50,606 bases of DNA from Syntrophomonadaceae bacterium (GTDB taxonomy: Bacteria > Bacillota > DSM-12270 > Thermacetogeniales > Thermacetogeniaceae): the NCBI GenBank assembly GCA_012840385.1, contig DULK01000079.1, positions 1 to 50,606 of the forward strand. The letters are read 5' to 3'. Made by a program: the position numbers and the translations under genes. The notes under the pieces are model-generated. The model did no database searches. It saw only the letters and a list, made by a program, of their open reading frames with translations, and had not been told where the DNA came from. This document shows positions 1 to 50,606 of this stretch, one piece after another; within the stretch, counting starts at the first letter, position 1, and each line of letters begins with the position of its first letter.

Positions 1-104
1 CAGTATTTGTATCTAGAGGTAAATTCGCGCTTTATCTTAAAACTCCTCCTTCTGTCTGAAAAAATTTTAGCTTTTACCTAAAGATTTTTAATCCCAATAA
101 CCAG

Positions 105-455
105 TTATTGACATGCGGAGGGTGGGTTAAAAATTAATTCCTCTATAAATTTACTCGGATGGAGCAGGATATCCTCGAGGCGATCTGTCCATGAACCAGG
201 TAACCATACCTCGTTACAGGTAAGTCCACTTTGCAGAAATCCAAGAATCCCATTGGCATGGTCTGCGTCATTATGTGTACATACAAGAATATCTACGCTT
301 TCCCGTTCTGTTACCTTTTGAAACTGAGCAGGGAAACCTTGGGTTGAACGACCACCATCAATTAAAATCGTAGTACTTGCATTATCAAGAAAAAAGGCAT
401 CTCCTTGTCCGACACCAATTGCTATAAAGGAAGGAGTTATCCTGCTCTTGTTCAC
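105..455 (-). CDS. Truncated metallo-beta-lactamase-fold hydrolase (ComEC-type)
   Basis: 116 residues beginning at a GTG preceded by an AAGGAGG ribosome site. The metal-binding signature THNDADHANG (HxDxDH) lies near residues 60-69, after an early GQGDAFFLD strand and the ILIDGG strand typical of ComEC/Rec2-type MBL hydrolases. Proteins with this fold are usually more than 200 residues, and the later His/Asp metal ligands are missing here because a TAA stops the frame after the first third of the fold. Probably a 3'-truncated or frameshifted copy and unlikely to be catalytically active. It lies downstream of flagellin on the same strand but is separated from it by a terminator. Confidence 0.6.
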   Translation of the reverse strand: MNKSRITPSFIAIGVGQGDAFFLDNASTTILIDGGRSTQGFPAQFQKVTERESVDILVCTHNDADHANGILGFLQSGLTCNEVWLPGSWTDRLEDILLHPSKFIEELIFNPPSACQ

Positions 456-520
456 TTTTGATCCTCCTTGAGGGGTTATTCTATGTTCTTAATTCGTTTT
501 TATGAACAAGAACTGAAAAG

Positions 521-548
521 AGGGCTCCTCTGAGGAGTGAGGAGCCCT
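521..548 (-). terminator. Terminator after flagellin
   Basis: Nine-base perfect stem (521-529 with 540-548) 17 bases after the flagellin stop codon. On the minus strand it is followed by a modest CTTTT tract. It separates flagellin from the truncated MBL gene. Confidence 0.7.
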
Positions 549-565
549 ACCGCATCTGTAATCGT

Positions 566-2050
566 TTACCGGCCGAGGAGTTGGAGGACCATCTGCGGCT
601 GCTGGTTGGCCTGCGCCAGCATGGCGGTGGCCGCCTGCTGCAGGATGTTCATCTTGGTAAATTCCATCATCTCCTTGGCCATGTCCACGTCACGGATGCG
701 GGACTCGGCAGCGGAGAGGTTCTCGGCAGCGGTGCCGAGGTTGTTGATGGTATGCTCGAGGCGGTTCTGATAGGCGCCTAGTTTGGAACGTTCTGATGAG
801 ACTTCTTTTATTGCATTGTCGATGCTATCAATTGCCGATTTAGCCGATGTGGCAGTTGTTACATCAAGGTTATTAACTCCTAAAGCCGCAGAGCGCATAT
901 CACTGATATCGAGAGCTATAACTTGTTCGGCGGCATTGTTAGCTCCGATCTGGATATTAACTACGTTTGTATTATCAATCACAGCGTTAAAAGTTAAGGT
1001 CTTACCAGATGCAATAGTAGTACCATCTTTTATAGTCACACTGATACCATTGGCAGGATCTCCAGCTTTATTTAGGGTTAATACATTACCAACTCCCGTT
1101 GCTGCTTGGCCATTAATCGTACCAGTAGCATCAGTTCCCGATGCGGACAGTGAAGTAGCAGTAGCGCTACTAGTTAAACCTAAACTTTGCAAAACAGAAT
1201 TGGAACCAGTTACACTAATTGTTGCCGCACTTCCCAACTTGGTCGTACTTAAACTGATTCCTTTAGCCGATCCTTGATCACTCGCAATTACTCCTGTTAG
1301 ATTAGAAACATTATTGATCTTTTGAATAATGGTTGCCTCATTGTCTGTGGAAAGTAAACTAATGTTTACTCCATTAATAGTAATAGTCGTATTGCTACTA
1401 ACAGAAGCGTCTGCACTCGAAGATGCATTAGCTAAGGTAGCTGCAGTAGCATTCGCAGTCACAATAACTTGATAAACACCAGGAGTCGTTTCTGTGCCAG
1501 CATCAACTTTGGTAATTGCCTTCGCCAATTCAGCAGCGGTCAAGGTTGTAGCCGTTGGGTTTGTGCTATCACTAAAAGTAATATCAGTTACTGCTGCTAC
1601 AATACCATTCTGAGCGCTGGCTGCAATCCCTGCTTGGCCGTTCAATAATTTCTTTGTGTTGAACTCGGTAGAGTTACCAATACGATCAATTTCGTCCCTC
1701 AACTGATTTATTTCCTTTTGAATTTCAGCCCTATCGTCAGCTGTGTTAGTATCAGAGGCAGCCTGAACAGCCAGTTCCCGCATCCTTTGAAGTATGCTAT
1801 GAGTTTCATTTAATGCACCTTCTGCTGTCTGGATCATAGAGATAGCATCCTGAGCATTTCGCGCCGCTTGGTCAAGTCCCCTAATCTGTCCCCGCATCTT
1901 CTCGCTGATGGCCAGCCCTGCTGCATCGTCTCCGGCGCGGTTGATTCTCAGACCGGACGACAGCTTTTCGAGGGATTTGTTGCCCAGCGCCTGGTTTGTA
2001 GCAAGTTGGCGGTAGGTGTTCAACGCCGCAATGTTGTGGTTAATCCTCAT
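566..2050 (-). CDS. hag: Flagellin
   Basis: 494-residue flagellar filament subunit, secreted by the flagellar export apparatus. The N-terminal D0/D1 helix begins MRINHNIAALNTYRQL and continues with SGLRINRAGDDAAGLAISEK (about residues 32-51). The C-terminal D1/D0 region (about 390-494) has the usual AESRIRDVDMAKEM and QAATAMLAQANQQ motifs and ends in LLGR. The central 250 residues are Thr/Ser/Ala-rich and form the variable surface-exposed domain, longer than in B. subtilis Hag (about 304 aa). The ATG is preceded by AGGGAGG. It stands alone with its own leader and terminator, as is common for flagellin genes. The symbol follows Firmicute usage. Confidence 0.96.
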   Translation of the reverse strand: MRINHNIAALNTYRQLATNQALGNKSLEKLSSGLRINRAGDDAAGLAISEKMRGQIRGLDQAARNAQDAISMIQTAEGALNETHSILQRMRELAVQAASDTNTADDRAEIQKEINQLRDEIDRIGNSTEFNTKKLLNGQAGIAASAQNGIVAAVTDITFSDSTNPTATTLTAAELAKAITKVDAGTETTPGVYQVIVTANATAATLANASSSADASVSSNTTITINGVNISLLSTDNEATIIQKINNVSNLTGVIASDQGSAKGISLSTTKLGSAATISVTGSNSVLQSLGLTSSATATSLSASGTDATGTINGQAATGVGNVLTLNKAGDPANGISVTIKDGTTIASGKTLTFNAVIDNTNVVNIQIGANNAAEQVIALDISDMRSAALGVNNLDVTTATSAKSAIDSIDNAIKEVSSERSKLGAYQNRLEHTINNLGTAAENLSAAESRIRDVDMAKEMMEFTKMNILQQAATAMLAQANQQPQMVLQLLGR

Positions 2051-2120
2051 TTACACATTACCTCCCTGTTTGATTTTTTCGGCGGGCGTCCGTTCCCACC
2101 GTTTTTGTTTATATCAAGCC

Positions 2121-2144
2121 GCCCGGATACCCGGGATACCGGGC
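2121..2144 (-). promoter_or_regulatory. Inverted repeat in flagellin leader
   Basis: A GC-rich inverted repeat (GCCCGG at 2121-2126 with CCGGGC at 2139-2144, and a self-complementary CCCGGG core) lies about 70 bases upstream of the flagellin start. In the RNA it would form a hairpin before several GGA motifs and the Shine-Dalgarno. Firmicute hag leaders are known targets of CsrA; whether this one is cannot be told from sequence alone. Confidence 0.35.
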
Positions 2145-2262
2145 AGCTTAATACCATCATCTGGCCTTCTTGCCAAACAAGCATATTTGGACTTACTCAT
2201 TGAAGTCAGTTCACACGCGAACAAGAGGAACCGACAGCACACAGCTGTTTTCTTACTTATCT

Positions 2263-2288
2263 CTATCGTGGTTTCTTTAAAAAACTTA
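2263..2288 (-). promoter_or_regulatory. Candidate sigma-28 promoter of flagellin
   Basis: On the minus strand TAAG (2288-2285), 14 bases, then CACGATAG (2270-2263) resembles the sigma-D/sigma-28 consensus TAAA-N15-GCCGATAT, giving a leader of about 200 bases. A better -10 match (GCCGATAA at 2332-2339, with CAAA 15 bases upstream) sits nearby but points the other way. The call is tentative. Confidence 0.35.
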
Positions 2289-2431
2289 AACCGGTTGAAT
2301 TCCGGTTATATCCAAATAGTCACGAATTATAGCCGATAATTCCCGAACTTTAATTGCTGTTATTTCCTTAGATGATTTTTATTTTATTTAGCCGCTGTTC
2401 CATCACTCAGGCTGTTTGGAGTTTTCCCTCC

Positions 2432-2650
2432 TCTTAACTCCCTCCACAGCGGCCTGAATACGATTAACGCCGGCAGGGACCGGGCGAGCAGGTAGGCCGC
2501 GCCGATTCCCTCGATCCCGGTTTTGCCCGGCAGTTTGTACCCCAGAGGGAGGGATGTGCCCACCAGAAAGGCGGACTGCCCGGGGATCAGGTAAATCTGC
2601 TTGTTGACTGTGTATGTATTGATAATAGCAATACCTCAGGTTTAATGGCC
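2432..2650 (-). repeat. Flippase 3'-end repeat, copy 1
   Basis: First of five copies of a segment that on the minus strand encodes the end of a Wzx-type oligosaccharide flippase (reading LGYKL-GKTGIEGIGAA, LARSLPALIVFRPLWREL). It carries the longer form, which also includes a preceding VNTYxVNKQ segment and is shared with copy 4 (17243-17460). The reading frame is disrupted here. It is a gene fragment rather than a functional gene. Confidence 0.75.
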
Positions 2651-2734
2651 GGATGCTCACGGTGCTTATTTCCCGCGGTAAATGAATGTTGGCGAGAGAG
2701 TTTTTAGCTTCATCGGGAAGAGAATACTCTTTTA

Positions 2735-3383
2735 GCTGAGGTAGAGCATAGGATAAAACCTGGCTCCCAAACTCCAACCCGCAAAGTCTTCGGGGCGCAC
2801 CTCCAGACTGCCCCGGGAAAGACAGAGTTGGTCAATCAACTGGTCCGAGGCTGTATCCACCGGTTCTAGCACCCCCAGGTCCCAGAGGAAGCTGTGCACA
2901 TACTAGAAACAAAAGCCGGTCACGCTACCGGGCATCGCGTAGCCGGCCGCCGCGTAGCACCAGGTAGCGGCTCATCGACGGAAAAGCGTATCGCCCACCC
3001 AACACCCGGTCGTGGTCCAGCCCCAGCCGGCAGGAAATCATGTTCAGCAGGTAATTGGTGGCGTTTTGGGCCTGGGCCAGACCCGCGCAAAACTCATCAG
3101 GACTAACCTTCCTCAGAGCCGAAAAAAACGCCTCCCCGGTCATGATGGCTGTGATATTCCGCAACAGCCATTCCAGGTTGAAGAAAAAACCAGCCCGCTC
3201 CCAAGCGGCCAGCGCCTTCTTCATCTCCCGCCTAGTCTCGGGCCACGCAGCGCAAATCTTGGCCAGAGCCAGATCACCCTTGGAGAGCTTGGTGCCGCCG
3301 CTATTTACCCGGTTGAAGATCTTCACCACCACGTCAACGGTCTTATCCTCCCGAACCGGGCTTACGTAGGTGAGCTCACCCAT
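2735..3383 (-). pseudogene. DUF262/GmrSD-type restriction protein remnant
   Basis: The minus strand reads VVKIFNRVNSGGTKLSKGDL, the hallmark of the DUF262 (GmrS-like, ParB/Srx-type NTPase) domain of type IV modification-dependent restriction enzymes. The N-terminal part with the QR-containing active-site motif is missing. A frameshift near 2925 separates the first 150 residues from a continuation that reads FLWDLGVLEPVDTASDQL and resembles the conserved end of the domain. The nuclease (DUF1524) half is absent. Clearly a relic. Confidence 0.65.
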
Positions 3384-3442
3384 AGTGCCTCTACAACGGC
3401 TTGCCGGTCTATAGTATGGGTCTAAAACGTAGATGGGGCTAA

Positions 3443-4135
3443 TTGTTGCCTCCTGCCAAAGGCAAAAAAGCCATATACTTTTTCCCAGGTTCGTTTGGGT
3501 GGGGCTATGCTGGAGGTGGTTCTAGGTGCCTTGCATTAAGCATTCTTGCCGACGCGCTTGATGGTGATCTTGAGTTAGCCCAAAAACTTTATCAACAATT
3601 CTTCGAAACCTTTATCCTCTCTCTAGACCAATGGAAACCCTTTCGAATCCAGCGCACGGAGGTAATTGACTGGTTACGAAGGCAAGGGATGCCCGATGAA
3701 GACCTACGACGTTGCCAAGAACTCGCTAGACGTCGCAGACAGTGCTACGCCCCAGAAATTGTAAGGCGAGAGCTTATTTTGAAGGAAAACCTGTACGAAC
3801 AGCGCTTCGACGTTATTCCAACGGATTCTGAGAGCGCACTTTATTTGGATCTTTGGCAAATGCTCCAGAGTGGAAAACGGATTTTTCGCTGCAATTGGTG
3901 TAAACTCCCTATTCCATGTGACGGATCATCTAGGAGCAATCGCCAACGTGCTCGCTGGGAGAAAGGCGAACCTATCTATCATCAACGCTGTCATTACGAG
4001 GCAATCCGAAAACAAAAACAGGATTACTGGAAACGCAAATCGCAAGACCCAAACTTTAGAGAACGAAAGCGTGTCTATGCCAGGGAACGCCGCCGAATAA
4101 AAAATCGCAAAACCTTTAATACTGTCAGCGGCTAG
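3443..4135 (+). CDS. DUF6166-like protein with C-terminal Zn-finger-like region
   Basis: 230 residues from a TTG that immediately follows an in-frame stop. The N-terminus reads FGWGYAGGGSRCLALSILAD, the pattern of DUF6166-type proteins found on phages and mobile elements. The centre holds CNWCKLPI (about 149-156) and a second Cys/His pair (YHQRCH) separated by basic residues, a treble-clef or zinc-finger-like arrangement. The C-terminal 40 residues are very basic (KRKSQDPNFRERKRVYARERRR) and could bind nucleic acid. A good terminator follows. Function unknown. Confidence 0.6.
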   Translation: MLPPAKGKKAIYFFPGSFGWGYAGGGSRCLALSILADALDGDLELAQKLYQQFFETFILSLDQWKPFRIQRTEVIDWLRRQGMPDEDLRRCQELARRRRQCYAPEIVRRELILKENLYEQRFDVIPTDSESALYLDLWQMLQSGKRIFRCNWCKLPIPCDGSSRSNRQRARWEKGEPIYHQRCHYEAIRKQKQDYWKRKSQDPNFRERKRVYARERRRIKNRKTFNTVSG

Positions 4136-4195
4136 TGGCCTCCCTTGCTGATTGGCCTTCAGAGCCTCATATTTGCCCTACAAGGGCACGAAAAA

Positions 4196-4228
4196 CCGGG
4201 TAGGTAATAAAAAACCCGGCCTTTTTTG
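4196..4228 (+). terminator. Rho-independent terminator
   Basis: CCGGGT (4196-4201) pairs with ACCCGG (4214-4219) and is followed by CCTTTTTT. It ends the DUF6166-like transcript. Confidence 0.75.
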
Positions 4229-4380
4229 GCCGCTCTACGGACCTTCTAAAGGCCTTTCCAGAGGATTATTTGCCCTCCAATGGCAGCAAAAAAGCAGGCA
4301 AATAGGAAAATTGCCTGTCCGCCTCTTACCGTCCCCTTCTAGGGCCTTATTTTTGCTTTAGGATTTCGCCCGAATCACAA

Positions 4381-4641
4381 TCAAGAATGCTTCTTTATAT
4401 ACGCTTCCAACACTTCTAGTGCCGCCTTAAGTTCGCTCAAGACTTCCCATCCGCTAATGGGAAGCTCCGCCCCCATATGCAGGGACTTGGTGCCATCTCC
4501 TCTGTAAGCTTGGATTCGCAGGTCGTCACAGCCGGGCCAATCCTTGCCTGGGTCTCTCTGAACCGCCTTAACATAAGTAATCCTTACGTTCTCCACCTCC
4601 ACATATGGTTGCCCCTTGGCATCAGTTTGAATTTGGATCAT
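4381..4641 (-). CDS. Small conserved hypothetical protein
   Basis: 86 residues with an excellent ribosome site (AAAGGAGGGG seven bases before ATG). The sequence IRIQAYRGDGTKSLHMGAELP suggests a compact beta-rich fold followed by a C-terminal helix (EVLSELKAALEVLEAYIKK). Small proteins of this type accompany mobile and phage-derived genes, but I cannot assign a function. It stands alone on its strand, convergent with the preceding gene. Confidence 0.55.
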   Translation of the reverse strand: MIQIQTDAKGQPYVEVENVRITYVKAVQRDPGKDWPGCDDLRIQAYRGDGTKSLHMGAELPISGWEVLSELKAALEVLEAYIKKHS

Positions 4642-4878
4642 CTAAACCCCTCCTTTGGTTTATTTTGCTTTCATAATAGTAGACGTCCAGCCCCACCGAA
4701 TACAGCCATTCCCACCGCTTTTTTCTCCAAATACCCACCTGCCGCCAAACTCGCAGGAAAGAGCAGTTCTTGCGGGGTGAAAGACCTGCCGCGCAAGCCA
4801 CTAACGACGCTCCCCACTCGAGTTAACGGCGGGGGGGCTTGCCTTGTCTTCTAGTACCGCGGCCATTTGCCAGGGTAT

Positions 4879-5010
4879 TCACAAACCCTTATCCCCCTCC
4901 ATGAAATCGCCTATAGGCGAGGGCATGGCCTCCTCGCACGCCGTTACCCACTTGGCGAAGTCGGTCATCCGCGGCAGCCGATCTAATCTGACGCAAGCAA
5001 TTAAGAAACC
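4879..5010 (-). pseudogene. Phage-type replication/primase-helicase relic
   Basis: The minus strand reads VRLDRLPRMTDFAKWVTACE and then EAMPSPIGDFMEGDKGL before a stop. The phrase LPRMxDFAxWVTA is typical of the C-terminal part of phage- and plasmid-borne primase/helicase-like proteins. Nothing else of that gene is intact; the rest of 4650-5100 shows only broken reading frames. Confidence 0.4.
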
Positions 5011-5105
5011 CTTGTGGCTGCTGGCAGATGCAAGATTCAGGCGTCCCCTACCTTTTGGTTAAGTGTTTATGAAGTTCCGTAAAGTAAAATTCTGCGTCCT
5101 GTCTC

Positions 5106-6073
5106 TCAGTCTTCAGCCCCTTGCTCATCGAAGTTTGCCACCAGTTCGGCCAGACTGCGCCGGTGGGTGATCCGGCGGTGTACGTCTATGATGTAGATCA
5201 CCCCGTCATCACGATTAAGACTGTAGGCTCCGGGTTCTTCGCTCAGCACCACGCAACCCTCAAAGGTATTAAAAGATTGATGTAGTCAAAGATAGCGTTG
5301 CTCGAGACTATGAGGCCACCGACGAGCCAGTCGGGATTGTCCACCACAAAGAGCCGGGGCTTCTCCTGACCTAGGAGACGGATCTCTCCCCTTATCCCTA
5401 CCCTTGTAGCTTCCTCTCGGCTGACGTCTTCTTTCTGAAGCATCGCACGTACCTTGGCCGCCGCAGGGTCATCTAGGTACCTGGTTCCCAGCTCTTTATA
5501 GGCCAGTTCGTAGGCGATCTTGAGGATGCCGCGTTGCCAGTCCCAGAGGTTGAAACATACATCCTGTTTGATCTGGGGATGTTCCACGATCACTTCCCGG
5601 CGGCTAATCTGGTTCAGAGTACAGCTTTTCCCTGTCTTAGCAACATAACGAGTGGCGATTCTTTCTAGTATCTCTGGAAGTTTATTCTCGTCACTCTTGT
5701 TCAGGATAATACGGATCCTTTCTTCGCCATCTACCGTCTCCTTTTTTACTTGTGGAATCACATACAGTCTTTTGGCTTTTTCATCAGCACCGAACTCGTA
5801 GCGCACCTTGACCTCTGGCTCATCCACCAGAACACCCCTCTCCAGAGGATTTGGCACGCAGCCGCTCTTGCCCGGAAGCCTGAGCAGCATTCTCTTAGCC
5901 TGCATGAGCCAGTTGTTGATCAGGGGTTCTTCTACAAAGCGGCCAAGGTGAGAATTACATGCCTGGCAGACCTCGCGGATGACTTGCGTTCCACCTAGTG
6001 CCTTGGGAAAGATGTGTTCCTGACTAGCCATTTCATCGGGTAAATCTTTAAGGCAGATTATGCACCTGAACAA
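5106..6073 (-). CDS. HNH endonuclease-like protein, probable frameshift near its end
   Basis: The N-terminus carries a Cys4/HNH finger (MFRCIICLKDLPDEM, then EHIFPKALGG and VCQACNSHLGRF), the pattern of HNH nucleases of restriction and phage systems. The frame from 6073 stops at 5243 after 276 residues. Shifting one base near the CTTTTAA run at about 5255-5262 opens a coherent extension (EGCVVLSEEPGAYSLN, then DDGVIYIIDVHRRI) to a stop at 5106. The gene probably once encoded about 320 residues and has either a one-base deletion or a short natural end. The middle region is unrecognised. A role in restriction or defence is an inference. Confidence 0.6.
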
Positions 6074-6636
6074 CAGCGGTCACTCTCCTCTAGTCGTGCT
6101 TTCTTTCACCAAATATAGTACCTGTGGGTTGAGCAGTCCCGGTGGCCAGCGAGGGCCTGGCCCGAGCTTGCCGCATGGCGGAAGTCAGTTGCATCCCTGT
6201 ATGCTTTCGTATACCAGCAGTGTCTGGTATCGTGTGTGAAAGAGGCGGGGTTAGGGACAGGAAAGGCCATCTTACTTCCGGCAGATGAAGGTATGGGAAG
6301 CGGAGCAAAACTTAGGAAGGACAGCATGTTGCGAGTTCCGGGCCGTGCGGACAGCGTGTCACTTCCCGATGCCAAAATCTCCCTAGCTCTCTCTTCGCTC
6401 GGCCGTTCAACTCCTGGAACATCCTAAGAGACGGAATCCTCGCCTGGGCGCTGAAAGGCTGTTGCCTGCCCCTATCGTCTCGGTATACAAAGCGGTATTC
6501 CTCCTCCACTTTTGGTTGCTTTGTTCGCTTTTTTTAGTCACCCACAGCCAATTTTTTCTGCAAAATTTACGTGGCGCCTTAGTCCCCTGAATGCCCTATG
6601 TCTAAGCGTCTCGGGGCAACTCGATGACCGCTTTTA
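6074..6636. other. 563-base stretch without a convincing gene
   Basis: Contains only short open frames. The best is 6312-6509 on the minus strand (65 codons, GTG start in a GGAGGAGG context), which matches nothing I recognise. No terminator, tRNA or intron feature could be supported. Confidence 0.4.
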
Positions 6637-7332
6637 TTAACCTTCTCCCCAGATTCCAGCCAACAATCCCTCTGCAAGGCAGTAACCCACCAGGGCGTTG
6701 TCTAGAACCTTAGTTCGGCTGGTGTGCCAGCCTGAGCCGACATACCGACCGAGCGGGACGGATCTGGCGATGACGACGAACTGTCGGAAAGCTTCGTGGA
6801 ACACTCGCCGCTGCTGGTATTGAAACTCCGGATTGTGCCACCCGAAGAATGTCTGCGTGAACCTGCGGTCAATTGGTACCACCAAATTGGGAAGCAGGTG
6901 GTGGAGCATCTTCGTGCAGGATACCAGTCTTGCGTCGTTATTTACTATCCCTAGAGTGTCGATGAGCGCCCAGAGGGCGTCGGCCGTTGTTGAGACGTCG
7001 AGTTCGGGGTCGTCGATGAGTAGCGCCTCAAGCCTTCGGAGTTCGTCTAGCTTACCCCGGACAACTGAGCAGAACTCCTCATACGGCTCGAGCCGCGACC
7101 CCCTCGCCCCGAGCCAGGCTTTTAACGTCTCCCACAGGTTGCGCATAAATTCCGGGTTACCCAAAGCGTGCTCTATACTGCCTAGCTCGCGGAGCAAGCG
7201 GATTGTCTTGATGTGGAATTCGTACTGGCCCCACTTGCGGAAGGGTTTCGCGCTGTCGAATACATCAATGTAATGTTCGAACCGGGCGATCAACTCAGCT
7301 ACCCGGCTTCGCACCCTAGCGTTCCGGTCCAC
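6637..7332 (-). CDS. Hypothetical protein, HhH/glycosylase-like core
   Basis: 231 residues starting at GTG, six bases after AAGGAGG. All-helical by appearance. The segment KMLHHLLPNLVVPIDRRFTQ resembles the core of proteins related to helix-hairpin-helix glycosylase folds, where a conserved Asp follows a Pro-Ile pair; no catalytic Lys is evident. It follows the DUF6530-like gene by 42 bases on the same strand and probably shares its promoter at 7845-7874. The protein at 33437-34123 has a comparable GLGPTYISK and GAIDSRIVRVFG pattern, so the two may be distant relatives. Confidence 0.5.
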   Translation of the reverse strand: MDRNARVRSRVAELIARFEHYIDVFDSAKPFRKWGQYEFHIKTIRLLRELGSIEHALGNPEFMRNLWETLKAWLGARGSRLEPYEEFCSVVRGKLDELRRLEALLIDDPELDVSTTADALWALIDTLGIVNNDARLVSCTKMLHHLLPNLVVPIDRRFTQTFFGWHNPEFQYQQRRVFHEAFRQFVVIARSVPLGRYVGSGWHTSRTKVLDNALVGYCLAEGLLAGIWGEG

Positions 7333-7374
7333 TTCGCTCCTCCTTGTAGTCGATGATCCACTTGTAGCCAGACG

Positions 7375-7812
7375 CTAAAATCCTAGGTTGTCCAAAACTT
7401 GCTTTAAAACCGAAAGCCGCTTTTCCAACCATGGGAGATCCAGGTCGAGGCTTAAGTCACTCATTCCTGCAGGCAGGATAGGCCAAACATCATTAGTTTG
7501 ACCCACAAAGGTGCCCTTTGGAACCGGCTGTACCCCTTGGCCTGAAAACTCTCTCAAGCGGAGGTAGTAGGCAAGGACTATAACGGCGTCAATCATGCGG
7601 GCGGCTGGAACCTCCTCAGCTTGACGGCTCCACTGGGTTCCTGTATGTCGCCAAATCTTAACCGAAAGGCAACGGTCGTCCCAACTTGACTGCCCTATTG
7701 AGATGTATTTGGTGTCTGTGTCTGGGGCATAGAGGTCGAAAGGCTTGTAGTAAATGGCGTAAAGTGGGTGGTGTTTGAGGTTTGTCGGAAGCGGTGGAAC
7801 AGACTTACTCAT
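7375..7812 (-). CDS. DUF6530-like hypothetical protein
   Basis: 145 residues. The signature ISIGQSSWDDRCLSVKIWRH followed by TGTQWSRQAEEVP matches small proteins annotated as DUF6530, whose role is unknown. First gene of a two-gene minus-strand unit with 6637-7332. A strong promoter with a palindrome in its spacer lies just upstream, suggesting tight repression. AGGTG precedes the ATG at good spacing. Confidence 0.55.
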   Translation of the reverse strand: MSKSVPPLPTNLKHHPLYAIYYKPFDLYAPDTDTKYISIGQSSWDDRCLSVKIWRHTGTQWSRQAEEVPAARMIDAVIVLAYYLRLREFSGQGVQPVPKGTFVGQTNDVWPILPAGMSDLSLDLDLPWLEKRLSVLKQVLDNLGF

Positions 7813-7844
7813 TTTACTTCACCTCCGAAAAATATTCCAAATAA

Positions 7845-7902
7845 AATATACTGAGTAACTCAGTGATATGTCAAGTAGTTTATTCAGTAAATGATATACT
7901 GA
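7845..7902 (-). promoter_or_regulatory. Promoter with embedded palindromic operator
   Basis: On the minus strand TTGACA (7874-7869), 18 bases, TATATT (7850-7845) form a near-consensus sigma-A promoter for the 7375/6637 unit. The spacer holds a perfect odd palindrome ACTGAGT-A-ACTCAGT (7850-7864). A second related inverted repeat, TCAGTA-N7-TACTGA (7884-7902), lies just upstream. This is what a repressor operator pair looks like. Confidence 0.65.
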
Positions 7903-7984
7903 TAATCGAAGTTGGACCGAGGTCTACCTAGGAAAGAAAAACAAGTGCTTTGGGGTTGTTAATCGTCTCCGCCAATGGGCAGTC

Positions 7985-8180
7985 AGCGGTTGAATTAGAC
8001 CCCGAACTGGCCGTAAAAATCCGGGAGCGGGCGAAGACTAAGCGTGTTACCCTGCGCCTGCGTGTGTCCCAGATCGAAGCGGCCAAAGAGATTGCCCGAA
8101 AAAAGGATATTCCCTACCAGACTCTGATCCGGTCTTGGGTGGCGGAAGCTATCCGGCGGGAGCAGGAGGGCCGGGCGTAA
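7985..8180 (+). pseudogene. Partial duplicate of BrnA-type antitoxin
   Basis: From about 7985 the sequence is nearly identical to the second half of the antitoxin at 17758-18090: the same RERAKTKRVTLRLRVSQIEA ribbon-helix-helix segment, and QEGRA here against QEGRP there. The N-terminal half and the partner toxin are missing. The preceding codons from 7950 are unrelated. The duplicated block continues through the terminator into the flippase repeat. Confidence 0.8.
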
Positions 8181-8204
8181 AATCAAAAACCAAGAGAGGG
8201 CGGT

Positions 8205-8230
8205 GCCGGGCATTCTTACCCGGCCTTTTT
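8205..8230 (+). terminator. Terminator of the duplicated antitoxin block
   Basis: GCCGGG pairs with CCCGGC and is followed by CTTTTTATT. The equivalent hairpin follows the complete antitoxin at 18116-18139. Confidence 0.75.
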
Positions 8231-8240
8231 ATTGTGTGCC

Positions 8241-8345
8241 AACTCCCTCCACAGCGGCCTGAATACGATAACCGCCGGCAGGGGCTGGGCGAGCAGGCGG
8301 GCCGCGCCGATTCCCTCAATCCCGTTTTTGCCCGGCAGCTTGTAT
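8241..8345 (-). repeat. Flippase 3'-end repeat, copy 2 (short)
   Basis: Minus strand reads LPGKNGIEGIGAARLLAQPL and then VFRPLWREL. This shortest copy is broken off at about 8345, where an SLH-type remnant begins. It directly follows the duplicated antitoxin block, as copy 5 follows the complete antitoxin. Confidence 0.75.
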
Positions 8346-8399
8346 TGGAGGCAGATTCCTTTGCCGATGTGCAGGGCCACTAGACGCAGCGTGACATCG

Positions 8400-8525
8400 A
8401 ATTCATGGCCGTACGGGGTGTGGTCAGGGGTGTGGGAGAGGGTGTGTTCGCCCGATGCACCTGTGACCAGGGTGGAATTTGCAGCTATGCTCGTCCGGGC
8501 GGTGGGCTCGCCGATGGTCGTTGAA
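8400..8525 (+). pseudogene. S-layer homology (SLH) domain remnant
   Basis: Reads GVGEGVF and, after a one-base shift, SPDAPVTRVEFAAMLVRAVG, which matches the SLH consensus (DAPVTRAEFAAMLVRALG). SLH domains attach surface proteins to secondary cell-wall polymer. Only part of one domain survives. Confidence 0.6.
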
Positions 8526-8711
8526 GCAGGAACCCAACGGCAGTGTGGAACTCGATTCTTGCCGGAATAGTATACCGGCACCCAACGATTGAGAGTCTCA
8601 GGTGGAGACTTAAGCACAACGGCCGGTTGCGCCGGCTGTCAGCTTTGATGTTCCCCCGGGAGCGGAGGCGGTGCCGCCGCCCCGGAAAATATTCTCTATG
8701 GGCTTCCGGCA

Positions 8712-8720
8712 TGTTATAAT
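8712..8720 (+). promoter_or_regulatory. Extended -10 promoter of the FliD-like gene
   Basis: TGTTATAAT, a consensus extended -10, lies 39 bases before the start codon. No good -35 hexamer is visible. Confidence 0.5.
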
Positions 8721-8758
8721 AATTTTAACGAAATTGGTTGCCAAGGAGAGGATTCTCT

Positions 8759-10039
8759 ATGGTAAGCCCGGTGTATGGCAATTACTGGTACTCTAATTAC
8801 TTGCTGGCAACTTACCTTTTAAACTCTGCAACACCCTCTTATTCCTACCAGCCATTGGCACCCTTCGATGCAGCCCAGAAGGCTCTATGGATAAATAACT
8901 GGGGCCGGCAGCAGCCTTCTCTGCTGGCAAATACGCTGGTTACCTTAAACAATTACGCCCGCCAGCTTTGGGAAGCTTCCCAGCCTTTACAGCTTAGCAC
9001 CGGCAATAATGTATTCCTAAAGAGAACAGCTACTTCTTCTGCTCCGAATGCCGTTACTGCTCAGGCCAAACCGGGTGCCACCTTAGCCACTTACACCATA
9101 AATATCTGCCAGATTGCCACTGCCCAGCAGAATCTGGGCACAGCCCTGGCAAGCAATGCAGCTACTGGACTTGCAGCGGGGAGCTATACTTTTAACCTTC
9201 AAGTAGGCGGCAAAACTTATACCGTATCCTTTAGCGTTAAGACCGGCGATACCAACCTGACAGTGCTTACCAGCATGGCCGATGCCCTGAATGCTGCCGG
9301 CGCGCCGGTTACCGCTAAAGTAGCTACAGATACCGTAGCGGGTACTAGCCGCCTGGTTTTGACTGCCCGGAACACTGGTACCGGTAATGCCTTCACCTTA
9401 ACCGATGTAAACGGCACTGCCGTTGCCTATACAGGGGCCAATACTGTCTCGGTTGCTGCGGCCAATGCCGGCTATACCGTAAGCGGCGTACCCTACACCT
9501 CCCAGAGCAATACCGTCTACCTGGACAGCTTAAAGCTTACCCTAAATCTCTTGGCTCCGGTATCCAGCGCCACCGTTACCGTCGCCCCCGATACCCAGGC
9601 TATAAATAATGCCATCAATAATTTCGTGGCAGCTTATAATAACTTGATTACCTTTGCTGCCCAAAATCTCCAGTATATAAATCCCCGGCTCCTATCCAGC
9701 CTAAAACAAGCCTATCAAGGCGCGAATCTGGCAGCTATAGGCATTACCCGGAATCCTGACGGCACCTTGGTTATTAACCAGTCTACCCTTACCAACGCCA
9801 TCCAGAATAACTTGGGACTGATAGAGAATGCCTTTAGCGGTATCAACGGTTTGGCCACAGTGGCCGGTCTTAAGGCCCGACAAATCTTCACCGGTCCCTT
9901 AACTGCCTTTGCCAATCCCTTCCCTCAGATAAGTGCTGCTGCTTACCTACCCCCTTATAACTGGTGGGGGCTGTTAAACACCGCAAGCCTCTGGTCTGGG
10001 CTGTTGCCGCCGGGTTCTCTCTTTAATCGGGTAATTTAG
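8759..10039 (+). CDS. FliD-like flagellar cap/hook-associated protein
   Basis: 426 residues. ATG at 8759 is chosen over the upstream TTG because the ribosome site AAGGAG (8743-8748) lies between them. The region around residues 95-130 (TATSSAPNAVTAQAKPGATL, then YTINICQIATAQ) matches the FliD N-terminal domain. GSYTFNLQVGGKTYTVSFSV resembles flagellin-IN repeats, and TVTVAPDTQAINNAINNFV, then AYNNLI, matches the FliD C-terminal D1 region. The usual long C-terminal coiled coil (RF..ME..I..LN) is missing and is replaced by a Pro/Trp-rich tail, and the N-terminal 60 residues are Tyr/Trp-rich. It could cap a flagellum or another filament. Confidence 0.75.
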   Translation: MVSPVYGNYWYSNYLLATYLLNSATPSYSYQPLAPFDAAQKALWINNWGRQQPSLLANTLVTLNNYARQLWEASQPLQLSTGNNVFLKRTATSSAPNAVTAQAKPGATLATYTINICQIATAQQNLGTALASNAATGLAAGSYTFNLQVGGKTYTVSFSVKTGDTNLTVLTSMADALNAAGAPVTAKVATDTVAGTSRLVLTARNTGTGNAFTLTDVNGTAVAYTGANTVSVAAANAGYTVSGVPYTSQSNTVYLDSLKLTLNLLAPVSSATVTVAPDTQAINNAINNFVAAYNNLITFAAQNLQYINPRLLSSLKQAYQGANLAAIGITRNPDGTLVINQSTLTNAIQNNLGLIENAFSGINGLATVAGLKARQIFTGPLTAFANPFPQISAAAYLPPYNWWGLLNTASLWSGLLPPGSLFNRVI

Positions 10040-10196
10040 GTCTGCTGAAAAGTCCCCTACTGTTCATCTTCTTTACCGAATAAGGTAAAATCACATTTGC
10101 GTTGATGGACGAGAGGGGAAGTTGTAACTTAGCTTTCAAAAGGAGCATAAACAGATGTATCATGCCTTTGTCTGCAAATATGCTGCTAGCAGCTAT

Positions 10197-10222
10197 AAAA
10201 AAAGCGCCCAAAACTGGGCGCT
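10197..10222 (-). terminator. Terminator of the stalk-domain gene
   Basis: AGCGCCC (10203-10209) pairs with GGGCGCT (10216-10222); on the minus strand it is followed by seven T residues. It lies 17 bases past the stop codon. Confidence 0.9.
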
Positions 10223-10238
10223 GCTGTCATAATTTTTA

Positions 10239-11009
10239 TTAATTGACCACAACCTTCTGGCTGTTAGGGTCCCACTGCACATTATAATTAAAGGCTTCGC
10301 CGATTAACCGCAGAGGGACAAAGGTTCTTGAATTTTGAAGCTGCGCTGGTACATCCAGCAGCTTTTCCTGACCGTTGACGTTAACTGTCTTGCTGCCGAT
10401 TTTCAAGATTACTGTTACGTTATCTTTAACGATGGTAACTGTCCTGGTGGCTTCATCCCAACTTACCGTAGCTCCCATTCCTTCGGTAACGGCCCTGACC
10501 GGAACTAAAGTGCGTCCATCTTTAATTACAGGTGGAACGTCAAATGTGAGCTGTTTACCCTTGACGAATACTTTAATTCCTGTTGCGTTTGACTTCTGAC
10601 CGTCGTCGTATACTTTTTCTTTCACCGATTCTTCATTGTCTTGACCTTCTTTGCCCTTATCTCCTTTTTCATCATTTTTATCTTCGTCGTTCTTTTGGCC
10701 ATCATCTTTGTCGTGGTTTTGACCATCGCCGTATACTTTTTCTTCTACTGATTCTTTTTGGTCCTCATATTCTTCCTCATTCTCTTGATCTCCAACTTCT
10801 TCTCGATCATCAGCTTCTTTAATGCTAAACTCACCTGGTTTTAGTTTTACGATCAGCCCTTTCTCAGAAATAGAATCATTACTGCCATGATGGCCTGAAG
10901 CCGCTATTTTCAGATCCGCAGATTGTCCCTCAGCGTTGCACACTGCGGCAAATCCCAGCCCCAGCAGCATTAAGAGGCAAAAGAATAAAAGATATTTTAT
11001 TTTGGACAT
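10239..11009 (-). CDS. Secreted protein with copper-amine-oxidase N-terminal-like (stalk) domains
   Basis: 256 residues from the ATG that has AAGGAGGT seven bases upstream (an upstream in-frame ATG would overlap the ribosome site). Signal peptide at about 1-28 (KIKYLLFFCLLMLLGLGFAA). Then an extremely acidic, low-complexity linker with two near-repeats (EKVYGDGQ and EKVYDDGQ). The last 110 residues hold two stalk repeats: LVPVRAVTEGMGATVSWD and FVPLRLIGEAFNYNVQWD. Such domains are common in cell-surface proteins of Clostridia and Desulfotomacula; the fold alone does not imply copper binding. Own terminator downstream. Confidence 0.85.
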   Translation of the reverse strand: MSKIKYLLFFCLLMLLGLGFAAVCNAEGQSADLKIAASGHHGSNDSISEKGLIVKLKPGEFSIKEADDREEVGDQENEEEYEDQKESVEEKVYGDGQNHDKDDGQKNDEDKNDEKGDKGKEGQDNEESVKEKVYDDGQKSNATGIKVFVKGKQLTFDVPPVIKDGRTLVPVRAVTEGMGATVSWDEATRTVTIVKDNVTVILKIGSKTVNVNGQEKLLDVPAQLQNSRTFVPLRLIGEAFNYNVQWDPNSQKVVVN

Positions 11010-11136
11010 CGGCATTACCTCCTTATCTCTTTGGTAGATTTTTGGTAAATTTATTGTATTGAAGTTTGACAAAATTGACAATGAGCCGCAAATCCTCATT
11101 AATAATGACTATGGTCCTTTACCAAAAAAGCTCTAC

Positions 11137-11350
11137 TACTGCACCCTTTCCTACAAGAGTCTTAAGGCGATTTTGGAAAACAATCTTGATCATGCGGAAC
11201 TGCCGGAGACGCTTCTGGAAAAATCGGTTGAACATTAGCATGATGTGCTTGGTGATCCTATCCTCACCGATGCAATCCTCGACCGGTTGATTCGCAGTAC
11301 TCACAAGATCTTGTTGAAGGGGGAGTCAATGTGCAAAGTTCAGGCTAAAG
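11137..11350 (+). mobile_element. IS21-family relic (istA end fused to istB end)
   Basis: One frame reads YKSLKAILENNLDHAELPE, like the end of IstA, then EH*HDVLGDPILTDAILDRL and KILLKGESM, the conserved end of the IstB ATPase (usually VEHWHEAIGDP..LADAILDRL). A TAG replaces the expected Trp codon at 11227-11229. Nearly all of istA and istB between these points is deleted. No terminal repeats identified. Confidence 0.7.
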
Positions 11351-11443
11351 ACGATGGGGGTGGTTTGGGCAATCAAGACTTTTCATCGAGCAACTGGTTC
11401 GACGCATGGTATAATCTGTATATAAAGGAGAGGTGTCTTATAA

Positions 11444-11682
11444 ATGAGCACACATAAATATAAAGGAATTGTAACCGGTAATGTGGTCGTTTTAGAAGAC
11501 GGAAAATCAATACCGGAAGGAACAAAAGTAATTGTAATTCCTGAATGGGAAATAGAAAAAAAGCCGGATTTCGAATCCGACCCTTTTTTGACCGTAGATG
11601 AATGGGCTCCCTTGACAATAAATGAACTTCCGTGTGATTTAGCCCACCGGCATGATCATTATCTTTACGGAACAGAAAAAAG

Positions 11683-11686
<4 letters not shown>
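11444..11686 (+). CDS. Orphan VapB-type antitoxin
   Basis: 80 residues with AAGGAGAGG before ATG. The start KYKGIVTGNVVVLEDGKSIP and VIVIPEWE resemble the short beta-hairpin antitoxins (AF2212/AbrB-like) that pair with PIN toxins. Its TGA overlaps the ATG of the next frame (ATGA), the normal coupling of a vapBC pair, but the toxin is reduced to 30 codons. Confidence 0.6.
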
Positions 11687-12080
<394 letters not shown>

Positions 12081-12096
12081 ATCATGGTGAATAAAG

Positions 12097-12219
12097 ATGC
12101 TGAAATTTAAAATCGATGAAAATCTTCCAATTGAGATTGCCGATATTCTCAGGGAAGCAGGTTATGAGGCTGAAACAGTCTGGTATAATGCAATGGTATT
12201 TGGAGGTGTTTTGAAGTGA
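12097..12219 (+). pseudogene. DUF5615 PIN-like toxin, truncated
   Basis: Reads MLKFKIDENLPIEIADILRE and then AGYEAETVWY, the N-terminus of a DUF5615 (Mut7-C-like RNase) toxin, including the first acidic active-site residue (DEN). The frame leaves the family after about 33 residues and stops at 40; normal length is about 110-120. Lies 16 bases after the DUF433 gene, as expected for the pair. Confidence 0.75.
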
Positions 12220-12445
12220 ACGACCACATTTCAATTGATCCCGCAATCTTTCACGGGCAAGCTTGCATTAAAGGCACCCGGATTCCGGTTCATCAAGTTT
12301 TAGGTTGCTGGCTAACGGCGATACCATAGAAGAACTCCTTGAAGATTATCCCTCGTTGGAACGAGAAGATATTCTTGCTTGTCTGGATTACGCAGCTGTG
12401 CTTGCCGAAGAGCAAATAACTCCCGTCGAGGCGCTCGAAGCATGA
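12216..12445 (+). pseudogene. Second DUF433 antitoxin copy, frameshifted
   Basis: GTG start overlapping the previous TGA. Reads ISIDPAIFHGQACIKGTRIP, then a one-base shift near 12304, then LANGDTIEELLEDYPSLERE and DILACLDYAAVLAEEQI. A full DUF433 apart from the indel. No toxin follows; the next sequence is flippase repeat copy 3. Confidence 0.8.
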
Positions 12446-12467
12446 ATATATTTGTTTAAAGCTTTCC

Positions 12468-12660
12468 TACCCCTTAACTCCCTCCACAGCGGCCTGAAAA
12501 CGATAAGCGCCAGCAGGGACTGGGCGAGCAGGCAGGCCGCGCCGATTCCCTCAATCCCGGTTTTGCCCAGCAGCTTGTATCCCAGGGCGAGGGATGTGAC
12601 CGCCAGAAAGGCGACTGCCCGGGGATAAGGAAAACCTTCCTTTTGACCTGGTTGAAAAAA
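12468..12660 (-). repeat. Flippase 3'-end repeat, copy 3
   Basis: Minus strand reads TSLALGYKLLGKTGIEGIGA, then ACLLAQSLLALIVFRPLWRE, the best-preserved version of this fragment, ending with a stop in AACTCCCTCC-context sequence common to all copies. Upstream the frame shifts (FFNQVKRKVFLIPGQS is in another frame). Confidence 0.8.
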
Positions 12661-12667
12661 GCAGTTG

Positions 12668-12890
12668 TGGCGATGAAGGCCACCACTCCTCATCCCTGGA
12701 CAAAAAGAAAGAGAAAAGCATCAAGAAGATGATAGAAACCAGGAAGTCGGAGTTGCTTGCTGCCTGTGATGTGATGAGCTTGCTAAAATATAAATAAAAA
12801 GCCACTCCGGAGTTCGACAGCCCATAGACAAACAGAAGGCCGGAAGCCGCATGGAGCAAGGATTTCAGGATGTGCTTTTTTAGAGGCGTG
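12668..12890 (-). pseudogene. Membrane-protein fragment of unknown origin
   Basis: Minus strand encodes two hydrophobic stretches (GLLFVYGLSNSGVAFYLYF and FLVSIIFLMLFSFFL) between the flippase fragment and the transposase fragment. Possibly an internal part of a flippase or similar polysaccharide membrane protein. No start, ribosome site or complete fold. Confidence 0.3.
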
Positions 12891-12893
12891 TTA

Positions 12894-13275
12894 CTAGGCG
12901 TTTTTCTTAACTGCTGGGTTTATGGAGAAGAGACGGGGCGGTTCTTTGACGGCTAAAGCCTTGAATATCTGCTCCTGAGCAGGGGTGGTTTCGGTCCTCT
13001 GCCTTACCTGACCGGCAGCCCCGCTGAACTCTCCCAGGTGCATCCTCTGCAGGGTGGCCCTGAGGCTGCACCAGGTTTGCCCCGTCCTGTTCTCGGCAAT
13101 TCTGATTAACAACAGCGCCAGCCAGCAGAGCAGTACATGGGCGCGGATGCGGTCTTCCAGGCGGTGATAGACCGGGCGCAACTCCAAGCGGGACTTGAGG
13201 GTACGGAAGGCGTCTTCCACCAGCAGCAGCTGTTTGTAGCCCAGGGCGACATCTTCGGAGATGTCATCAAAACGA
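12894..13275 (-). mobile_element. IS1634-type transposase, 3' fragment
   Basis: Reads VALGYKQLLLVEDAFRTLKS, RLELRPVYHRLEDRIRAHVL, then CWLALLLIRIAENRTGQTW, the C-terminal third of an IS1634/IS4-group DDE transposase, including the catalytic Glu region (YHRLEDRIRAH). The 5' two thirds are absent; the break lies at about 13265-13290, exactly where the NUDIX gene of the next operon ends. Confidence 0.8.
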
Positions 13276-13677
13276 TATCTCAACAATACTATTATTGTTA
13301 TAACGCATTGCATGATCTAAGAACCAATCTAAGAAATAAGCTACATCGTTTTTATTTTCTTCAACAAAACTAATGGGCAGCCAATATAGTTGACCTTCCT
13401 GGTTTGCAACAATATTCCCTGTGAAATGGTGAGATGCAAATACATAGATTTTAGTATCTTGCACAGTTATAGCACCAACCAATTTAATGTCATTTAGTTT
13501 TAAGCTTGTTTCTTCGAAAATTTCACGAATACAAGCTTCTTCTATGCTTTCGCCGACCTCTACCTTGCCGCCTGGTGCATTCCACTTGCCCTTAAAAGGG
13601 CTTTTTCCTCTACGCTGTAAAAGTATATAATTTTCGTTTAAAATCAAACAGAGTGTGTAAATCTTATAGGCACACAT
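13267..13677 (-). CDS. NUDIX hydrolase, last gene of the QueC operon
   Basis: 136 residues; start is the ATG at 13677-13675 overlapping the QueC stop (TGATG). The Nudix box is almost canonical: GGKVEVGESIEEACIREIFE, then ETSLKL (REUxEE present, the Gly of EExGU is Ser). Family members hydrolyse nucleoside diphosphates linked to another group. The preceding YILLQRRGKSPFKGKWNAPG is MutT-like. The last residues (NNNSIVEISF) may come from the adjoining transposase fragment, so the natural C-terminus could be lost. AT-rich like its partners. Confidence 0.85.
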   Translation of the reverse strand: MCAYKIYTLCLILNENYILLQRRGKSPFKGKWNAPGGKVEVGESIEEACIREIFEETSLKLNDIKLVGAITVQDTKIYVFASHHFTGNIVANQEGQLYWLPISFVEENKNDVAYFLDWFLDHAMRYNNNSIVEISF

Positions 13678-14294
13678 CAAAAATCATCCTTAATCTCCTT
13701 TAATGCCCAATAACGATCAAGGCAACTAGGACATTGCATGCAGTGATGATCAACTGCCATTTCACAAGAAAAAGTTGCATTTAAGGGCATACCTATTTCT
13801 TTTGCGATTAATGCTACTGACTTTTTTTCTAGGTTTATAAAGGGATAATAGATATTTAATTCAGGAAATGATTTTCTCAAAGCTGTTTGTGCAGCTTCAA
13901 AAAATTCGGGGGTAGTATCTGGAAAAGGATTGATAGGTATTTTTATTGCACCGATGTAAATATCGTTGATTCCTAATTTTTGAGCAAACATTGCTGCTAT
14001 TGTAAGCAAAAAAAGATTTCGCTGAGGCATAAATGATACAAAATTAGAAGTCCATTGTTTTGTACCTTTTTCAAATAAGCAACCCACCTTAAGGGAATTA
14101 TCTAATGGAATATTTATTACAGTCAATTTGAAGTTTGCCCACGACGAAATGTATTCTGCCGCTATTTTTTCGGTTTTAGCCATTTTTTGGCCGTAATCTA
14201 TAAATAAACCTTCTATTTGTTTCCCTTCTTTTTTGAGCTTACAAGCGAGTGTACTACTATCGAGTCCACCGGATAGCAATATTAATCCTTTCAT
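13677..14294 (-). CDS. QueC-like PP-loop synthetase
   Basis: 205 residues, close to the normal QueC length. PP-loop SGGLDSS at 8-14, conserved MPQRNLF near 89-95, DTTPEFFEA near 125, and a zinc site formed by C177, C185, C188 and C191. QueC adenylates 7-carboxy-7-deazaguanine and converts it through the amide to the nitrile preQ0. No queD, queE, queF or folE is nearby, so a role in tRNA queuosine is not supported by context. QueC homologues have been recruited to antiphage systems (Qat, type IV CBASS). Stop and start codons overlap with both neighbours, so the operon is tightly coupled. Confidence 0.88.
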   Translation of the reverse strand: MKGLILLSGGLDSSTLACKLKKEGKQIEGLFIDYGQKMAKTEKIAAEYISSWANFKLTVINIPLDNSLKVGCLFEKGTKQWTSNFVSFMPQRNLFLLTIAAMFAQKLGINDIYIGAIKIPINPFPDTTPEFFEAAQTALRKSFPELNIYYPFINLEKKSVALIAKEIGMPLNATFSCEMAVDHHCMQCPSCLDRYWALKEIKDDF

Positions 14295-15532
14295 TATTTT
14301 ACCTTCCCATACTTTTCATATAAATAATCTATTAAACAACGTAATGATTCACAAGTTAACTCAGTGCTCAAGTTAACCATTAGATTGAAAGAATTAGTAC
14401 ATGTTTGAATTGCATATATTGGCTTATTGAGGGCGTAAGCGTACCCACATTCCCAAACGGTACCTGGATCTTCGTAATCAAGCAAGGCTACAATTAACGT
14501 AGCTTCTTTTATTGCATTAATATTTTTTTTAAAAGATTTAACAGCTAATCTTGGTACTATTCCATCTTCATGCCAAGGACTAAATAAACTGAAACCACAC
14601 TTTTTTAACGCATGGTATGTTTGACTTACCATATATCTTTCTCCATCAGAAAAAAAGGGTCCTGCTAGGTAGATCTTAATTTTTTGAGCTTGTTCAGGAT
14701 GTATGAATTGTTTTCTTCGTGATTTAATTTCCTCTTGTAGGTTCCACGGTGTAGAACGAAAATCGAAACTTTCAATAAAGACTGATGCGGCAGCCGCAGC
14801 TGACAATCCCGAAAGTTCTAGATCTTTGGTATTGTGGTATGTAACTAAAAATACAGCATTAAATACGTCACCGGCACCTACAGTAAATTGATAATTACTT
14901 TGAAAGGAGGGAATATCTATTCTGCTTTCTTTTTGTCTATAAATACTACTACCACCTTGCCCGAACTTAGTAACAATTATTTTAACACCCTTCTTAAAAA
15001 AGAGGTCTAATATTTCCTGAAACGATTTTTTAGTATATGAAAGAACGTCTGAAGTGCTAATAAAAAGTATATCTATTTGGGATAGATTCTCTAATCCTAG
15101 AACTAAATCAATGTCGTATTGTACATCTAAACCTTTTAAAGAATCAGAATATTGATTGATATAAGTGTCTAAGTGTAAATAAGGATAAAATAATACTACA
15201 TCAGATATCGGAAATGTATTTGGCATTTTAATTGGATAACGGTTTTTCTTAAAGTTAACGGACAATGGAAGAACTTCATCTACATGATAAAGCATATAGC
15301 GTGTGGTTGGTCCTGGAACACGTTGAAGATATTTGTCTGGTATTTCGTATTGTTCTAGAAAGTCTACAATTAGTTTTTCGTCTTCATTCCCCATATGTCC
15401 CACGATTGTTGTTTTTGCCCCAAGTTGTCTGCCAGCATAAGCTGAATAAAATGCTCCTCCAGGTCTAGGTGGTTTCTTTTCGAGATAATCTAAACAGACT
15501 TCCCCAATTACAGTGAAATCATAAGTATCCAT
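14294..15532 (-). CDS. Fusion of PfkB-type kinase and nucleoside 2-deoxyribosyltransferase
   Basis: 412 residues. Residues 1-270 are a PfkB/ribokinase-like domain: GGAFYSAYAGRQLGAKT near the start, TKFGQGGSSIY, and the anion-hole/catalytic FTVGAGDVFNAVF with its Asp. Residues about 280-412 form a nucleoside deoxyribosyltransferase-like domain: KIYLAGPFFSDGERYMVSQT, then DYEDPGTVWECGYAYALNKP, which keeps the catalytic Glu. NDT enzymes cleave or exchange the base on a deoxynucleoside, and PfkB enzymes phosphorylate sugars or nucleosides, so a combined base-exchange and phosphorylation step is plausible. Four bases separate it from the upstream small gene. Confidence 0.85.
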   Translation of the reverse strand: MDTYDFTVIGEVCLDYLEKKPPRPGGAFYSAYAGRQLGAKTTIVGHMGNEDEKLIVDFLEQYEIPDKYLQRVPGPTTRYMLYHVDEVLPLSVNFKKNRYPIKMPNTFPISDVVLFYPYLHLDTYINQYSDSLKGLDVQYDIDLVLGLENLSQIDILFISTSDVLSYTKKSFQEILDLFFKKGVKIIVTKFGQGGSSIYRQKESRIDIPSFQSNYQFTVGAGDVFNAVFLVTYHNTKDLELSGLSAAAAASVFIESFDFRSTPWNLQEEIKSRRKQFIHPEQAQKIKIYLAGPFFSDGERYMVSQTYHALKKCGFSLFSPWHEDGIVPRLAVKSFKKNINAIKEATLIVALLDYEDPGTVWECGYAYALNKPIYAIQTCTNSFNLMVNLSTELTCESLRCLIDYLYEKYGKVK

Positions 15533-15536
15533 AATA

Positions 15537-15851
15537 CTAACACCTGTATACTCTTATTTTCGCTGATTCTTTATCAAGGAGAACTGCATTATAGGAATAT
15601 TCACGTTCTTTGATGCATTTATAAAGATTACGATTAAATAATCTGCCAATAGGTTTGTCTTCAAATTTAATAATTATAGTTTGATCATCAGGGTCTATCT
15701 CTAAAGTAAAAATAGATCCTTCAGTAACTTCCTTCTCCCATATATCTATATTACCGGAGTGGAGTATATCGTTAATTTCTGTAATTATTTCTTTGGGACA
15801 AGGAGAGCCTCCATCAGGAGGAGGAATTGGAGTATTACCATCGCCACACAT
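15537..15851 (-). CDS. Small protein with exposed-Cys N-terminus, first gene of the QueC operon
   Basis: 104 residues if started at the ATG at 15851, which has GGAGGTG six bases upstream; the upstream in-frame ATG overlaps that ribosome site and is unlikely. The resulting N-terminus is MCGDGNTPIPPPDGG. Methionine aminopeptidase normally removes Met before Cys, which would leave a free Cys-Gly-Asp-Gly end followed by a flexible Pro/Gly linker. The rest looks like a small alpha/beta fold (FTLEIDPDDQTIIIKFEDKP). No family recognised. Its position before PfkB-NDT and QueC genes suggests a regulator, adaptor or substrate of those enzymes. Confidence 0.7.
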   Translation of the reverse strand: MCGDGNTPIPPPDGGSPCPKEIITEINDILHSGNIDIWEKEVTEGSIFTLEIDPDDQTIIIKFEDKPIGRLFNRNLYKCIKEREYSYNAVLLDKESAKIRVYRC

Positions 15852-16240
15852 AACTTTCACCTCCATGAAATAGGTATAATATGAGTAAAAAATAAACCGT
15901 AAGGCTTTGTTAATTATAGAAATAGAATATAAACATAGTCACTTTACCATAGTTGCTACGACAGGGAAACAAAGGAAGGAGTTCAGCTAGAGAAGGAGAT
16001 ATTGTGTGGTTTAGAGGTCAGCGTTACAAGCTATCTAACAATAGGTATGCTATATCTAAAGGTGGAGTTGCTGTTTAGGTAAGGGTAGCAATAAAATATA
16101 TCTATAAGTTATACTTTATTAGTTAATACGACATAAATTCTCGTAATCCTGCAATAATAAGACTTTTTTATTAATATAATGACTAATCGACGATTGTCAT
16201 TCATTTGATGCATTATGGTGCTCAGAAAGTGATCCATTCC
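15852..16240. other. AT-rich intergenic region upstream of the QueC operon
   Basis: About 390 bases, probably holding the operon promoter on the minus strand (a TATTAT -10-like hexamer lies about 25 bases before the first gene, without a good -35). On the plus strand a 24-codon frame (16004-16078, GTG after AAGGAG) encodes a basic peptide I do not recognise. No repeats seen. Confidence 0.4.
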
Positions 16241-16264
16241 CTAACACATTGCTTTATACAACAA

Positions 16265-16654
16265 AATCGTTTCACGTCTACCTGAGCTGCATTTCCGGCG
16301 TTGAATTGCCGCAGCCGCGCTGTCAGCAAGGGTGAAGGCCGAGTTGATCAGGGATGACGCCCGCCCTTTGACTTCCGGCCCAAACCGCACCAGGCCGATG
16401 TCGAGGCCCATTGTGGCGATGGAGGCCACCAGGCCTGAGGCGGCGTTGAGGGCGGAGCCGATACCCACCTCGGAATGGGAGAAGCAGCGGGCCATGACGT
16501 TCCAGAAGACGAAGCCGAGGATGGAGGTGGCGGCGGTGTTGAGTATCAGGTAGAAAGCGTTGCTGTAGAGGGAGGAGCGCCTGGCTTTGAGGCACAGCTG
16601 CAGCAGCGGCAGCCGTATGGTGCGCGATTTCAGTTCGTGGATGTTGATGCCCAA
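16265..16654 (-). pseudogene. Oligosaccharide flippase, N-terminal fragment
   Basis: TTG start after GGAGAAAGG. Reads SLYSNAFYLILNTAATSILG, FVFWNVMARCFSHSEVGIGS and ATMGLDIGLVRFGPE, the first two to three membrane segments of a Wzx/MATE-type polysaccharide flippase (family length about 420-480). It breaks off near codon 125. The 3' end of the same kind of gene is found five times elsewhere in the window on the same strand. Confidence 0.75.
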
Positions 16655-16872
16655 CCTTTCTCCATCCTTCCGCAGTAGTCTGTGCCGGTGTGCGCGGCTG
16701 CTTTCGTTTTAGTTCCGCCCGGATATTATTCCACTTTTTTGCCTGCTTTACCTTTCTTTTCCACATAAAAACGGCAGGGCGCTAGGGATTAAAATGACAG
16801 TGTCTCCCATAAAAGTAGAAGTGAAAAGCCTTTATCCTTCGTGGTAAAATATAGGTAAACTGAATTTTAAAC

Positions 16873-16899
16873 TGGCGTTGTAAAGTTTTTATAACGCCA
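16873..16899. repeat. Near-perfect hairpin
   Basis: Two 12-base arms (TGGCGTTGTAAA and TTTATAACGCCA) with one mismatch and a 3-base loop. No T-tract follows on either strand. It lies 62 bases before the next gene; it may be an operator or small mobile-element remnant. The surrounding 16655-16960 shows no gene. Confidence 0.5.
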
Positions 16900-16960
16900 C
16901 AGTAAGAAAATCGTTATTGAGTTTATTCCTGCGTAATAACAAAATGGAAGAAGGTCTTAT

Positions 16961-17233
16961 ATGAAAGCAAATTTGACTTTTGATGAATTTCCTATTGTTA
17001 AAGATGCTCTCGAGAGGGAACTGGCCTTGATAGAGGCAAAACTCCAATTAATCAAGGAAGAAGTTAATGGATTTGAGAGAAAGTTTAAAATGTCCTCAAA
17101 CAAATTTATCCAGGATTTTGAACAGGGTATACTTGGAGATGAGCAGGAGTTTTTTGAATGGTGGGGGTTGGTTCGGGGGGCTAAAAAGCTAGAAGAGAAA
17201 ATGAAAAAAATCAAGGTGGTGCTGTTTTCTTAA
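16961..17233 (+). CDS. Orphan antitoxin-like protein
   Basis: 90 residues with GAAGAAGG before ATG. Entirely helical and charged, with the segment KMSSNKFIQDFEQGILGDEQ and EFFEWWGL. Small proteins with this (M-S-S-x-x-F-I-x-x-F...L-G-D...F-F-E-W) pattern are often the antitoxin half of toxin-antitoxin pairs, a memory I cannot verify here. No toxin follows; the sequence runs straight into flippase repeat copy 4. Confidence 0.5.
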   Translation: MKANLTFDEFPIVKDALERELALIEAKLQLIKEEVNGFERKFKMSSNKFIQDFEQGILGDEQEFFEWWGLVRGAKKLEEKMKKIKVVLFS

Positions 17234-17242
17234 TACCAACCT

Positions 17243-17460
17243 ACCCCTTAACTCCCTCCACAGCGGCCTGAAAACGATAAGCGCCTGCAGGAACTGGGCG
17301 AGCAGTAGGCCGTGCCGATTCCTTCAATCCCGGTTTTGCCCAGTAGCTTGTATCCCAGGGCGAGGGATGTGACCGCCAGAAAGGCGACTGCCCGGGGATC
17401 AGGTTAACCTGCTTGTTGACTGCATATGTATTGACAATAGCAACACCTCAAGTTTAAAAT
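17243..17460 (-). repeat. Flippase 3'-end repeat, copy 4
   Basis: Same segment as the other copies and, like copy 1, with the longer upstream part (VNTYAVNKQVNLIPGQSAF). A deletion in the GAGCAGTAGGCC stretch breaks the frame. It separates the orphan antitoxin from the brnTA pair. Confidence 0.8.
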
Positions 17461-17471
17461 GAAGAAAGCAG

Positions 17472-17756
17472 GTGTTGTTGGTGAGGATAAGCCGTTTTGA
17501 ATGGGATGAAGGCAATATAGGCCACATTGCCAGGCACAATATAGAGCCGGATGAAGCAGAAGAGGTTTTTGCTAACTTTCCGCTATACCGCAGGGCAAAA
17601 ACAAATCGCATGGCGGCCTACGGGCAAACTGACAGCGGAAGGTACCTTTTTGTGGTGTTCGAGCGCAAGTCGAGCGGCGTTATCCGAGTAGTTACAGCCC
17701 GCGAAATGAGCCTTTCAGAAAGGCGCTGCTACAGAAGAATGAGGGGGGAAAGATAA
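17472..17756 (+). CDS. brnT: BrnT-family toxin
   Basis: 94 residues. Reads FEWDEGNIGHIARHNIEPDE, AEEVFAN, and IRVVTAREMSLSERRCYRRM, the full BrnT pattern (RelE-like ribonuclease fold whose basic/aromatic C-terminal motif binds RNA). GTG at 17472 is the first possible start; a GTG at 17481 with AGGTG upstream is an alternative. One base separates it from the antitoxin gene. Type II toxin repressed by its partner. Confidence 0.9.
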   Translation: MLLVRISRFEWDEGNIGHIARHNIEPDEAEEVFANFPLYRRAKTNRMAAYGQTDSGRYLFVVFERKSSGVIRVVTAREMSLSERRCYRRMRGER

Positions 17757-17757
17757 C

Positions 17758-18090
17758 ATGGCGAAAAAAGAGCTCCCAGAGTTTAAAGGGGACGCGATAC
17801 CGGACTTTGCCAGCGAAGAAGAAGAGCGGGAGTTTTGGGACGGCTATAGCTTTGCTGAAGCAATGGAACGAGGTGTATTGGAGCCATTGGATGAACCGGT
17901 TGAATTAGACCCCGAACTGGCCGTAAAAATCCGGGAGCGGGCGAAGACTAAGCGCGTTACCCTGCGCCTGCGTGTGTCCCAGATCGAAGCGGCCAAAGAG
18001 ATTGCCCGAAAAAAAGATATTCCCTACCAGACTCTGATCCGGTCTTGGGTGGCGGAAGCTATCCGGCGGGAGCAGGAGGGCCGGCCGTAA
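17758..18090 (+). CDS. brnA: BrnA/CopG-type antitoxin
   Basis: 110 residues. The N-terminal half is acidic (KELPEFKGDAIPDFASEEEE, REFWDGYSFAEA), the toxin-wrapping part. The C-terminal half is a ribbon-helix-helix DNA-binding domain (VTLRLRVSQIEAAKEIARKK, then DIPYQTLIRSWVAEAI). Expected to neutralise BrnT and repress the operon. Its second half, terminator and following flippase fragment recur at 7985-8345. Confidence 0.88.
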   Translation: MAKKELPEFKGDAIPDFASEEEEREFWDGYSFAEAMERGVLEPLDEPVELDPELAVKIRERAKTKRVTLRLRVSQIEAAKEIARKKDIPYQTLIRSWVAEAIRREQEGRP

Positions 18091-18115
18091 AATCAAAAAC
18101 CATGAGATGGCGGTA

Positions 18116-18139
18116 CCGGGTTCTTACCCGGCCTTTTTA
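18116..18139 (+). terminator. Terminator of brnTA
   Basis: CCGGGT-TCTT-ACCCGG followed by CCTTTTTAT. Confidence 0.85.
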
Positions 18140-18144
18140 TTGTG

Positions 18145-18330
18145 TACCAACTTCCTCCACAGCGGCCTGAATACGATAACTGCCGATTGGGCGAGCAGGC
18201 AGGCCGTGCCGATTCCTTCAATCCCGGTTTTGTACAGAAGCTTATGTCCCAGGGCGAGGGATGTGGCCGCCAGAAAGGCGGACTGCCCGGGGATCAGGTA
18301 AACCTGCCTTTTGACCTGCTTGACCGTCAT
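18145..18330 (-). repeat. Flippase 3'-end repeat, copy 5
   Basis: Minus strand reads VKQVKRQVYLIPGQSAFLAA, TSLALGHKLLYKTGIEGIGT. A 12-base loss relative to copy 3 lies near 18183-18195. Junction with the terminator is the same as in copy 2, showing that antitoxin end plus flippase end were duplicated as one block. Confidence 0.8.
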
Positions 18331-18393
18331 GAAGAAACTGTTGATGCAATTACGGTAGAATAAAATCGGTTTTAAAGCACGGGAGGAATTTTT

Positions 18394-18647
18394 GTGAAAG
18401 AAGCTTATGAGGGTTTATATGAAAAAGGTAAGATTATTCCTTCCTAAAGAAAAAATACATTGCAGAAAGAAAGCAAAAGTCCTGATTGTTTTTTTAGAAG
18501 AGATTTAATGAAGATACCCATCTCAATAGGGCAAGAGAAGATTTTTTTAAAACGTTTGGAAGCTGGGAAGATAATCGCAGTGCCGATGAAATAATTAATG
18601 ATATTTATCAAGCCAGACTTTCCAGAAGAAGGGATGTAATGTTTTGA
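18394..18647 (+). pseudogene. VapB-type antitoxin, frameshifted
   Basis: GTG after GGGAGGA. Reads KEAYEGLYEKGKIIPS, a stop/shift, KKAKVLIVFLEEI, another stop, and FKTFGSWEDNRSADEIINDI in a third segment, then YQARLSRRRDVMF. The last part is typical of VapB antitoxins that bind VapC through a FGSW..RSAEEII motif. At least two frame breaks. It overlaps the start of vapC. Confidence 0.7.
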
Positions 18648-19029
18648 AATATCTTCTTGATACCGATATATGCGTTTATTGGCTTAAAGGCAGGCAAGAA
18701 GTAAGAGAGAAAATAAAGGAAATGAATCTAGATGATCTAGCAATTTCAGTGATTACCTTGGGAGAACTACAATATGGGGCGTACAATGGCGTACAATTCG
18801 GAAAAAGTATCCGAAAATTTGCGTAGGGTTAATAAGTTTGCTTCTTTTTTGAAGGTATACGATATAGAAAAAAGTCGATACGGTAAAAAGATTATTTGGT
18901 TTGCAAATGTACTGGTATTCCAGGGGGAATCTCGATATCCCCTACATGCTGAAGTGCATCGCGATCTTTCCCAAAACGGATCTATATTCGGGAAGAGAAA
19001 GGGAATTGCTCTTGAATATTTTGAAATAA
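18644..19029 (+). pseudogene. VapC toxin disrupted by a 10-base tandem duplication
   Basis: TTG start overlapping the antitoxin stop. MKYLLDTDICVYWLKGRQEV and ISVITLGELQYGAYN are a PIN domain with the catalytic Asp and Glu. GGCGTACAAT occurs twice in a row (18778-18787 and 18788-18797); removing one copy restores YGAYNSEKVSENLRRVNKFA. A later shift near 18925 would restore LDIPYMLKCIAI, resembling the C-terminal PIN core. Inactive. Confidence 0.8.
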
Positions 19030-19037
19030 AAATACAG

Positions 19038-19229
19038 CTAGGCGGCCTCCCCCGGGATGGGCGCTATTGTTTTGCCGGAGGCCCTTTCCATGATCTGCAG
19101 CAGGCCTCCGTCACCGGAGTTGTAAAGAAGCAGCGGCAGCAACCCACCGCGCCGGCCCGCCGGCGCCAGGAGAGGCAGGGCGGTGATGACCGACAGTGCC
19201 GCTGTGATGCCCTTGCGGGTGACTTTCAT
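19038..19229 (-). CDS. Short secreted or truncated protein downstream of the GerMN gene
   Basis: 63 residues, N-terminal signal-like segment (KGITAALSVITALPLLAPAG). It could be the leftover N-terminus of an exported cell-wall enzyme that often follows gerM-like genes, but nothing diagnostic remains. Weak ribosome site (AGGAAG). May be a truncated gene. Confidence 0.35.
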   Translation of the reverse strand: MKVTRKGITAALSVITALPLLAPAGRRGGLLPLLLYNSGDGGLLQIMERASGKTIAPIPGEAA

Positions 19230-19266
19230 CTCTCTTGTCTTCCTAATATTACTTTTTATTACTTTT

Positions 19267-19845
19267 TCACGACTTTTTCACGAGATTCCAGTTGGGGGCG
19301 ATGGGCTCCGTGGTGTCGGCGTGCCCCACCAGGCTCTCCTGCTTTTTTCCCTCCACCAGGAACTGCACCTTTTCGATCCCGGACACCCCTGCCAGAGAGT
19401 TGACGACCGAGTAGATGGTCATCGCCTCACCGGCGGAGCCGCCCCAGTGCTTGGTCTGGATCTCCTTTGAAAAGTCCACATAGGCCACGCCGTTCTCCAC
19501 CCTGATCGAACGCAGTTTGGCCTCGGGCGGAATCGTCCTGCTCAGTTCCGGGTTCCGCGGTCCCTTGATCAATTCCTCCACGATGGCCTGCTCGATCGGC
19601 TTGCTGCCCGTGGCCACCTCCCGCTCCTCCGGAATCAGGTACATGGCCTCTTTATCCCCGAAGTACAGGGTCACCTTTTCCTTTGCTGCTTTGGGTTCGG
19701 CGGTGCTCTGCGGCCTGTTTGTGTTCTGCGGCTTTGTGCGTTCCGACGACTTGCTGCCGCAGCCTCCGCCTGCCAGCAGCAGGGCCACGGCAACCAGGAG
19801 CACCGCAGCTGCCCGCAGGAACCGACCTTTTGTCTTAACCGGCAT
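19267..19845 (-). CDS. GerMN-domain lipoprotein
   Basis: 192 residues from the ATG with GGGGGAG upstream. Signal peptide and lipobox-like cysteine (LLLAGGGCGS) at about 15-30, a low-complexity linker, then a GerMN domain (about 65-185): VTLYFGDKEAMYLIPEEREV, IVEELIKGPRNPE, VENGVAYVDFSKEI and TIYSVVNSLAGVSGIEKVQF. This domain occurs in the spore germination protein GerM and in related envelope lipoproteins of spore formers. Supports a Firmicute host. Confidence 0.88.
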   Translation of the reverse strand: MPVKTKGRFLRAAAVLLVAVALLLAGGGCGSKSSERTKPQNTNRPQSTAEPKAAKEKVTLYFGDKEAMYLIPEEREVATGSKPIEQAIVEELIKGPRNPELSRTIPPEAKLRSIRVENGVAYVDFSKEIQTKHWGGSAGEAMTIYSVVNSLAGVSGIEKVQFLVEGKKQESLVGHADTTEPIAPNWNLVKKS

Positions 19846-20146
19846 TTGCCACTCCCCCTTCCGCAGGTGCGCTTCTCCACCTGCAGGTTCTAACAACAGT
19901 ATAACAGGAATCTTTCAAAATTGTGCTGATTTTTCCCGCGCCGAGGCGGCTCAAGGGTGAGTATACCCGGACGGTTCCCTTCCGGGCTGCCCGTGAAGTC
20001 TTGCGAGATTGGGAAAAGGCATAAGCAAAGCCGTTAAGTGAAAAAGGTAATTAATTGTGATAGGAGAAGGCGAAGTTGAAAGACGATTGATAACATGATA
20101 GCATTATATTGTGTAATTTAATCACAAAACGGGGAGGGCCAGTGCC
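19846..20146. other. Intergenic region between gerM-like gene and vapBC
   Basis: Divergent promoter region for the two flanking units. A plus-strand tail (about 19957-20024) reads VPFRAAREVLRDWEKA before a stop and may be the end of a lost gene; not assignable. No other structure seen. Confidence 0.3.
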
Positions 20147-20395
20147 ATGGTTCGAACGCAGGTGCAGCTCACCGAAAAGCAGTATGAGGCTTTGAAGAGG
20201 CTGAGCCTTAAAGAAAATATCTCTATAGCGGAGTTAATCCGCCGGGGTGTAAACGAAATTCTGCTTTCTGCCGAAGGTATGGAAAAGGAAGAAAGGATAA
20301 ATCGGGCGATCGCGGCCGCAGGCCGGTTCCGCTCCGGTGTTAAGGATCTATCGAGCAATCACGACATTTACTTTACAGAGGCGATTTCAAAATGA
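20147..20395 (+). CDS. vapB: VapB-type ribbon-helix-helix antitoxin
   Basis: 82 residues; GGGGAGGG before ATG. VRTQVQLTEKQYEALKRLSL then ENISIAELIRRGV is a ribbon-helix-helix domain. The C-terminal part (AAAGRFRSGVKDLSSNHDIY) is the toxin-binding segment with a conserved Phe/Arg. Its TGA overlaps the ATG of vapC. Intact pair. Confidence 0.88.
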   Translation: MVRTQVQLTEKQYEALKRLSLKENISIAELIRRGVNEILLSAEGMEKEERINRAIAAAGRFRSGVKDLSSNHDIYFTEAISK

Positions 20396-20787
20396 AGGTT
20401 TTTGTCGATAGTTCTGCTTTTCTTGCGGTGCTTGATGCGGATGATGAAAACCATCCCCTTGCCCGGCAGGTATGGGAAAAAATTTTGAATGCCGGGGCTT
20501 TTTTAATTACCACAAGTTATGTACTGGTAGAAACTTACGCCGTAGTGCAGCGCAGGCTGGGAATGGATGCTCTCCGGACATTTCATGAAGATATCGTTCC
20601 GTTGCTTCAGATAGAATGGGTAGGAGAGGAATTGCATGAGCGTGGGGCCGATGCCGTGTTGACCGCCAACCGCCGGAACTTAAGCCTTGTGGACTGCACC
20701 AGCTTTGCGGCGGTGAGACGGCTCGGTATCAAGCAAGTATTTGCCTTCGACAGGCATTTTGCCGAACAGGGCTTCGAACTGCTCTGA
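20392..20787 (+). CDS. vapC: VapC toxin (PIN-domain ribonuclease)
   Basis: 131 residues. MKVFVDSSAFLAVLDADDEN carries the first catalytic Asp, SYVLVETYAVVQRRLG the Glu, and LSLVDCTSFAAVRRLGIKQV with FAFDRHFAEQGF the remaining acidic residues. All four PIN positions are present, length is normal, and the pair with vapB is translationally coupled. Probably active; Mg-dependent RNase blocked by VapB. Confidence 0.9.
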   Translation: MKVFVDSSAFLAVLDADDENHPLARQVWEKILNAGAFLITTSYVLVETYAVVQRRLGMDALRTFHEDIVPLLQIEWVGEELHERGADAVLTANRRNLSLVDCTSFAAVRRLGIKQVFAFDRHFAEQGFELL

Positions 20788-20879
20788 TAAAGCATTCCTC
20801 TGCATTACCGCACTTCTTTTTCGGCCCGCTCTCCGGCCCGGACTGCGCTCTGCACGGTGCGTTCCCTCCGGAGCCCTTT

Positions 20880-20945
20880 TTCGTCCCTTCCCGGCCGGCC
20901 GGAGAAAGGATCGGATCAATTTCCCAGGAAAAAAGCAAAGAAGTT
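20880..20945 (+). repeat. Dispersed intergenic repeat A, copy 1
   Basis: Shares GGAGAAAGGATCGGATCA and TTTCCCAGGAAAAAAGCA almost exactly with copy 2 (24278-24351) and more loosely with copy 3 (34885-34958). The preceding 80 bases are GC-rich without a gene. Confidence 0.7.
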
Positions 20946-21016
20946 AGGAACTCTGCTTTATGTTGTCAGAAGGTGAAGAGAGATTTGAATACATTGGCCG
21001 CTTCCATCTGTGAGTT

Positions 21017-21430
21017 TTACTTCCGGCTACGAATTCCAAGTTGTTGTTTCAGGGCGAACTGAAGAACGTGGGAGAAGTTGATTCCTTGTTTTTCGGCAGC
21101 GTCATTGAGCCACTTTGGGATGGTGAGAGTCTTTTTGACAGTTTTATTTTCCATTTCATCTTTGACGATATCTGTCCAGGCTTCTACGAGGGCAATAAAA
21201 GCTCCCGGAGGCAGATTTATTTTACTGGGATCTGAGGGAATGGGGATGGCTTCGCCGTCTTCTTCCATACCGTAGAGGAACCCTGCAAGCGCATCCTTTG
21301 CCATTGCCATGGCTTCATTTATATCGCTTCCTTCAGTAATACAGCCGGGGAGATCTGGGAAAGTAACCGTGTATCCGGGAGTCCCATCGTTGCCTGGATC
21401 AAAAACTGCGGGAAAAATATATTTTGCCAT
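21017..21430 (-). CDS. hicB: HicB antitoxin
   Basis: 137 residues. The N-terminal RNase-H-like HicB fold reads YIFPAVFDPGNDGTPGYTVT, FPDLPGCITEGSDINEAMAM and AKDALAGFLYGMEEDG. The C-terminal 45 residues (KTLTIPKWLNDAAEKQGINF, then SHVLQFALKQQLG) are a ribbon-helix-helix-like DNA-binding domain. It follows hicA by 14 bases on the same strand. Expected to neutralise HicA and repress the promoter at 21674-21703. Confidence 0.93.
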   Translation of the reverse strand: MAKYIFPAVFDPGNDGTPGYTVTFPDLPGCITEGSDINEAMAMAKDALAGFLYGMEEDGEAIPIPSDPSKINLPPGAFIALVEAWTDIVKDEMENKTVKKTLTIPKWLNDAAEKQGINFSHVLQFALKQQLGIRSRK

Positions 21431-21444
21431 GAGAAGGCCTCCTT

Positions 21445-21657
21445 TTAAGAAAGAATTTTTTCAATTCCTGCCTGTTTCAATATCGATTTTACTGTTCCAG
21501 GCTTTATGTATTTTCGTGGATGCGGGACAGTCATTGTGCCTTTTTTAACCGGATGTTTGAAGTGATGATGGCTGCCTACAATTCTTTTAAGCATCCATCC
21601 GTCCTGTTCAAGTATTTTTATTATTTCCTTTGATGAATATGTTTTCACATTTTTCAT
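21445..21657 (-). CDS. hicA: HicA toxin
   Basis: 70 residues, the normal size. Double-stranded-RNA-binding-like fold with KEIIKILEQDGWMLKRIVGS, then the catalytic HHHFKHPVKKG and MTVPHPRKYIKPGTVKSILK. The active-site His is present. Toxin-first gene order is usual for hicAB. It degrades or blocks mRNA when HicB is lost. Confidence 0.93.
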   Translation of the reverse strand: MKNVKTYSSKEIIKILEQDGWMLKRIVGSHHHFKHPVKKGTMTVPHPRKYIKPGTVKSILKQAGIEKILS

Positions 21658-21673
21658 CCTTTCAACTGGTATA

Positions 21674-21703
21674 ATATTAATACGTGTATTAAGTACGTGT
21701 CAA
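21674..21703 (-). promoter_or_regulatory. hicAB promoter with operator
   Basis: Minus strand: TTGACA (21703-21698), 18-base spacer, TAATAT (21679-21674). An inverted repeat TTAATAC-GT-GTATTAA (21677-21692) overlaps the -10 and spacer, well placed for repression by HicB. A direct repeat of ACGTGT also lies here. Confidence 0.65.
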
Positions 21704-21949
21704 CCTCGATGCGCATACTTCATTTTTTTGCCCGCATCCACGATTACTGCCATTTTCACGGCTCTGCCGTTCCCCCGGCCTTGCTGCCCCTGGAGCCGGC
21801 GCTTATCGCCTGGTCATTTTCAATATTAAGGCAGACAGGGAAGTAGAATGATGCAGCCGGATAAAGTCAATGTGCAGGATTCATTACGCCTTCAGAATCT
21901 TGCTGCTATGATAAGGGGTATTATATAGTTAAAAAAGAGGTGATAATTA

Positions 21950-22165
21950 ATGCAAGCTAGAGATCGTTTACTCAAGGAGATAGAAAAACTTGGGTCATAT
22001 AACATTATGAAAGTCTATGACCTTGTTTTATCCCTTAAAAAACAGGACAGGAGAAGCGCAGGGAGAAAAAAGCAAGGAGGTTATTTGCGCGCGCGGCTTG
22101 CTTTAAGGAATTGCAAGGGGTCCTTTAGTAGAGATATTATTGAAGAACGAGTTGATCGGGTATGA
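21950..22165 (+). CDS. Orphan small antitoxin-like protein
   Basis: 71 residues with GAGGTGA before ATG. Pattern RDRLLKEIEKLGSYNIMKVY, DLVLSLK and then a basic linker with LRNCKGSFSRDIIEERVDRV, as in small antitoxins that precede PIN toxins. Its TGA overlaps an ATG of a 19-codon frame, the remains of the partner. Confidence 0.55.
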   Translation: MQARDRLLKEIEKLGSYNIMKVYDLVLSLKKQDRRSAGRKKQGGYLRARLALRNCKGSFSRDIIEERVDRV

Positions 22166-22221
22166 ACATCTTTTTTGAAATGTACTCAATCTGCATTGGA
22201 AACGGTTACTCTTTCATCTAA
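22162..22221 (+). pseudogene. Toxin remnant coupled to the previous antitoxin
   Basis: ATGA overlap with the antitoxin gene. MNIFFEMYSICIGNGYSFI then stop. The start resembles a PIN-domain N-terminus (N-x-F-F-D/E) but nothing else of the toxin is present. Confidence 0.4.
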
Positions 22222-22314
22222 GGGCCAGTGAGTGCTGCAGGTTTATTTGATGTTATCGACTTGAACGGGATGGCCGGACATGAGCTTGAATAAAAGAGGA
22301 TAGGGGCGAAAAAC

Positions 22315-23334
22315 ATGAGCGAACCTTCACTTTTCCAGTGGAAAACCCTTTACGAATTGGCGAGGCAGTATCAGGATGCCGCACCATGGCAATGGATGTA
22401 TGACCACGAGATATTCGGCGTACAGGAATCCGGGACAGGGGATACGTGTTACTGTTCGGTGATTGGCCGGATGGGGGAAGTTTTCGGCCTTGTCGTCTAT
22501 CCTGGCAGCGAGGGGCTGCTCTCTTATTACAGGCTCCTTGCGGCCGAAAACACCGTAGATCATGAGGTCGCCCTGGAACAGCGAGCCCTCTCTCTCATTT
22601 TTGCCAGCCGCGATGAACTAACAACCAGGGACTGGTCGATTATCAAAGATCTTGGCTTGAAATTCCGCGGGAAGAACGCCTGGCCGTTATTCCGCAGTTC
22701 TCTCCCGGGTACTCACCCCTGGTACCTTACAGGAGAAGAAGCGGAATTGTTCGGAGTGGTACTGGAGCAGGCGCTGCACTTTTGCCTGGAGTTCCGCGAC
22801 AATCCGGCTTTCCAGGACCCCCCTGACGAGGATTATATACCGGTGAGAGTGTGGGGGAAGGAAGGATGGCGGAGCGAGTGGCGCACGCTCCCCCCTCCTC
22901 CCGATATTGAAATACCCGTATTTATTCCTACGGATACCATGGTTCAGAGGCTGAAACAACAGTGCAGAAAAAGTACGGCCATATGGGAGACGAGTTTTTT
23001 CTTCACGCCTGTGCCGGTATACGAAGGAAAAAAAGACGAGCGCCCTTACTATCCGCTGGTTGTCCTTTGGGTGGACCGGGGTTCAACCCAAATACTTCAT
23101 TTTCAAATGTTCCCAAGAGGAGAGTGGGAGAAAGTAGTGGAAAGCCTCCTTTCAGCATCTATTCAAACCCGTATTTTGCCCGCCGAGATCCACACCGCCC
23201 AGGAGGAAATGTTCGGCCTGTTGCTGCCCGCTGCGGAAAAACTGGGGATCAAGCTGAAGCGAACCCGGCGGCTCACGGCCTTCCAGAGGGCAAAGGACGG
23301 CCTGCTGCAGGACATGAGCGGTCGCTTCTTTTAG
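22315..23334 (+). CDS. DUF6930/DUF7309-like protein
   Basis: 339 residues. The first half reads WQWMYDHEIFGVQESGTGDT, CYCSVIGRMGEVFGLVVYPG and EGLLSYYRLL; the second half repeats a related fold (PVRVWGKEGWRSEWRTLPPP, YYPLVVLWVDRGSTQILHFQ). This corresponds to DUF7309 plus DUF6930 proteins of Firmicutes, without known function. Soluble, no signal peptide. Stands alone with GGGGCG-type weak ribosome site. Looks intact. Confidence 0.65.
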   Translation: MSEPSLFQWKTLYELARQYQDAAPWQWMYDHEIFGVQESGTGDTCYCSVIGRMGEVFGLVVYPGSEGLLSYYRLLAAENTVDHEVALEQRALSLIFASRDELTTRDWSIIKDLGLKFRGKNAWPLFRSSLPGTHPWYLTGEEAELFGVVLEQALHFCLEFRDNPAFQDPPDEDYIPVRVWGKEGWRSEWRTLPPPPDIEIPVFIPTDTMVQRLKQQCRKSTAIWETSFFFTPVPVYEGKKDERPYYPLVVLWVDRGSTQILHFQMFPRGEWEKVVESLLSASIQTRILPAEIHTAQEEMFGLLLPAAEKLGIKLKRTRRLTAFQRAKDGLLQDMSGRFF

Positions 23335-23368
23335 CTCTGAAACTAAGTGAAGAGTAATGCACCGACCT

Positions 23369-23504
23369 ATGGTGAGATCTTAACTACCTGGAAGACGTTG
23401 GTGCTTTAGCAATCGAGGCAGGACTCTCAAACCTACAAATTACAAAGGCGGAAATTGCCGAAGCCTACGAAACTTTAAAAACGGTCTGCTGAAGATCTCA
23501 CCAT
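23369..23504. repeat. 136-base element bounded by 13-base perfect inverted repeats
   Basis: ATGGTGAGATCTT at 23369-23381 and its exact complement at 23492-23504. The interior plus-strand frame reads ALAIEAGLSNLQITKAEIAE, then AYETLKTVC, a peptide tail I do not recognise. Could be a small non-autonomous element or a gene remnant caught between repeats. Confidence 0.6.
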
Positions 23505-23565
23505 CACGATAATATTAAACTGCACCTGCTTGCCGGTTATAATGTGACCAGGAGGTGTTACATTT

Positions 23566-23838
23566 ATGGCGAACACCCGCATATTACATATGAGGTTCCC
23601 GACCAGTGTTATCACGGCCCTGGAGGAACTCCTGAATGACCTCAACGTGAGCCGGAACGAGTTTATCGTTCAGGCGGTCCGAGAGAAGATCTCTCGTGAG
23701 TTGCGGCTCCGGGGGCTGAAGAAGACCCGCGGCTCCCTCGGGCCGGAGGATGCACCAGAGTGGACGGGAGCCTCGGCGGCGGAGTGGGTGCGGAAGGTAC
23801 GCGGAGAGGAGAGCAGAGCGCTGCTATGGCCTTCTTGA
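23566..23838 (+). CDS. Ribbon-helix-helix antitoxin
   Basis: 90 residues; CAGGAGGTG upstream of ATG. TRILHMRFPTSVITALEELL then NDLNVSRNEFIVQAVREKIS is a ribbon-helix-helix domain; the tail with EWTGASAAEWVRKVRGEESR is a toxin-binding segment. Overlaps the PIN toxin gene by 13 bases. Confidence 0.82.
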   Translation: MANTRILHMRFPTSVITALEELLNDLNVSRNEFIVQAVREKISRELRLRGLKKTRGSLGPEDAPEWTGASAAEWVRKVRGEESRALLWPS

Positions 23839-24137
23839 TTGACACCTGTGTCTTGATCGACCACCTAACCGACAGGCTGCCTCCCGATGCCTCCGCCTGG
23901 CTGGAGCATGTAGTCGCCTCCGGGCTGGCAGCCACCAGCGTGATCGTGTACCACGAGCTCTTATTCGGGGCGCGCACTGAAAAGGCGCGGACCGCCGTGG
24001 AGGAACTGCTGCGGGCCTGGAGCATACTCCCTGTAGACCGCGAGGTTGCAAGGCGCGCCGCGGAAATCCGCCGCGATCAGGCAGCGCAAGGAAGGATGCT
24101 GGGAATGGCCGACTGCCTCATAGCGGCTCTCGGTTGA
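23826..24137 (+). CDS. VapC-type PIN toxin, C-terminus truncated
   Basis: 103 residues. MAFLIDTCVLIDHLTDRLPP holds the first Asp, SVIVYHELLFGARTEKARTA the Glu, and RRDQAAQGRMLGMADCLIAA the third acidic residue. The frame ends at LG*, whereas family members run 20-30 residues further with a T-R/N-x-x-D/H-F motif. The loss removes part of the active-site scaffold, so activity is doubtful while the antitoxin is intact. Confidence 0.75.
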   Translation: MAFLIDTCVLIDHLTDRLPPDASAWLEHVVASGLAATSVIVYHELLFGARTEKARTAVEELLRAWSILPVDREVARRAAEIRRDQAAQGRMLGMADCLIAALG

Positions 24138-24177
24138 CGAGTATTACAGTTCTTTGTCGAAGGCCAGCCTCTTTTAT

Positions 24178-24209
24178 CATAATACTCAAAACGAGGGTTT
24201 GGTATTATG
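24178..24209. repeat. Short inverted repeat downstream of vapC-like gene
   Basis: CATAATAC (24178-24185) and GTATTATG (24202-24209), 16 bases apart. No T-tract. Confidence 0.45.
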
Positions 24210-24249
24210 ATGAATGAGAAACATTGACGGTATTAAACATGTAGGCAAA

Positions 24250-24272
24250 AAGGGCGGAAGCCCTTATTTTAT
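24250..24272 (+). terminator. Terminator
   Basis: AAGGGC-GGAA-GCCCTT followed by ATTTTATT. Ends the toxin-antitoxin transcript. Confidence 0.75.
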
Positions 24273-24277
24273 TGTCC

Positions 24278-24351
24278 TTTCCCGGCGGCTGGAGAAAGGA
24301 TCGGATCACTTTCCCAGGAAAAAAGCAGGAAAAGCCAGAATTTTGTAGAAT
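24278..24351 (+). repeat. Dispersed intergenic repeat A, copy 2
   Basis: The fullest copy: GGAGAAAGGATCGGATCA, TTTCCCAGGAAAAAAGCAGG and GCCAGAATTTTGTAGAATG. It ends on the ATG of the following frame, so it may include the natural upstream region of that gene. Copies at 20880, 34885 and, for the core only, 45131 and 46896. Confidence 0.75.
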
Positions 24352-24690
24352 GTCCTTATTAAGGTTGTTCGGCAGGGGTAATCGACCGATGTTGGAGAAT
24401 TGTGCCGGCTTAGAAGACTGCGAGCGGGTGCTAGCCGGAGAAGTGGAAAAGGCCGCTTTTCTAGGCCAGGTGGAACTTCCGGCGGAAGATGTGGAAAAGC
24501 TGGGCACCTTGATCAGAGAGCGGATTGGACGGGATATCCGGCAGGGCACGCAGTATTTGCAGGAATACGCCCCCACCTGTCTGGTACTGTTTCTGGTGGG
24601 CCTGGAAAATGGAAATATAAGGATGGCACCTACTGGCCTGCGGTGGCCGAAGCGGGGAGACGGAGGCTCCGGAGTGCCAAATAATCAAAA
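24350..24690 (+). pseudogene. N-terminal fragment of an unidentified large protein
   Basis: Reads MSLLRLFGRGNRPMLENCAG, then REIGRDIRQ-like helices and YLQEYAPTCLVLFLVGLENG; a one-base shift near 24610 would continue as KYKDGTYWPAVAEA. The pattern resembles the start of large uncharacterised Firmicute proteins with a YWPAVAEALGL motif. It is open in frame with the helicase but belongs to a different gene. A further scrap (MLNNCAEILGKSPTLFGQ) follows repeat A copy 3 at 34957. Confidence 0.45.
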
Positions 24691-24712
24691 GTTAACAGGG
24701 GAGCGTGGTGAT

Positions 24713-27352
24713 ATGGGCCGGGACTTTCTTCTTAATTTCTTTAATGACCGTGGATGGGAGTTGGTATATACTATCAAACGGCCTCCTCGTCCACAGTCTT
24801 TGTTTCAAGTTAGCGAACTTCCCCTTTCTGACTTCTGTCGAAGATTTATTACTGCTAAATTTCCCAATGGACTCTTTCGGCACCAGATAGAAGCCCTCCA
24901 TAGTTTTCTGGATGGCTCGGACGTCGGTATTACTACCGGTACGGCTTCAGGTAAAAGCGCTATCTTTTACGCTGCAGCCATTGAGGCCATCTGCCGGGAC
25001 CCTGGGATGCGGGTCTTGGCTATTTATCCTCTTAAGGCATTGGCTCGGGAACAGGAACAGCGCTGGACGGCAGCGTTTGGTGCGGCCGGTTTACCGCCTA
25101 ATGGGATCGCGCGTCTTGATGGGGATGTTCCTGTTAGCCAACGCATTGCGCTTCTGAGGAAAGCTGCCGTCGTGGTGGCCACCCCCGATATTCTTCATGC
25201 CTGGCTCTTGCCTAATATTGGGGATAGTGTAGTTTACAATTTTATTCGTCAGCTCCGGCTCATTGTAGTAGATGAAGTGCATGTCTATACCGGCGTGTTT
25301 GGTTCTAACGCTGCTTTTCTATTTCGGCGGTTGGAACACATAATGGCTATAGCGGGTAGCCGTACTTCCTATATTGTAGCTTCAGCCACCATTAACGAGC
25401 CATTGGAACATTTCCGGGCTTTATTCGGGAGGAATTTCAGTCTAATAGACGAGTCATTTGATACCTCGGGACAACATGAATTAGAAATATTTATGGTTCG
25501 TCCCGAAACAACAAGGGATCTTCTAACCTCTATTTCTAAATTTTTGCAAGAATTAGCGCGGAGGACCACTTTTCGATTTATCGCTTTTGTAGATAGCAGA
25601 AAGCAAACTGAGCTGGTGGCTACGATCCTAAAACGGGGTACGGACCAAGAGGATTCAATAGAAGACATTGGACCTGATATGGAACATTTAAAAAAACTTG
25701 AGGTCCTTCCATACAGAGCGGGTTTCGAAGAGGAAGATAGGGCGATAATCCAAGATCGGTTGACGAGCGGGAAATTGCGGGGTGTTATAAGTACCAGCGC
25801 TTTGGAGTTAGGAATCGATATCCCGCATCTCGATGCTGGTATACTAGTTGGCGTACCACGTTCGAATACCAGCCTCCTGCAGCGGATTGGCCGCATAGGT
25901 CGGCAACATCCTGGTATTGTCGTAATTCTTCACAATGGGGACCTTTATAGTGAAGCTGTATTCAGGAAACCCGAAGAGATTTTTAACCGTCCTTTGGCAG
26001 AGGGCGCTCTTTATTTGGAGAATCCGCGCGTACAGTACATTCACGCAATGTGTCTGGCCCGAATCGGGGGAGAACACGATCAGGCTTGCATCCGGGCAGG
26101 CAGAGATGCAGAGGACTCCTTCACTACGGAAGTAAACTGGCCACCTGGCTTTGTAACCTTGTGTGAAGAGGAACGTGCCGGCGAGGTTCCAACAGATCTC
26201 CAGAGTATGAAAATGGAAGCGGGCGACATGCCCCATCATGTTTATCCCTTGCGCGACGTAGAAAGCCAATTTACTGTTGAATTACACCAGGGGCCACACC
26301 GTGAGCGCTTGGGTTCTCTTTCTTACGGCCAAGTGATGAGAGAGGCTTATCCGGGAGCCATATATTACTATACCACGATCCCGCATCGTGTTTATCAGGT
26401 ACTCCCCCGGGCAAAAGTGGTGCGGGTCCGTCGTGAGCGTTATTATACAACCCGGCCATTGGTACTACCTTCTGCAGTATTCCCGAACCTTTCTCCCGGT
26501 AACGTTCACCGGGCGGGTCGATTAGGAGAGTTGTTTCTTATTGAAGCAAACTTGCAGATTAAAGAGACCGTTTGCGGTTTCAAAGAACGACGCGGTTCCA
26601 CGGAAATAACAGAGCGCTATCCTTTAAGTCCCAGTACCGGGATAAAAGCCTTACAGGAATTTTTTAGCCGGAATTATTTTACTACAGGGGTTATTATCGT
26701 TCATCCAACTCTGGCGCTTCCCGGGGTCAATGTGGAAGAACTCGCGCAGTTGATTTATGAATGCTTTCTTATGGAAATTCCGTTTGAACGTCAGGACATT
26801 AACTGGTCGGCTGGAAAATTGAGAATAACCCGTGGACCATTGGAAGAGGGCACCCGGTTTATAGCCTTATATGATCAGACATACGGTAGTTTGCGCTTAT
26901 CCGGAAGATTGCTCGAACCTGGTGTATTAGGGAAAGTGTTAAATAAAGCGGAGGAATTGGTAAGAGTGGATACTTTGTTTTCTAGTTTAACTGAAGAAAC
27001 AGTTAAGGTATTACAAACGATAGCAAAAGCAACCCAAGAAACATTTGCGGAGCAGCTGGAGTTAGCAGCAGTTGAGGCGGCTCCTGTGCTGGACTCGTGT
27101 CCGGGCCAACGGATACAGATCATTCTTCCAGGAAGTGTAGGTTTGGACCAACTTAGCGGTAATATAGAGTTTTTTGTAGAAGGGGTTTTTTATAGCCCTC
27201 GCGAGGGTGGTTTGCGTTACCGTGGCCGTCACGTTTACGATTCTGACCCTGACGTGAAGATAACGATACCTGTTGAAAACCTAATTCCTGTACCTGGAGA
27301 GAGCCGGTTAGGATGGTACGACCTGGAAACCGGCGAGATTATTGAGGTTTAA
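24713..27352 (+). CDS. DEAD/DEAH-box helicase, MrfA/DUF1998-like group
   Basis: 879 residues from ATG at 24713 (GGTGAT just before); the open frame upstream belongs to a different gene fragment. Walker A GITTGTASGKSAIFYAAAIE, motif Ia IYPLKALAREQEQRW, DEVH box IVVDEVHVYTGVFGSNAAFL, SATI motif III, and motifs IV-VI with STSALELGIDIPHLDAGILV and LLQRIGRIGRQ. The C-terminal 450 residues are unrecognised and lack an obvious cysteine cluster of the MrfA type. Members of this group act in DNA repair or in multi-gene defence systems such as DISARM or Dpd; no partner gene is adjacent, so its role stays open. Confidence 0.8.
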   Translation: MGRDFLLNFFNDRGWELVYTIKRPPRPQSLFQVSELPLSDFCRRFITAKFPNGLFRHQIEALHSFLDGSDVGITTGTASGKSAIFYAAAIEAICRDPGMRVLAIYPLKALAREQEQRWTAAFGAAGLPPNGIARLDGDVPVSQRIALLRKAAVVVATPDILHAWLLPNIGDSVVYNFIRQLRLIVVDEVHVYTGVFGSNAAFLFRRLEHIMAIAGSRTSYIVASATINEPLEHFRALFGRNFSLIDESFDTSGQHELEIFMVRPETTRDLLTSISKFLQELARRTTFRFIAFVDSRKQTELVATILKRGTDQEDSIEDIGPDMEHLKKLEVLPYRAGFEEEDRAIIQDRLTSGKLRGVISTSALELGIDIPHLDAGILVGVPRSNTSLLQRIGRIGRQHPGIVVILHNGDLYSEAVFRKPEEIFNRPLAEGALYLENPRVQYIHAMCLARIGGEHDQACIRAGRDAEDSFTTEVNWPPGFVTLCEEERAGEVPTDLQSMKMEAGDMPHHVYPLRDVESQFTVELHQGPHRERLGSLSYGQVMREAYPGAIYYYTTIPHRVYQVLPRAKVVRVRRERYYTTRPLVLPSAVFPNLSPGNVHRAGRLGELFLIEANLQIKETVCGFKERRGSTEITERYPLSPSTGIKALQEFFSRNYFTTGVIIVHPTLALPGVNVEELAQLIYECFLMEIPFERQDINWSAGKLRITRGPLEEGTRFIALYDQTYGSLRLSGRLLEPGVLGKVLNKAEELVRVDTLFSSLTEETVKVLQTIAKATQETFAEQLELAAVEAAPVLDSCPGQRIQIILPGSVGLDQLSGNIEFFVEGVFYSPREGGLRYRGRHVYDSDPDVKITIPVENLIPVPGESRLGWYDLETGEIIEV

Positions 27353-27413
27353 GCAGCAATTATATTGTATCCATGCTTCGACTGGGAAGCCTTTTTTAAC
27401 GGTGACGGGCAGT

Positions 27414-29318
27414 CTATCCGGTTGATCCGCTCAGAATTTCCTCCAGCGGCCCCCGCAGTTCCAGGGGGATGGTGACGATCTTGCAGCGGCGCCCTCCCAG
27501 GTTTGTACGGCCCACCATCACCAGTGCCCGGGACCAGAGGATGCCCAGCGGGGATTCCGGCTCCAGCTCCTCCCAGTAAAAGCCGTCCCCATCCATCGAC
27601 CCGAACTTCCGGGTGACGGCGTTCAGCCTGCTCCAGCCTCCCTGCCGCAGCAGGTATCCCAGCAGTTCCCTTTCTTCTCCGTCCAGCTCCTCCACGGCCT
27701 TTGCCAGGTTTTCCCGGCTGGAGAGAAACTCCAGCAGCTGCTTTTCCCGCTCCTGGCGGCGCCGCGCGGGCTCCAGCCCGTAACCCCGGCACGCCCCTTC
27801 CAGCCAGCCGGCGGGCATGTTTTTCAGCCCTCTGGCCAGGGAAGCGTCCACGGGTAGCTGTTTTTCCTCGATCTCCCGGCGCTGCTCTTCCATAAAGCTT
27901 TGTATCAGGCGTTCCGGCTCGGAGAGGAGATAAAATCCCTCTTCTGCGTTCTCTATTTCCTCCTCCAGTTCCTCTAGTTTTGACCGGAGCTCCTCTGTGG
28001 TTTTGCCGGGGTCGATCCGGTCAAAATATTCGCGCGCCTGCTCCGGCTTGTTCATCTGGAGCATGAGCGCAGCAAGGTTGAACAGGACGGCGGGATCTTC
28101 GGGTGCGATTTCCTCCAGAATCTCCATGATCTGCAGAGCTTCCTTCAGTTCCCCCTGCCGGCGCAGGAGGTTGGCGAGGGTCATCATGGCCGGGGGGTAG
28201 AATTTTTCCTGCTGGTATAAATTCCGCAGCAGGGAAGCGGCCTCTTCGATCTGCCCCTGGTCGCGCAGCGCAATTGCGCGCCGCACCACTTCATCCAGCT
28301 CTTCATCCGGCTCCAGCATAACGCTGATGTTTTTGACCTGAATCAGCTGCTGCTTCCCGTCGATCACCATGGGAACGGGCTCTCCTTCCCGCAGGACGCC
28401 CATCTTCATCAGGGCATTCGCTGCTGCCATCTTCATGGGAAGCGAAAACACGGAGCCTTCCAGCGCCTGGCGCCCCAGCTTCTCGCCCCATTCGCCGCCG
28501 TAGTACACCAAGTTGTATAAAGTCTCCCTGGCGCTTTTTGAACCGTCCTCCTCTAAGATCCAGGCCAGCATCGTGATGCGGAAGAAACCGTCCTCCATGC
28601 ACCGGCGCCGCGCCTCTTCCTTTGCTGCAGCATCCTCAAGCATTTTCTGTATCTTCTCCATGGAATAGAGTTCGTAACCCAACTCAAAGGGGGGAACGGC
28701 ACCCCGCTCCAAAAGGGAGGCCACCTGTTCCATGCCTGAGAACAACAGGTGTACGTGGGCGATGGATGACCAGAGGGAGGCGGCCCGCTTGTAGCGGCCC
28801 ATGTTGAAGCAGGCCACCGCCGCCAGGTAGCTGTTCTCCCAGGAAACATGGTGGGGTTCCCAGCGGCGGTAGAGATCGAACACGAGCCGGTGGTCTCTCA
28901 GGTCTCCGGCCGCCCGCATGATGGTGACCGTGTACTCCCGGAAGGAGTACAGATCCTGCATCCTTGCCGTGCCGCGCAGTACCGCCAGCCCCTCATCAAA
29001 CCTGCGCACGGCGTGCTGGAGCCGGTGGCGGGCCAGGTCCTCCTGGCCAAGGGAGCAGTGAATCCTGGCGGCCAGGGCATAGGTGAAGGGGTTTGCCTGA
29101 CTGCTCCCGTTTTCCGGGCTCAGGAGCGGCTCCAGGACCTCAAGGGCGCGCCGGGGCTCGCCCCCCATGAAGATGGCAAACGCCAGGTTGTTGCGCGTAG
29201 GCGTGGAATCTTCCAGCTTCAGGGCACCTGCAAACGCTTCTGCCGCGGCCTGAAAGTCCTCTGCTGCAAGTGCCGCATTTCCTTTTTCCATGAGTTTCTC
29301 CGCTTTTTTTACTTTCAC
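27414..29318 (-). CDS. TPR-repeat protein
   Basis: 634 residues from a GTG with GGAGG upstream. The frame is open for 147 more codons but that part is Pro/Arg-rich antisense sequence. TPR units near the start (LMEKGNAALAAEDFQAAAEA, NNLAFAIFMGGEPRRALEVL) and in the centre (AIALRDQGQIEEAASLLRNL, TLANLLRRQGELKEALQIME, NLAALMLQMNKPEQAREYFD). The last 180 residues are charged helices ending in a winged-helix-like LRQGGWSRLNAVTRKFG. A cytosolic scaffold protein; partners unknown. GC-rich, in keeping with the host core, and convergent with the helicase. Confidence 0.8.
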   Translation of the reverse strand: MKVKKAEKLMEKGNAALAAEDFQAAAEAFAGALKLEDSTPTRNNLAFAIFMGGEPRRALEVLEPLLSPENGSSQANPFTYALAARIHCSLGQEDLARHRLQHAVRRFDEGLAVLRGTARMQDLYSFREYTVTIMRAAGDLRDHRLVFDLYRRWEPHHVSWENSYLAAVACFNMGRYKRAASLWSSIAHVHLLFSGMEQVASLLERGAVPPFELGYELYSMEKIQKMLEDAAAKEEARRRCMEDGFFRITMLAWILEEDGSKSARETLYNLVYYGGEWGEKLGRQALEGSVFSLPMKMAAANALMKMGVLREGEPVPMVIDGKQQLIQVKNISVMLEPDEELDEVVRRAIALRDQGQIEEAASLLRNLYQQEKFYPPAMMTLANLLRRQGELKEALQIMEILEEIAPEDPAVLFNLAALMLQMNKPEQAREYFDRIDPGKTTEELRSKLEELEEEIENAEEGFYLLSEPERLIQSFMEEQRREIEEKQLPVDASLARGLKNMPAGWLEGACRGYGLEPARRRQEREKQLLEFLSSRENLAKAVEELDGEERELLGYLLRQGGWSRLNAVTRKFGSMDGDGFYWEELEPESPLGILWSRALVMVGRTNLGGRRCKIVTIPLELRGPLEEILSGSTG

Positions 29319-29722
29319 TTTCCGGGGTTCCTCCCTTAAGCTGATAATACCTTCATGATAGTGCCAGGAAGCTTTTTTGTACACTTCTTTTGCGCTCTTA
29401 AAGAACTTGTAGCGTATTAAAGTTTCGGCAAATAAAGTCTTTTTCCTGCCTGAGTTATACCCGCACCCCCCTCGGCGAAAGGCTCCGCGGCTCCGGGAGG
29501 ATGGAACGGTGCCTTGCCTCCCGGGCCGGCAAAAGTTATACTTGAAGTAATACAAAAAAAGGAAAAGGCCCGGAGATGCACCAACGGGGAATACGCCGGT
29601 GGGGAAGGTGCCGGGGGATGCGCCCGTCTGAAAAGGAAGGCGGGGCAGCCGCAAGCAAGAAGGAATCTGGGTGGCCCTGCCGGAGAGGCGCCGGGGCAGG
29701 CGTCGGGAAGGAGGCACCGGAA
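29319..29722. other. Intergenic stretch without a supported gene
   Basis: GC-rich, open on both strands only by composition. Divergent promoters for the TPR gene and the small antitoxin probably lie here; none is clear. Confidence 0.4.
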
Positions 29723-29910
29723 ATGGGTGCAGGCTCAAACAAGAAGAAAGTCCGCTCAAAAAAAAGGCTTCTCAAATTACGGCGGTAAGGCTGCCTGCAG
29801 AGGTCGTCTGCCGGATCGATACCCTTGTGGGGAAGGGCAACCGCTCCAAGTTTATCGCAGCCGCCGTTGAAAAGGAATTAAATCCCCCCAAAAGACCGCC
29901 CTCGTCCTGA
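29723..29910 (+). pseudogene. Ribbon-helix-helix antitoxin with a poly-A frameshift
   Basis: ATG with AAGGAGG upstream. MGAGSNKKKVRSKK then a run of eight A residues (29758-29765). As read, the frame stops seven codons later. With nine A it continues as KASQITAVRLPAEVVCRIDT then LVGKGNRSKFIAAAVEKEL, a good ribbon-helix-helix domain, to a stop at 29910. Either a one-base deletion or a gene expressed through polymerase slippage on the A-run. Confidence 0.6.
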
Positions 29911-30084
29911 CCACCGAAATCCCCCCAGGGGAGGGCTGGCCGGATAATAAGCAGGTTCGTGTCCGATATCACCACCATGAGCGTATGGGAAGTCGCCAAG
30001 CAGGCCGGAGAAGCCATACAGAAGGATGGAGATGCCCTACGCCAGGCGGTTTTCCAAGACAGCGTAACCCCCGACTAATAAAAT

Positions 30085-30175
30085 GGCCTTGTGGATCGGC
30101 GCAGCACCAAATGCTTGATATTGTTAGCCGCATAGGCCAACAGCGCCTGGGTCTACACAACAGGAATATTTAGGA
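30085..30175 (-). mobile_element. Possible transposase 3' scrap
   Basis: Minus strand reads TQALLAYAANNIKHLVLRRS, similar to the conserved end of IS1182-group transposases (QALLTYAAxNIKRL). About 25 codons only. The upstream plus strand (29911-30080) holds an unrecognised tail, SVWEVAKQAGEAIQKDGDAL. Confidence 0.35.
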
Positions 30176-30252
30176 AAGATGTAGAAATTGATACCTTGTT
30201 CTTAAAGGTTTAACAACATAGAAATCTTCAGTAATTGAAGAGAGGTGGTTTT

Positions 30253-30852
30253 ATGGAATGTCCGAGGTGTGGAGTTTTTATAGTTGAGTCAAATCCTAAA
30301 TGTTGGAACTGTGGATTAGATACTAGAAATAAAAATATCGTAGATACGAGGTTACAATCTGAACCATTTTATAAAACTACTTGGTTTATGTGGTTAATGT
30401 TGTTGACAGTATATCCAGTTGGTTTGATTCTAATGTGGAAATACAATAAGCATAATTTATTTATTCGAGTATTATTAACTGGTTTGATATTCTTCTCAAT
30501 TCCTTTATCCCATATAGCTTCAAATCAACTTAATCATGATTTAATGATACCTTATTCACAGAGTGTTTTTGATTCAAACGCTGAAAATAAAATTGAATTT
30601 AAAAATATCTCTATACAAAATGCTTATGGCGTGGGTATGGTTCAAGGTGAAGTTATCAATCATGATAACAAAGTGCATAGTTTTAGTTTTACTATCGGTT
30701 TTTACGATAAGAACAAGAAGTTACTATGCATTGCGCAAGGAACTGTACTAAATTTACAGCCGCATTCATCTAAAATCTTTGAAGCTATTTCGCAACAATA
30801 TCCAGAAAATGCGGCATATCAGAAAGCGCAAGTAGATGCTTTACTGTATTAG
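30253..30852 (+). CDS. Zinc-ribbon membrane protein with FxLYD-like domain
   Basis: 199 residues; ATG chosen for GAGAGGTGG five bases upstream. Zinc ribbon CPRCGVFIVESNPKCWNCG at 3-21. Two hydrophobic segments (WFMWLMLLTVYPVGLILMW and VLLTGLIFFSIPLSHIAS). The external C-terminal part (IQNAYGVGMVQGEVINHDNK and VHSFSFTIGFYDKNKKLL) matches the FxLYD/DUF3426 beta-sandwich. Markedly AT-rich compared with the TPR gene, so probably acquired. Begins the island that runs to 34.1 kb. Confidence 0.75.
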   Translation: MECPRCGVFIVESNPKCWNCGLDTRNKNIVDTRLQSEPFYKTTWFMWLMLLTVYPVGLILMWKYNKHNLFIRVLLTGLIFFSIPLSHIASNQLNHDLMIPYSQSVFDSNAENKIEFKNISIQNAYGVGMVQGEVINHDNKVHSFSFTIGFYDKNKKLLCIAQGTVLNLQPHSSKIFEAISQQYPENAAYQKAQVDALLY

Positions 30853-30897
30853 TTTAGGTATTCGGGAGAATTTTCGACAAGAGGGGAGAGCTTTGAA

Positions 30898-31584
30898 ATG
30901 GGTTATAACGCGACGTACTTATTTGAAGGCAAGTATGATGAAAGGCTTTGGCCAATGTCTTCGGAGTCATTCTGGACAACGCTCTTTGCGATGTTTGTTC
31001 TCCACATCGGCTCTTTAGATCCTCCGCGGCAATTGACGGTTTGGCACTGTACCGATGGCTCTCAGAACAAGTGGTACACTCCGCGTAAAAAGAGGCCATC
31101 GGTCGTGTTCACCGGTGTTAAATTTGACGATTTAACAATCGAACCGAGTACACTATCAAAAAAGGAATGGCCCGGAACTAACCTGCTCTTATCTCCCGAA
31201 GACGGAGGTTTCTCTCCAGATGTAGTCATACGAGTGCCTGGAGAGGATCATGGAAAGGATCATTTCATAATAATCGAGAACAAGATCACCTATGGCGCAT
31301 GTCTACAGGAAAATCAGATGATAAACTACCCGCGCTTGATTGCTCGACTCATCGAGAATCAAATTAGTTTCGACTTCTTGTTCCTCCAGTCAGCAGGTTG
31401 CAGCGAGGAACTTGCCAGGCAAGCTCTCTGCTTTCAGAAGCAGCCATGGGCCGATAACTTCGGAATCCTGCTGTGGGAGCAAGTGCTCCGCGAAATGGAT
31501 AACACGCATTTCGCGCCCTACTTACCTATAAAAGAATGGCAAAAATATTCAGAAGCTCTTGATACTGACTGTGCACAACCTTAG
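30898..31584 (+). CDS. PD-(D/E)XK nuclease-like protein
   Basis: 228 residues with AGGGGAGAG upstream. SPDVVIRV followed after 14 residues by HFIIIENKITYGACLQENQM gives the D...ExK arrangement of PD-(D/E)XK nucleases (D near 109, E and K near 128-130), with the helix QENQMINYPRLIARLIEN after it. No methylase or helicase partner. Resembles restriction-like or defence nucleases in architecture only; specificity cannot be read. Confidence 0.6.
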   Translation: MGYNATYLFEGKYDERLWPMSSESFWTTLFAMFVLHIGSLDPPRQLTVWHCTDGSQNKWYTPRKKRPSVVFTGVKFDDLTIEPSTLSKKEWPGTNLLLSPEDGGFSPDVVIRVPGEDHGKDHFIIIENKITYGACLQENQMINYPRLIARLIENQISFDFLFLQSAGCSEELARQALCFQKQPWADNFGILLWEQVLREMDNTHFAPYLPIKEWQKYSEALDTDCAQP

Positions 31585-31679
31585 ACCTAACTCGTAGGTT
31601 TTTCTCGCATCTTTTATACCGGCTCCCATGAAGAGACTGAAGAAAACTTTCATGCCTAGAGAAAATACATTCCGCTCTA

Positions 31680-32228
31680 ATGCCCTCTATTGCAAAAGTT
31701 GCCGATGCAGCATTAATGGAGCAACCTGTTACGAGAAATACAAAAGGTTCTTCAAGTCATGGTTGGCTTGATTATTGGGCTATGTACGGCAATACTGTTT
31801 TTCTGATTGAGGTAAAACATGCTTGGTGTTCAGTAACATCTGGAGTAATTAAAAAATCAACACAGGATGCCTATTCTAAAGCGCTTCTGCAACTAAAAAG
31901 AATATCTTCTTCGGAGGCTTCTGATCTATCCGGAGGTAGTAGTTTTATTAAGATTGCATTAGCAGTAGTTCCATTTTACCAGGCATCAAAGAACAAAGAT
32001 AAATTGATCCCCATTACCGATAAGGAAAAAATTGAGGAAGTCCATAATAATCTAGTAGCAGGTCTGACCCCTCCCCCCAACTGGAGTTGCATATGGCTAT
32101 TACATGAGCGGCTTCAAAAGCCGGTTGAATACGACGATGGTAGGCATGAATTGTATCCGTTTGTTGGGGTTATTGCACAGGTCGATAATTGCCTTCCTGC
32201 TCTCCAGAAGGGAAAAAACGATCAGTAA
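31680..32228 (+). CDS. Second PD-(D/E)XK-like protein, perhaps 5'-truncated
   Basis: 182 residues. HGWLDYWAMYGNTVFLIEVK then HAW gives D-x(n)-ExK (Asp near 31, EVK near 44-46). A helix-rich C-terminal part with WSCIWLLHERL follows. Homologous proteins seem to have more sequence before MPSIAKVADAA, and the 95 bases upstream read as broken frames, so the N-terminus may be lost. Confidence 0.5.
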   Translation: MPSIAKVADAALMEQPVTRNTKGSSSHGWLDYWAMYGNTVFLIEVKHAWCSVTSGVIKKSTQDAYSKALLQLKRISSSEASDLSGGSSFIKIALAVVPFYQASKNKDKLIPITDKEKIEEVHNNLVAGLTPPPNWSCIWLLHERLQKPVEYDDGRHELYPFVGVIAQVDNCLPALQKGKNDQ

Positions 32229-32340
32229 GGGTTACGTGCCGTGCAAGGTATGCAAGCCTTGACGACATTTGTGAGAGAATAGCGGGGTGAAAATATTATT
32301 CAGATTTTGGTGCCTAAGAACCAAGAAAGGGTGAGCCGGA

Positions 32341-33267
32341 GTGGATATCCACCATCGCCTGGCTACGGCGGCACAGCGGGTGGAAGAGAAACGAAAGCTG
32401 CTGCGCAGGCTTGAGCATACCCGCCGGATGGCAACTGCTGAAAGGGAACGATCCGTTAACCTGAAGAAGCGATTGACTTCTGAAGAAAGAGACCTGAAGC
32501 GTCTCGACGGGCTGTCGCTGGTAAACCTGTTTCATACCATACTCGGTGATAAGGAGAAGGCCAGGCAAAAAGAGCGGCAAGAATACCTGGCCGCCAAGCT
32601 CAGCTACGATGAATCCTGTGATACCCTGAAGGCCCTGGAAGTTGAGCTGGAAAAGCTGGAAAAGGAAGTAAAAGCCCTCGGGGATCCGGAGCGGGAATAT
32701 GAAGCTGCTTTGAAAGACAAGGAGGAATTTTTGCTTCAATCCGGCGGTCCGGCCGCCCGGAAACTTTTTGAACTGGATGAGCAGGAGGGGCGCCTGGTTG
32801 CCGCGGTAAAGGAAATTAATGAAGCAATCCGGGCTGGAGAAAAAGTCATCGAAGCACTGGGGGATGTAGAGAATCACCTGAGCAGTGCCCGCAATTGGGG
32901 GACTTGGGACCTCCTTGGGGGCGGTCTGCTAGCCACAGCGGTTAAGCATTCCCGGCTTAACGACGCCCGAAGAGATGTCCATCGTGCCCAGCAATTGCTG
33001 CGCTTATTTGAACGCGAGCTTGCCGACGTCAAGGAGGAAATAAGGATTGATATCGGTGGGCTGGCCACATTTGCAGACTTTTTCTTCGACGGGCTGATTG
33101 TCGACTTATTGGTGCAGTCCAGGATACACAAATCGCTGGACTGCACCAGACAGCAGAAGGCAAGGGTGCAGGAAGCTGTAGCCCGGTTACGGCAGATGGT
33201 GGATGAAGCCCAAAACAGCTTGAAGGAAATTCATGAGCAGAGAAGACAGATTATTGAAAATGCGTAA
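32341..33267 (+). CDS. Coiled-coil protein with central glycine-rich hydrophobic hairpin
   Basis: 308 residues from GTG. Residues 1-175 are heptad-rich coiled coil (RVEEKRKLLRRLEHTRRMAT, KALEVELEKLEKEVKALGDP). The centre reads SSARNWGTWDLLGGGLLATA and FADFFFDGLIVDLLVQSRIH, two amphipathic or membrane-inserting patches, followed by another coiled coil. Proteins of this build occur singly in Bacillus-type genomes with unknown function. A membrane-active role is conceivable, not shown. Confidence 0.6.
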   Translation: MDIHHRLATAAQRVEEKRKLLRRLEHTRRMATAERERSVNLKKRLTSEERDLKRLDGLSLVNLFHTILGDKEKARQKERQEYLAAKLSYDESCDTLKALEVELEKLEKEVKALGDPEREYEAALKDKEEFLLQSGGPAARKLFELDEQEGRLVAAVKEINEAIRAGEKVIEALGDVENHLSSARNWGTWDLLGGGLLATAVKHSRLNDARRDVHRAQQLLRLFERELADVKEEIRIDIGGLATFADFFFDGLIVDLLVQSRIHKSLDCTRQQKARVQEAVARLRQMVDEAQNSLKEIHEQRRQIIENA

Positions 33268-33436
33268 AATGGATTCTACTAGGCATGTTTTGCTCACTTT
33301 AATTTTATCTTCTAGTATTAATCTCGCTTAAAAAAAGGCGAAGTTAAAATAAGGAGATAGAAAAAAAAGATCTGCCCAATTTTCAAGAGTTGTTTGCGAT
33401 GGCGACATCATGTGTGGTTAAAAGGAAGAGCATGTT

Positions 33437-34123
33437 ATGGATCGACTTCTTTTAGATAAGATATACAAATTTACACTAAGTAATGATTTTACGGCCCTAT
33501 ATAAAGCATATAACTGGAGAAATGATAACTGGCAATCGGGCTTTAGGGATATTTTTGCTATTGAAAAACTATTTATGCAAGAATTATCGGAGCTTTACAT
33601 TTCTTCTTATGCTGTCATGCAAATAGTGTATTGGGGTAACTTGAGAAATCCAGCAAGGGTTAAATGCCCCAATATAATTTATATCACCAATACGGAGTTA
33701 TTTAACCCTGAAAGCATGTACAATAAGTTGTGCAAGGAGACTGATGGTCTCGGGCCTACCTACATTTCAAAGATTATAAGGTTTGCAAACCCTAGAATTG
33801 CGGGTGCAATTGATTCTCGAATTGTTCGTGTTTTTGGCAAAGGTTACTCGTCTTTTACGAAATGCAATTGGCTCGATTTGAAAGCTGTAAAACACAGGAG
33901 TGGTTGGTATATTAATAAAAATCAAAAGGGATGGCCTGAGGAGTATTTTTTATGGCTAGATATACTTACAAAAATAAGAAATTTGTTAAATAAGAACGGC
34001 ATTCAATGTCCACATCCGAATGCTTTTGTAACATCGGGTTTACGTGAGAAAGGGAAATGGACATGTGCTGATGTTGAAATGGCTTTGTTTGCATATAGTA
34101 CAAGGATAGTTAGAAGTAGGTAA
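33437..34123 (+). CDS. HhH-motif DNA glycosylase-like protein
   Basis: 228 residues; AAGGAAGAG before ATG. The motif GLGPTYISKIIRFANPRIAG, then AIDSRIVRVFG, matches the helix-hairpin-helix plus conserved Asp of the HhH-GPD fold, but the catalytic Lys and FeS cysteines are not evident. AT-rich (many TTT/ATT/AAA codons) and the last gene of the imported-looking island. May bind DNA without glycosylase activity. Confidence 0.6.
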   Translation: MDRLLLDKIYKFTLSNDFTALYKAYNWRNDNWQSGFRDIFAIEKLFMQELSELYISSYAVMQIVYWGNLRNPARVKCPNIIYITNTELFNPESMYNKLCKETDGLGPTYISKIIRFANPRIAGAIDSRIVRVFGKGYSSFTKCNWLDLKAVKHRSGWYINKNQKGWPEEYFLWLDILTKIRNLLNKNGIQCPHPNAFVTSGLREKGKWTCADVEMALFAYSTRIVRSR

Positions 34124-34191
34124 AAACAAATTTGATTATAGCTTTCTATTTAGAATTTGGACAAAAAGGATAAAACACAGGAGGTTGAACC

Positions 34192-34263
34192 ATGGAATTC
34201 TGCGATGTTGTGTACCGTCGTCGTTCAATCAGGAAGTATAAAGCAGATCCGGTACCGGAACCC
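34192..34263 (+). pseudogene. Nitroreductase N-terminal fragment
   Basis: ATG after a perfect AGGAGG. MEFCDVVYRRRSIRKYKADP, then VPEP, is the start of a nitroreductase (FMN-binding RRSIRKY motif). It stops after about 24 residues where it joins the antisense end of the repeat ORF. Confidence 0.75.
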
Positions 34264-34675
34264 GCTTGCCGGTAACTTCACACCTATCAAGCAGCTCTGC
34301 AAGGACTTTTTGATTTGTGGCTTCACACTTCTCGAGGAGCCAGGGAAGCACACGCTTCCCTGTAACGGCGCAGCGTTGAAGCTCATCGGGAAGTGCCGGC
34401 GCCCCGCTCACCTCACAGGGAAACAGCAGATCGCGCAGGACGAGAGCACCACTTACCTGAGACCGGGCAAGGTTGGCAGCTACAGTCTTTTTACCCGTAC
34501 GCTCACACGGATATAGCAACTTCTCTTGAACGGTCAGGCCGGTAATCTCATCCGTCGTCAGCAGCGAGCGGCGGACGCGCTGACCCGTTGCGTGGCATTT
34601 GCCCAAGCCGACCGGCGCACACAGCACTCCCGTAACTTCACACTTTTCTCCGTCGCTCTTTAGCAGTATCTGCAT
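34229..34675 (-). CDS. Protein made of nine 15-residue C-x-x-T-G repeats
   Basis: 148 residues. After MQILLKSDGE come nine consecutive units of exactly 15 residues of the form [KR]C-x-x-TG-x-x-x-x-x-x-x-L-x (for example KCEVTGVLCAPVGLG, PCERTGKKTVAANLA, RCAVTGKRVLPWLLE). Alternate cysteines could bind zinc in stacked knuckles. The ribosome site is poor (GGAGGG lies 17 bases before ATG), so this may be the surviving repeat tail of a larger protein. The last residues belong to the junction with the nitroreductase fragment. Confidence 0.6.
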   Translation of the reverse strand: MQILLKSDGEKCEVTGVLCAPVGLGKCHATGQRVRRSLLTTDEITGLTVQEKLLYPCERTGKKTVAANLARSQVSGALVLRDLLFPCEVSGAPALPDELQRCAVTGKRVLPWLLEKCEATNQKVLAELLDRCEVTGKRVPVPDLLYTS

Positions 34676-34784
34676 TCACTGTTGACCCAACCCTCCGTTT
34701 TAGGTAAGGCTCTCCCTGAAAAGAGCGTTAGCTCTCCTACATGAAGCATTCAGCTGCTTATTCTCGTCTCCAGCTTGCGTAGAT

Positions 34785-34850
34785 TTATCTAAAGAAGAAA
34801 TTCACTTTTTTCAAATATTATACCATTAAAACCATTAAATCCGTGCAGCG
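34785..34850 (+). repeat. Dispersed repeat B, copy 1 (partial)
   Basis: AAGAAATTCACTTTTTTCAA, then ACCATTAAATCC, parallels B copies 2 and 3 over their first 70 bases. Confidence 0.5.
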
Positions 34851-34884
34851 TTCGAAATAGGCGGATTCCTTTCCTTAATTTTTT

Positions 34885-34958
34885 GCCTTTTCCGTTCGGC
34901 CTGAAAAAGGATCAGTTTGCCAGGGAAAAAGCAGGAATGGCCGGAATTCTGTAGAATG
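34885..34958 (+). repeat. Dispersed intergenic repeat A, copy 3
   Basis: CCTGAAAAAGGATCAGTTTG, CAGGGAAAAAGCAGGAATGG, then CCGGAATTCTGTAGAATG; same layout as copy 2, again ending on an ATG with a short remnant (MLNNCAEILGKSPTLFGQ) after it. The rest of 34676-35056 holds no gene. Confidence 0.7.
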
Positions 34959-35056
34959 TTAAATAATTGTGCGGAAATATTGGGTAAGAGTCCCACATTG
35001 TTCGGCCAAATTGGAATAATCTCCTGATTCTACAGGAGTGTCAACGAGGTGAGCTC

Positions 35057-35953
35057 ATGGATCATCAGGGAGAAAAACAGACCGCGCAGTTGCGACCGGA
35101 GATGTACTACGAAGAGGAAATAGACCTGCGGGACCTGCTGCTGGTTCTGTGGCGTTACAGAAAGATGATTCTCGGAATTTTTCTGGCGGCCGTCATCGCC
35201 GCCGCCGTGCTCTCTTTCGTGCTGCCCCCCGTCTACCAGGTAAAGGCGGTAATTTCGCTGGGCAACATATCCGGTAACACAGGCCAGCCCACAACTGTTA
35301 TATCACCGGCAGTGGCAAAAGAGATGCTGCAGAGCGGCGACCTGTTCCGGGAGGCCGTCGAGAGCGCAGGCCTGGATTTATCAGATCCTTTAATCAGGTC
35401 CTGCAAAGAAGGGCTGAAAGCAGAGCCTGTAAAAGATACCAACCTCATCCAGGTAACTATGGAAACCCGGGACCCTGCTAAGGGCCGGGAAATTTTAGAT
35501 AAGATGGTTGCCATTTTTGCACGCAAGGGTGGCGAGGGATTTAACAAACAGCGGGAATTGACCGAAAGTGAACTGAAGCGTGTTAAAGCAGATCTGGCCG
35601 ATGTGGATAAAAACATAAGCAGCACAAAAGATGCTCTGACCGCACTTGCAGGCACAGCCAACGGACTGACGGTGGAAATGCAGCGGGCCAGGCTGCTGGA
35701 CGCCCTGTCGCGCTTCCAGGACCAGCGGGAGAAGCTGCTGGACAAGAAGCTCTCGCTCGAACAGAGCCTGAACAGCAGTCAGGGGATAGAAGTTATTGAA
35801 AAGCCGGCCATCCCAACGGTCCCGGTGCGCCCGCGGAAAAAGCTGAACATCGCCGTGGCGGGAGTACTGGGCCTGATGGTGGGTGTTTTCGCAGCCTTTA
35901 CACTGGATTATTTCAGGCGCAATCCTTTAAATTGCAGTGAGGCTTGTGCTTGA
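35057..35953 (+). CDS. Wzz/GumC-type chain-length determinant
   Basis: 298 residues; GAGGTGA before ATG. N-terminal EEEIDLRDLLLVLWRYRKMI and a first membrane segment (FLAAVIAAAVLSFVLPP), a periplasm-equivalent coiled-coil domain with NKQRELTESELKRVKADLAD, and a second membrane segment (KLNIAVAGVLGLMVGVFAAF) preceded by the Pro-rich PAIPTVPVRPRK motif. Regulates the length of exported polysaccharide. No BY-kinase domain is attached. First gene of a polysaccharide unit, followed 20 bases later by the CapD-like gene. Confidence 0.9.
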   Translation: MDHQGEKQTAQLRPEMYYEEEIDLRDLLLVLWRYRKMILGIFLAAVIAAAVLSFVLPPVYQVKAVISLGNISGNTGQPTTVISPAVAKEMLQSGDLFREAVESAGLDLSDPLIRSCKEGLKAEPVKDTNLIQVTMETRDPAKGREILDKMVAIFARKGGEGFNKQRELTESELKRVKADLADVDKNISSTKDALTALAGTANGLTVEMQRARLLDALSRFQDQREKLLDKKLSLEQSLNSSQGIEVIEKPAIPTVPVRPRKKLNIAVAGVLGLMVGVFAAFTLDYFRRNPLNCSEACA

Positions 35954-35973
35954 TTGCCGAAGGAGCAGCGGGA

Positions 35974-37866
35974 ATGGGGAGGAAGCAGCTGGCCTTTGTC
36001 TTTATTATTCTTGACGCAGTGCTGGTCAACTGCGCCTACTTGGGGGCGCTCTTCCTCCGCTTTGACGGTGCCGTTCCGGCGGAATATACCGCCGCTTACC
36101 TTTATATAGCCCCGGCCGCTACTCTGCTGACCCTGCTCGCCTATTACTATGCCGGGCTCTACCGGAAGATGTGGCAGTATGCCAGTGTAAAAGAGATCTA
36201 CGACATCTTGCAGGGAGTCACGGCTGCCGGCCTGCTTGTGGTGGCGGTGGCGTATGTCTTTATTTATCATCAAGGGGCCATCCATCCGCTCCCCCGGAGC
36301 ATTTACCTCCTTGCCTGGCTGTTGAACCTGATTTTCACAGGCGGGAGCCGGTTCTGTCTCCGCTCTTTCCGCGAGTTTCGCAGGGATTCCGGAGCAAGTA
36401 AAAAAGGCAGAGCGGCAACTGTCCCGGCCCTGCGGCGCCGTGCCCTGATCGTCGGAGCGGGGGATGCCGGGGCGGTTGTTGTGCGGGAACTGCGGAACCA
36501 CCTTTCGCTCGGCCTCGAGCCGGTGGGCTTTATCGACGACGATCCCCGCAAACACGGCCTGTACCTCCTGGGGCTTCCCGTTCTCGGCAAACGTGAAGAC
36601 ATTCCCCGCATTGTCAGGAAGTTTGATGCGGATGAAATAATTATCGCCATCCCTTCCGCTCCCGGGCGGGTCATCCGGGAGATTGTCGATATCTGCAAGA
36701 AAACCGGAGCCAGGCTGAAGACCCTGCCGGGGGTGTACGAATTGATCAACGGCAAGGTATCCGTCGGCCAGATCCGGGAGGTCCAGGTGGAGGACCTGCT
36801 GGGGCGGGAGCCGGTGCAGTTGAACCTCGACGAGATTGCGGCATACCTGGCCGGGAAGGTTATCCTGGTCACCGGAGCGGGCGGTTCCATCGGCTCCGAG
36901 CTGTGCCGGCAGATCGCCCGCTTTAACCCGGCTTCCCTGATTCTGCTGGACAATACGGAAAACAACCTGTTTGAAATCGAGCAGGAGCTGCGGGAGCGGT
37001 TTCCCGGGCTTGACGCCCCGGTGCAATTGGCCGATATCAGGGACAGAGAGCGGATCGAACGTATTTTCGAGGAGTACAGGCCGCAGGTGATCTTCCACGC
37101 CGCCGCCTACAAACATGTGCCCATGATGGAGCGTTTCCCCGAGCACGCCGTTTCCAACAACATTTTCGGAACATACACCGTCGCCTCCGCCGCAGAAAGG
37201 TATGGTGCGGAGATTTTTATACTCGTCTCCACCGACAAGGCCGTCCGCCCGACCAGCGTGATGGGAGCAACGAAACGGGCGGCGGAGCTGATCATCCAGC
37301 ACTTCGACGGGGAAAGCAAGACCCGGGGCGGGAGAACCCGCTACGCCGCGGTCCGCTTCGGCAACGTCCTGGGAAGCCGGGGAAGCGTCATTCCCATATT
37401 CAAGCGGCAGATCGCCCGGGGCGGCCCCGTTACGGTGACCCACCCGGACATGGAGCGCTACTTCATGACCATCCCCGAGGCGGTGCAGCTGATCATCCAG
37501 GCCGGGGCGCTGGCCCGGGGCGGGGAGATCTTCGTCCTCGACATGGGGGAACCGGTCAAGATCGTCGACCTGGCCCGGGACCTGATCCGCCTCTCCGGCC
37601 TGGAGCCCGGTGAGGATATCGAGATCAAATTTACCGGCATCCGCCCCGGGGAAAAGCTCCGGGAGGAACTGTTCACCGACCGGGAAAAGATGTCCGCCAC
37701 CAGGCACAGCCGGATCTTCATCGCCCGGAACGGGGAAAGTGACGAAATAGGTGAGATAGTCGCTTCTCTCATCAAGAAGATCAGTTTCGGCTGTCGGGGA
37801 GACTTTAACGCGGAAGCCCTTACCGTGGTAGACCGGCTGAAAAGTAGACTAACAACCCATAAGTAA
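35974..37866 (+). CDS. CapD/PglF-type UDP-sugar 4,6-dehydratase
   Basis: 630 residues; ATG at 35974 chosen for AAGGAG eight bases upstream. Four membrane segments (about 1-120), a first Rossmann domain with ALIVGAGDAGAVVVREL, and a second, catalytic SDR domain with VILVTGAGGSIGSELCRQIA, HAAAYKHVPMMERFPEHAVS and the active-site STDKAVRPTSVMGATKR. Converts UDP-GlcNAc to the 4-keto-6-deoxy sugar for surface glycans or flagellin glycosylation. Intact and GC-rich. Its distance from flagellin in this window leaves the acceptor open. Confidence 0.93.
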   Translation: MGRKQLAFVFIILDAVLVNCAYLGALFLRFDGAVPAEYTAAYLYIAPAATLLTLLAYYYAGLYRKMWQYASVKEIYDILQGVTAAGLLVVAVAYVFIYHQGAIHPLPRSIYLLAWLLNLIFTGGSRFCLRSFREFRRDSGASKKGRAATVPALRRRALIVGAGDAGAVVVRELRNHLSLGLEPVGFIDDDPRKHGLYLLGLPVLGKREDIPRIVRKFDADEIIIAIPSAPGRVIREIVDICKKTGARLKTLPGVYELINGKVSVGQIREVQVEDLLGREPVQLNLDEIAAYLAGKVILVTGAGGSIGSELCRQIARFNPASLILLDNTENNLFEIEQELRERFPGLDAPVQLADIRDRERIERIFEEYRPQVIFHAAAYKHVPMMERFPEHAVSNNIFGTYTVASAAERYGAEIFILVSTDKAVRPTSVMGATKRAAELIIQHFDGESKTRGGRTRYAAVRFGNVLGSRGSVIPIFKRQIARGGPVTVTHPDMERYFMTIPEAVQLIIQAGALARGGEIFVLDMGEPVKIVDLARDLIRLSGLEPGEDIEIKFTGIRPGEKLREELFTDREKMSATRHSRIFIARNGESDEIGEIVASLIKKISFGCRGDFNAEALTVVDRLKSRLTTHK

Positions 37867-37910
37867 TATTTTTTATATGCTCTAGGGTTACAAACAGACC
37901 AGCGAAATTT

Positions 37911-38101
37911 AAAAACCTGGTTTTCCGCCCTACCCGTTCCCAATGCGGCTGCTTTGAGAGCATCGACATCGGGACATACAACACCTGCCAACATTACTGC
38001 ATCTACTGCTACACCAGCAGCAAGCCGCAAGCCCATATGCCAGAGGAACTGCACACCTCGAAGAGGCCGGGGTTTTTATCCCTGACGACCTGGATGCTTT
38101 A
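37911..38101 (+). pseudogene. DUF1848-type Fe-S protein relic 1
   Basis: Reads NLVFRPTRSQCGCFESIDIG, TYNTCQHYCIYCYTSSKPQA, then an unrelated tail. C-x-C, DIGxYNTC and CxxCY are the C-terminal cysteine cluster of DUF1848 (radical-SAM-like) proteins. The N-terminal 200 residues are absent. Confidence 0.65.
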
Positions 38102-38169
38102 GCTTTTGTGATCCGGCTGTCATTACCGGGCTGAACAAGCAGGAATTTTCAGCGGACTTTCTCCTGGAT

Positions 38170-38410
38170 GAAGCGAAAATCCACTTTTTTCAAAGACACC
38201 GCACCATTAGATCACCACATTACTAAATCCATGTAAATTTATGGAGGAAAAATCGCAGTTTCGGAAAGCAGGAGTATGGCATCCCCGAACAAAGAGACTT
38301 AGAAAATTGGAACTTCCACCGTCACCGGCCTCCCACGGGTCCTGGAGCTGCTTGTAGGTTGCACAACTCGCTTGCTGCTTCAGCTTCACGAACCCCTGTC
38401 CCAGGGCGAA
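38170..38410 (+). repeat. Dispersed repeat B, copy 2
   Basis: Shares with 44612-44790: AATCCACTTTTTTCAAAGA, ACATTACTAAATCCATGTAA, AATCGCAGTTTCGGAAAGCA, GGCATCCCCGA and CTTGCTGCTTCAGCTTC. Between 38411 and 38615 no gene is visible; the Lamassu-like operon promoter is presumably there. Confidence 0.7.
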
Positions 38411-38615
38411 GAAGGAAAAAGCACAACTTGCAGAACTAACGGGAAGCCTTCATTCCCGAACTTGACCTTCAACGACGGGTGGTTCGACAAAAGATGACAT
38501 TTTTTAACAAGGATAAAGCAAAAAAAGCGAGAAAATATTTTTTAGTGCTGTTGAATACCTAATCTTGCTTGGTTTGCCTTTATTAGGCATGCCAGCTACT
38601 ACCCGAAGTGAGCAG

Positions 38616-40508
38616 ATGAGCAGCAGCGAAGGGATTGGGGGGTGCGAATCAGGGTGGGAGAGCATCGTGGGTAAGCTTCAACGACTTGTTGATCGCTTTT
38701 ACAACAATTTGGTTGTTCCTTTCCTGGGCGCAGGGGTCAGCTACAAAGCCTGCCCCGACGGGCTTACGAGGACTCCCGAAATGACTAAAAAATTTGCGGC
38801 CGAATTGCTTAAAGCTGCCGAATCTTCTCATGAATTAAAAGTTTTTTTAAATGGGATATGCAAGAGCGAAACAGAGGTCTGCCTGGATCAACTTTCTAAA
38901 CTAGGCCTGGCAGTTTTAGCGGAAATTTTTATTAATCTCTATGATGTAGATGAAGCCCATCAGCTTTTAAGGATTACGGAGTTTGCCAATATTGAATCTG
39001 CTTCTTCTCACAAATATATAGCCTACATAGTTCGTGAAGGTTTTATTGAGGAAATTATAACCACAAATTATGACTGCTGCATGGAGAAAGCGTATATTGA
39101 AAGCTTTCCGAAACCGGTAAGAAACACTAACCAGGTGAGAGTTGTTACCGGCTTATTTGAATACCGCCGTTTCCAAAACAACCATAACCAAAATTATCCT
39201 TTGCTGCATCTATATAAAATTAATGGATGTGCCGGGAAATACAATGATTCTCATACAAATCAGTGCGAGCACAGCAAAGTAGAAATTGTACTTACCGAAA
39301 GGCAGCTGCAGACATGGCGTCGGAATAAATGGGCTAAAGATATGTTTCGTGATCGCTGCCGGATAAAATCGATTTTATTTTCAGGTTTTGGAAGCGAGGA
39401 GCCGCAGATAAGGCATACTGTACTGCAGGTAATGGAAGAATTCGAAGATTGCTCCGAAGATTACTCTTTATCTCGTAATTCGTCCGATGAAGATCAGGAC
39501 CGGAAAGAGAATCCATGGGAGAACAACAATTCTCCTTTTATAGCAGAGTGGGGCGATCTCACTTTTTATCAATACCAGATCCTTTGTTCTTACTTGCGGG
39601 CGCATGGACAAAACAGAATCAAGATTGATGATGTGAGAGAAGCTGCTTTTACAAAAAGGGATAAAGCGCTATTTGATCAGCATCTTGAGTTTTCCGGTGA
39701 GAATCTTGAAATGGAACAGTTTTGGGGTGTTATCTACTGGCTGCTCCTGAAAAAGCTTCTTGCAGAAAAATATTTTATTCCTGAGAGCGTGCTGGGAGCC
39801 TATCTTCCTATTGGTGGGATGTCCGGATCGTTGTTTAGAGAATTCTTCCAAGACGTCCTTGCCGTTGGCAGAGGTGCCGATAATTTAAGTCACCCACTGG
39901 AGAAAGCTTTTAGAGCCTTATTTCGTTTTGATCCTGAAGCGGATTCAAAAGGGAAGGACCTTCCGGCTTCGCGCTTGCATCATAATCTCATTTATCCTGA
40001 GCACGAATACGAATCCGGCGAATACATTGCTTTCCGTGATGAGCCTGTAGCCCTTTGTATGCTCTATTTGCTTTGGTGGCTGTGCTATCGAGCCTTCGGC
40101 GCAGAAAAAAGCGAGGAATGGCCGCGGCCTTCTGCCGCGGGATCTTTTTTGGTCTATATCTGTTCCACTACTAAAGAGACAATCAGCTGGCCAGTTTACG
40201 TCTGTGGAGAAAAAGCATGTTACAGGCTAACCTCTTCACGGACGAGTTTCGGTAATATTTCGAATTTGGCTGGATTGGTTTTTGTATTGAACGGAAAAGG
40301 CCTTGCCCCTCAGATTGTTCCCGTGAAGCAACAGATAAACAATGAAATCCAGTTTATTCAATTGTATTTTGTTCCTGATGTTTACTGTTTTCAGGGTGCC
40401 CAATCCTTGGATGATGTTATAAGCAAATTAAAAAACCTTATTCATGACCCTGGCGTGCTTCAAAGTAAGAGTCTCCACTGGAAACAGTGGGTGGAGGAGA
40501 TCCGTTAA
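38616..40508 (+). CDS. SIR2-domain effector, LmuA-like
   Basis: 630 residues from ATG at 38616; the frame is open from 38565 and a GTG at 38670 is another possible start. SIR2-like NAD-binding core: LVVPFLGAGVSYKACPDGLT near the N-terminus, GFIEEIITTNYDCCMEKAYI, and LLHLYKINGC in place of the usual K-x-H-G. ILFSGFGSEEPQIRHTV closes the domain. The C-terminal 300 residues are unrecognised. SIR2 effectors in antiphage systems deplete NAD+. First of three overlapping genes with an SMC-type ATPase, the layout of Lamassu-Sir2. Confidence 0.85.
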   Translation: MSSSEGIGGCESGWESIVGKLQRLVDRFYNNLVVPFLGAGVSYKACPDGLTRTPEMTKKFAAELLKAAESSHELKVFLNGICKSETEVCLDQLSKLGLAVLAEIFINLYDVDEAHQLLRITEFANIESASSHKYIAYIVREGFIEEIITTNYDCCMEKAYIESFPKPVRNTNQVRVVTGLFEYRRFQNNHNQNYPLLHLYKINGCAGKYNDSHTNQCEHSKVEIVLTERQLQTWRRNKWAKDMFRDRCRIKSILFSGFGSEEPQIRHTVLQVMEEFEDCSEDYSLSRNSSDEDQDRKENPWENNNSPFIAEWGDLTFYQYQILCSYLRAHGQNRIKIDDVREAAFTKRDKALFDQHLEFSGENLEMEQFWGVIYWLLLKKLLAEKYFIPESVLGAYLPIGGMSGSLFREFFQDVLAVGRGADNLSHPLEKAFRALFRFDPEADSKGKDLPASRLHHNLIYPEHEYESGEYIAFRDEPVALCMLYLLWWLCYRAFGAEKSEEWPRPSAAGSFLVYICSTTKETISWPVYVCGEKACYRLTSSRTSFGNISNLAGLVFVLNGKGLAPQIVPVKQQINNEIQFIQLYFVPDVYCFQGAQSLDDVISKLKNLIHDPGVLQSKSLHWKQWVEEIR

Positions 40509-41206
40509 TGCCGAACAAACTGGAAAATATCATTAGTTATATTGATGGTTTGCGAACCCCGAAGCGGAGAATTGATTTTAAAAAGGAATTTTTTGAGCGG
40601 GAGAAAGCATTGCCTCCTGTGTCGATGTATACATTTACGGCGTGGGTGGTTGCGTTATTCGCGCCAGAGGGGGAATGGGAAACCGTTTCGGATCCTCTGA
40701 GAAAATCTATCCGCCTTATCAAATATGCAATACAATATCATAATACCAACCAGAGTTTACTTGTTTTTTATCTGGCTCCAGACCATGATCATTTCGCATC
40801 TGCAAAAAGAGAGTTTGCACAGCAGGGTTTTACGGGCGGAGAATACGTGCTCCATCTGTTGCCTTCGGAGGCAGATGGTTCCGGAACTGACGATGTGGCA
40901 TCTGCCGTCAGGGTGCTGAATGCTGCATTAATGATTGTCGGTGATGTTGAATGGAAACTGGAGAAAGTTTCATCTGAGGAATGGAAGCGGGCAGCCTCGG
41001 AAGTTTTTACTCATGAAAAGTTCCTTGATCCCGTCTGGAGCCTCGAAGAAATCTTTTGTGAACTAGTGGAAGCAGAACAGAATGACAAAAGCAGGGCTCC
41101 GGTAAATGAGTTGGAAGATGATATAGTTAATCGATTTGTCCAAAAGGCAAGTTCCATTACTGGGGTGAGAGGCGAAACATCTCATGAAGAAGCCGGTAAA
41201 AATTAG
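40508..41206 (+). CDS. LmuC-like accessory protein
   Basis: 232 residues; its ATG overlaps the stop of the SIR2 gene (TAATG). Helical start (KLENIISYIDGLRTPKRRID) and acidic C-terminus; no catalytic motif seen. The position between effector and SMC ATPase, the size, and the 23-base overlap with the next gene match the small subunit LmuC of Lamassu, which bridges LmuA and LmuB. Assigned by context only. Confidence 0.7.
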   Translation: MPNKLENIISYIDGLRTPKRRIDFKKEFFEREKALPPVSMYTFTAWVVALFAPEGEWETVSDPLRKSIRLIKYAIQYHNTNQSLLVFYLAPDHDHFASAKREFAQQGFTGGEYVLHLLPSEADGSGTDDVASAVRVLNAALMIVGDVEWKLEKVSSEEWKRAASEVFTHEKFLDPVWSLEEIFCELVEAEQNDKSRAPVNELEDDIVNRFVQKASSITGVRGETSHEEAGKN

Positions 41207-43376
41207 CAAGATCGTCCTGAAGAATTTTAAGTGTTTTGCGAAAGAGCAGCCGATAGACTGCGAAGCTGATGTGGTGATCCTGACCGGAAACAACGGCTAT
41301 GGCAAGACTTCTGTTATCGAAGCGATTGAGCTGGTTGCAACCGGTTCAATTGAGCCGCGAATCGGGTCTGGCAGTGGTGAAGAACAAGCTTTTCAGGAAT
41401 ATATTAATCATTATACCCCTGGTCGTGAGGCAGCTAATGTGGAAATCGTAGCGTGGGATGGTGAAGAATATTACGCGCGCCTTCAACAGAGCGATGCACC
41501 AAGCTTCAAGCGCTTTCCTGACGGAGGTTTTCTTCATCATTTCCTTCGCAATAGCTGTTTTTACTATCAGGATGGTGTGGAAAATCTTTTAGGAAGAAAT
41601 CAGAATGGTCTGTCCGGCGTGGCAGAGGCTTTTGTCGGTGATATTCCCGGTGAAAAAGTGTTGTTAAATGCTCTCGTTCGGGCTTCTGCGGAAGTAGATA
41701 ATTTAAGAAAAAAATTTCGGGTTTACGTGGGTGACGAAGAACCTCTCGTAAGCAAAGCTGTGGAGTATGCCGCGAAATTGGAACGAATTTTTCCTTTACG
41801 GGATTTAAAAAAGGAGATTGTCGTAGAGTGGCCAACCCAGATAGTAACAAAAAAGGGTTTCGCCAAACAATATGAATCGAGACTTCAAAGGTGGGTAGAG
41901 TCTCTAACAGGCAAACAACTGAGTGGAATGCCGGTATGTGAGGTGCTCGACGAAGCGGCAAAATATATTGAGGCAAGAAGAAAAGAGATTTTCTCGGAGA
42001 TTTTTCAGCCGGTAATCCGCTCGGATGAGAATATCTCTAATCTAAAAACATTGCTGAAAAACCTGCCGGAACGTTTCTCTACCGACCTGGATCTCGTTAA
42101 ATTGAGAAAAGAGAAGGAGGCCCTGGAGAAAGAGAACAAAGCCTGTTACGAAAAAATAGCTTTAATGAGAAAACGTATGGAAATTCTAGTAGTCGAAAGA
42201 GATCTCCCGGTACCAGATGCCGGCCTCCGGATATGGATGGGTATAATACCGCTCTTAGCATCGCTGCATTATTTAAGTAGAGTGGACAACCGGAATATCC
42301 AGGACGAATTAGGGCAGGAAGCGTTCAGACATGATGAAACTTATTACTTAACAAAATTAAAAGAAAAATGGAAAGAGTTCCGGCAACTTAAAGAAGAAAC
42401 AGCACAACTTTATCAAAAAATGAAAGTGAATCAAGAGCGGCTAAACGAATTGAGTAAAAAAGAAAAATTAATTGAAAACGTATTAAGGGTTTTAGAGTTG
42501 TGGAAGGCTGTCTTCAATGTGCAGCTTGAGCCAATCTGCCGTGGTGAGGGTGTATATTATTACGATTTTCTTAAGGCCCGGTCTGATTTGGAGAAACGGT
42601 TTCCAGATATCTCTTCCGGAGACCGGGCGCAGCTTGAAGCTGCCTGGAACGAGGCCGTAGATGCGCTTCGAAATTGGCAAGTTGTTGAGCAGCGCAGGGA
42701 AGAAGTGAAATCGAAGTGGACCCCTGGGCTTCAACAGGCGGACAAGCAGCTAGAAAGTTTTGTAAGCTGGGCGAACAAAAGAAAAATTGAAGAATGGTTC
42801 AAAAAAATCAAAGATAAAGCTTTAACAGAACAGTACATAGATCAGTTAAACCAGGCTTTAGAAATTTTCCTGCTGCAGTTTGGCTCGGCAGGAGATCTGG
42901 CCGAAAATGTTCGTTTTGGGCGAGATCAAGAGGGAAAAATTACTTTAATGCGGTGGAAGGAACAAGGGCAATCGAACTATAATTTTGCCTCTATTTTGTC
43001 TACCGCCCAGCTAAACCAGGTAGCGATTGCATATATGCTGGCGCTGAACCGCGGTGTTCGAGATCACCCGTTTGGGTTCATTTGCCTTGATGACGTGTCA
43101 AGTGCATTTGATTTGAACAACCTGGCCGCCGATGCTCACCTCATCAGAATGCTTGCCTACGGTGATGATCCGGCCCAAAGCAGGCAGATATTTCTTACCA
43201 GCCACCACGATGAAATCACCACTCGTTTGCTGCCATTACTGCTGCCGCCGAAAGGCAAGACACTCAAAATTGTCGAGTTTGTGGATTTTGACCCTAAAGA
43301 GGGGCCTGCCGTTAAGGTATACCGGGTTCGCGAAGCCGGGGCTTCGTATGAAGTTATGGAAAAGGCCTTTTCATGA
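41184..43376 (+). CDS. SMC/Rad50-type ATPase, LmuB-like
   Basis: 730 residues. Walker A ILTGNNGYGKTSVIEAIEL at about 32-50; two coiled-coil arms (KLRKEKEALEKENKACYEKI, QLKEETAQLYQKMKVNQERL); a signature-like LSTAQLNQVAIAYMLALN; Walker B FGFICLDDVSSAFDLNN; and H-loop LTSHHDE. The arms are short and no CxxC zinc hook is seen. LmuB in Lamassu (DdmABC-like) senses foreign DNA ends or structures and releases the effector. Intact; a defence function is well supported by the gene set. Confidence 0.88.
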   Translation: MKKPVKISKIVLKNFKCFAKEQPIDCEADVVILTGNNGYGKTSVIEAIELVATGSIEPRIGSGSGEEQAFQEYINHYTPGREAANVEIVAWDGEEYYARLQQSDAPSFKRFPDGGFLHHFLRNSCFYYQDGVENLLGRNQNGLSGVAEAFVGDIPGEKVLLNALVRASAEVDNLRKKFRVYVGDEEPLVSKAVEYAAKLERIFPLRDLKKEIVVEWPTQIVTKKGFAKQYESRLQRWVESLTGKQLSGMPVCEVLDEAAKYIEARRKEIFSEIFQPVIRSDENISNLKTLLKNLPERFSTDLDLVKLRKEKEALEKENKACYEKIALMRKRMEILVVERDLPVPDAGLRIWMGIIPLLASLHYLSRVDNRNIQDELGQEAFRHDETYYLTKLKEKWKEFRQLKEETAQLYQKMKVNQERLNELSKKEKLIENVLRVLELWKAVFNVQLEPICRGEGVYYYDFLKARSDLEKRFPDISSGDRAQLEAAWNEAVDALRNWQVVEQRREEVKSKWTPGLQQADKQLESFVSWANKRKIEEWFKKIKDKALTEQYIDQLNQALEIFLLQFGSAGDLAENVRFGRDQEGKITLMRWKEQGQSNYNFASILSTAQLNQVAIAYMLALNRGVRDHPFGFICLDDVSSAFDLNNLAADAHLIRMLAYGDDPAQSRQIFLTSHHDEITTRLLPLLLPPKGKTLKIVEFVDFDPKEGPAVKVYRVREAGASYEVMEKAFS

Positions 43377-43587
43377 AAAGCAAAAAATGGGAAAATGGAG
43401 ATTTCTCTCTGAAGCAAAGCCCTCCCTATGTTTTTAGTATTGCTTTTTTTGGCCTGCCGGACGCCGGGGGTATGGTGGGCGACGGTTTCAAGGCGGGTGA
43501 GCTGGGAGCATTGTTTTGACCGGAACAAATTATGATAAACTATTGGTGAGAAGCTGAGGAATGTTCTGTCAGGGCAGGTGGTTTTTG

Positions 43588-43942
43588 GTGGACGCAGCGC
43601 GGCTTGAGGAAGAAAGGAAGGGGCACGCAGCTCTGCTGCGCTCGGAGGCGGCGCGTCTCACGGAGGAACTCTCCAGGCTGGGGGGGAAAAGATCGTGCTT
43701 TTCGGTTCGCTGGCGCGCGGCCGCCTGGGTCTTTTCATAAACATCGATCTTCTGGTGGTGGTAATGGAGAGCGACTTGCCGTTTGTCGAAAGGAGCGCCT
43801 GGATCTACCAGAAGCTCATGCCCCGGGTGGATGCCGATATTATAGTCTATGCCGGGAAAATTTTGAGGCGTTAAAGGATAAGCCTTTTTTGAGAAAAGTC
43901 CTGGCAGAAGGGGTAGTCCAATATGAGGAAAAGTCTTCTTGA
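43588..43942 (+). pseudogene. MNT-type nucleotidyltransferase, frameshifted
   Basis: Reads IVLFGSLARGRLGLFINIDL, then LVVVMESDLPF and VDADIIVYAGK in one frame, with the N-terminus (VDAARLEEERKGHAALL) and C-terminus (NFEALKDKPFLRKVLAEGVV) in another. FGSxARG is the nucleotidyltransferase motif, but the first catalytic Asp is Asn (INID). At least two frame breaks. Antitoxin half of a former MNT-HEPN pair. Confidence 0.7.
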
Positions 43943-44054
43943 AGAGGGCCTGAGGTGGCTGGAGCAGGCCTGGGAAGATCTGGAGCGAGCGACGGTTATT
44001 GCGTTCCCACGCGCTATCCCAACAGCCTCCATGAGAAAGGCGGGATCGCCGTGA
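43923..44054 (+). pseudogene. HEPN-domain protein, truncated
   Basis: MRKSLLEEGLRWLEQAWEDL, then ERATVIA, is the first helix of a HEPN RNase toxin; the R-x4-6-H active site is missing. Overlaps the end of the MNT gene, as usual for the pair. Ends in a junction with a second MNT start. Confidence 0.6.
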
Positions 44055-44178
44055 AATATCTGACTGCCGGCGAAAAAGAGGCGGTTGCCGAGCTGAAAGA
44101 GGCGCTGCGGGATGTGCTGGGGGACCGGCTGATGGGGCTTTACCTCTTCGGCTCCAAGGCAAGGGGGGATTACGATGC
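44051..44178 (+). pseudogene. Second MNT nucleotidyltransferase, truncated
   Basis: GTG start overlapping the HEPN stop. AVAELKEALRDVLGDRLMGL and YLFGSKARGDYD, then broken before the SDIDL aspartates at a join (about 44176) with an antisense VapC fragment. Confidence 0.65.
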
Positions 44179-44401
44179 ACTGTTCAAGAAACTTACGTAC
44201 AGCCTGTTCATTTTCTTGGGGACGGGCACTATTTGCTGCGCCATAAAGCAATTCCCCTAAAACGATTGCAGGTAAAAGGATGATATCTGCACCTTCTATA
44301 AAACTGCACACTTCGGGGACGCCTTCCCGGTAGGCGATAACAGCGTTGGTATCAACAGCTAACTTACCATTCTCCTTCAATCTTTTCGAACTCCTCATCA
44401 A
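44179..44401 (-). pseudogene. VapC toxin, N-terminal half
   Basis: KLAVDTNAVIAYREGVPEVC (first Asp), LLPAIVLGELLYGAANSARP (Glu), then ENEQAVRKFLEQ and a break into antisense nucleotidyltransferase sequence. Follows and overlaps the antitoxin at 44364-44582. The exact start is unclear; TTG at about 44383 with AAGGAG nearby is one choice. Lacks the C-terminal catalytic acids. Confidence 0.7.
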
Positions 44402-44582
44402 TAAGCTTCTGCATCTCTTCTGCTTCCTCGGAGGACAGCGTTCCTACCAGTTCACGTAAAGCTTTCTTTTTCGGATGAGGGCAAATAATCACCCATGTCC
44501 TCTCGTTTTTTTTCAGTCCTTTTATGGGCTTGAGAGGCTTCAATACATTGTCTTCATATATTACTTCGATTATCCGGTTCAT
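44364..44582 (-). CDS. AF2212-type (DUF104) antitoxin
   Basis: 72 residues; GGGAGG before ATG. RIIEVIYEDNVLKPLKPIKG is the AF2212-like beta-hairpin antitoxin motif, followed by an acidic helix (SSEEAEEMQKLIDEEFEKIE). The antitoxin is whole while its toxin is cut in half, the same pattern as at 11444 and 21950. Confidence 0.75.
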   Translation of the reverse strand: MNRIIEVIYEDNVLKPLKPIKGLKKNERTWVIICPHPKKKALRELVGTLSSEEAEEMQKLIDEEFEKIEGEW

Positions 44583-44611
44583 TTTCTCGCCTCCCTATAC
44601 AGATTTATTAA

Positions 44612-44790
44612 TTTAAGAAGAAATCCATTTTTCTCAAAGATACCACATTACTAAATCCATGTAAATTTTTTGGATCAGGAAAATCGCAGTTTCGATAAGC
44701 AGGAGAATGGCATCCCCGAGCAAAAAATCATTGAAAATTAAGAACTTCCACTTGCTTGCTGCTTCAGCTTCGCGAACTTCTGCCCCAGGG
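44612..44790 (+). repeat. Dispersed repeat B, copy 3
   Basis: AAGAAATCCATTTTTCTCAA, ACATTACTAAATCCATGTAA, AAAATCGCAGTTTCGATAAG, GGCATCCCCGAG and CTTGCTGCTTCAGCTTCGCG, in the same order as copy 2. Confidence 0.75.
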
Positions 44791-44954
44791 TGAGGTTGTG
44801 GAAAAACAGGATTCTGCATTGGCTCCCGGAAAAACCCAAACAACGCTAACCCCCCAATTGATTTCCTTATCCCAGCGGCTCCCGCGGTTCCAGGAGGATG
44901 GAACAACCCGGCCGCAGGCAATAGCAAGGAGGGTGCCGCCAGATCCCTTCATTC

Positions 44955-45063
44955 GAGGAGGTCCTCTACAAGGTGCGCCCCACCCGGAAGGCGTATGGCT
45001 GTTTCGAGAGCACCGACATCGGGATCTACGGCACCTGCCGCCACCAGGCATCCTACCCCGGTA
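44955..45063 (+). pseudogene. DUF1848-type relic 2
   Basis: Reads EEVLYKVRPTRKAYGCFEST, DIGIYGTCRHQASYPG; same cysteine-cluster region as relic 1, with C-x-x-C already lost. Lies just after repeat B copy 3, whereas relic 1 lies just before copy 2. Confidence 0.55.
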
Positions 45064-45130
45064 CCTTAAGCTCCTATCCGCTAAATTGTGGGCATAATAT
45101 CAAGATCCAAAAAATTTCTGTGAATCAGCA

Positions 45131-45172
45131 CAAAAGGTAGGAAAATCCTGCCTTTTGTCGAATCCCAAATTT
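45131..45172 (+). repeat. Dispersed repeat A core, copy 4
   Basis: GTAGGAAAATCCTGCCTTTT then GTCGAAT. It contains a small inverted repeat (AGGAAAATCCT) and matches the AGGAA-CC-TTTTGTxGAAT core of copies 2 and 3. Confidence 0.5.
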
Positions 45173-45270
45173 AAAACTAAATTCTAAGAACTATAAGACC
45201 TCGTGTCCGAAAATAAAAATTGTACTCCGTTCGAGAGTCAAATTGTTTACCAAGGAGTAAAATCGTTTGA

Positions 45271-46413
45271 ATGAGGAAAAAGCAGGTCACCGTCATAATT
45301 ACTTCTCTTAGTTTAACTGTACTTCTTCTCATTCTTCTTTTATATCACAATAATTGGCTTGTCGGTGCCGTTAAGAGGCAGGCAGAAGACGTGCTGGCCA
45401 GCGTGATCACCACCGTTTTAGTATCAGCTGGAAGCGGCGCGGTAATCTGGCTCCGCAGGTATTATAAGCAGCGCAGGCAGCTCCGGCTGCCGTACCACCT
45501 CGAGTTCAGGATAGGCAGGTGGACACCCTCCGTTCCTTTTATTCTGGCCGATGGAGTGGATCTCGATAAGCCCCGGCGCCTGTCACCTGCCGAGATTCAC
45601 TGCAAGGAGGTCGAATCCCGTTTTAAATTTCCCTCTGACCTGCTGCCTTACCGGGAGAAGATCGTTGAGGCCTACAGCAGAGAGGGGTTTTTAAGGCTTA
45701 CCGATGGACAGATCGTCAGGCTGGAATCGTTTACTTTGGTGTTCCCTCGCAATGATGAGCCGCCCGAATGGATTTTATCCTTCAGTCCGCTCTCGTATTT
45801 TGACTTCATCTGCACAAACCTGGCCCTCACCCCTACGTTTAAGCCCGTTGTTCTGCCTGCGCCTGTTCTGGATGTGCTCAACAAACACCGGGCGGATGTC
45901 GGCCAAAAGATGACCTTTAAAGAGGTGCTGGATTGCTCTCACCTGGGCAACGGGCTGACCCTGCACCTGAACGTGGTTGACGCGGATAACAAGCTGCTCG
46001 TCGGGCGCCGCCCCAAAGACCTCCCGATTTACGGCGGCAAGCTGGTTACCTCTGTCACCGGTGCCGTGAGCTGGAACGACCGGAGGTGTGAAGGGGTGCC
46101 GCCAGATCCTTTCCTGGCTGCCGTAAGGGAGGCCCGTGAGGAAACGGGTATCGTATTGAATAGGCGTCATGTTTTCTTCTACGCCCTGGGGATGCAGGCG
46201 GACCAGCGGCATCCCCTGCTGTTAGGTGCGGCCAGGCTGGAAGACAAGCTGGAGAATGTTCTCATAACCTGCCGGGATGCCTGGGAAAATGAGGTGTTTT
46301 ATTACCTGGACCTGGACGACCTGGATACCTGCGCCGCGGTTCTTGTTTACGGCGACTGGATACCTGCCAGCGCCGTCGCCGTGGCCTTATCTCTACTGGA
46401 CCGGCACGGCTAA
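45271..46413 (+). CDS. Membrane-anchored NUDIX-like protein
   Basis: 380 residues. Two N-terminal membrane segments (VTVIITSLSLTVLLLILLLY and DVLASVITTVLVSAGSGAVI), then a cytosolic domain. The C-terminal third contains AVREAREETGIVLNRRHVFF, the NUDIX helix with its REUxEExGI core; the spacing to the preceding glycine (VTGAVSWNDRRCEGVPPDPF) is longer than in the standard box. The two-membrane-segment plus NUDIX layout is reminiscent of nucleotide-signal-dependent membrane proteins in defence networks, but no cyclase or SLOG gene is adjacent. Intact, flanked by relics. Confidence 0.7.
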   Translation: MRKKQVTVIITSLSLTVLLLILLLYHNNWLVGAVKRQAEDVLASVITTVLVSAGSGAVIWLRRYYKQRRQLRLPYHLEFRIGRWTPSVPFILADGVDLDKPRRLSPAEIHCKEVESRFKFPSDLLPYREKIVEAYSREGFLRLTDGQIVRLESFTLVFPRNDEPPEWILSFSPLSYFDFICTNLALTPTFKPVVLPAPVLDVLNKHRADVGQKMTFKEVLDCSHLGNGLTLHLNVVDADNKLLVGRRPKDLPIYGGKLVTSVTGAVSWNDRRCEGVPPDPFLAAVREAREETGIVLNRRHVFFYALGMQADQRHPLLLGAARLEDKLENVLITCRDAWENEVFYYLDLDDLDTCAAVLVYGDWIPASAVAVALSLLDRHG

Positions 46414-47009
46414 AAAAGCATTGAGGATGCCCTCAACCGGGCTGATCAGAGGAAGTTCAGGTCGTGGCTTTCGAGGACACCCTGGCACCGGCGGAAAAGA
46501 TGGTCTTTGCTAGCTTAAAAAGGAGTGAAGAAGGGCTTCGCGCGGCTTGCCCGCTGGGTTGGAGTTCCTGGAGCTTCCCGAGCGTGAGAAGATCCAGCTT
46601 GCGGAGCACCTTGCGGATAGGACATACAACACCTGACGCCACCACTGTCTCTATTTCTACGGCGGCAACTGTTTTCCGCTCCCTGCTTTGGAAAGGCATC
46701 TCTTCTCGGAATAACAAGCCCATCGATGAAGTCAGGAAGAAATGCGCTGATTCCTGAGCACACTCGCCCGTGAGTTCAGTGTATCAACTCTCATTTTGCT
46801 TACCAAATACCGATCGGTGCTGTATTTTTAAAATCCCAGATTGCTTTTTTGTTTATATTTTAAAAAATGTTGAGGCGGAAAATTTTTGAGAATTAAAAGA
46901 AATCGGCAGGAAGTTCCAGCTTTTTGACGAATTTCTAAAGAGCATAAAAACGATAGTTTGCAAGCTCTGCCCAGTGCTTAATCCGGGGTCCGGAGGAGGA
47001 CTCTCTTTC
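46414..47009. other. Relic zone with DUF1848-type scrap 3 and repeat A core
   Basis: Plus strand 46545-46690 reads LEFLELPEREKIQLAEHLA, then ADRTYNT, stop, RHHCLYFYGGN, corresponding to the same YNTC..CxYCY region as the other DUF1848 relics. A repeat A core lies at 46896-46937 (GGCAGGAAGTTCCAGCTTTT, then TGACGAAT). No complete gene. Confidence 0.45.
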
Positions 47010-47073
47010 TTTAAAACGGCAGTTGTCATTATGGCTGGCGGCTCCGGCGAGAGGCTCTGACCATACAGCAGAG
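47010..47073 (+). pseudogene. manC-type nucleotidyltransferase N-terminal scrap
   Basis: FKTAVVIMAGGSGERL, then TGA where WP is expected, then PYSR. AGGSGER is the nucleotide-binding motif of mannose-1-phosphate guanylyltransferase. The remaining 330 residues are deleted and manB follows directly. Confidence 0.65.
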
Positions 47074-48456
47074 TTGGTTAATCTTAACCGGCAGATATTC
47101 CGCCAGTACAACGTTCGCGGCTACGCAGAGCGGGATTTCCCGGATGAAAAGATTTGGCTTTTGGGCCGGGCCTTTGGCACTTATGTCCGGGAGTGTGGGA
47201 TTTCAAAGACGCTGGTGGGGCGGGACAGCCGCCTCAGCTCGGAGAGGCTGCGCGGTGTTTTGCAGCAGGGCTGATTATCACCGGGTGTATGGTCATCGAT
47301 ATCGGTCTTGTGGCAACCCCGGTTCTTTACTACACCATGTTGCACTGCGGCATTAAAGGAGGGGCGATGATCACCGGCAGCCACAACCCTCCCGATGAGA
47401 ACGGTTTTAAGCTGGCCTGCGGTGAAGGGACGCTCTACAGGGAAGAGATCTTAAAGTTAAAAGAAATGGCAGAAACCGGAAGGTTCAAATCGGGGAAAGG
47501 CAGAATGGAAAGTAAGGGTATAGAAGCCCCATATCTCGCCATGCTCCAGGAGAAGATCAAGCTGGGCCCGCGCAGGTTAAAAGTTACCGTGGACTGCGGC
47601 AACGGAACTGCCTCTCTTTTTGCCGAGATGATCTTAAGGGCCTGAGGGTGTGAGGTAATCCCCCTTAACTGTGAATCAGATCCCCGCCTTACCCAACCAT
47701 CACCTGGACCCTGTGGTTGCCGCCAATTTGGAAGATCTGAAGGAGGCGGTTTTGGAGGACGGGGCTGACCTGGGTGTGGCTTACGATGGTGATGCCGATA
47801 GGATCGGTGTGATTGACGAAAAAGGAGATATCATCTGGGGAGATCTGTTGATGTGCCTCTTCTGGCGGGAGATTCTGGCCCGCCACCCGGGGGCTTTGGC
47901 GATCGTCGAGGTCAAGTGCTCCCAGGCGCTGGTCGACGAGGTAGTCCGCCTGGGAGGGAGGCCGTTCTTCTATAAAACAGGCCACTCTCTGATCAAGGCC
48001 AAAATGAGGGAGACGGGAGCGGTTTTTGCCGGAGAGATGTCCGGCCACATGTTCTTCGCCGACGAGTACTTTGGCTTTGACGATGCCTTCTACGCTACAG
48101 GAAGGCTGTTGAGAATATTATCCAATACACCCAAGACGCTCTCACAGCTTCTAGAAGATGTGCCCAGGTATTATGCTACTCCGGAAATACGCATCCCCTG
48201 CCCCGATGAGGATAAATTCGAAGTGGTGGAGCGCCTGAAGGAAGAGTTTCGCCGGGAATATGAAGTTGTTGATGTAGACGGGGTGAGGGTAATTTTTCCC
48301 GAAGGCTGGGGCCTGGTGCGCGCCTCCAACACCCAGCCTGTGCTCGTGGCGAGGTGCGAAGCAAAAACCCCGGAAGGGCTTAGTGAAATCTGCAGCATCG
48401 TCAAAGAAGCCGTTGCCCGGCATCCGGAAGCAGGGGATTTCGATTGGGAGTATTAG
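47074..48456 (+). pseudogene. manB: Phosphomannomutase/phosphoglucomutase, multiply frameshifted
   Basis: All four domains of a ManB/AlgC-type mutase are recognisable: FRQYNVRGYAERDF, GGAMITGSHNPPDENGFKL (catalytic Ser), VAYDGDADRIGV (metal loop), GEMSGHMFF (sugar loop) and RASNTQPVLVARCEA (phosphate loop). A one-base loss at about 47272 breaks LRGVLQQG from LIITGCMVID. An in-frame TGA at 47643-47645 interrupts ILRA-GCEVIPLNC, and another shift lies near 47682 before PNHHLDP. The 3' part from 47671 is open for 261 codons. It would have supplied Man-1-P or Glc-1-P. Confidence 0.88.
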
Positions 48457-48553
48457 GGTTAAGCCGGTAAATATGGTTAAGCAGAAATGTACGGGTTGAC
48501 CAAGTGGTGTTGTGGGCATTGTCAAAAAAACTCGGATGGAGAAGGAGAGCCCG

Positions 48554-48889
48554 GTGAAGGTTTTGATTACAGGTGCCGCAGGATTCATAGGGGGTAATTT
48601 CACAAGGTACATTCTGCGGAATCAGCCTGATTGGCACCTCACTAACCTGGATAAGCTGACATATCCGGGGAACCTTGAAAACCTGTGAGATATCGAGGGA
48701 AATTCGCGATACGCGTTTATCAAGGAAGATATTGCCGGTCGCGGGCTGGTAGATGCTCTTGTTCAGGGAGAATCGAAATTTGATGTAGTAGTTAACCTTG
48801 CAACGGAATCGCACGTGGACCGAAGCATTCTTGACCCCGCTTCGTTTATTGACACTAATATCAATGGTACGCAGGTGCTGCTCACCTGA
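48554..48889 (+). pseudogene. rmlB: dTDP-glucose 4,6-dehydratase, N-terminal fragment
   Basis: GTG after [26 protein letters not shown] (NAD-binding), [13 protein letters not shown], an in-frame TGA at the usual Arg codon (CGA to TGA), then FDVVVNLATESHVDRSILDP and FIDTNINGTQVLL before a second TGA. About one third of the family length (about 340). The catalytic Tyr-Lys region is missing. Confidence 0.88.
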
Positions 48890-48995
48890 ACGGTAGGTTA
48901 CCTCCTAGACATGGCAATCGGTGATTCAAAGTTACTTGTAGATTGAGAGAAACGAAGGGAATGACCTTATAGAGAATATAAAAGGGGCTGATAGG

Positions 48996-49781
48996 ATGGA
49001 TCTCTCCAAATACAAGGTTATAATTCTAGCTGGTGGTTTCGGGACCAGATTAGCCGAAGAGACCACAGTGAGACCCAAGCCTATGGTAGAGGTTGGGGGA
49101 CGCCCAATCCTCTGGCACATAATGAAGATATACTTTCATTACGGTCTCAGAAATTTCATAATTGCCCTAGGCTATAAAGGAGAAGTCATCAAGAATTATT
49201 TCCTCAATTATTGTGCGCTGAATAGTGATATCATGATTGATTTGGCCAAGGGAAATGTGACTCTTATGAATGGAGCAGCAGAGCCATGGAATGTGACACT
49301 TGTGGATACCGGTATGGGAACGCAAACTGGTGGGCGGATTCTAAGACTGCGAAAGCATGTTGAAGGGGATCCATTCTTCTTCGCTACATATGGTGATGGG
49401 GTAGCCAACATAGATATTAGGCGTCAGATTGAGGAATACCGGGCTGCTGGATGTCCTTGTATGCTTACTGCTGTGCGACCTCCATCAAGGTTTGGAGCAC
49501 TTGAATTGGAACACGGAAAGGTCAAAAGTTTCACAGAGAAGCCTCAGGCCGGAGAGGGGTGGATCAACGGGGGATTCTTCATATTCTCAAACCGGCTGTT
49601 TGACTTCCTCAAAGACGATGAAACCATCTTGGAGAGAGAGCCCCTTGAGTCGTTAGCTGCTGGAGGGGAACTGTCTGCATATATGCATGAGGGGTTCTGG
49701 CACCCTATGGATACCATGAGGGATGTGAAGAGGCTAAACGAGCTTTGGGAAAAAGGAGAGGCACCATGGAAGGTATGGTAG
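48996..49781 (+). CDS. rfbF: Glucose-1-phosphate cytidylyltransferase
   Basis: 261 residues, full length. ILAGGFGTRLAEETTVRPKP is the nucleotidyltransferase motif with the RfbF-specific ETxxRPKPM; WHIMKIYFHYGLRNFIIALG, TYGDGVANIDI, and FMHEGFWHPMDTMRD-like YMHEGFWHPMDTMRDVKRLN near the C-terminus are diagnostic. Makes CDP-glucose for 3,6-dideoxy or related sugars. Overlaps rfbG by 16 bases. Intact, in contrast to the three relics before it. Confidence 0.95.
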   Translation: MDLSKYKVIILAGGFGTRLAEETTVRPKPMVEVGGRPILWHIMKIYFHYGLRNFIIALGYKGEVIKNYFLNYCALNSDIMIDLAKGNVTLMNGAAEPWNVTLVDTGMGTQTGGRILRLRKHVEGDPFFFATYGDGVANIDIRRQIEEYRAAGCPCMLTAVRPPSRFGALELEHGKVKSFTEKPQAGEGWINGGFFIFSNRLFDFLKDDETILEREPLESLAAGGELSAYMHEGFWHPMDTMRDVKRLNELWEKGEAPWKVW

Positions 49782-50606
49782 ATGTAGCTACTTCTCATAG
49801 ATGGCTGAAGGGAAAGCGAGTATTTGTGACCGGAGGAACCGGGCTGGTTGGATCTTGGCTCTTGGATGCCCTTGTTCGTATTGGCGCCGATGTAGTGGCT
49901 CTCCTACGTGATGAGGTTCCGAGTTCCGTTGCAATAACCTCAGGGACCCTTGGCAAGGTGGTACGTGCTAGAGGGGAACTTGAGAGTTTCCCACAGCTTT
50001 GTAGGATTATCGCGGAGTATCAGCCTGAAGTAATCTTTCATCTCGGGGCGCAGACTCAGGTGGGGATTGCACGCAATTACCCTTTGGGGACGCTAGAGGC
50101 CAATGTACGGGGGACATGGAACCTATTAGAGGCGCTTAGAGTCTATGGGAGTAATGTAAATGCTGTAGTAGTTGCATCTAGCGACAAGGCTTATGGAGAG
50201 AGCGAATACCTCCCATATAAAGAGACTCATCCTTTGAGGGGTACATATCCATATGACGTATCTAAGAGCTGTGTTGACCTGATTTCAAGAAGTTATGCCA
50301 TAACGTATGATATTCCGATTGTTATTGCACGATGCGGTAACATATATGGCGGTGGGGATCTTAATTTTGAACGGATCGTTCCGGGAACTATTCGTGATGT
50401 CCTCGCCGGGAAAAGGCCCGTGATTCGGAGTGACGGCAAGTACGTTCGGGACTATATATACGTGAAGGATGTAGTCGGTGCGTATTTGACGTTGGGTCGC
50501 GCAGTGATTGAGGACCCTTCTTTGAAGGGGGAAGCTTTTAACTTTGGACTTGACAAACCAGTAACAGTCCTGGAACTTGTAAACATCATATTAAGGCTCA
50601 TGAAAA
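49766..50606 (+). CDS. rfbG: CDP-glucose 4,6-dehydratase-like epimerase, cut by window end
   Basis: 280 codons to the window edge without a stop. ATG at 49766 with AAGGAGAG upstream. RVFVTGGTGLVGSWLLDALV (NAD-binding), FHLGAQTQVGIARNYPLGTL, catalytic SSDKAYGES and YDVSKSCVDL (YxxxK). Extended SDR of the RfbG type; it dehydrates the CDP-glucose made by RfbF. Some NDP-sugar epimerases look similar, so the exact reaction is inferred from the coupling with rfbF. Confidence 0.85.
   Translation, partial: MEGMVDVATSHRWLKGKRVFVTGGTGLVGSWLLDALVRIGADVVALLRDEVPSSVAITSGTLGKVVRARGELESFPQLCRIIAEYQPEVIFHLGAQTQVGIARNYPLGTLEANVRGTWNLLEALRVYGSNVNAVVVASSDKAYGESEYLPYKETHPLRGTYPYDVSKSCVDLISRSYAITYDIPIVIARCGNIYGGGDLNFERIVPGTIRDVLAGKRPVIRSDGKYVRDYIYVKDVVGAYLTLGRAVIEDPSLKGEAFNFGLDKPVTVLELVNIILRLMK

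What the first reader, a model, noticed from the sequence alone, without database searches (positions are those of the whole stretch)
15537..15851. First operon protein may present a free N-terminal Cys-Gly-Asp-Gly end as an acceptor
Seen: the ribosome site GGAGGTG overlaps the upper ATG, so translation should start at MCGDG. Known: Met is normally removed before Cys, and a QueC-like enzyme in type IV CBASS is reported to conjugate a deazaguanine to a protein N-terminus. Inferred: this 104-residue protein with a flexible PIPPPDGG linker could be the conjugation target of the neighbouring QueC.
Basis: inference. Interest (0 to 1): 0.62.

Follow-up and report, generated by a model that had tools for sequence, protein, structure and literature searches.

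The report
Likely acceptor in QueC protein-tagging operon
A small protein made next to a QueC-type enzyme carries a Gly/Ser-type N-terminal tip that is kept in distant relatives across bacteria and archaea, which suggests that it is the protein onto which the enzyme fastens a guanine-like base, as in two known anti-phage systems but with new partner enzymes.

Summary
In detail: a 104-aa ORF (15851-15537, minus strand) starts at MCGDG behind a well-spaced GGAGGTG, as first gene of a tight operon: acceptor, PfkB-NDT fusion, QueC-like, NUDIX. I found the same order (first protein, PfkB-NDT, QueC-like) on plasmids, E. coli islands and viral contigs of proteobacteria, cyanobacteria and haloarchaea. 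The first protein begins M-[S/G/C]-G in 27 of 30 family members, against 1 of 139 neighbouring genes; residues 8-20 are variable. Cys itself is not conserved (2 of 30). Behind the disordered tail sits a HIRAN-like domain. The window's QueC is closest among solved structures to Cap9, the type IV CBASS enzyme shown to put 7-deazaguanine on a protein N-terminus; its host has queD/queC/queE, so should make the substrate. Three relatives have a TIR-TGT fusion instead of a working NDT domain and carry the tag (MGG...) on a TIR protein. A 2026 survey saw the QueC/PfkB-NDT pair, called it purine salvage and named no acceptor. Conjugation is inferred, not shown; the window protein is a remote family member. 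Best label: new variant of the CBASS-IV/Qat protein-tagging theme, probably anti-phage.

The parts
15537..15851 (-). Putative acceptor protein, 104 aa: N-terminal tag MCGDG, short linker, HIRAN-like beta domain
15837..15851 (-). Codons of the N-terminal tag M-C-G-D-G; Cys expected at the N-terminus after Met removal (established rule for small second residues)
   Evidence: motif class M[S/G/C]G conserved in relatives
15858..15864 (-). Ribosome-binding site GGAGGTG, 6 nt before the inner ATG and overlapping the upper ATG
15540..15800 (-). HIRAN-like domain of the acceptor (from Cys18 of 'SPC' to the last residue)
   Evidence: AF2 model (pLDDT 69); Foldseek top hits 3k2y and HLTF HIRAN 4xzg; better relative model
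14294..15532 (-). PfkB-NDT fusion, 412 aa: sugar/nucleoside kinase fold (GAGD, residues 219-222) plus nucleoside 2-deoxyribosyltransferase (GT..E, residues 357-361)
13677..14294 (-). QueC-like enzyme, 205 aa; SGGLDS loop, YGQ(x)5E, MPQRN, FPD, CE(x)6CxxCxxCxD; best solved relative Cap9
13267..13680 (-). NUDIX hydrolase, 4th gene, overlapping the QueC stop; the 4th gene varies between relatives

Best explanation
The protein is the substrate (acceptor) of the QueC-like enzyme two genes downstream. Shown by sequence: conserved operon, conserved N-terminal tag, disordered tail, HIRAN-like domain, retained catalytic motifs in QueC, NDT and PfkB. Inferred: Met is removed; QueC activates 7-carboxy-7-deazaguanine (made by the host's QueE) with ATP and joins it as an amide to the free N-terminal amine (Cys here, Ser or Gly in relatives), as Cap9 does in type IV CBASS. 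Further inferred, with less confidence: the NDT domain then acts on N9 of the tethered base (adding or exchanging a deoxyribose) and PfkB phosphorylates the sugar, so the protein would end in a deazaguanine nucleotide; TGT takes the NDT place in sister operons. The HIRAN-like domain is the sensing or targeting body, and the operon is most likely an anti-phage system.
For: Same gene order in more than 25 distinct loci from plasmids, viral contigs and E. coli chromosomes (18 of 5,426 genomes hold most of the query). N-terminal M[S/G/C]G in 27/30 vs 1/139, with residues 8-20 variable; subfamily MG[ST][ST]GSG in three relatives. Window QueC: Cap9 9NTO is the best PDB hit, 1.7e-15 vs 2.1e-12 for QueC 3BL5; PADLOC QueC model 110 bits vs 87 for the host's canonical QueC. 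Asp126, Arg92, Tyr34, Gln36 and Glu42 invariant across the operon family; Asp126 is the one that reads the guanine edge in Cap9/QueC and is lost in QatC. Host has its own queD/queC/queE, so CDG should be available and this QueC is spare. Three relatives with TIR-TGT fusion have a broken NDT catalytic motif and the tag on a ThsB-like TIR protein. L023 lacks both the tag and the intact SGGxDS loop. Neighbours: Gabija, anti-phage dGTPase, ThsB, OGG, Dam. Operon GC 33-36% in 40-57% flanks, i.e. acquired.
Against: No biochemical evidence. The window protein matches its family only weakly by sequence (hhalign E 3.5e-4, probability 37%; hmmsearch E 0.25 though first of 2,458 decoys and ORFs). Position 2 is Ser in most relatives, Gly in Cap9 and Qat substrates, Cys here. 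In most relatives the QueC pocket has His-x-Asp-Gly instead of Tyr-Pro-Asp-Cys, so another acid could be the donor there. A Gly/Ser tail could be a plain linker. No sister operon was found in 398 genomes of the phylum.
Confidence: 0.62

Rival explanations
1. Purine salvage: QueC-like and PfkB-NDT act on free nucleobases and nucleosides, and the first protein is a regulator or accessory factor (the reading of Libby et al. 2026 for QueC cluster 4).
For: PfkB and NDT are nucleoside enzymes; paper PMC13329287 assigns cluster 4 to purine salvage from the PF00294-PF05014 neighbourhood; a queuosine-precursor transporter (VUT) lies beside L015 and L018.
Against: Does not explain the conserved N-terminal tag on the first protein, nor its appearance on TIR proteins beside QueC; patchy spread on mobile elements with defence genes.
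Confidence: 0.13
2. The operon makes a soluble deazaguanine nucleotide signal, and the HIRAN-like protein is its receptor; the Gly/Ser tail is only a flexible arm.
For: QueC + NDT + kinase is a plausible route to a free nucleotide; the HIRAN-like fold binds a DNA end in HLTF; NUDIX in the window could destroy such a signal.
Against: The three-residue tip is conserved far better than the rest of the arm, which a flexible arm does not need; two published QueC-type defence systems work by, or depend on, the partner's N-terminal tip (PMC11996544, PMC13279940).
Confidence: 0.12
3. QueC joins a different carboxylic acid, not 7-deazaguanine, to the N-terminus.
For: Pocket residues differ in most relatives (His-x-Asp-Gly); QatC also changed its base-recognising pair and its product is unresolved (PMC13279940).
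Against: The Asp that reads the guanine edge is invariant in this operon family, and the window and L031-type enzymes keep an aromatic residue (FPD) in the Tyr place; partner enzymes (NDT or TGT) are guanine/nucleoside enzymes.
Confidence: 0.1

Closest known systems
Type IV CBASS (CD-NTase, Cap9 QueC, Cap10 TGT)
   Same: QueC of Cap9 type; partner with a small residue + Gly at the N-terminus; OGG-like gene and TGT or another N9-glycosyl enzyme in sister operons
   Different: No CD-NTase; the acceptor is a HIRAN-like protein (or a TIR protein in L031/L032/L124); PfkB-NDT instead of TGT
qatABCD (QatB acceptor, QatC)
   Same: Dedicated substrate-like protein with disordered N-terminal tail and conserved tip next to a QueC-family enzyme
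   Different: No QatA or QatD; QueC has no extensions (205 aa); QatB is all-helical, this acceptor is a beta domain
QueC family cluster 4 (Libby et al. 2026, PMC13329287)
   Same: The plasmid and E. coli relatives fit it: PfkB-NDT next door and the CH(x)5CxxCxGCxK zinc motif
   Different: That paper names no acceptor and proposes purine salvage; the window's own QueC has the cluster 9 (Cap9) zinc motif instead
HIRAN domain (HLTF; lp_0118 3K2Y)
   Same: Fold of both predicted models (Foldseek probability 1.00); family profile matches HIRAN at 93%
   Different: No Pfam HIRAN hit; the REP.N..D..AI stretch of ordinary HIRAN sequences is not kept

Membership tests
Type IV CBASS | CD-NTase in the operon | tested here: not met
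   Pfam scan of the four operon genes: none
Type IV CBASS | Cap9-type QueC | tested here: met
   Best PDB hit Cap9 9NTO; CE(x)6CxxCxxCxD motif; PADLOC QueC 110 bits; the tree joins it with Cap9 but weakly and on long branches
Type IV CBASS | Cap10 TGT partner | tested here: not met
   Absent from the window operon; present as a TIR-TGT fusion in L031/L032/L124
Type IV CBASS | Partner protein with free N-terminal Gly (MGG) | tested here: inconclusive
   Window MCG, relatives mostly MSG or MGG
qatABCD | QatA ATPase and QatD nuclease genes | tested here: not met
   Operon has PfkB-NDT and NUDIX instead
qatABCD | All-helical QatB with MGTS tip | tested here: not met
   Acceptor modelled as a beta domain
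[quoted passage not shown]
   121.7 bits; canonical operon lies elsewhere, G000:C30
QueC cluster 4 | Adjacent PfkB-NDT fusion | tested here: met
QueC cluster 4 | Zinc motif CH(x)5CxxCxGCxK | tested here: not met
   Window: CE(x)6CxxCxxCxD; the plasmid relatives do meet it
N-terminal deazaguanylation (NDG) | Covalent 7-deazaguanine on the protein N-terminus | not testable with these tools
   Needs mass spectrometry
HIRAN | Pfam PF08797 above cut-off | tested here: not met
   No Pfam HIRAN hit
HIRAN | HIRAN fold | tested here: met
   Foldseek 3k2y, 4xzg, 4s0n, 6kcs with probability 1.00; profile match 93%, E 2.9e-7, controls under 1%. The window model was made with an alignment of relatives, so it is not fully independent of them

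The most novel reading that the evidence does not exclude
A third QueC-based protein-tagging system in which the attached deazaguanine base is converted on the protein into a nucleotide: NDT adds deoxyribose to the tethered base and PfkB phosphorylates it, giving a HIRAN-like protein that ends in a nucleotide. Where TGT replaces NDT, the tag is carried by a TIR protein.
Probability: 0.28. Interest if true: 0.9.

Novelty: new variant of a known kind. Interest (0 to 1): 0.76.

Why it matters
Protein-nucleobase conjugation was reported only in 2025, in one defence system, with a second proposed in 2026. This operon points to a third, widespread form with an identified acceptor, different partner enzymes and members in sequenced E. 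coli strains. That makes a direct mass-spectrometry test easy and gives a sequence rule (M[S/G/C]G tip beside a non-canonical QueC) for finding more. It would also replace the purine-salvage reading of a whole QueC subfamily.

Tried and rejected
Direct sequence search for the small protein: nothing in viral contigs or 398 genomes of the phylum beyond its own, so relatives were reached through the PfkB-NDT and QueC neighbours. Genome-contig search with PfkB-NDT gave only matches to the NDT half in marine-biofilm, Helicobacteraceae and Sulfurimonas MAGs; the profile search of the phylum gave only partial PfkB or NDT matches apart from the window's own gene; neither was used. Known Pfam, NCBIfam and PADLOC models do not recognise the small protein. 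Upper ATG start (MEVKV...) rejected: it abuts the RBS and is contrary to homologues. The idea that Cys2 is the key residue was rejected: only 2 of 30 have Cys. Sigma-70 promoter scan no better than shuffles. No OGG gene (PF22175) in the window's genome, though relatives usually have one. QueC tree: too many long branches to claim that the window's QueC and Cap9 are sisters. A HIRAN-only profile does not pick out the window protein by sequence (rank 233 of 2,458), so its HIRAN-like label rests on the fold model and on the family.

Full report
Observation. The ORF at 15851-15537 (minus strand) is real and correctly described: GGAGGTG at 15864-15858 sits six bases before the inner ATG and overlaps the upper ATG, so the protein should start MCGDG. 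It is the first of four tightly packed genes: acceptor, PfkB-NDT fusion (412 aa), QueC-like (205 aa), NUDIX (137 aa). The operon is 33-36% GC between flanks of 40-57%, so it looks acquired. The window's genome (a 2.7-Mb assembly, G000) has its own canonical queD/queC/queE operon on another contig (queD and queE named from their sequences and from their position beside queC), so this QueC is not needed for queuosine and CDG should be available.

Relatives. The small protein alone finds nothing. Through PfkB-NDT and QueC, the same gene order appears on plasmids of Rhizobium, Agrobacterium, Azospirillum, Methylocystis, Roseivivax, Moraxella, Pseudomonas, Citrobacter, Burkholderia, Cupriavidus, Proteus, Synechocystis and haloarchaea, in eight viral-contig loci and on chromosomal islands of E. 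coli (match in 22 of 5,426 genomes, most of the query in 18). In nearly all, a short protein of one family opens the operon.

The N-terminus. In 30 such proteins the second residue is S, G or C in 29 and the third is G in 27 of those; among 139 other annotated genes of the same loci only one has this form. Positions 2, 3 and 5 have low entropy (1.2, 0.6 and 1.1 bits), positions 8-20 about 3 bits or more. G+S make up 83% of residues 2-7 but 27% of 8-20. In haloarchaea the linker differs wholly in length and make-up, yet the tip MGGGSGG, MGGGGSS or MCGGGSR is kept. A second subfamily reads MG[ST][ST]GSG in Neotabrizicola, Cupriavidus and Proteus. The exceptions are instructive: L019 has MSSG, and L023 has no such start and also an altered QueC loop, SGGVES for SGGxDS, as expected if tag and enzyme decay together (one case only). 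This resembles the MGGS of type IV CBASS CD-NTases and the MGTS of QatB (PMC11996544; PMC13279940).

The domain behind the tail. AlphaFold2 gives a disordered tail and a beta domain for the window protein (pLDDT 69) and a better model for relative L068 (core about 90). The top Foldseek hits for both are 3K2Y (lp_0118, a HIRAN protein by my own recollection) and the HIRAN domain of human HLTF, probability 1.00. The family profile matches a set of HIRAN domains at 93%, E 2.9e-7, with under 1% for QueC and kinase controls. The REP.N..D..AI stretch seen in those HIRAN sequences is missing, so DNA-end binding should not be assumed. The window protein is a remote member: hhalign E 3.5e-4, probability 37%; it ranks first among 2,000 shuffles and all window ORFs, but with E 0.25. 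Gene position, tip, the conserved Cys at the domain start and the model carry the assignment.

The enzymes. The window's QueC keeps SGGLDS, YGQ(x)5E, MPQRN, FPD and CE(x)6CxxCxxCxD; its best PDB relative is Cap9 and the PADLOC QueC model scores it above the host's canonical QueC. The plasmid relatives have the zinc motif of QueC cluster 4 of Libby et al., who noted the PfkB-NDT neighbour and proposed purine salvage (PMC13329287). PfkB GxGD and NDT GT..E motifs are intact throughout, except in L031, L032 and L124, where NDT is broken, and in a second copy in L070. In those three loci a TIR-TGT fusion and an OGG gene are present, and the protein after QueC is a ThsB-like TIR with MGGGSSG, MGGGGGG or MGGSSTG at its start. 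These look like links between this operon and type IV CBASS, and show the tag moving to another fold. They are closely related to one another and may be a single event.

Defence setting. Neighbours of the relatives include Gabija GajA/GajB (E 1e-256 and 3e-151), an anti-phage dGTPase (3e-146), ThsB and HEC-05, and OGG, Dam, Mrr and nitroreductase genes. No defence activity has been shown.

Mechanism and confidence. N-terminal conjugation of a deazaguanine by QueC: 0.62. NDT and PfkB acting on the tethered base to give a nucleotide: 0.28; the argument is that the partner is always an N9-glycosyl enzyme (TGT or NDT), with one lost where the other is present. Anti-phage role: about 0.6. Rivals are free-nucleotide metabolism, a soluble signal with a HIRAN-like receptor, and another acyl donor.

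Novelty. Searches of the open literature found no paper that describes this operon as a protein-tagging or defence system, but subscription papers and preprints outside the library were not searched.

Noticed in passing
L031:1089-5500, L032:1107-5501, L124:4452-8858: CD-NTase-less, type-IV-CBASS-like operons: PfkB with broken NDT domain, TIR-TGT fusion, OGG, QueC, and a ThsB-like TIR protein with an MGG tip.
   Followed up: partly
L023:3602-5765: Azospirillum brasilense copy in which the first protein lacks the tag and QueC has SGGVES; looks like joint decay.
   Followed up: partly
L173, L174, L177: E. coli chromosomal islands (at tRNA-Sec, near yjcB) carry the operon together with OGG, Dam and dGTPase; L173 also carries Gabija. 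A possible ready-made test bed.
   Followed up: partly
L015:6497-7072, L018:6470-7009: VUT-family (queuosine precursor) transporter just downstream of the operon, a hint that a deazaguanine is the substrate.
   Followed up: no
L021:1821-5985: Streptosporangium plasmid cluster QueD, QueE, hypothetical protein, QueC, NDT, TIM barrel; looks like a deazaguanine nucleoside pathway.
   Followed up: no
L070:4150-7835: Two acceptor genes (MSGNSG, MSGMNP) around one QueC, the second followed by a degenerate PfkB-NDT copy (GAGN, no catalytic Glu).
   Followed up: no
window 12894-13313 and 16241-16654: Fragmentary ORFs flank the low-GC operon: one with no Pfam hit on one side, a truncated polysaccharide-flippase-like piece on the other.
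   Followed up: no
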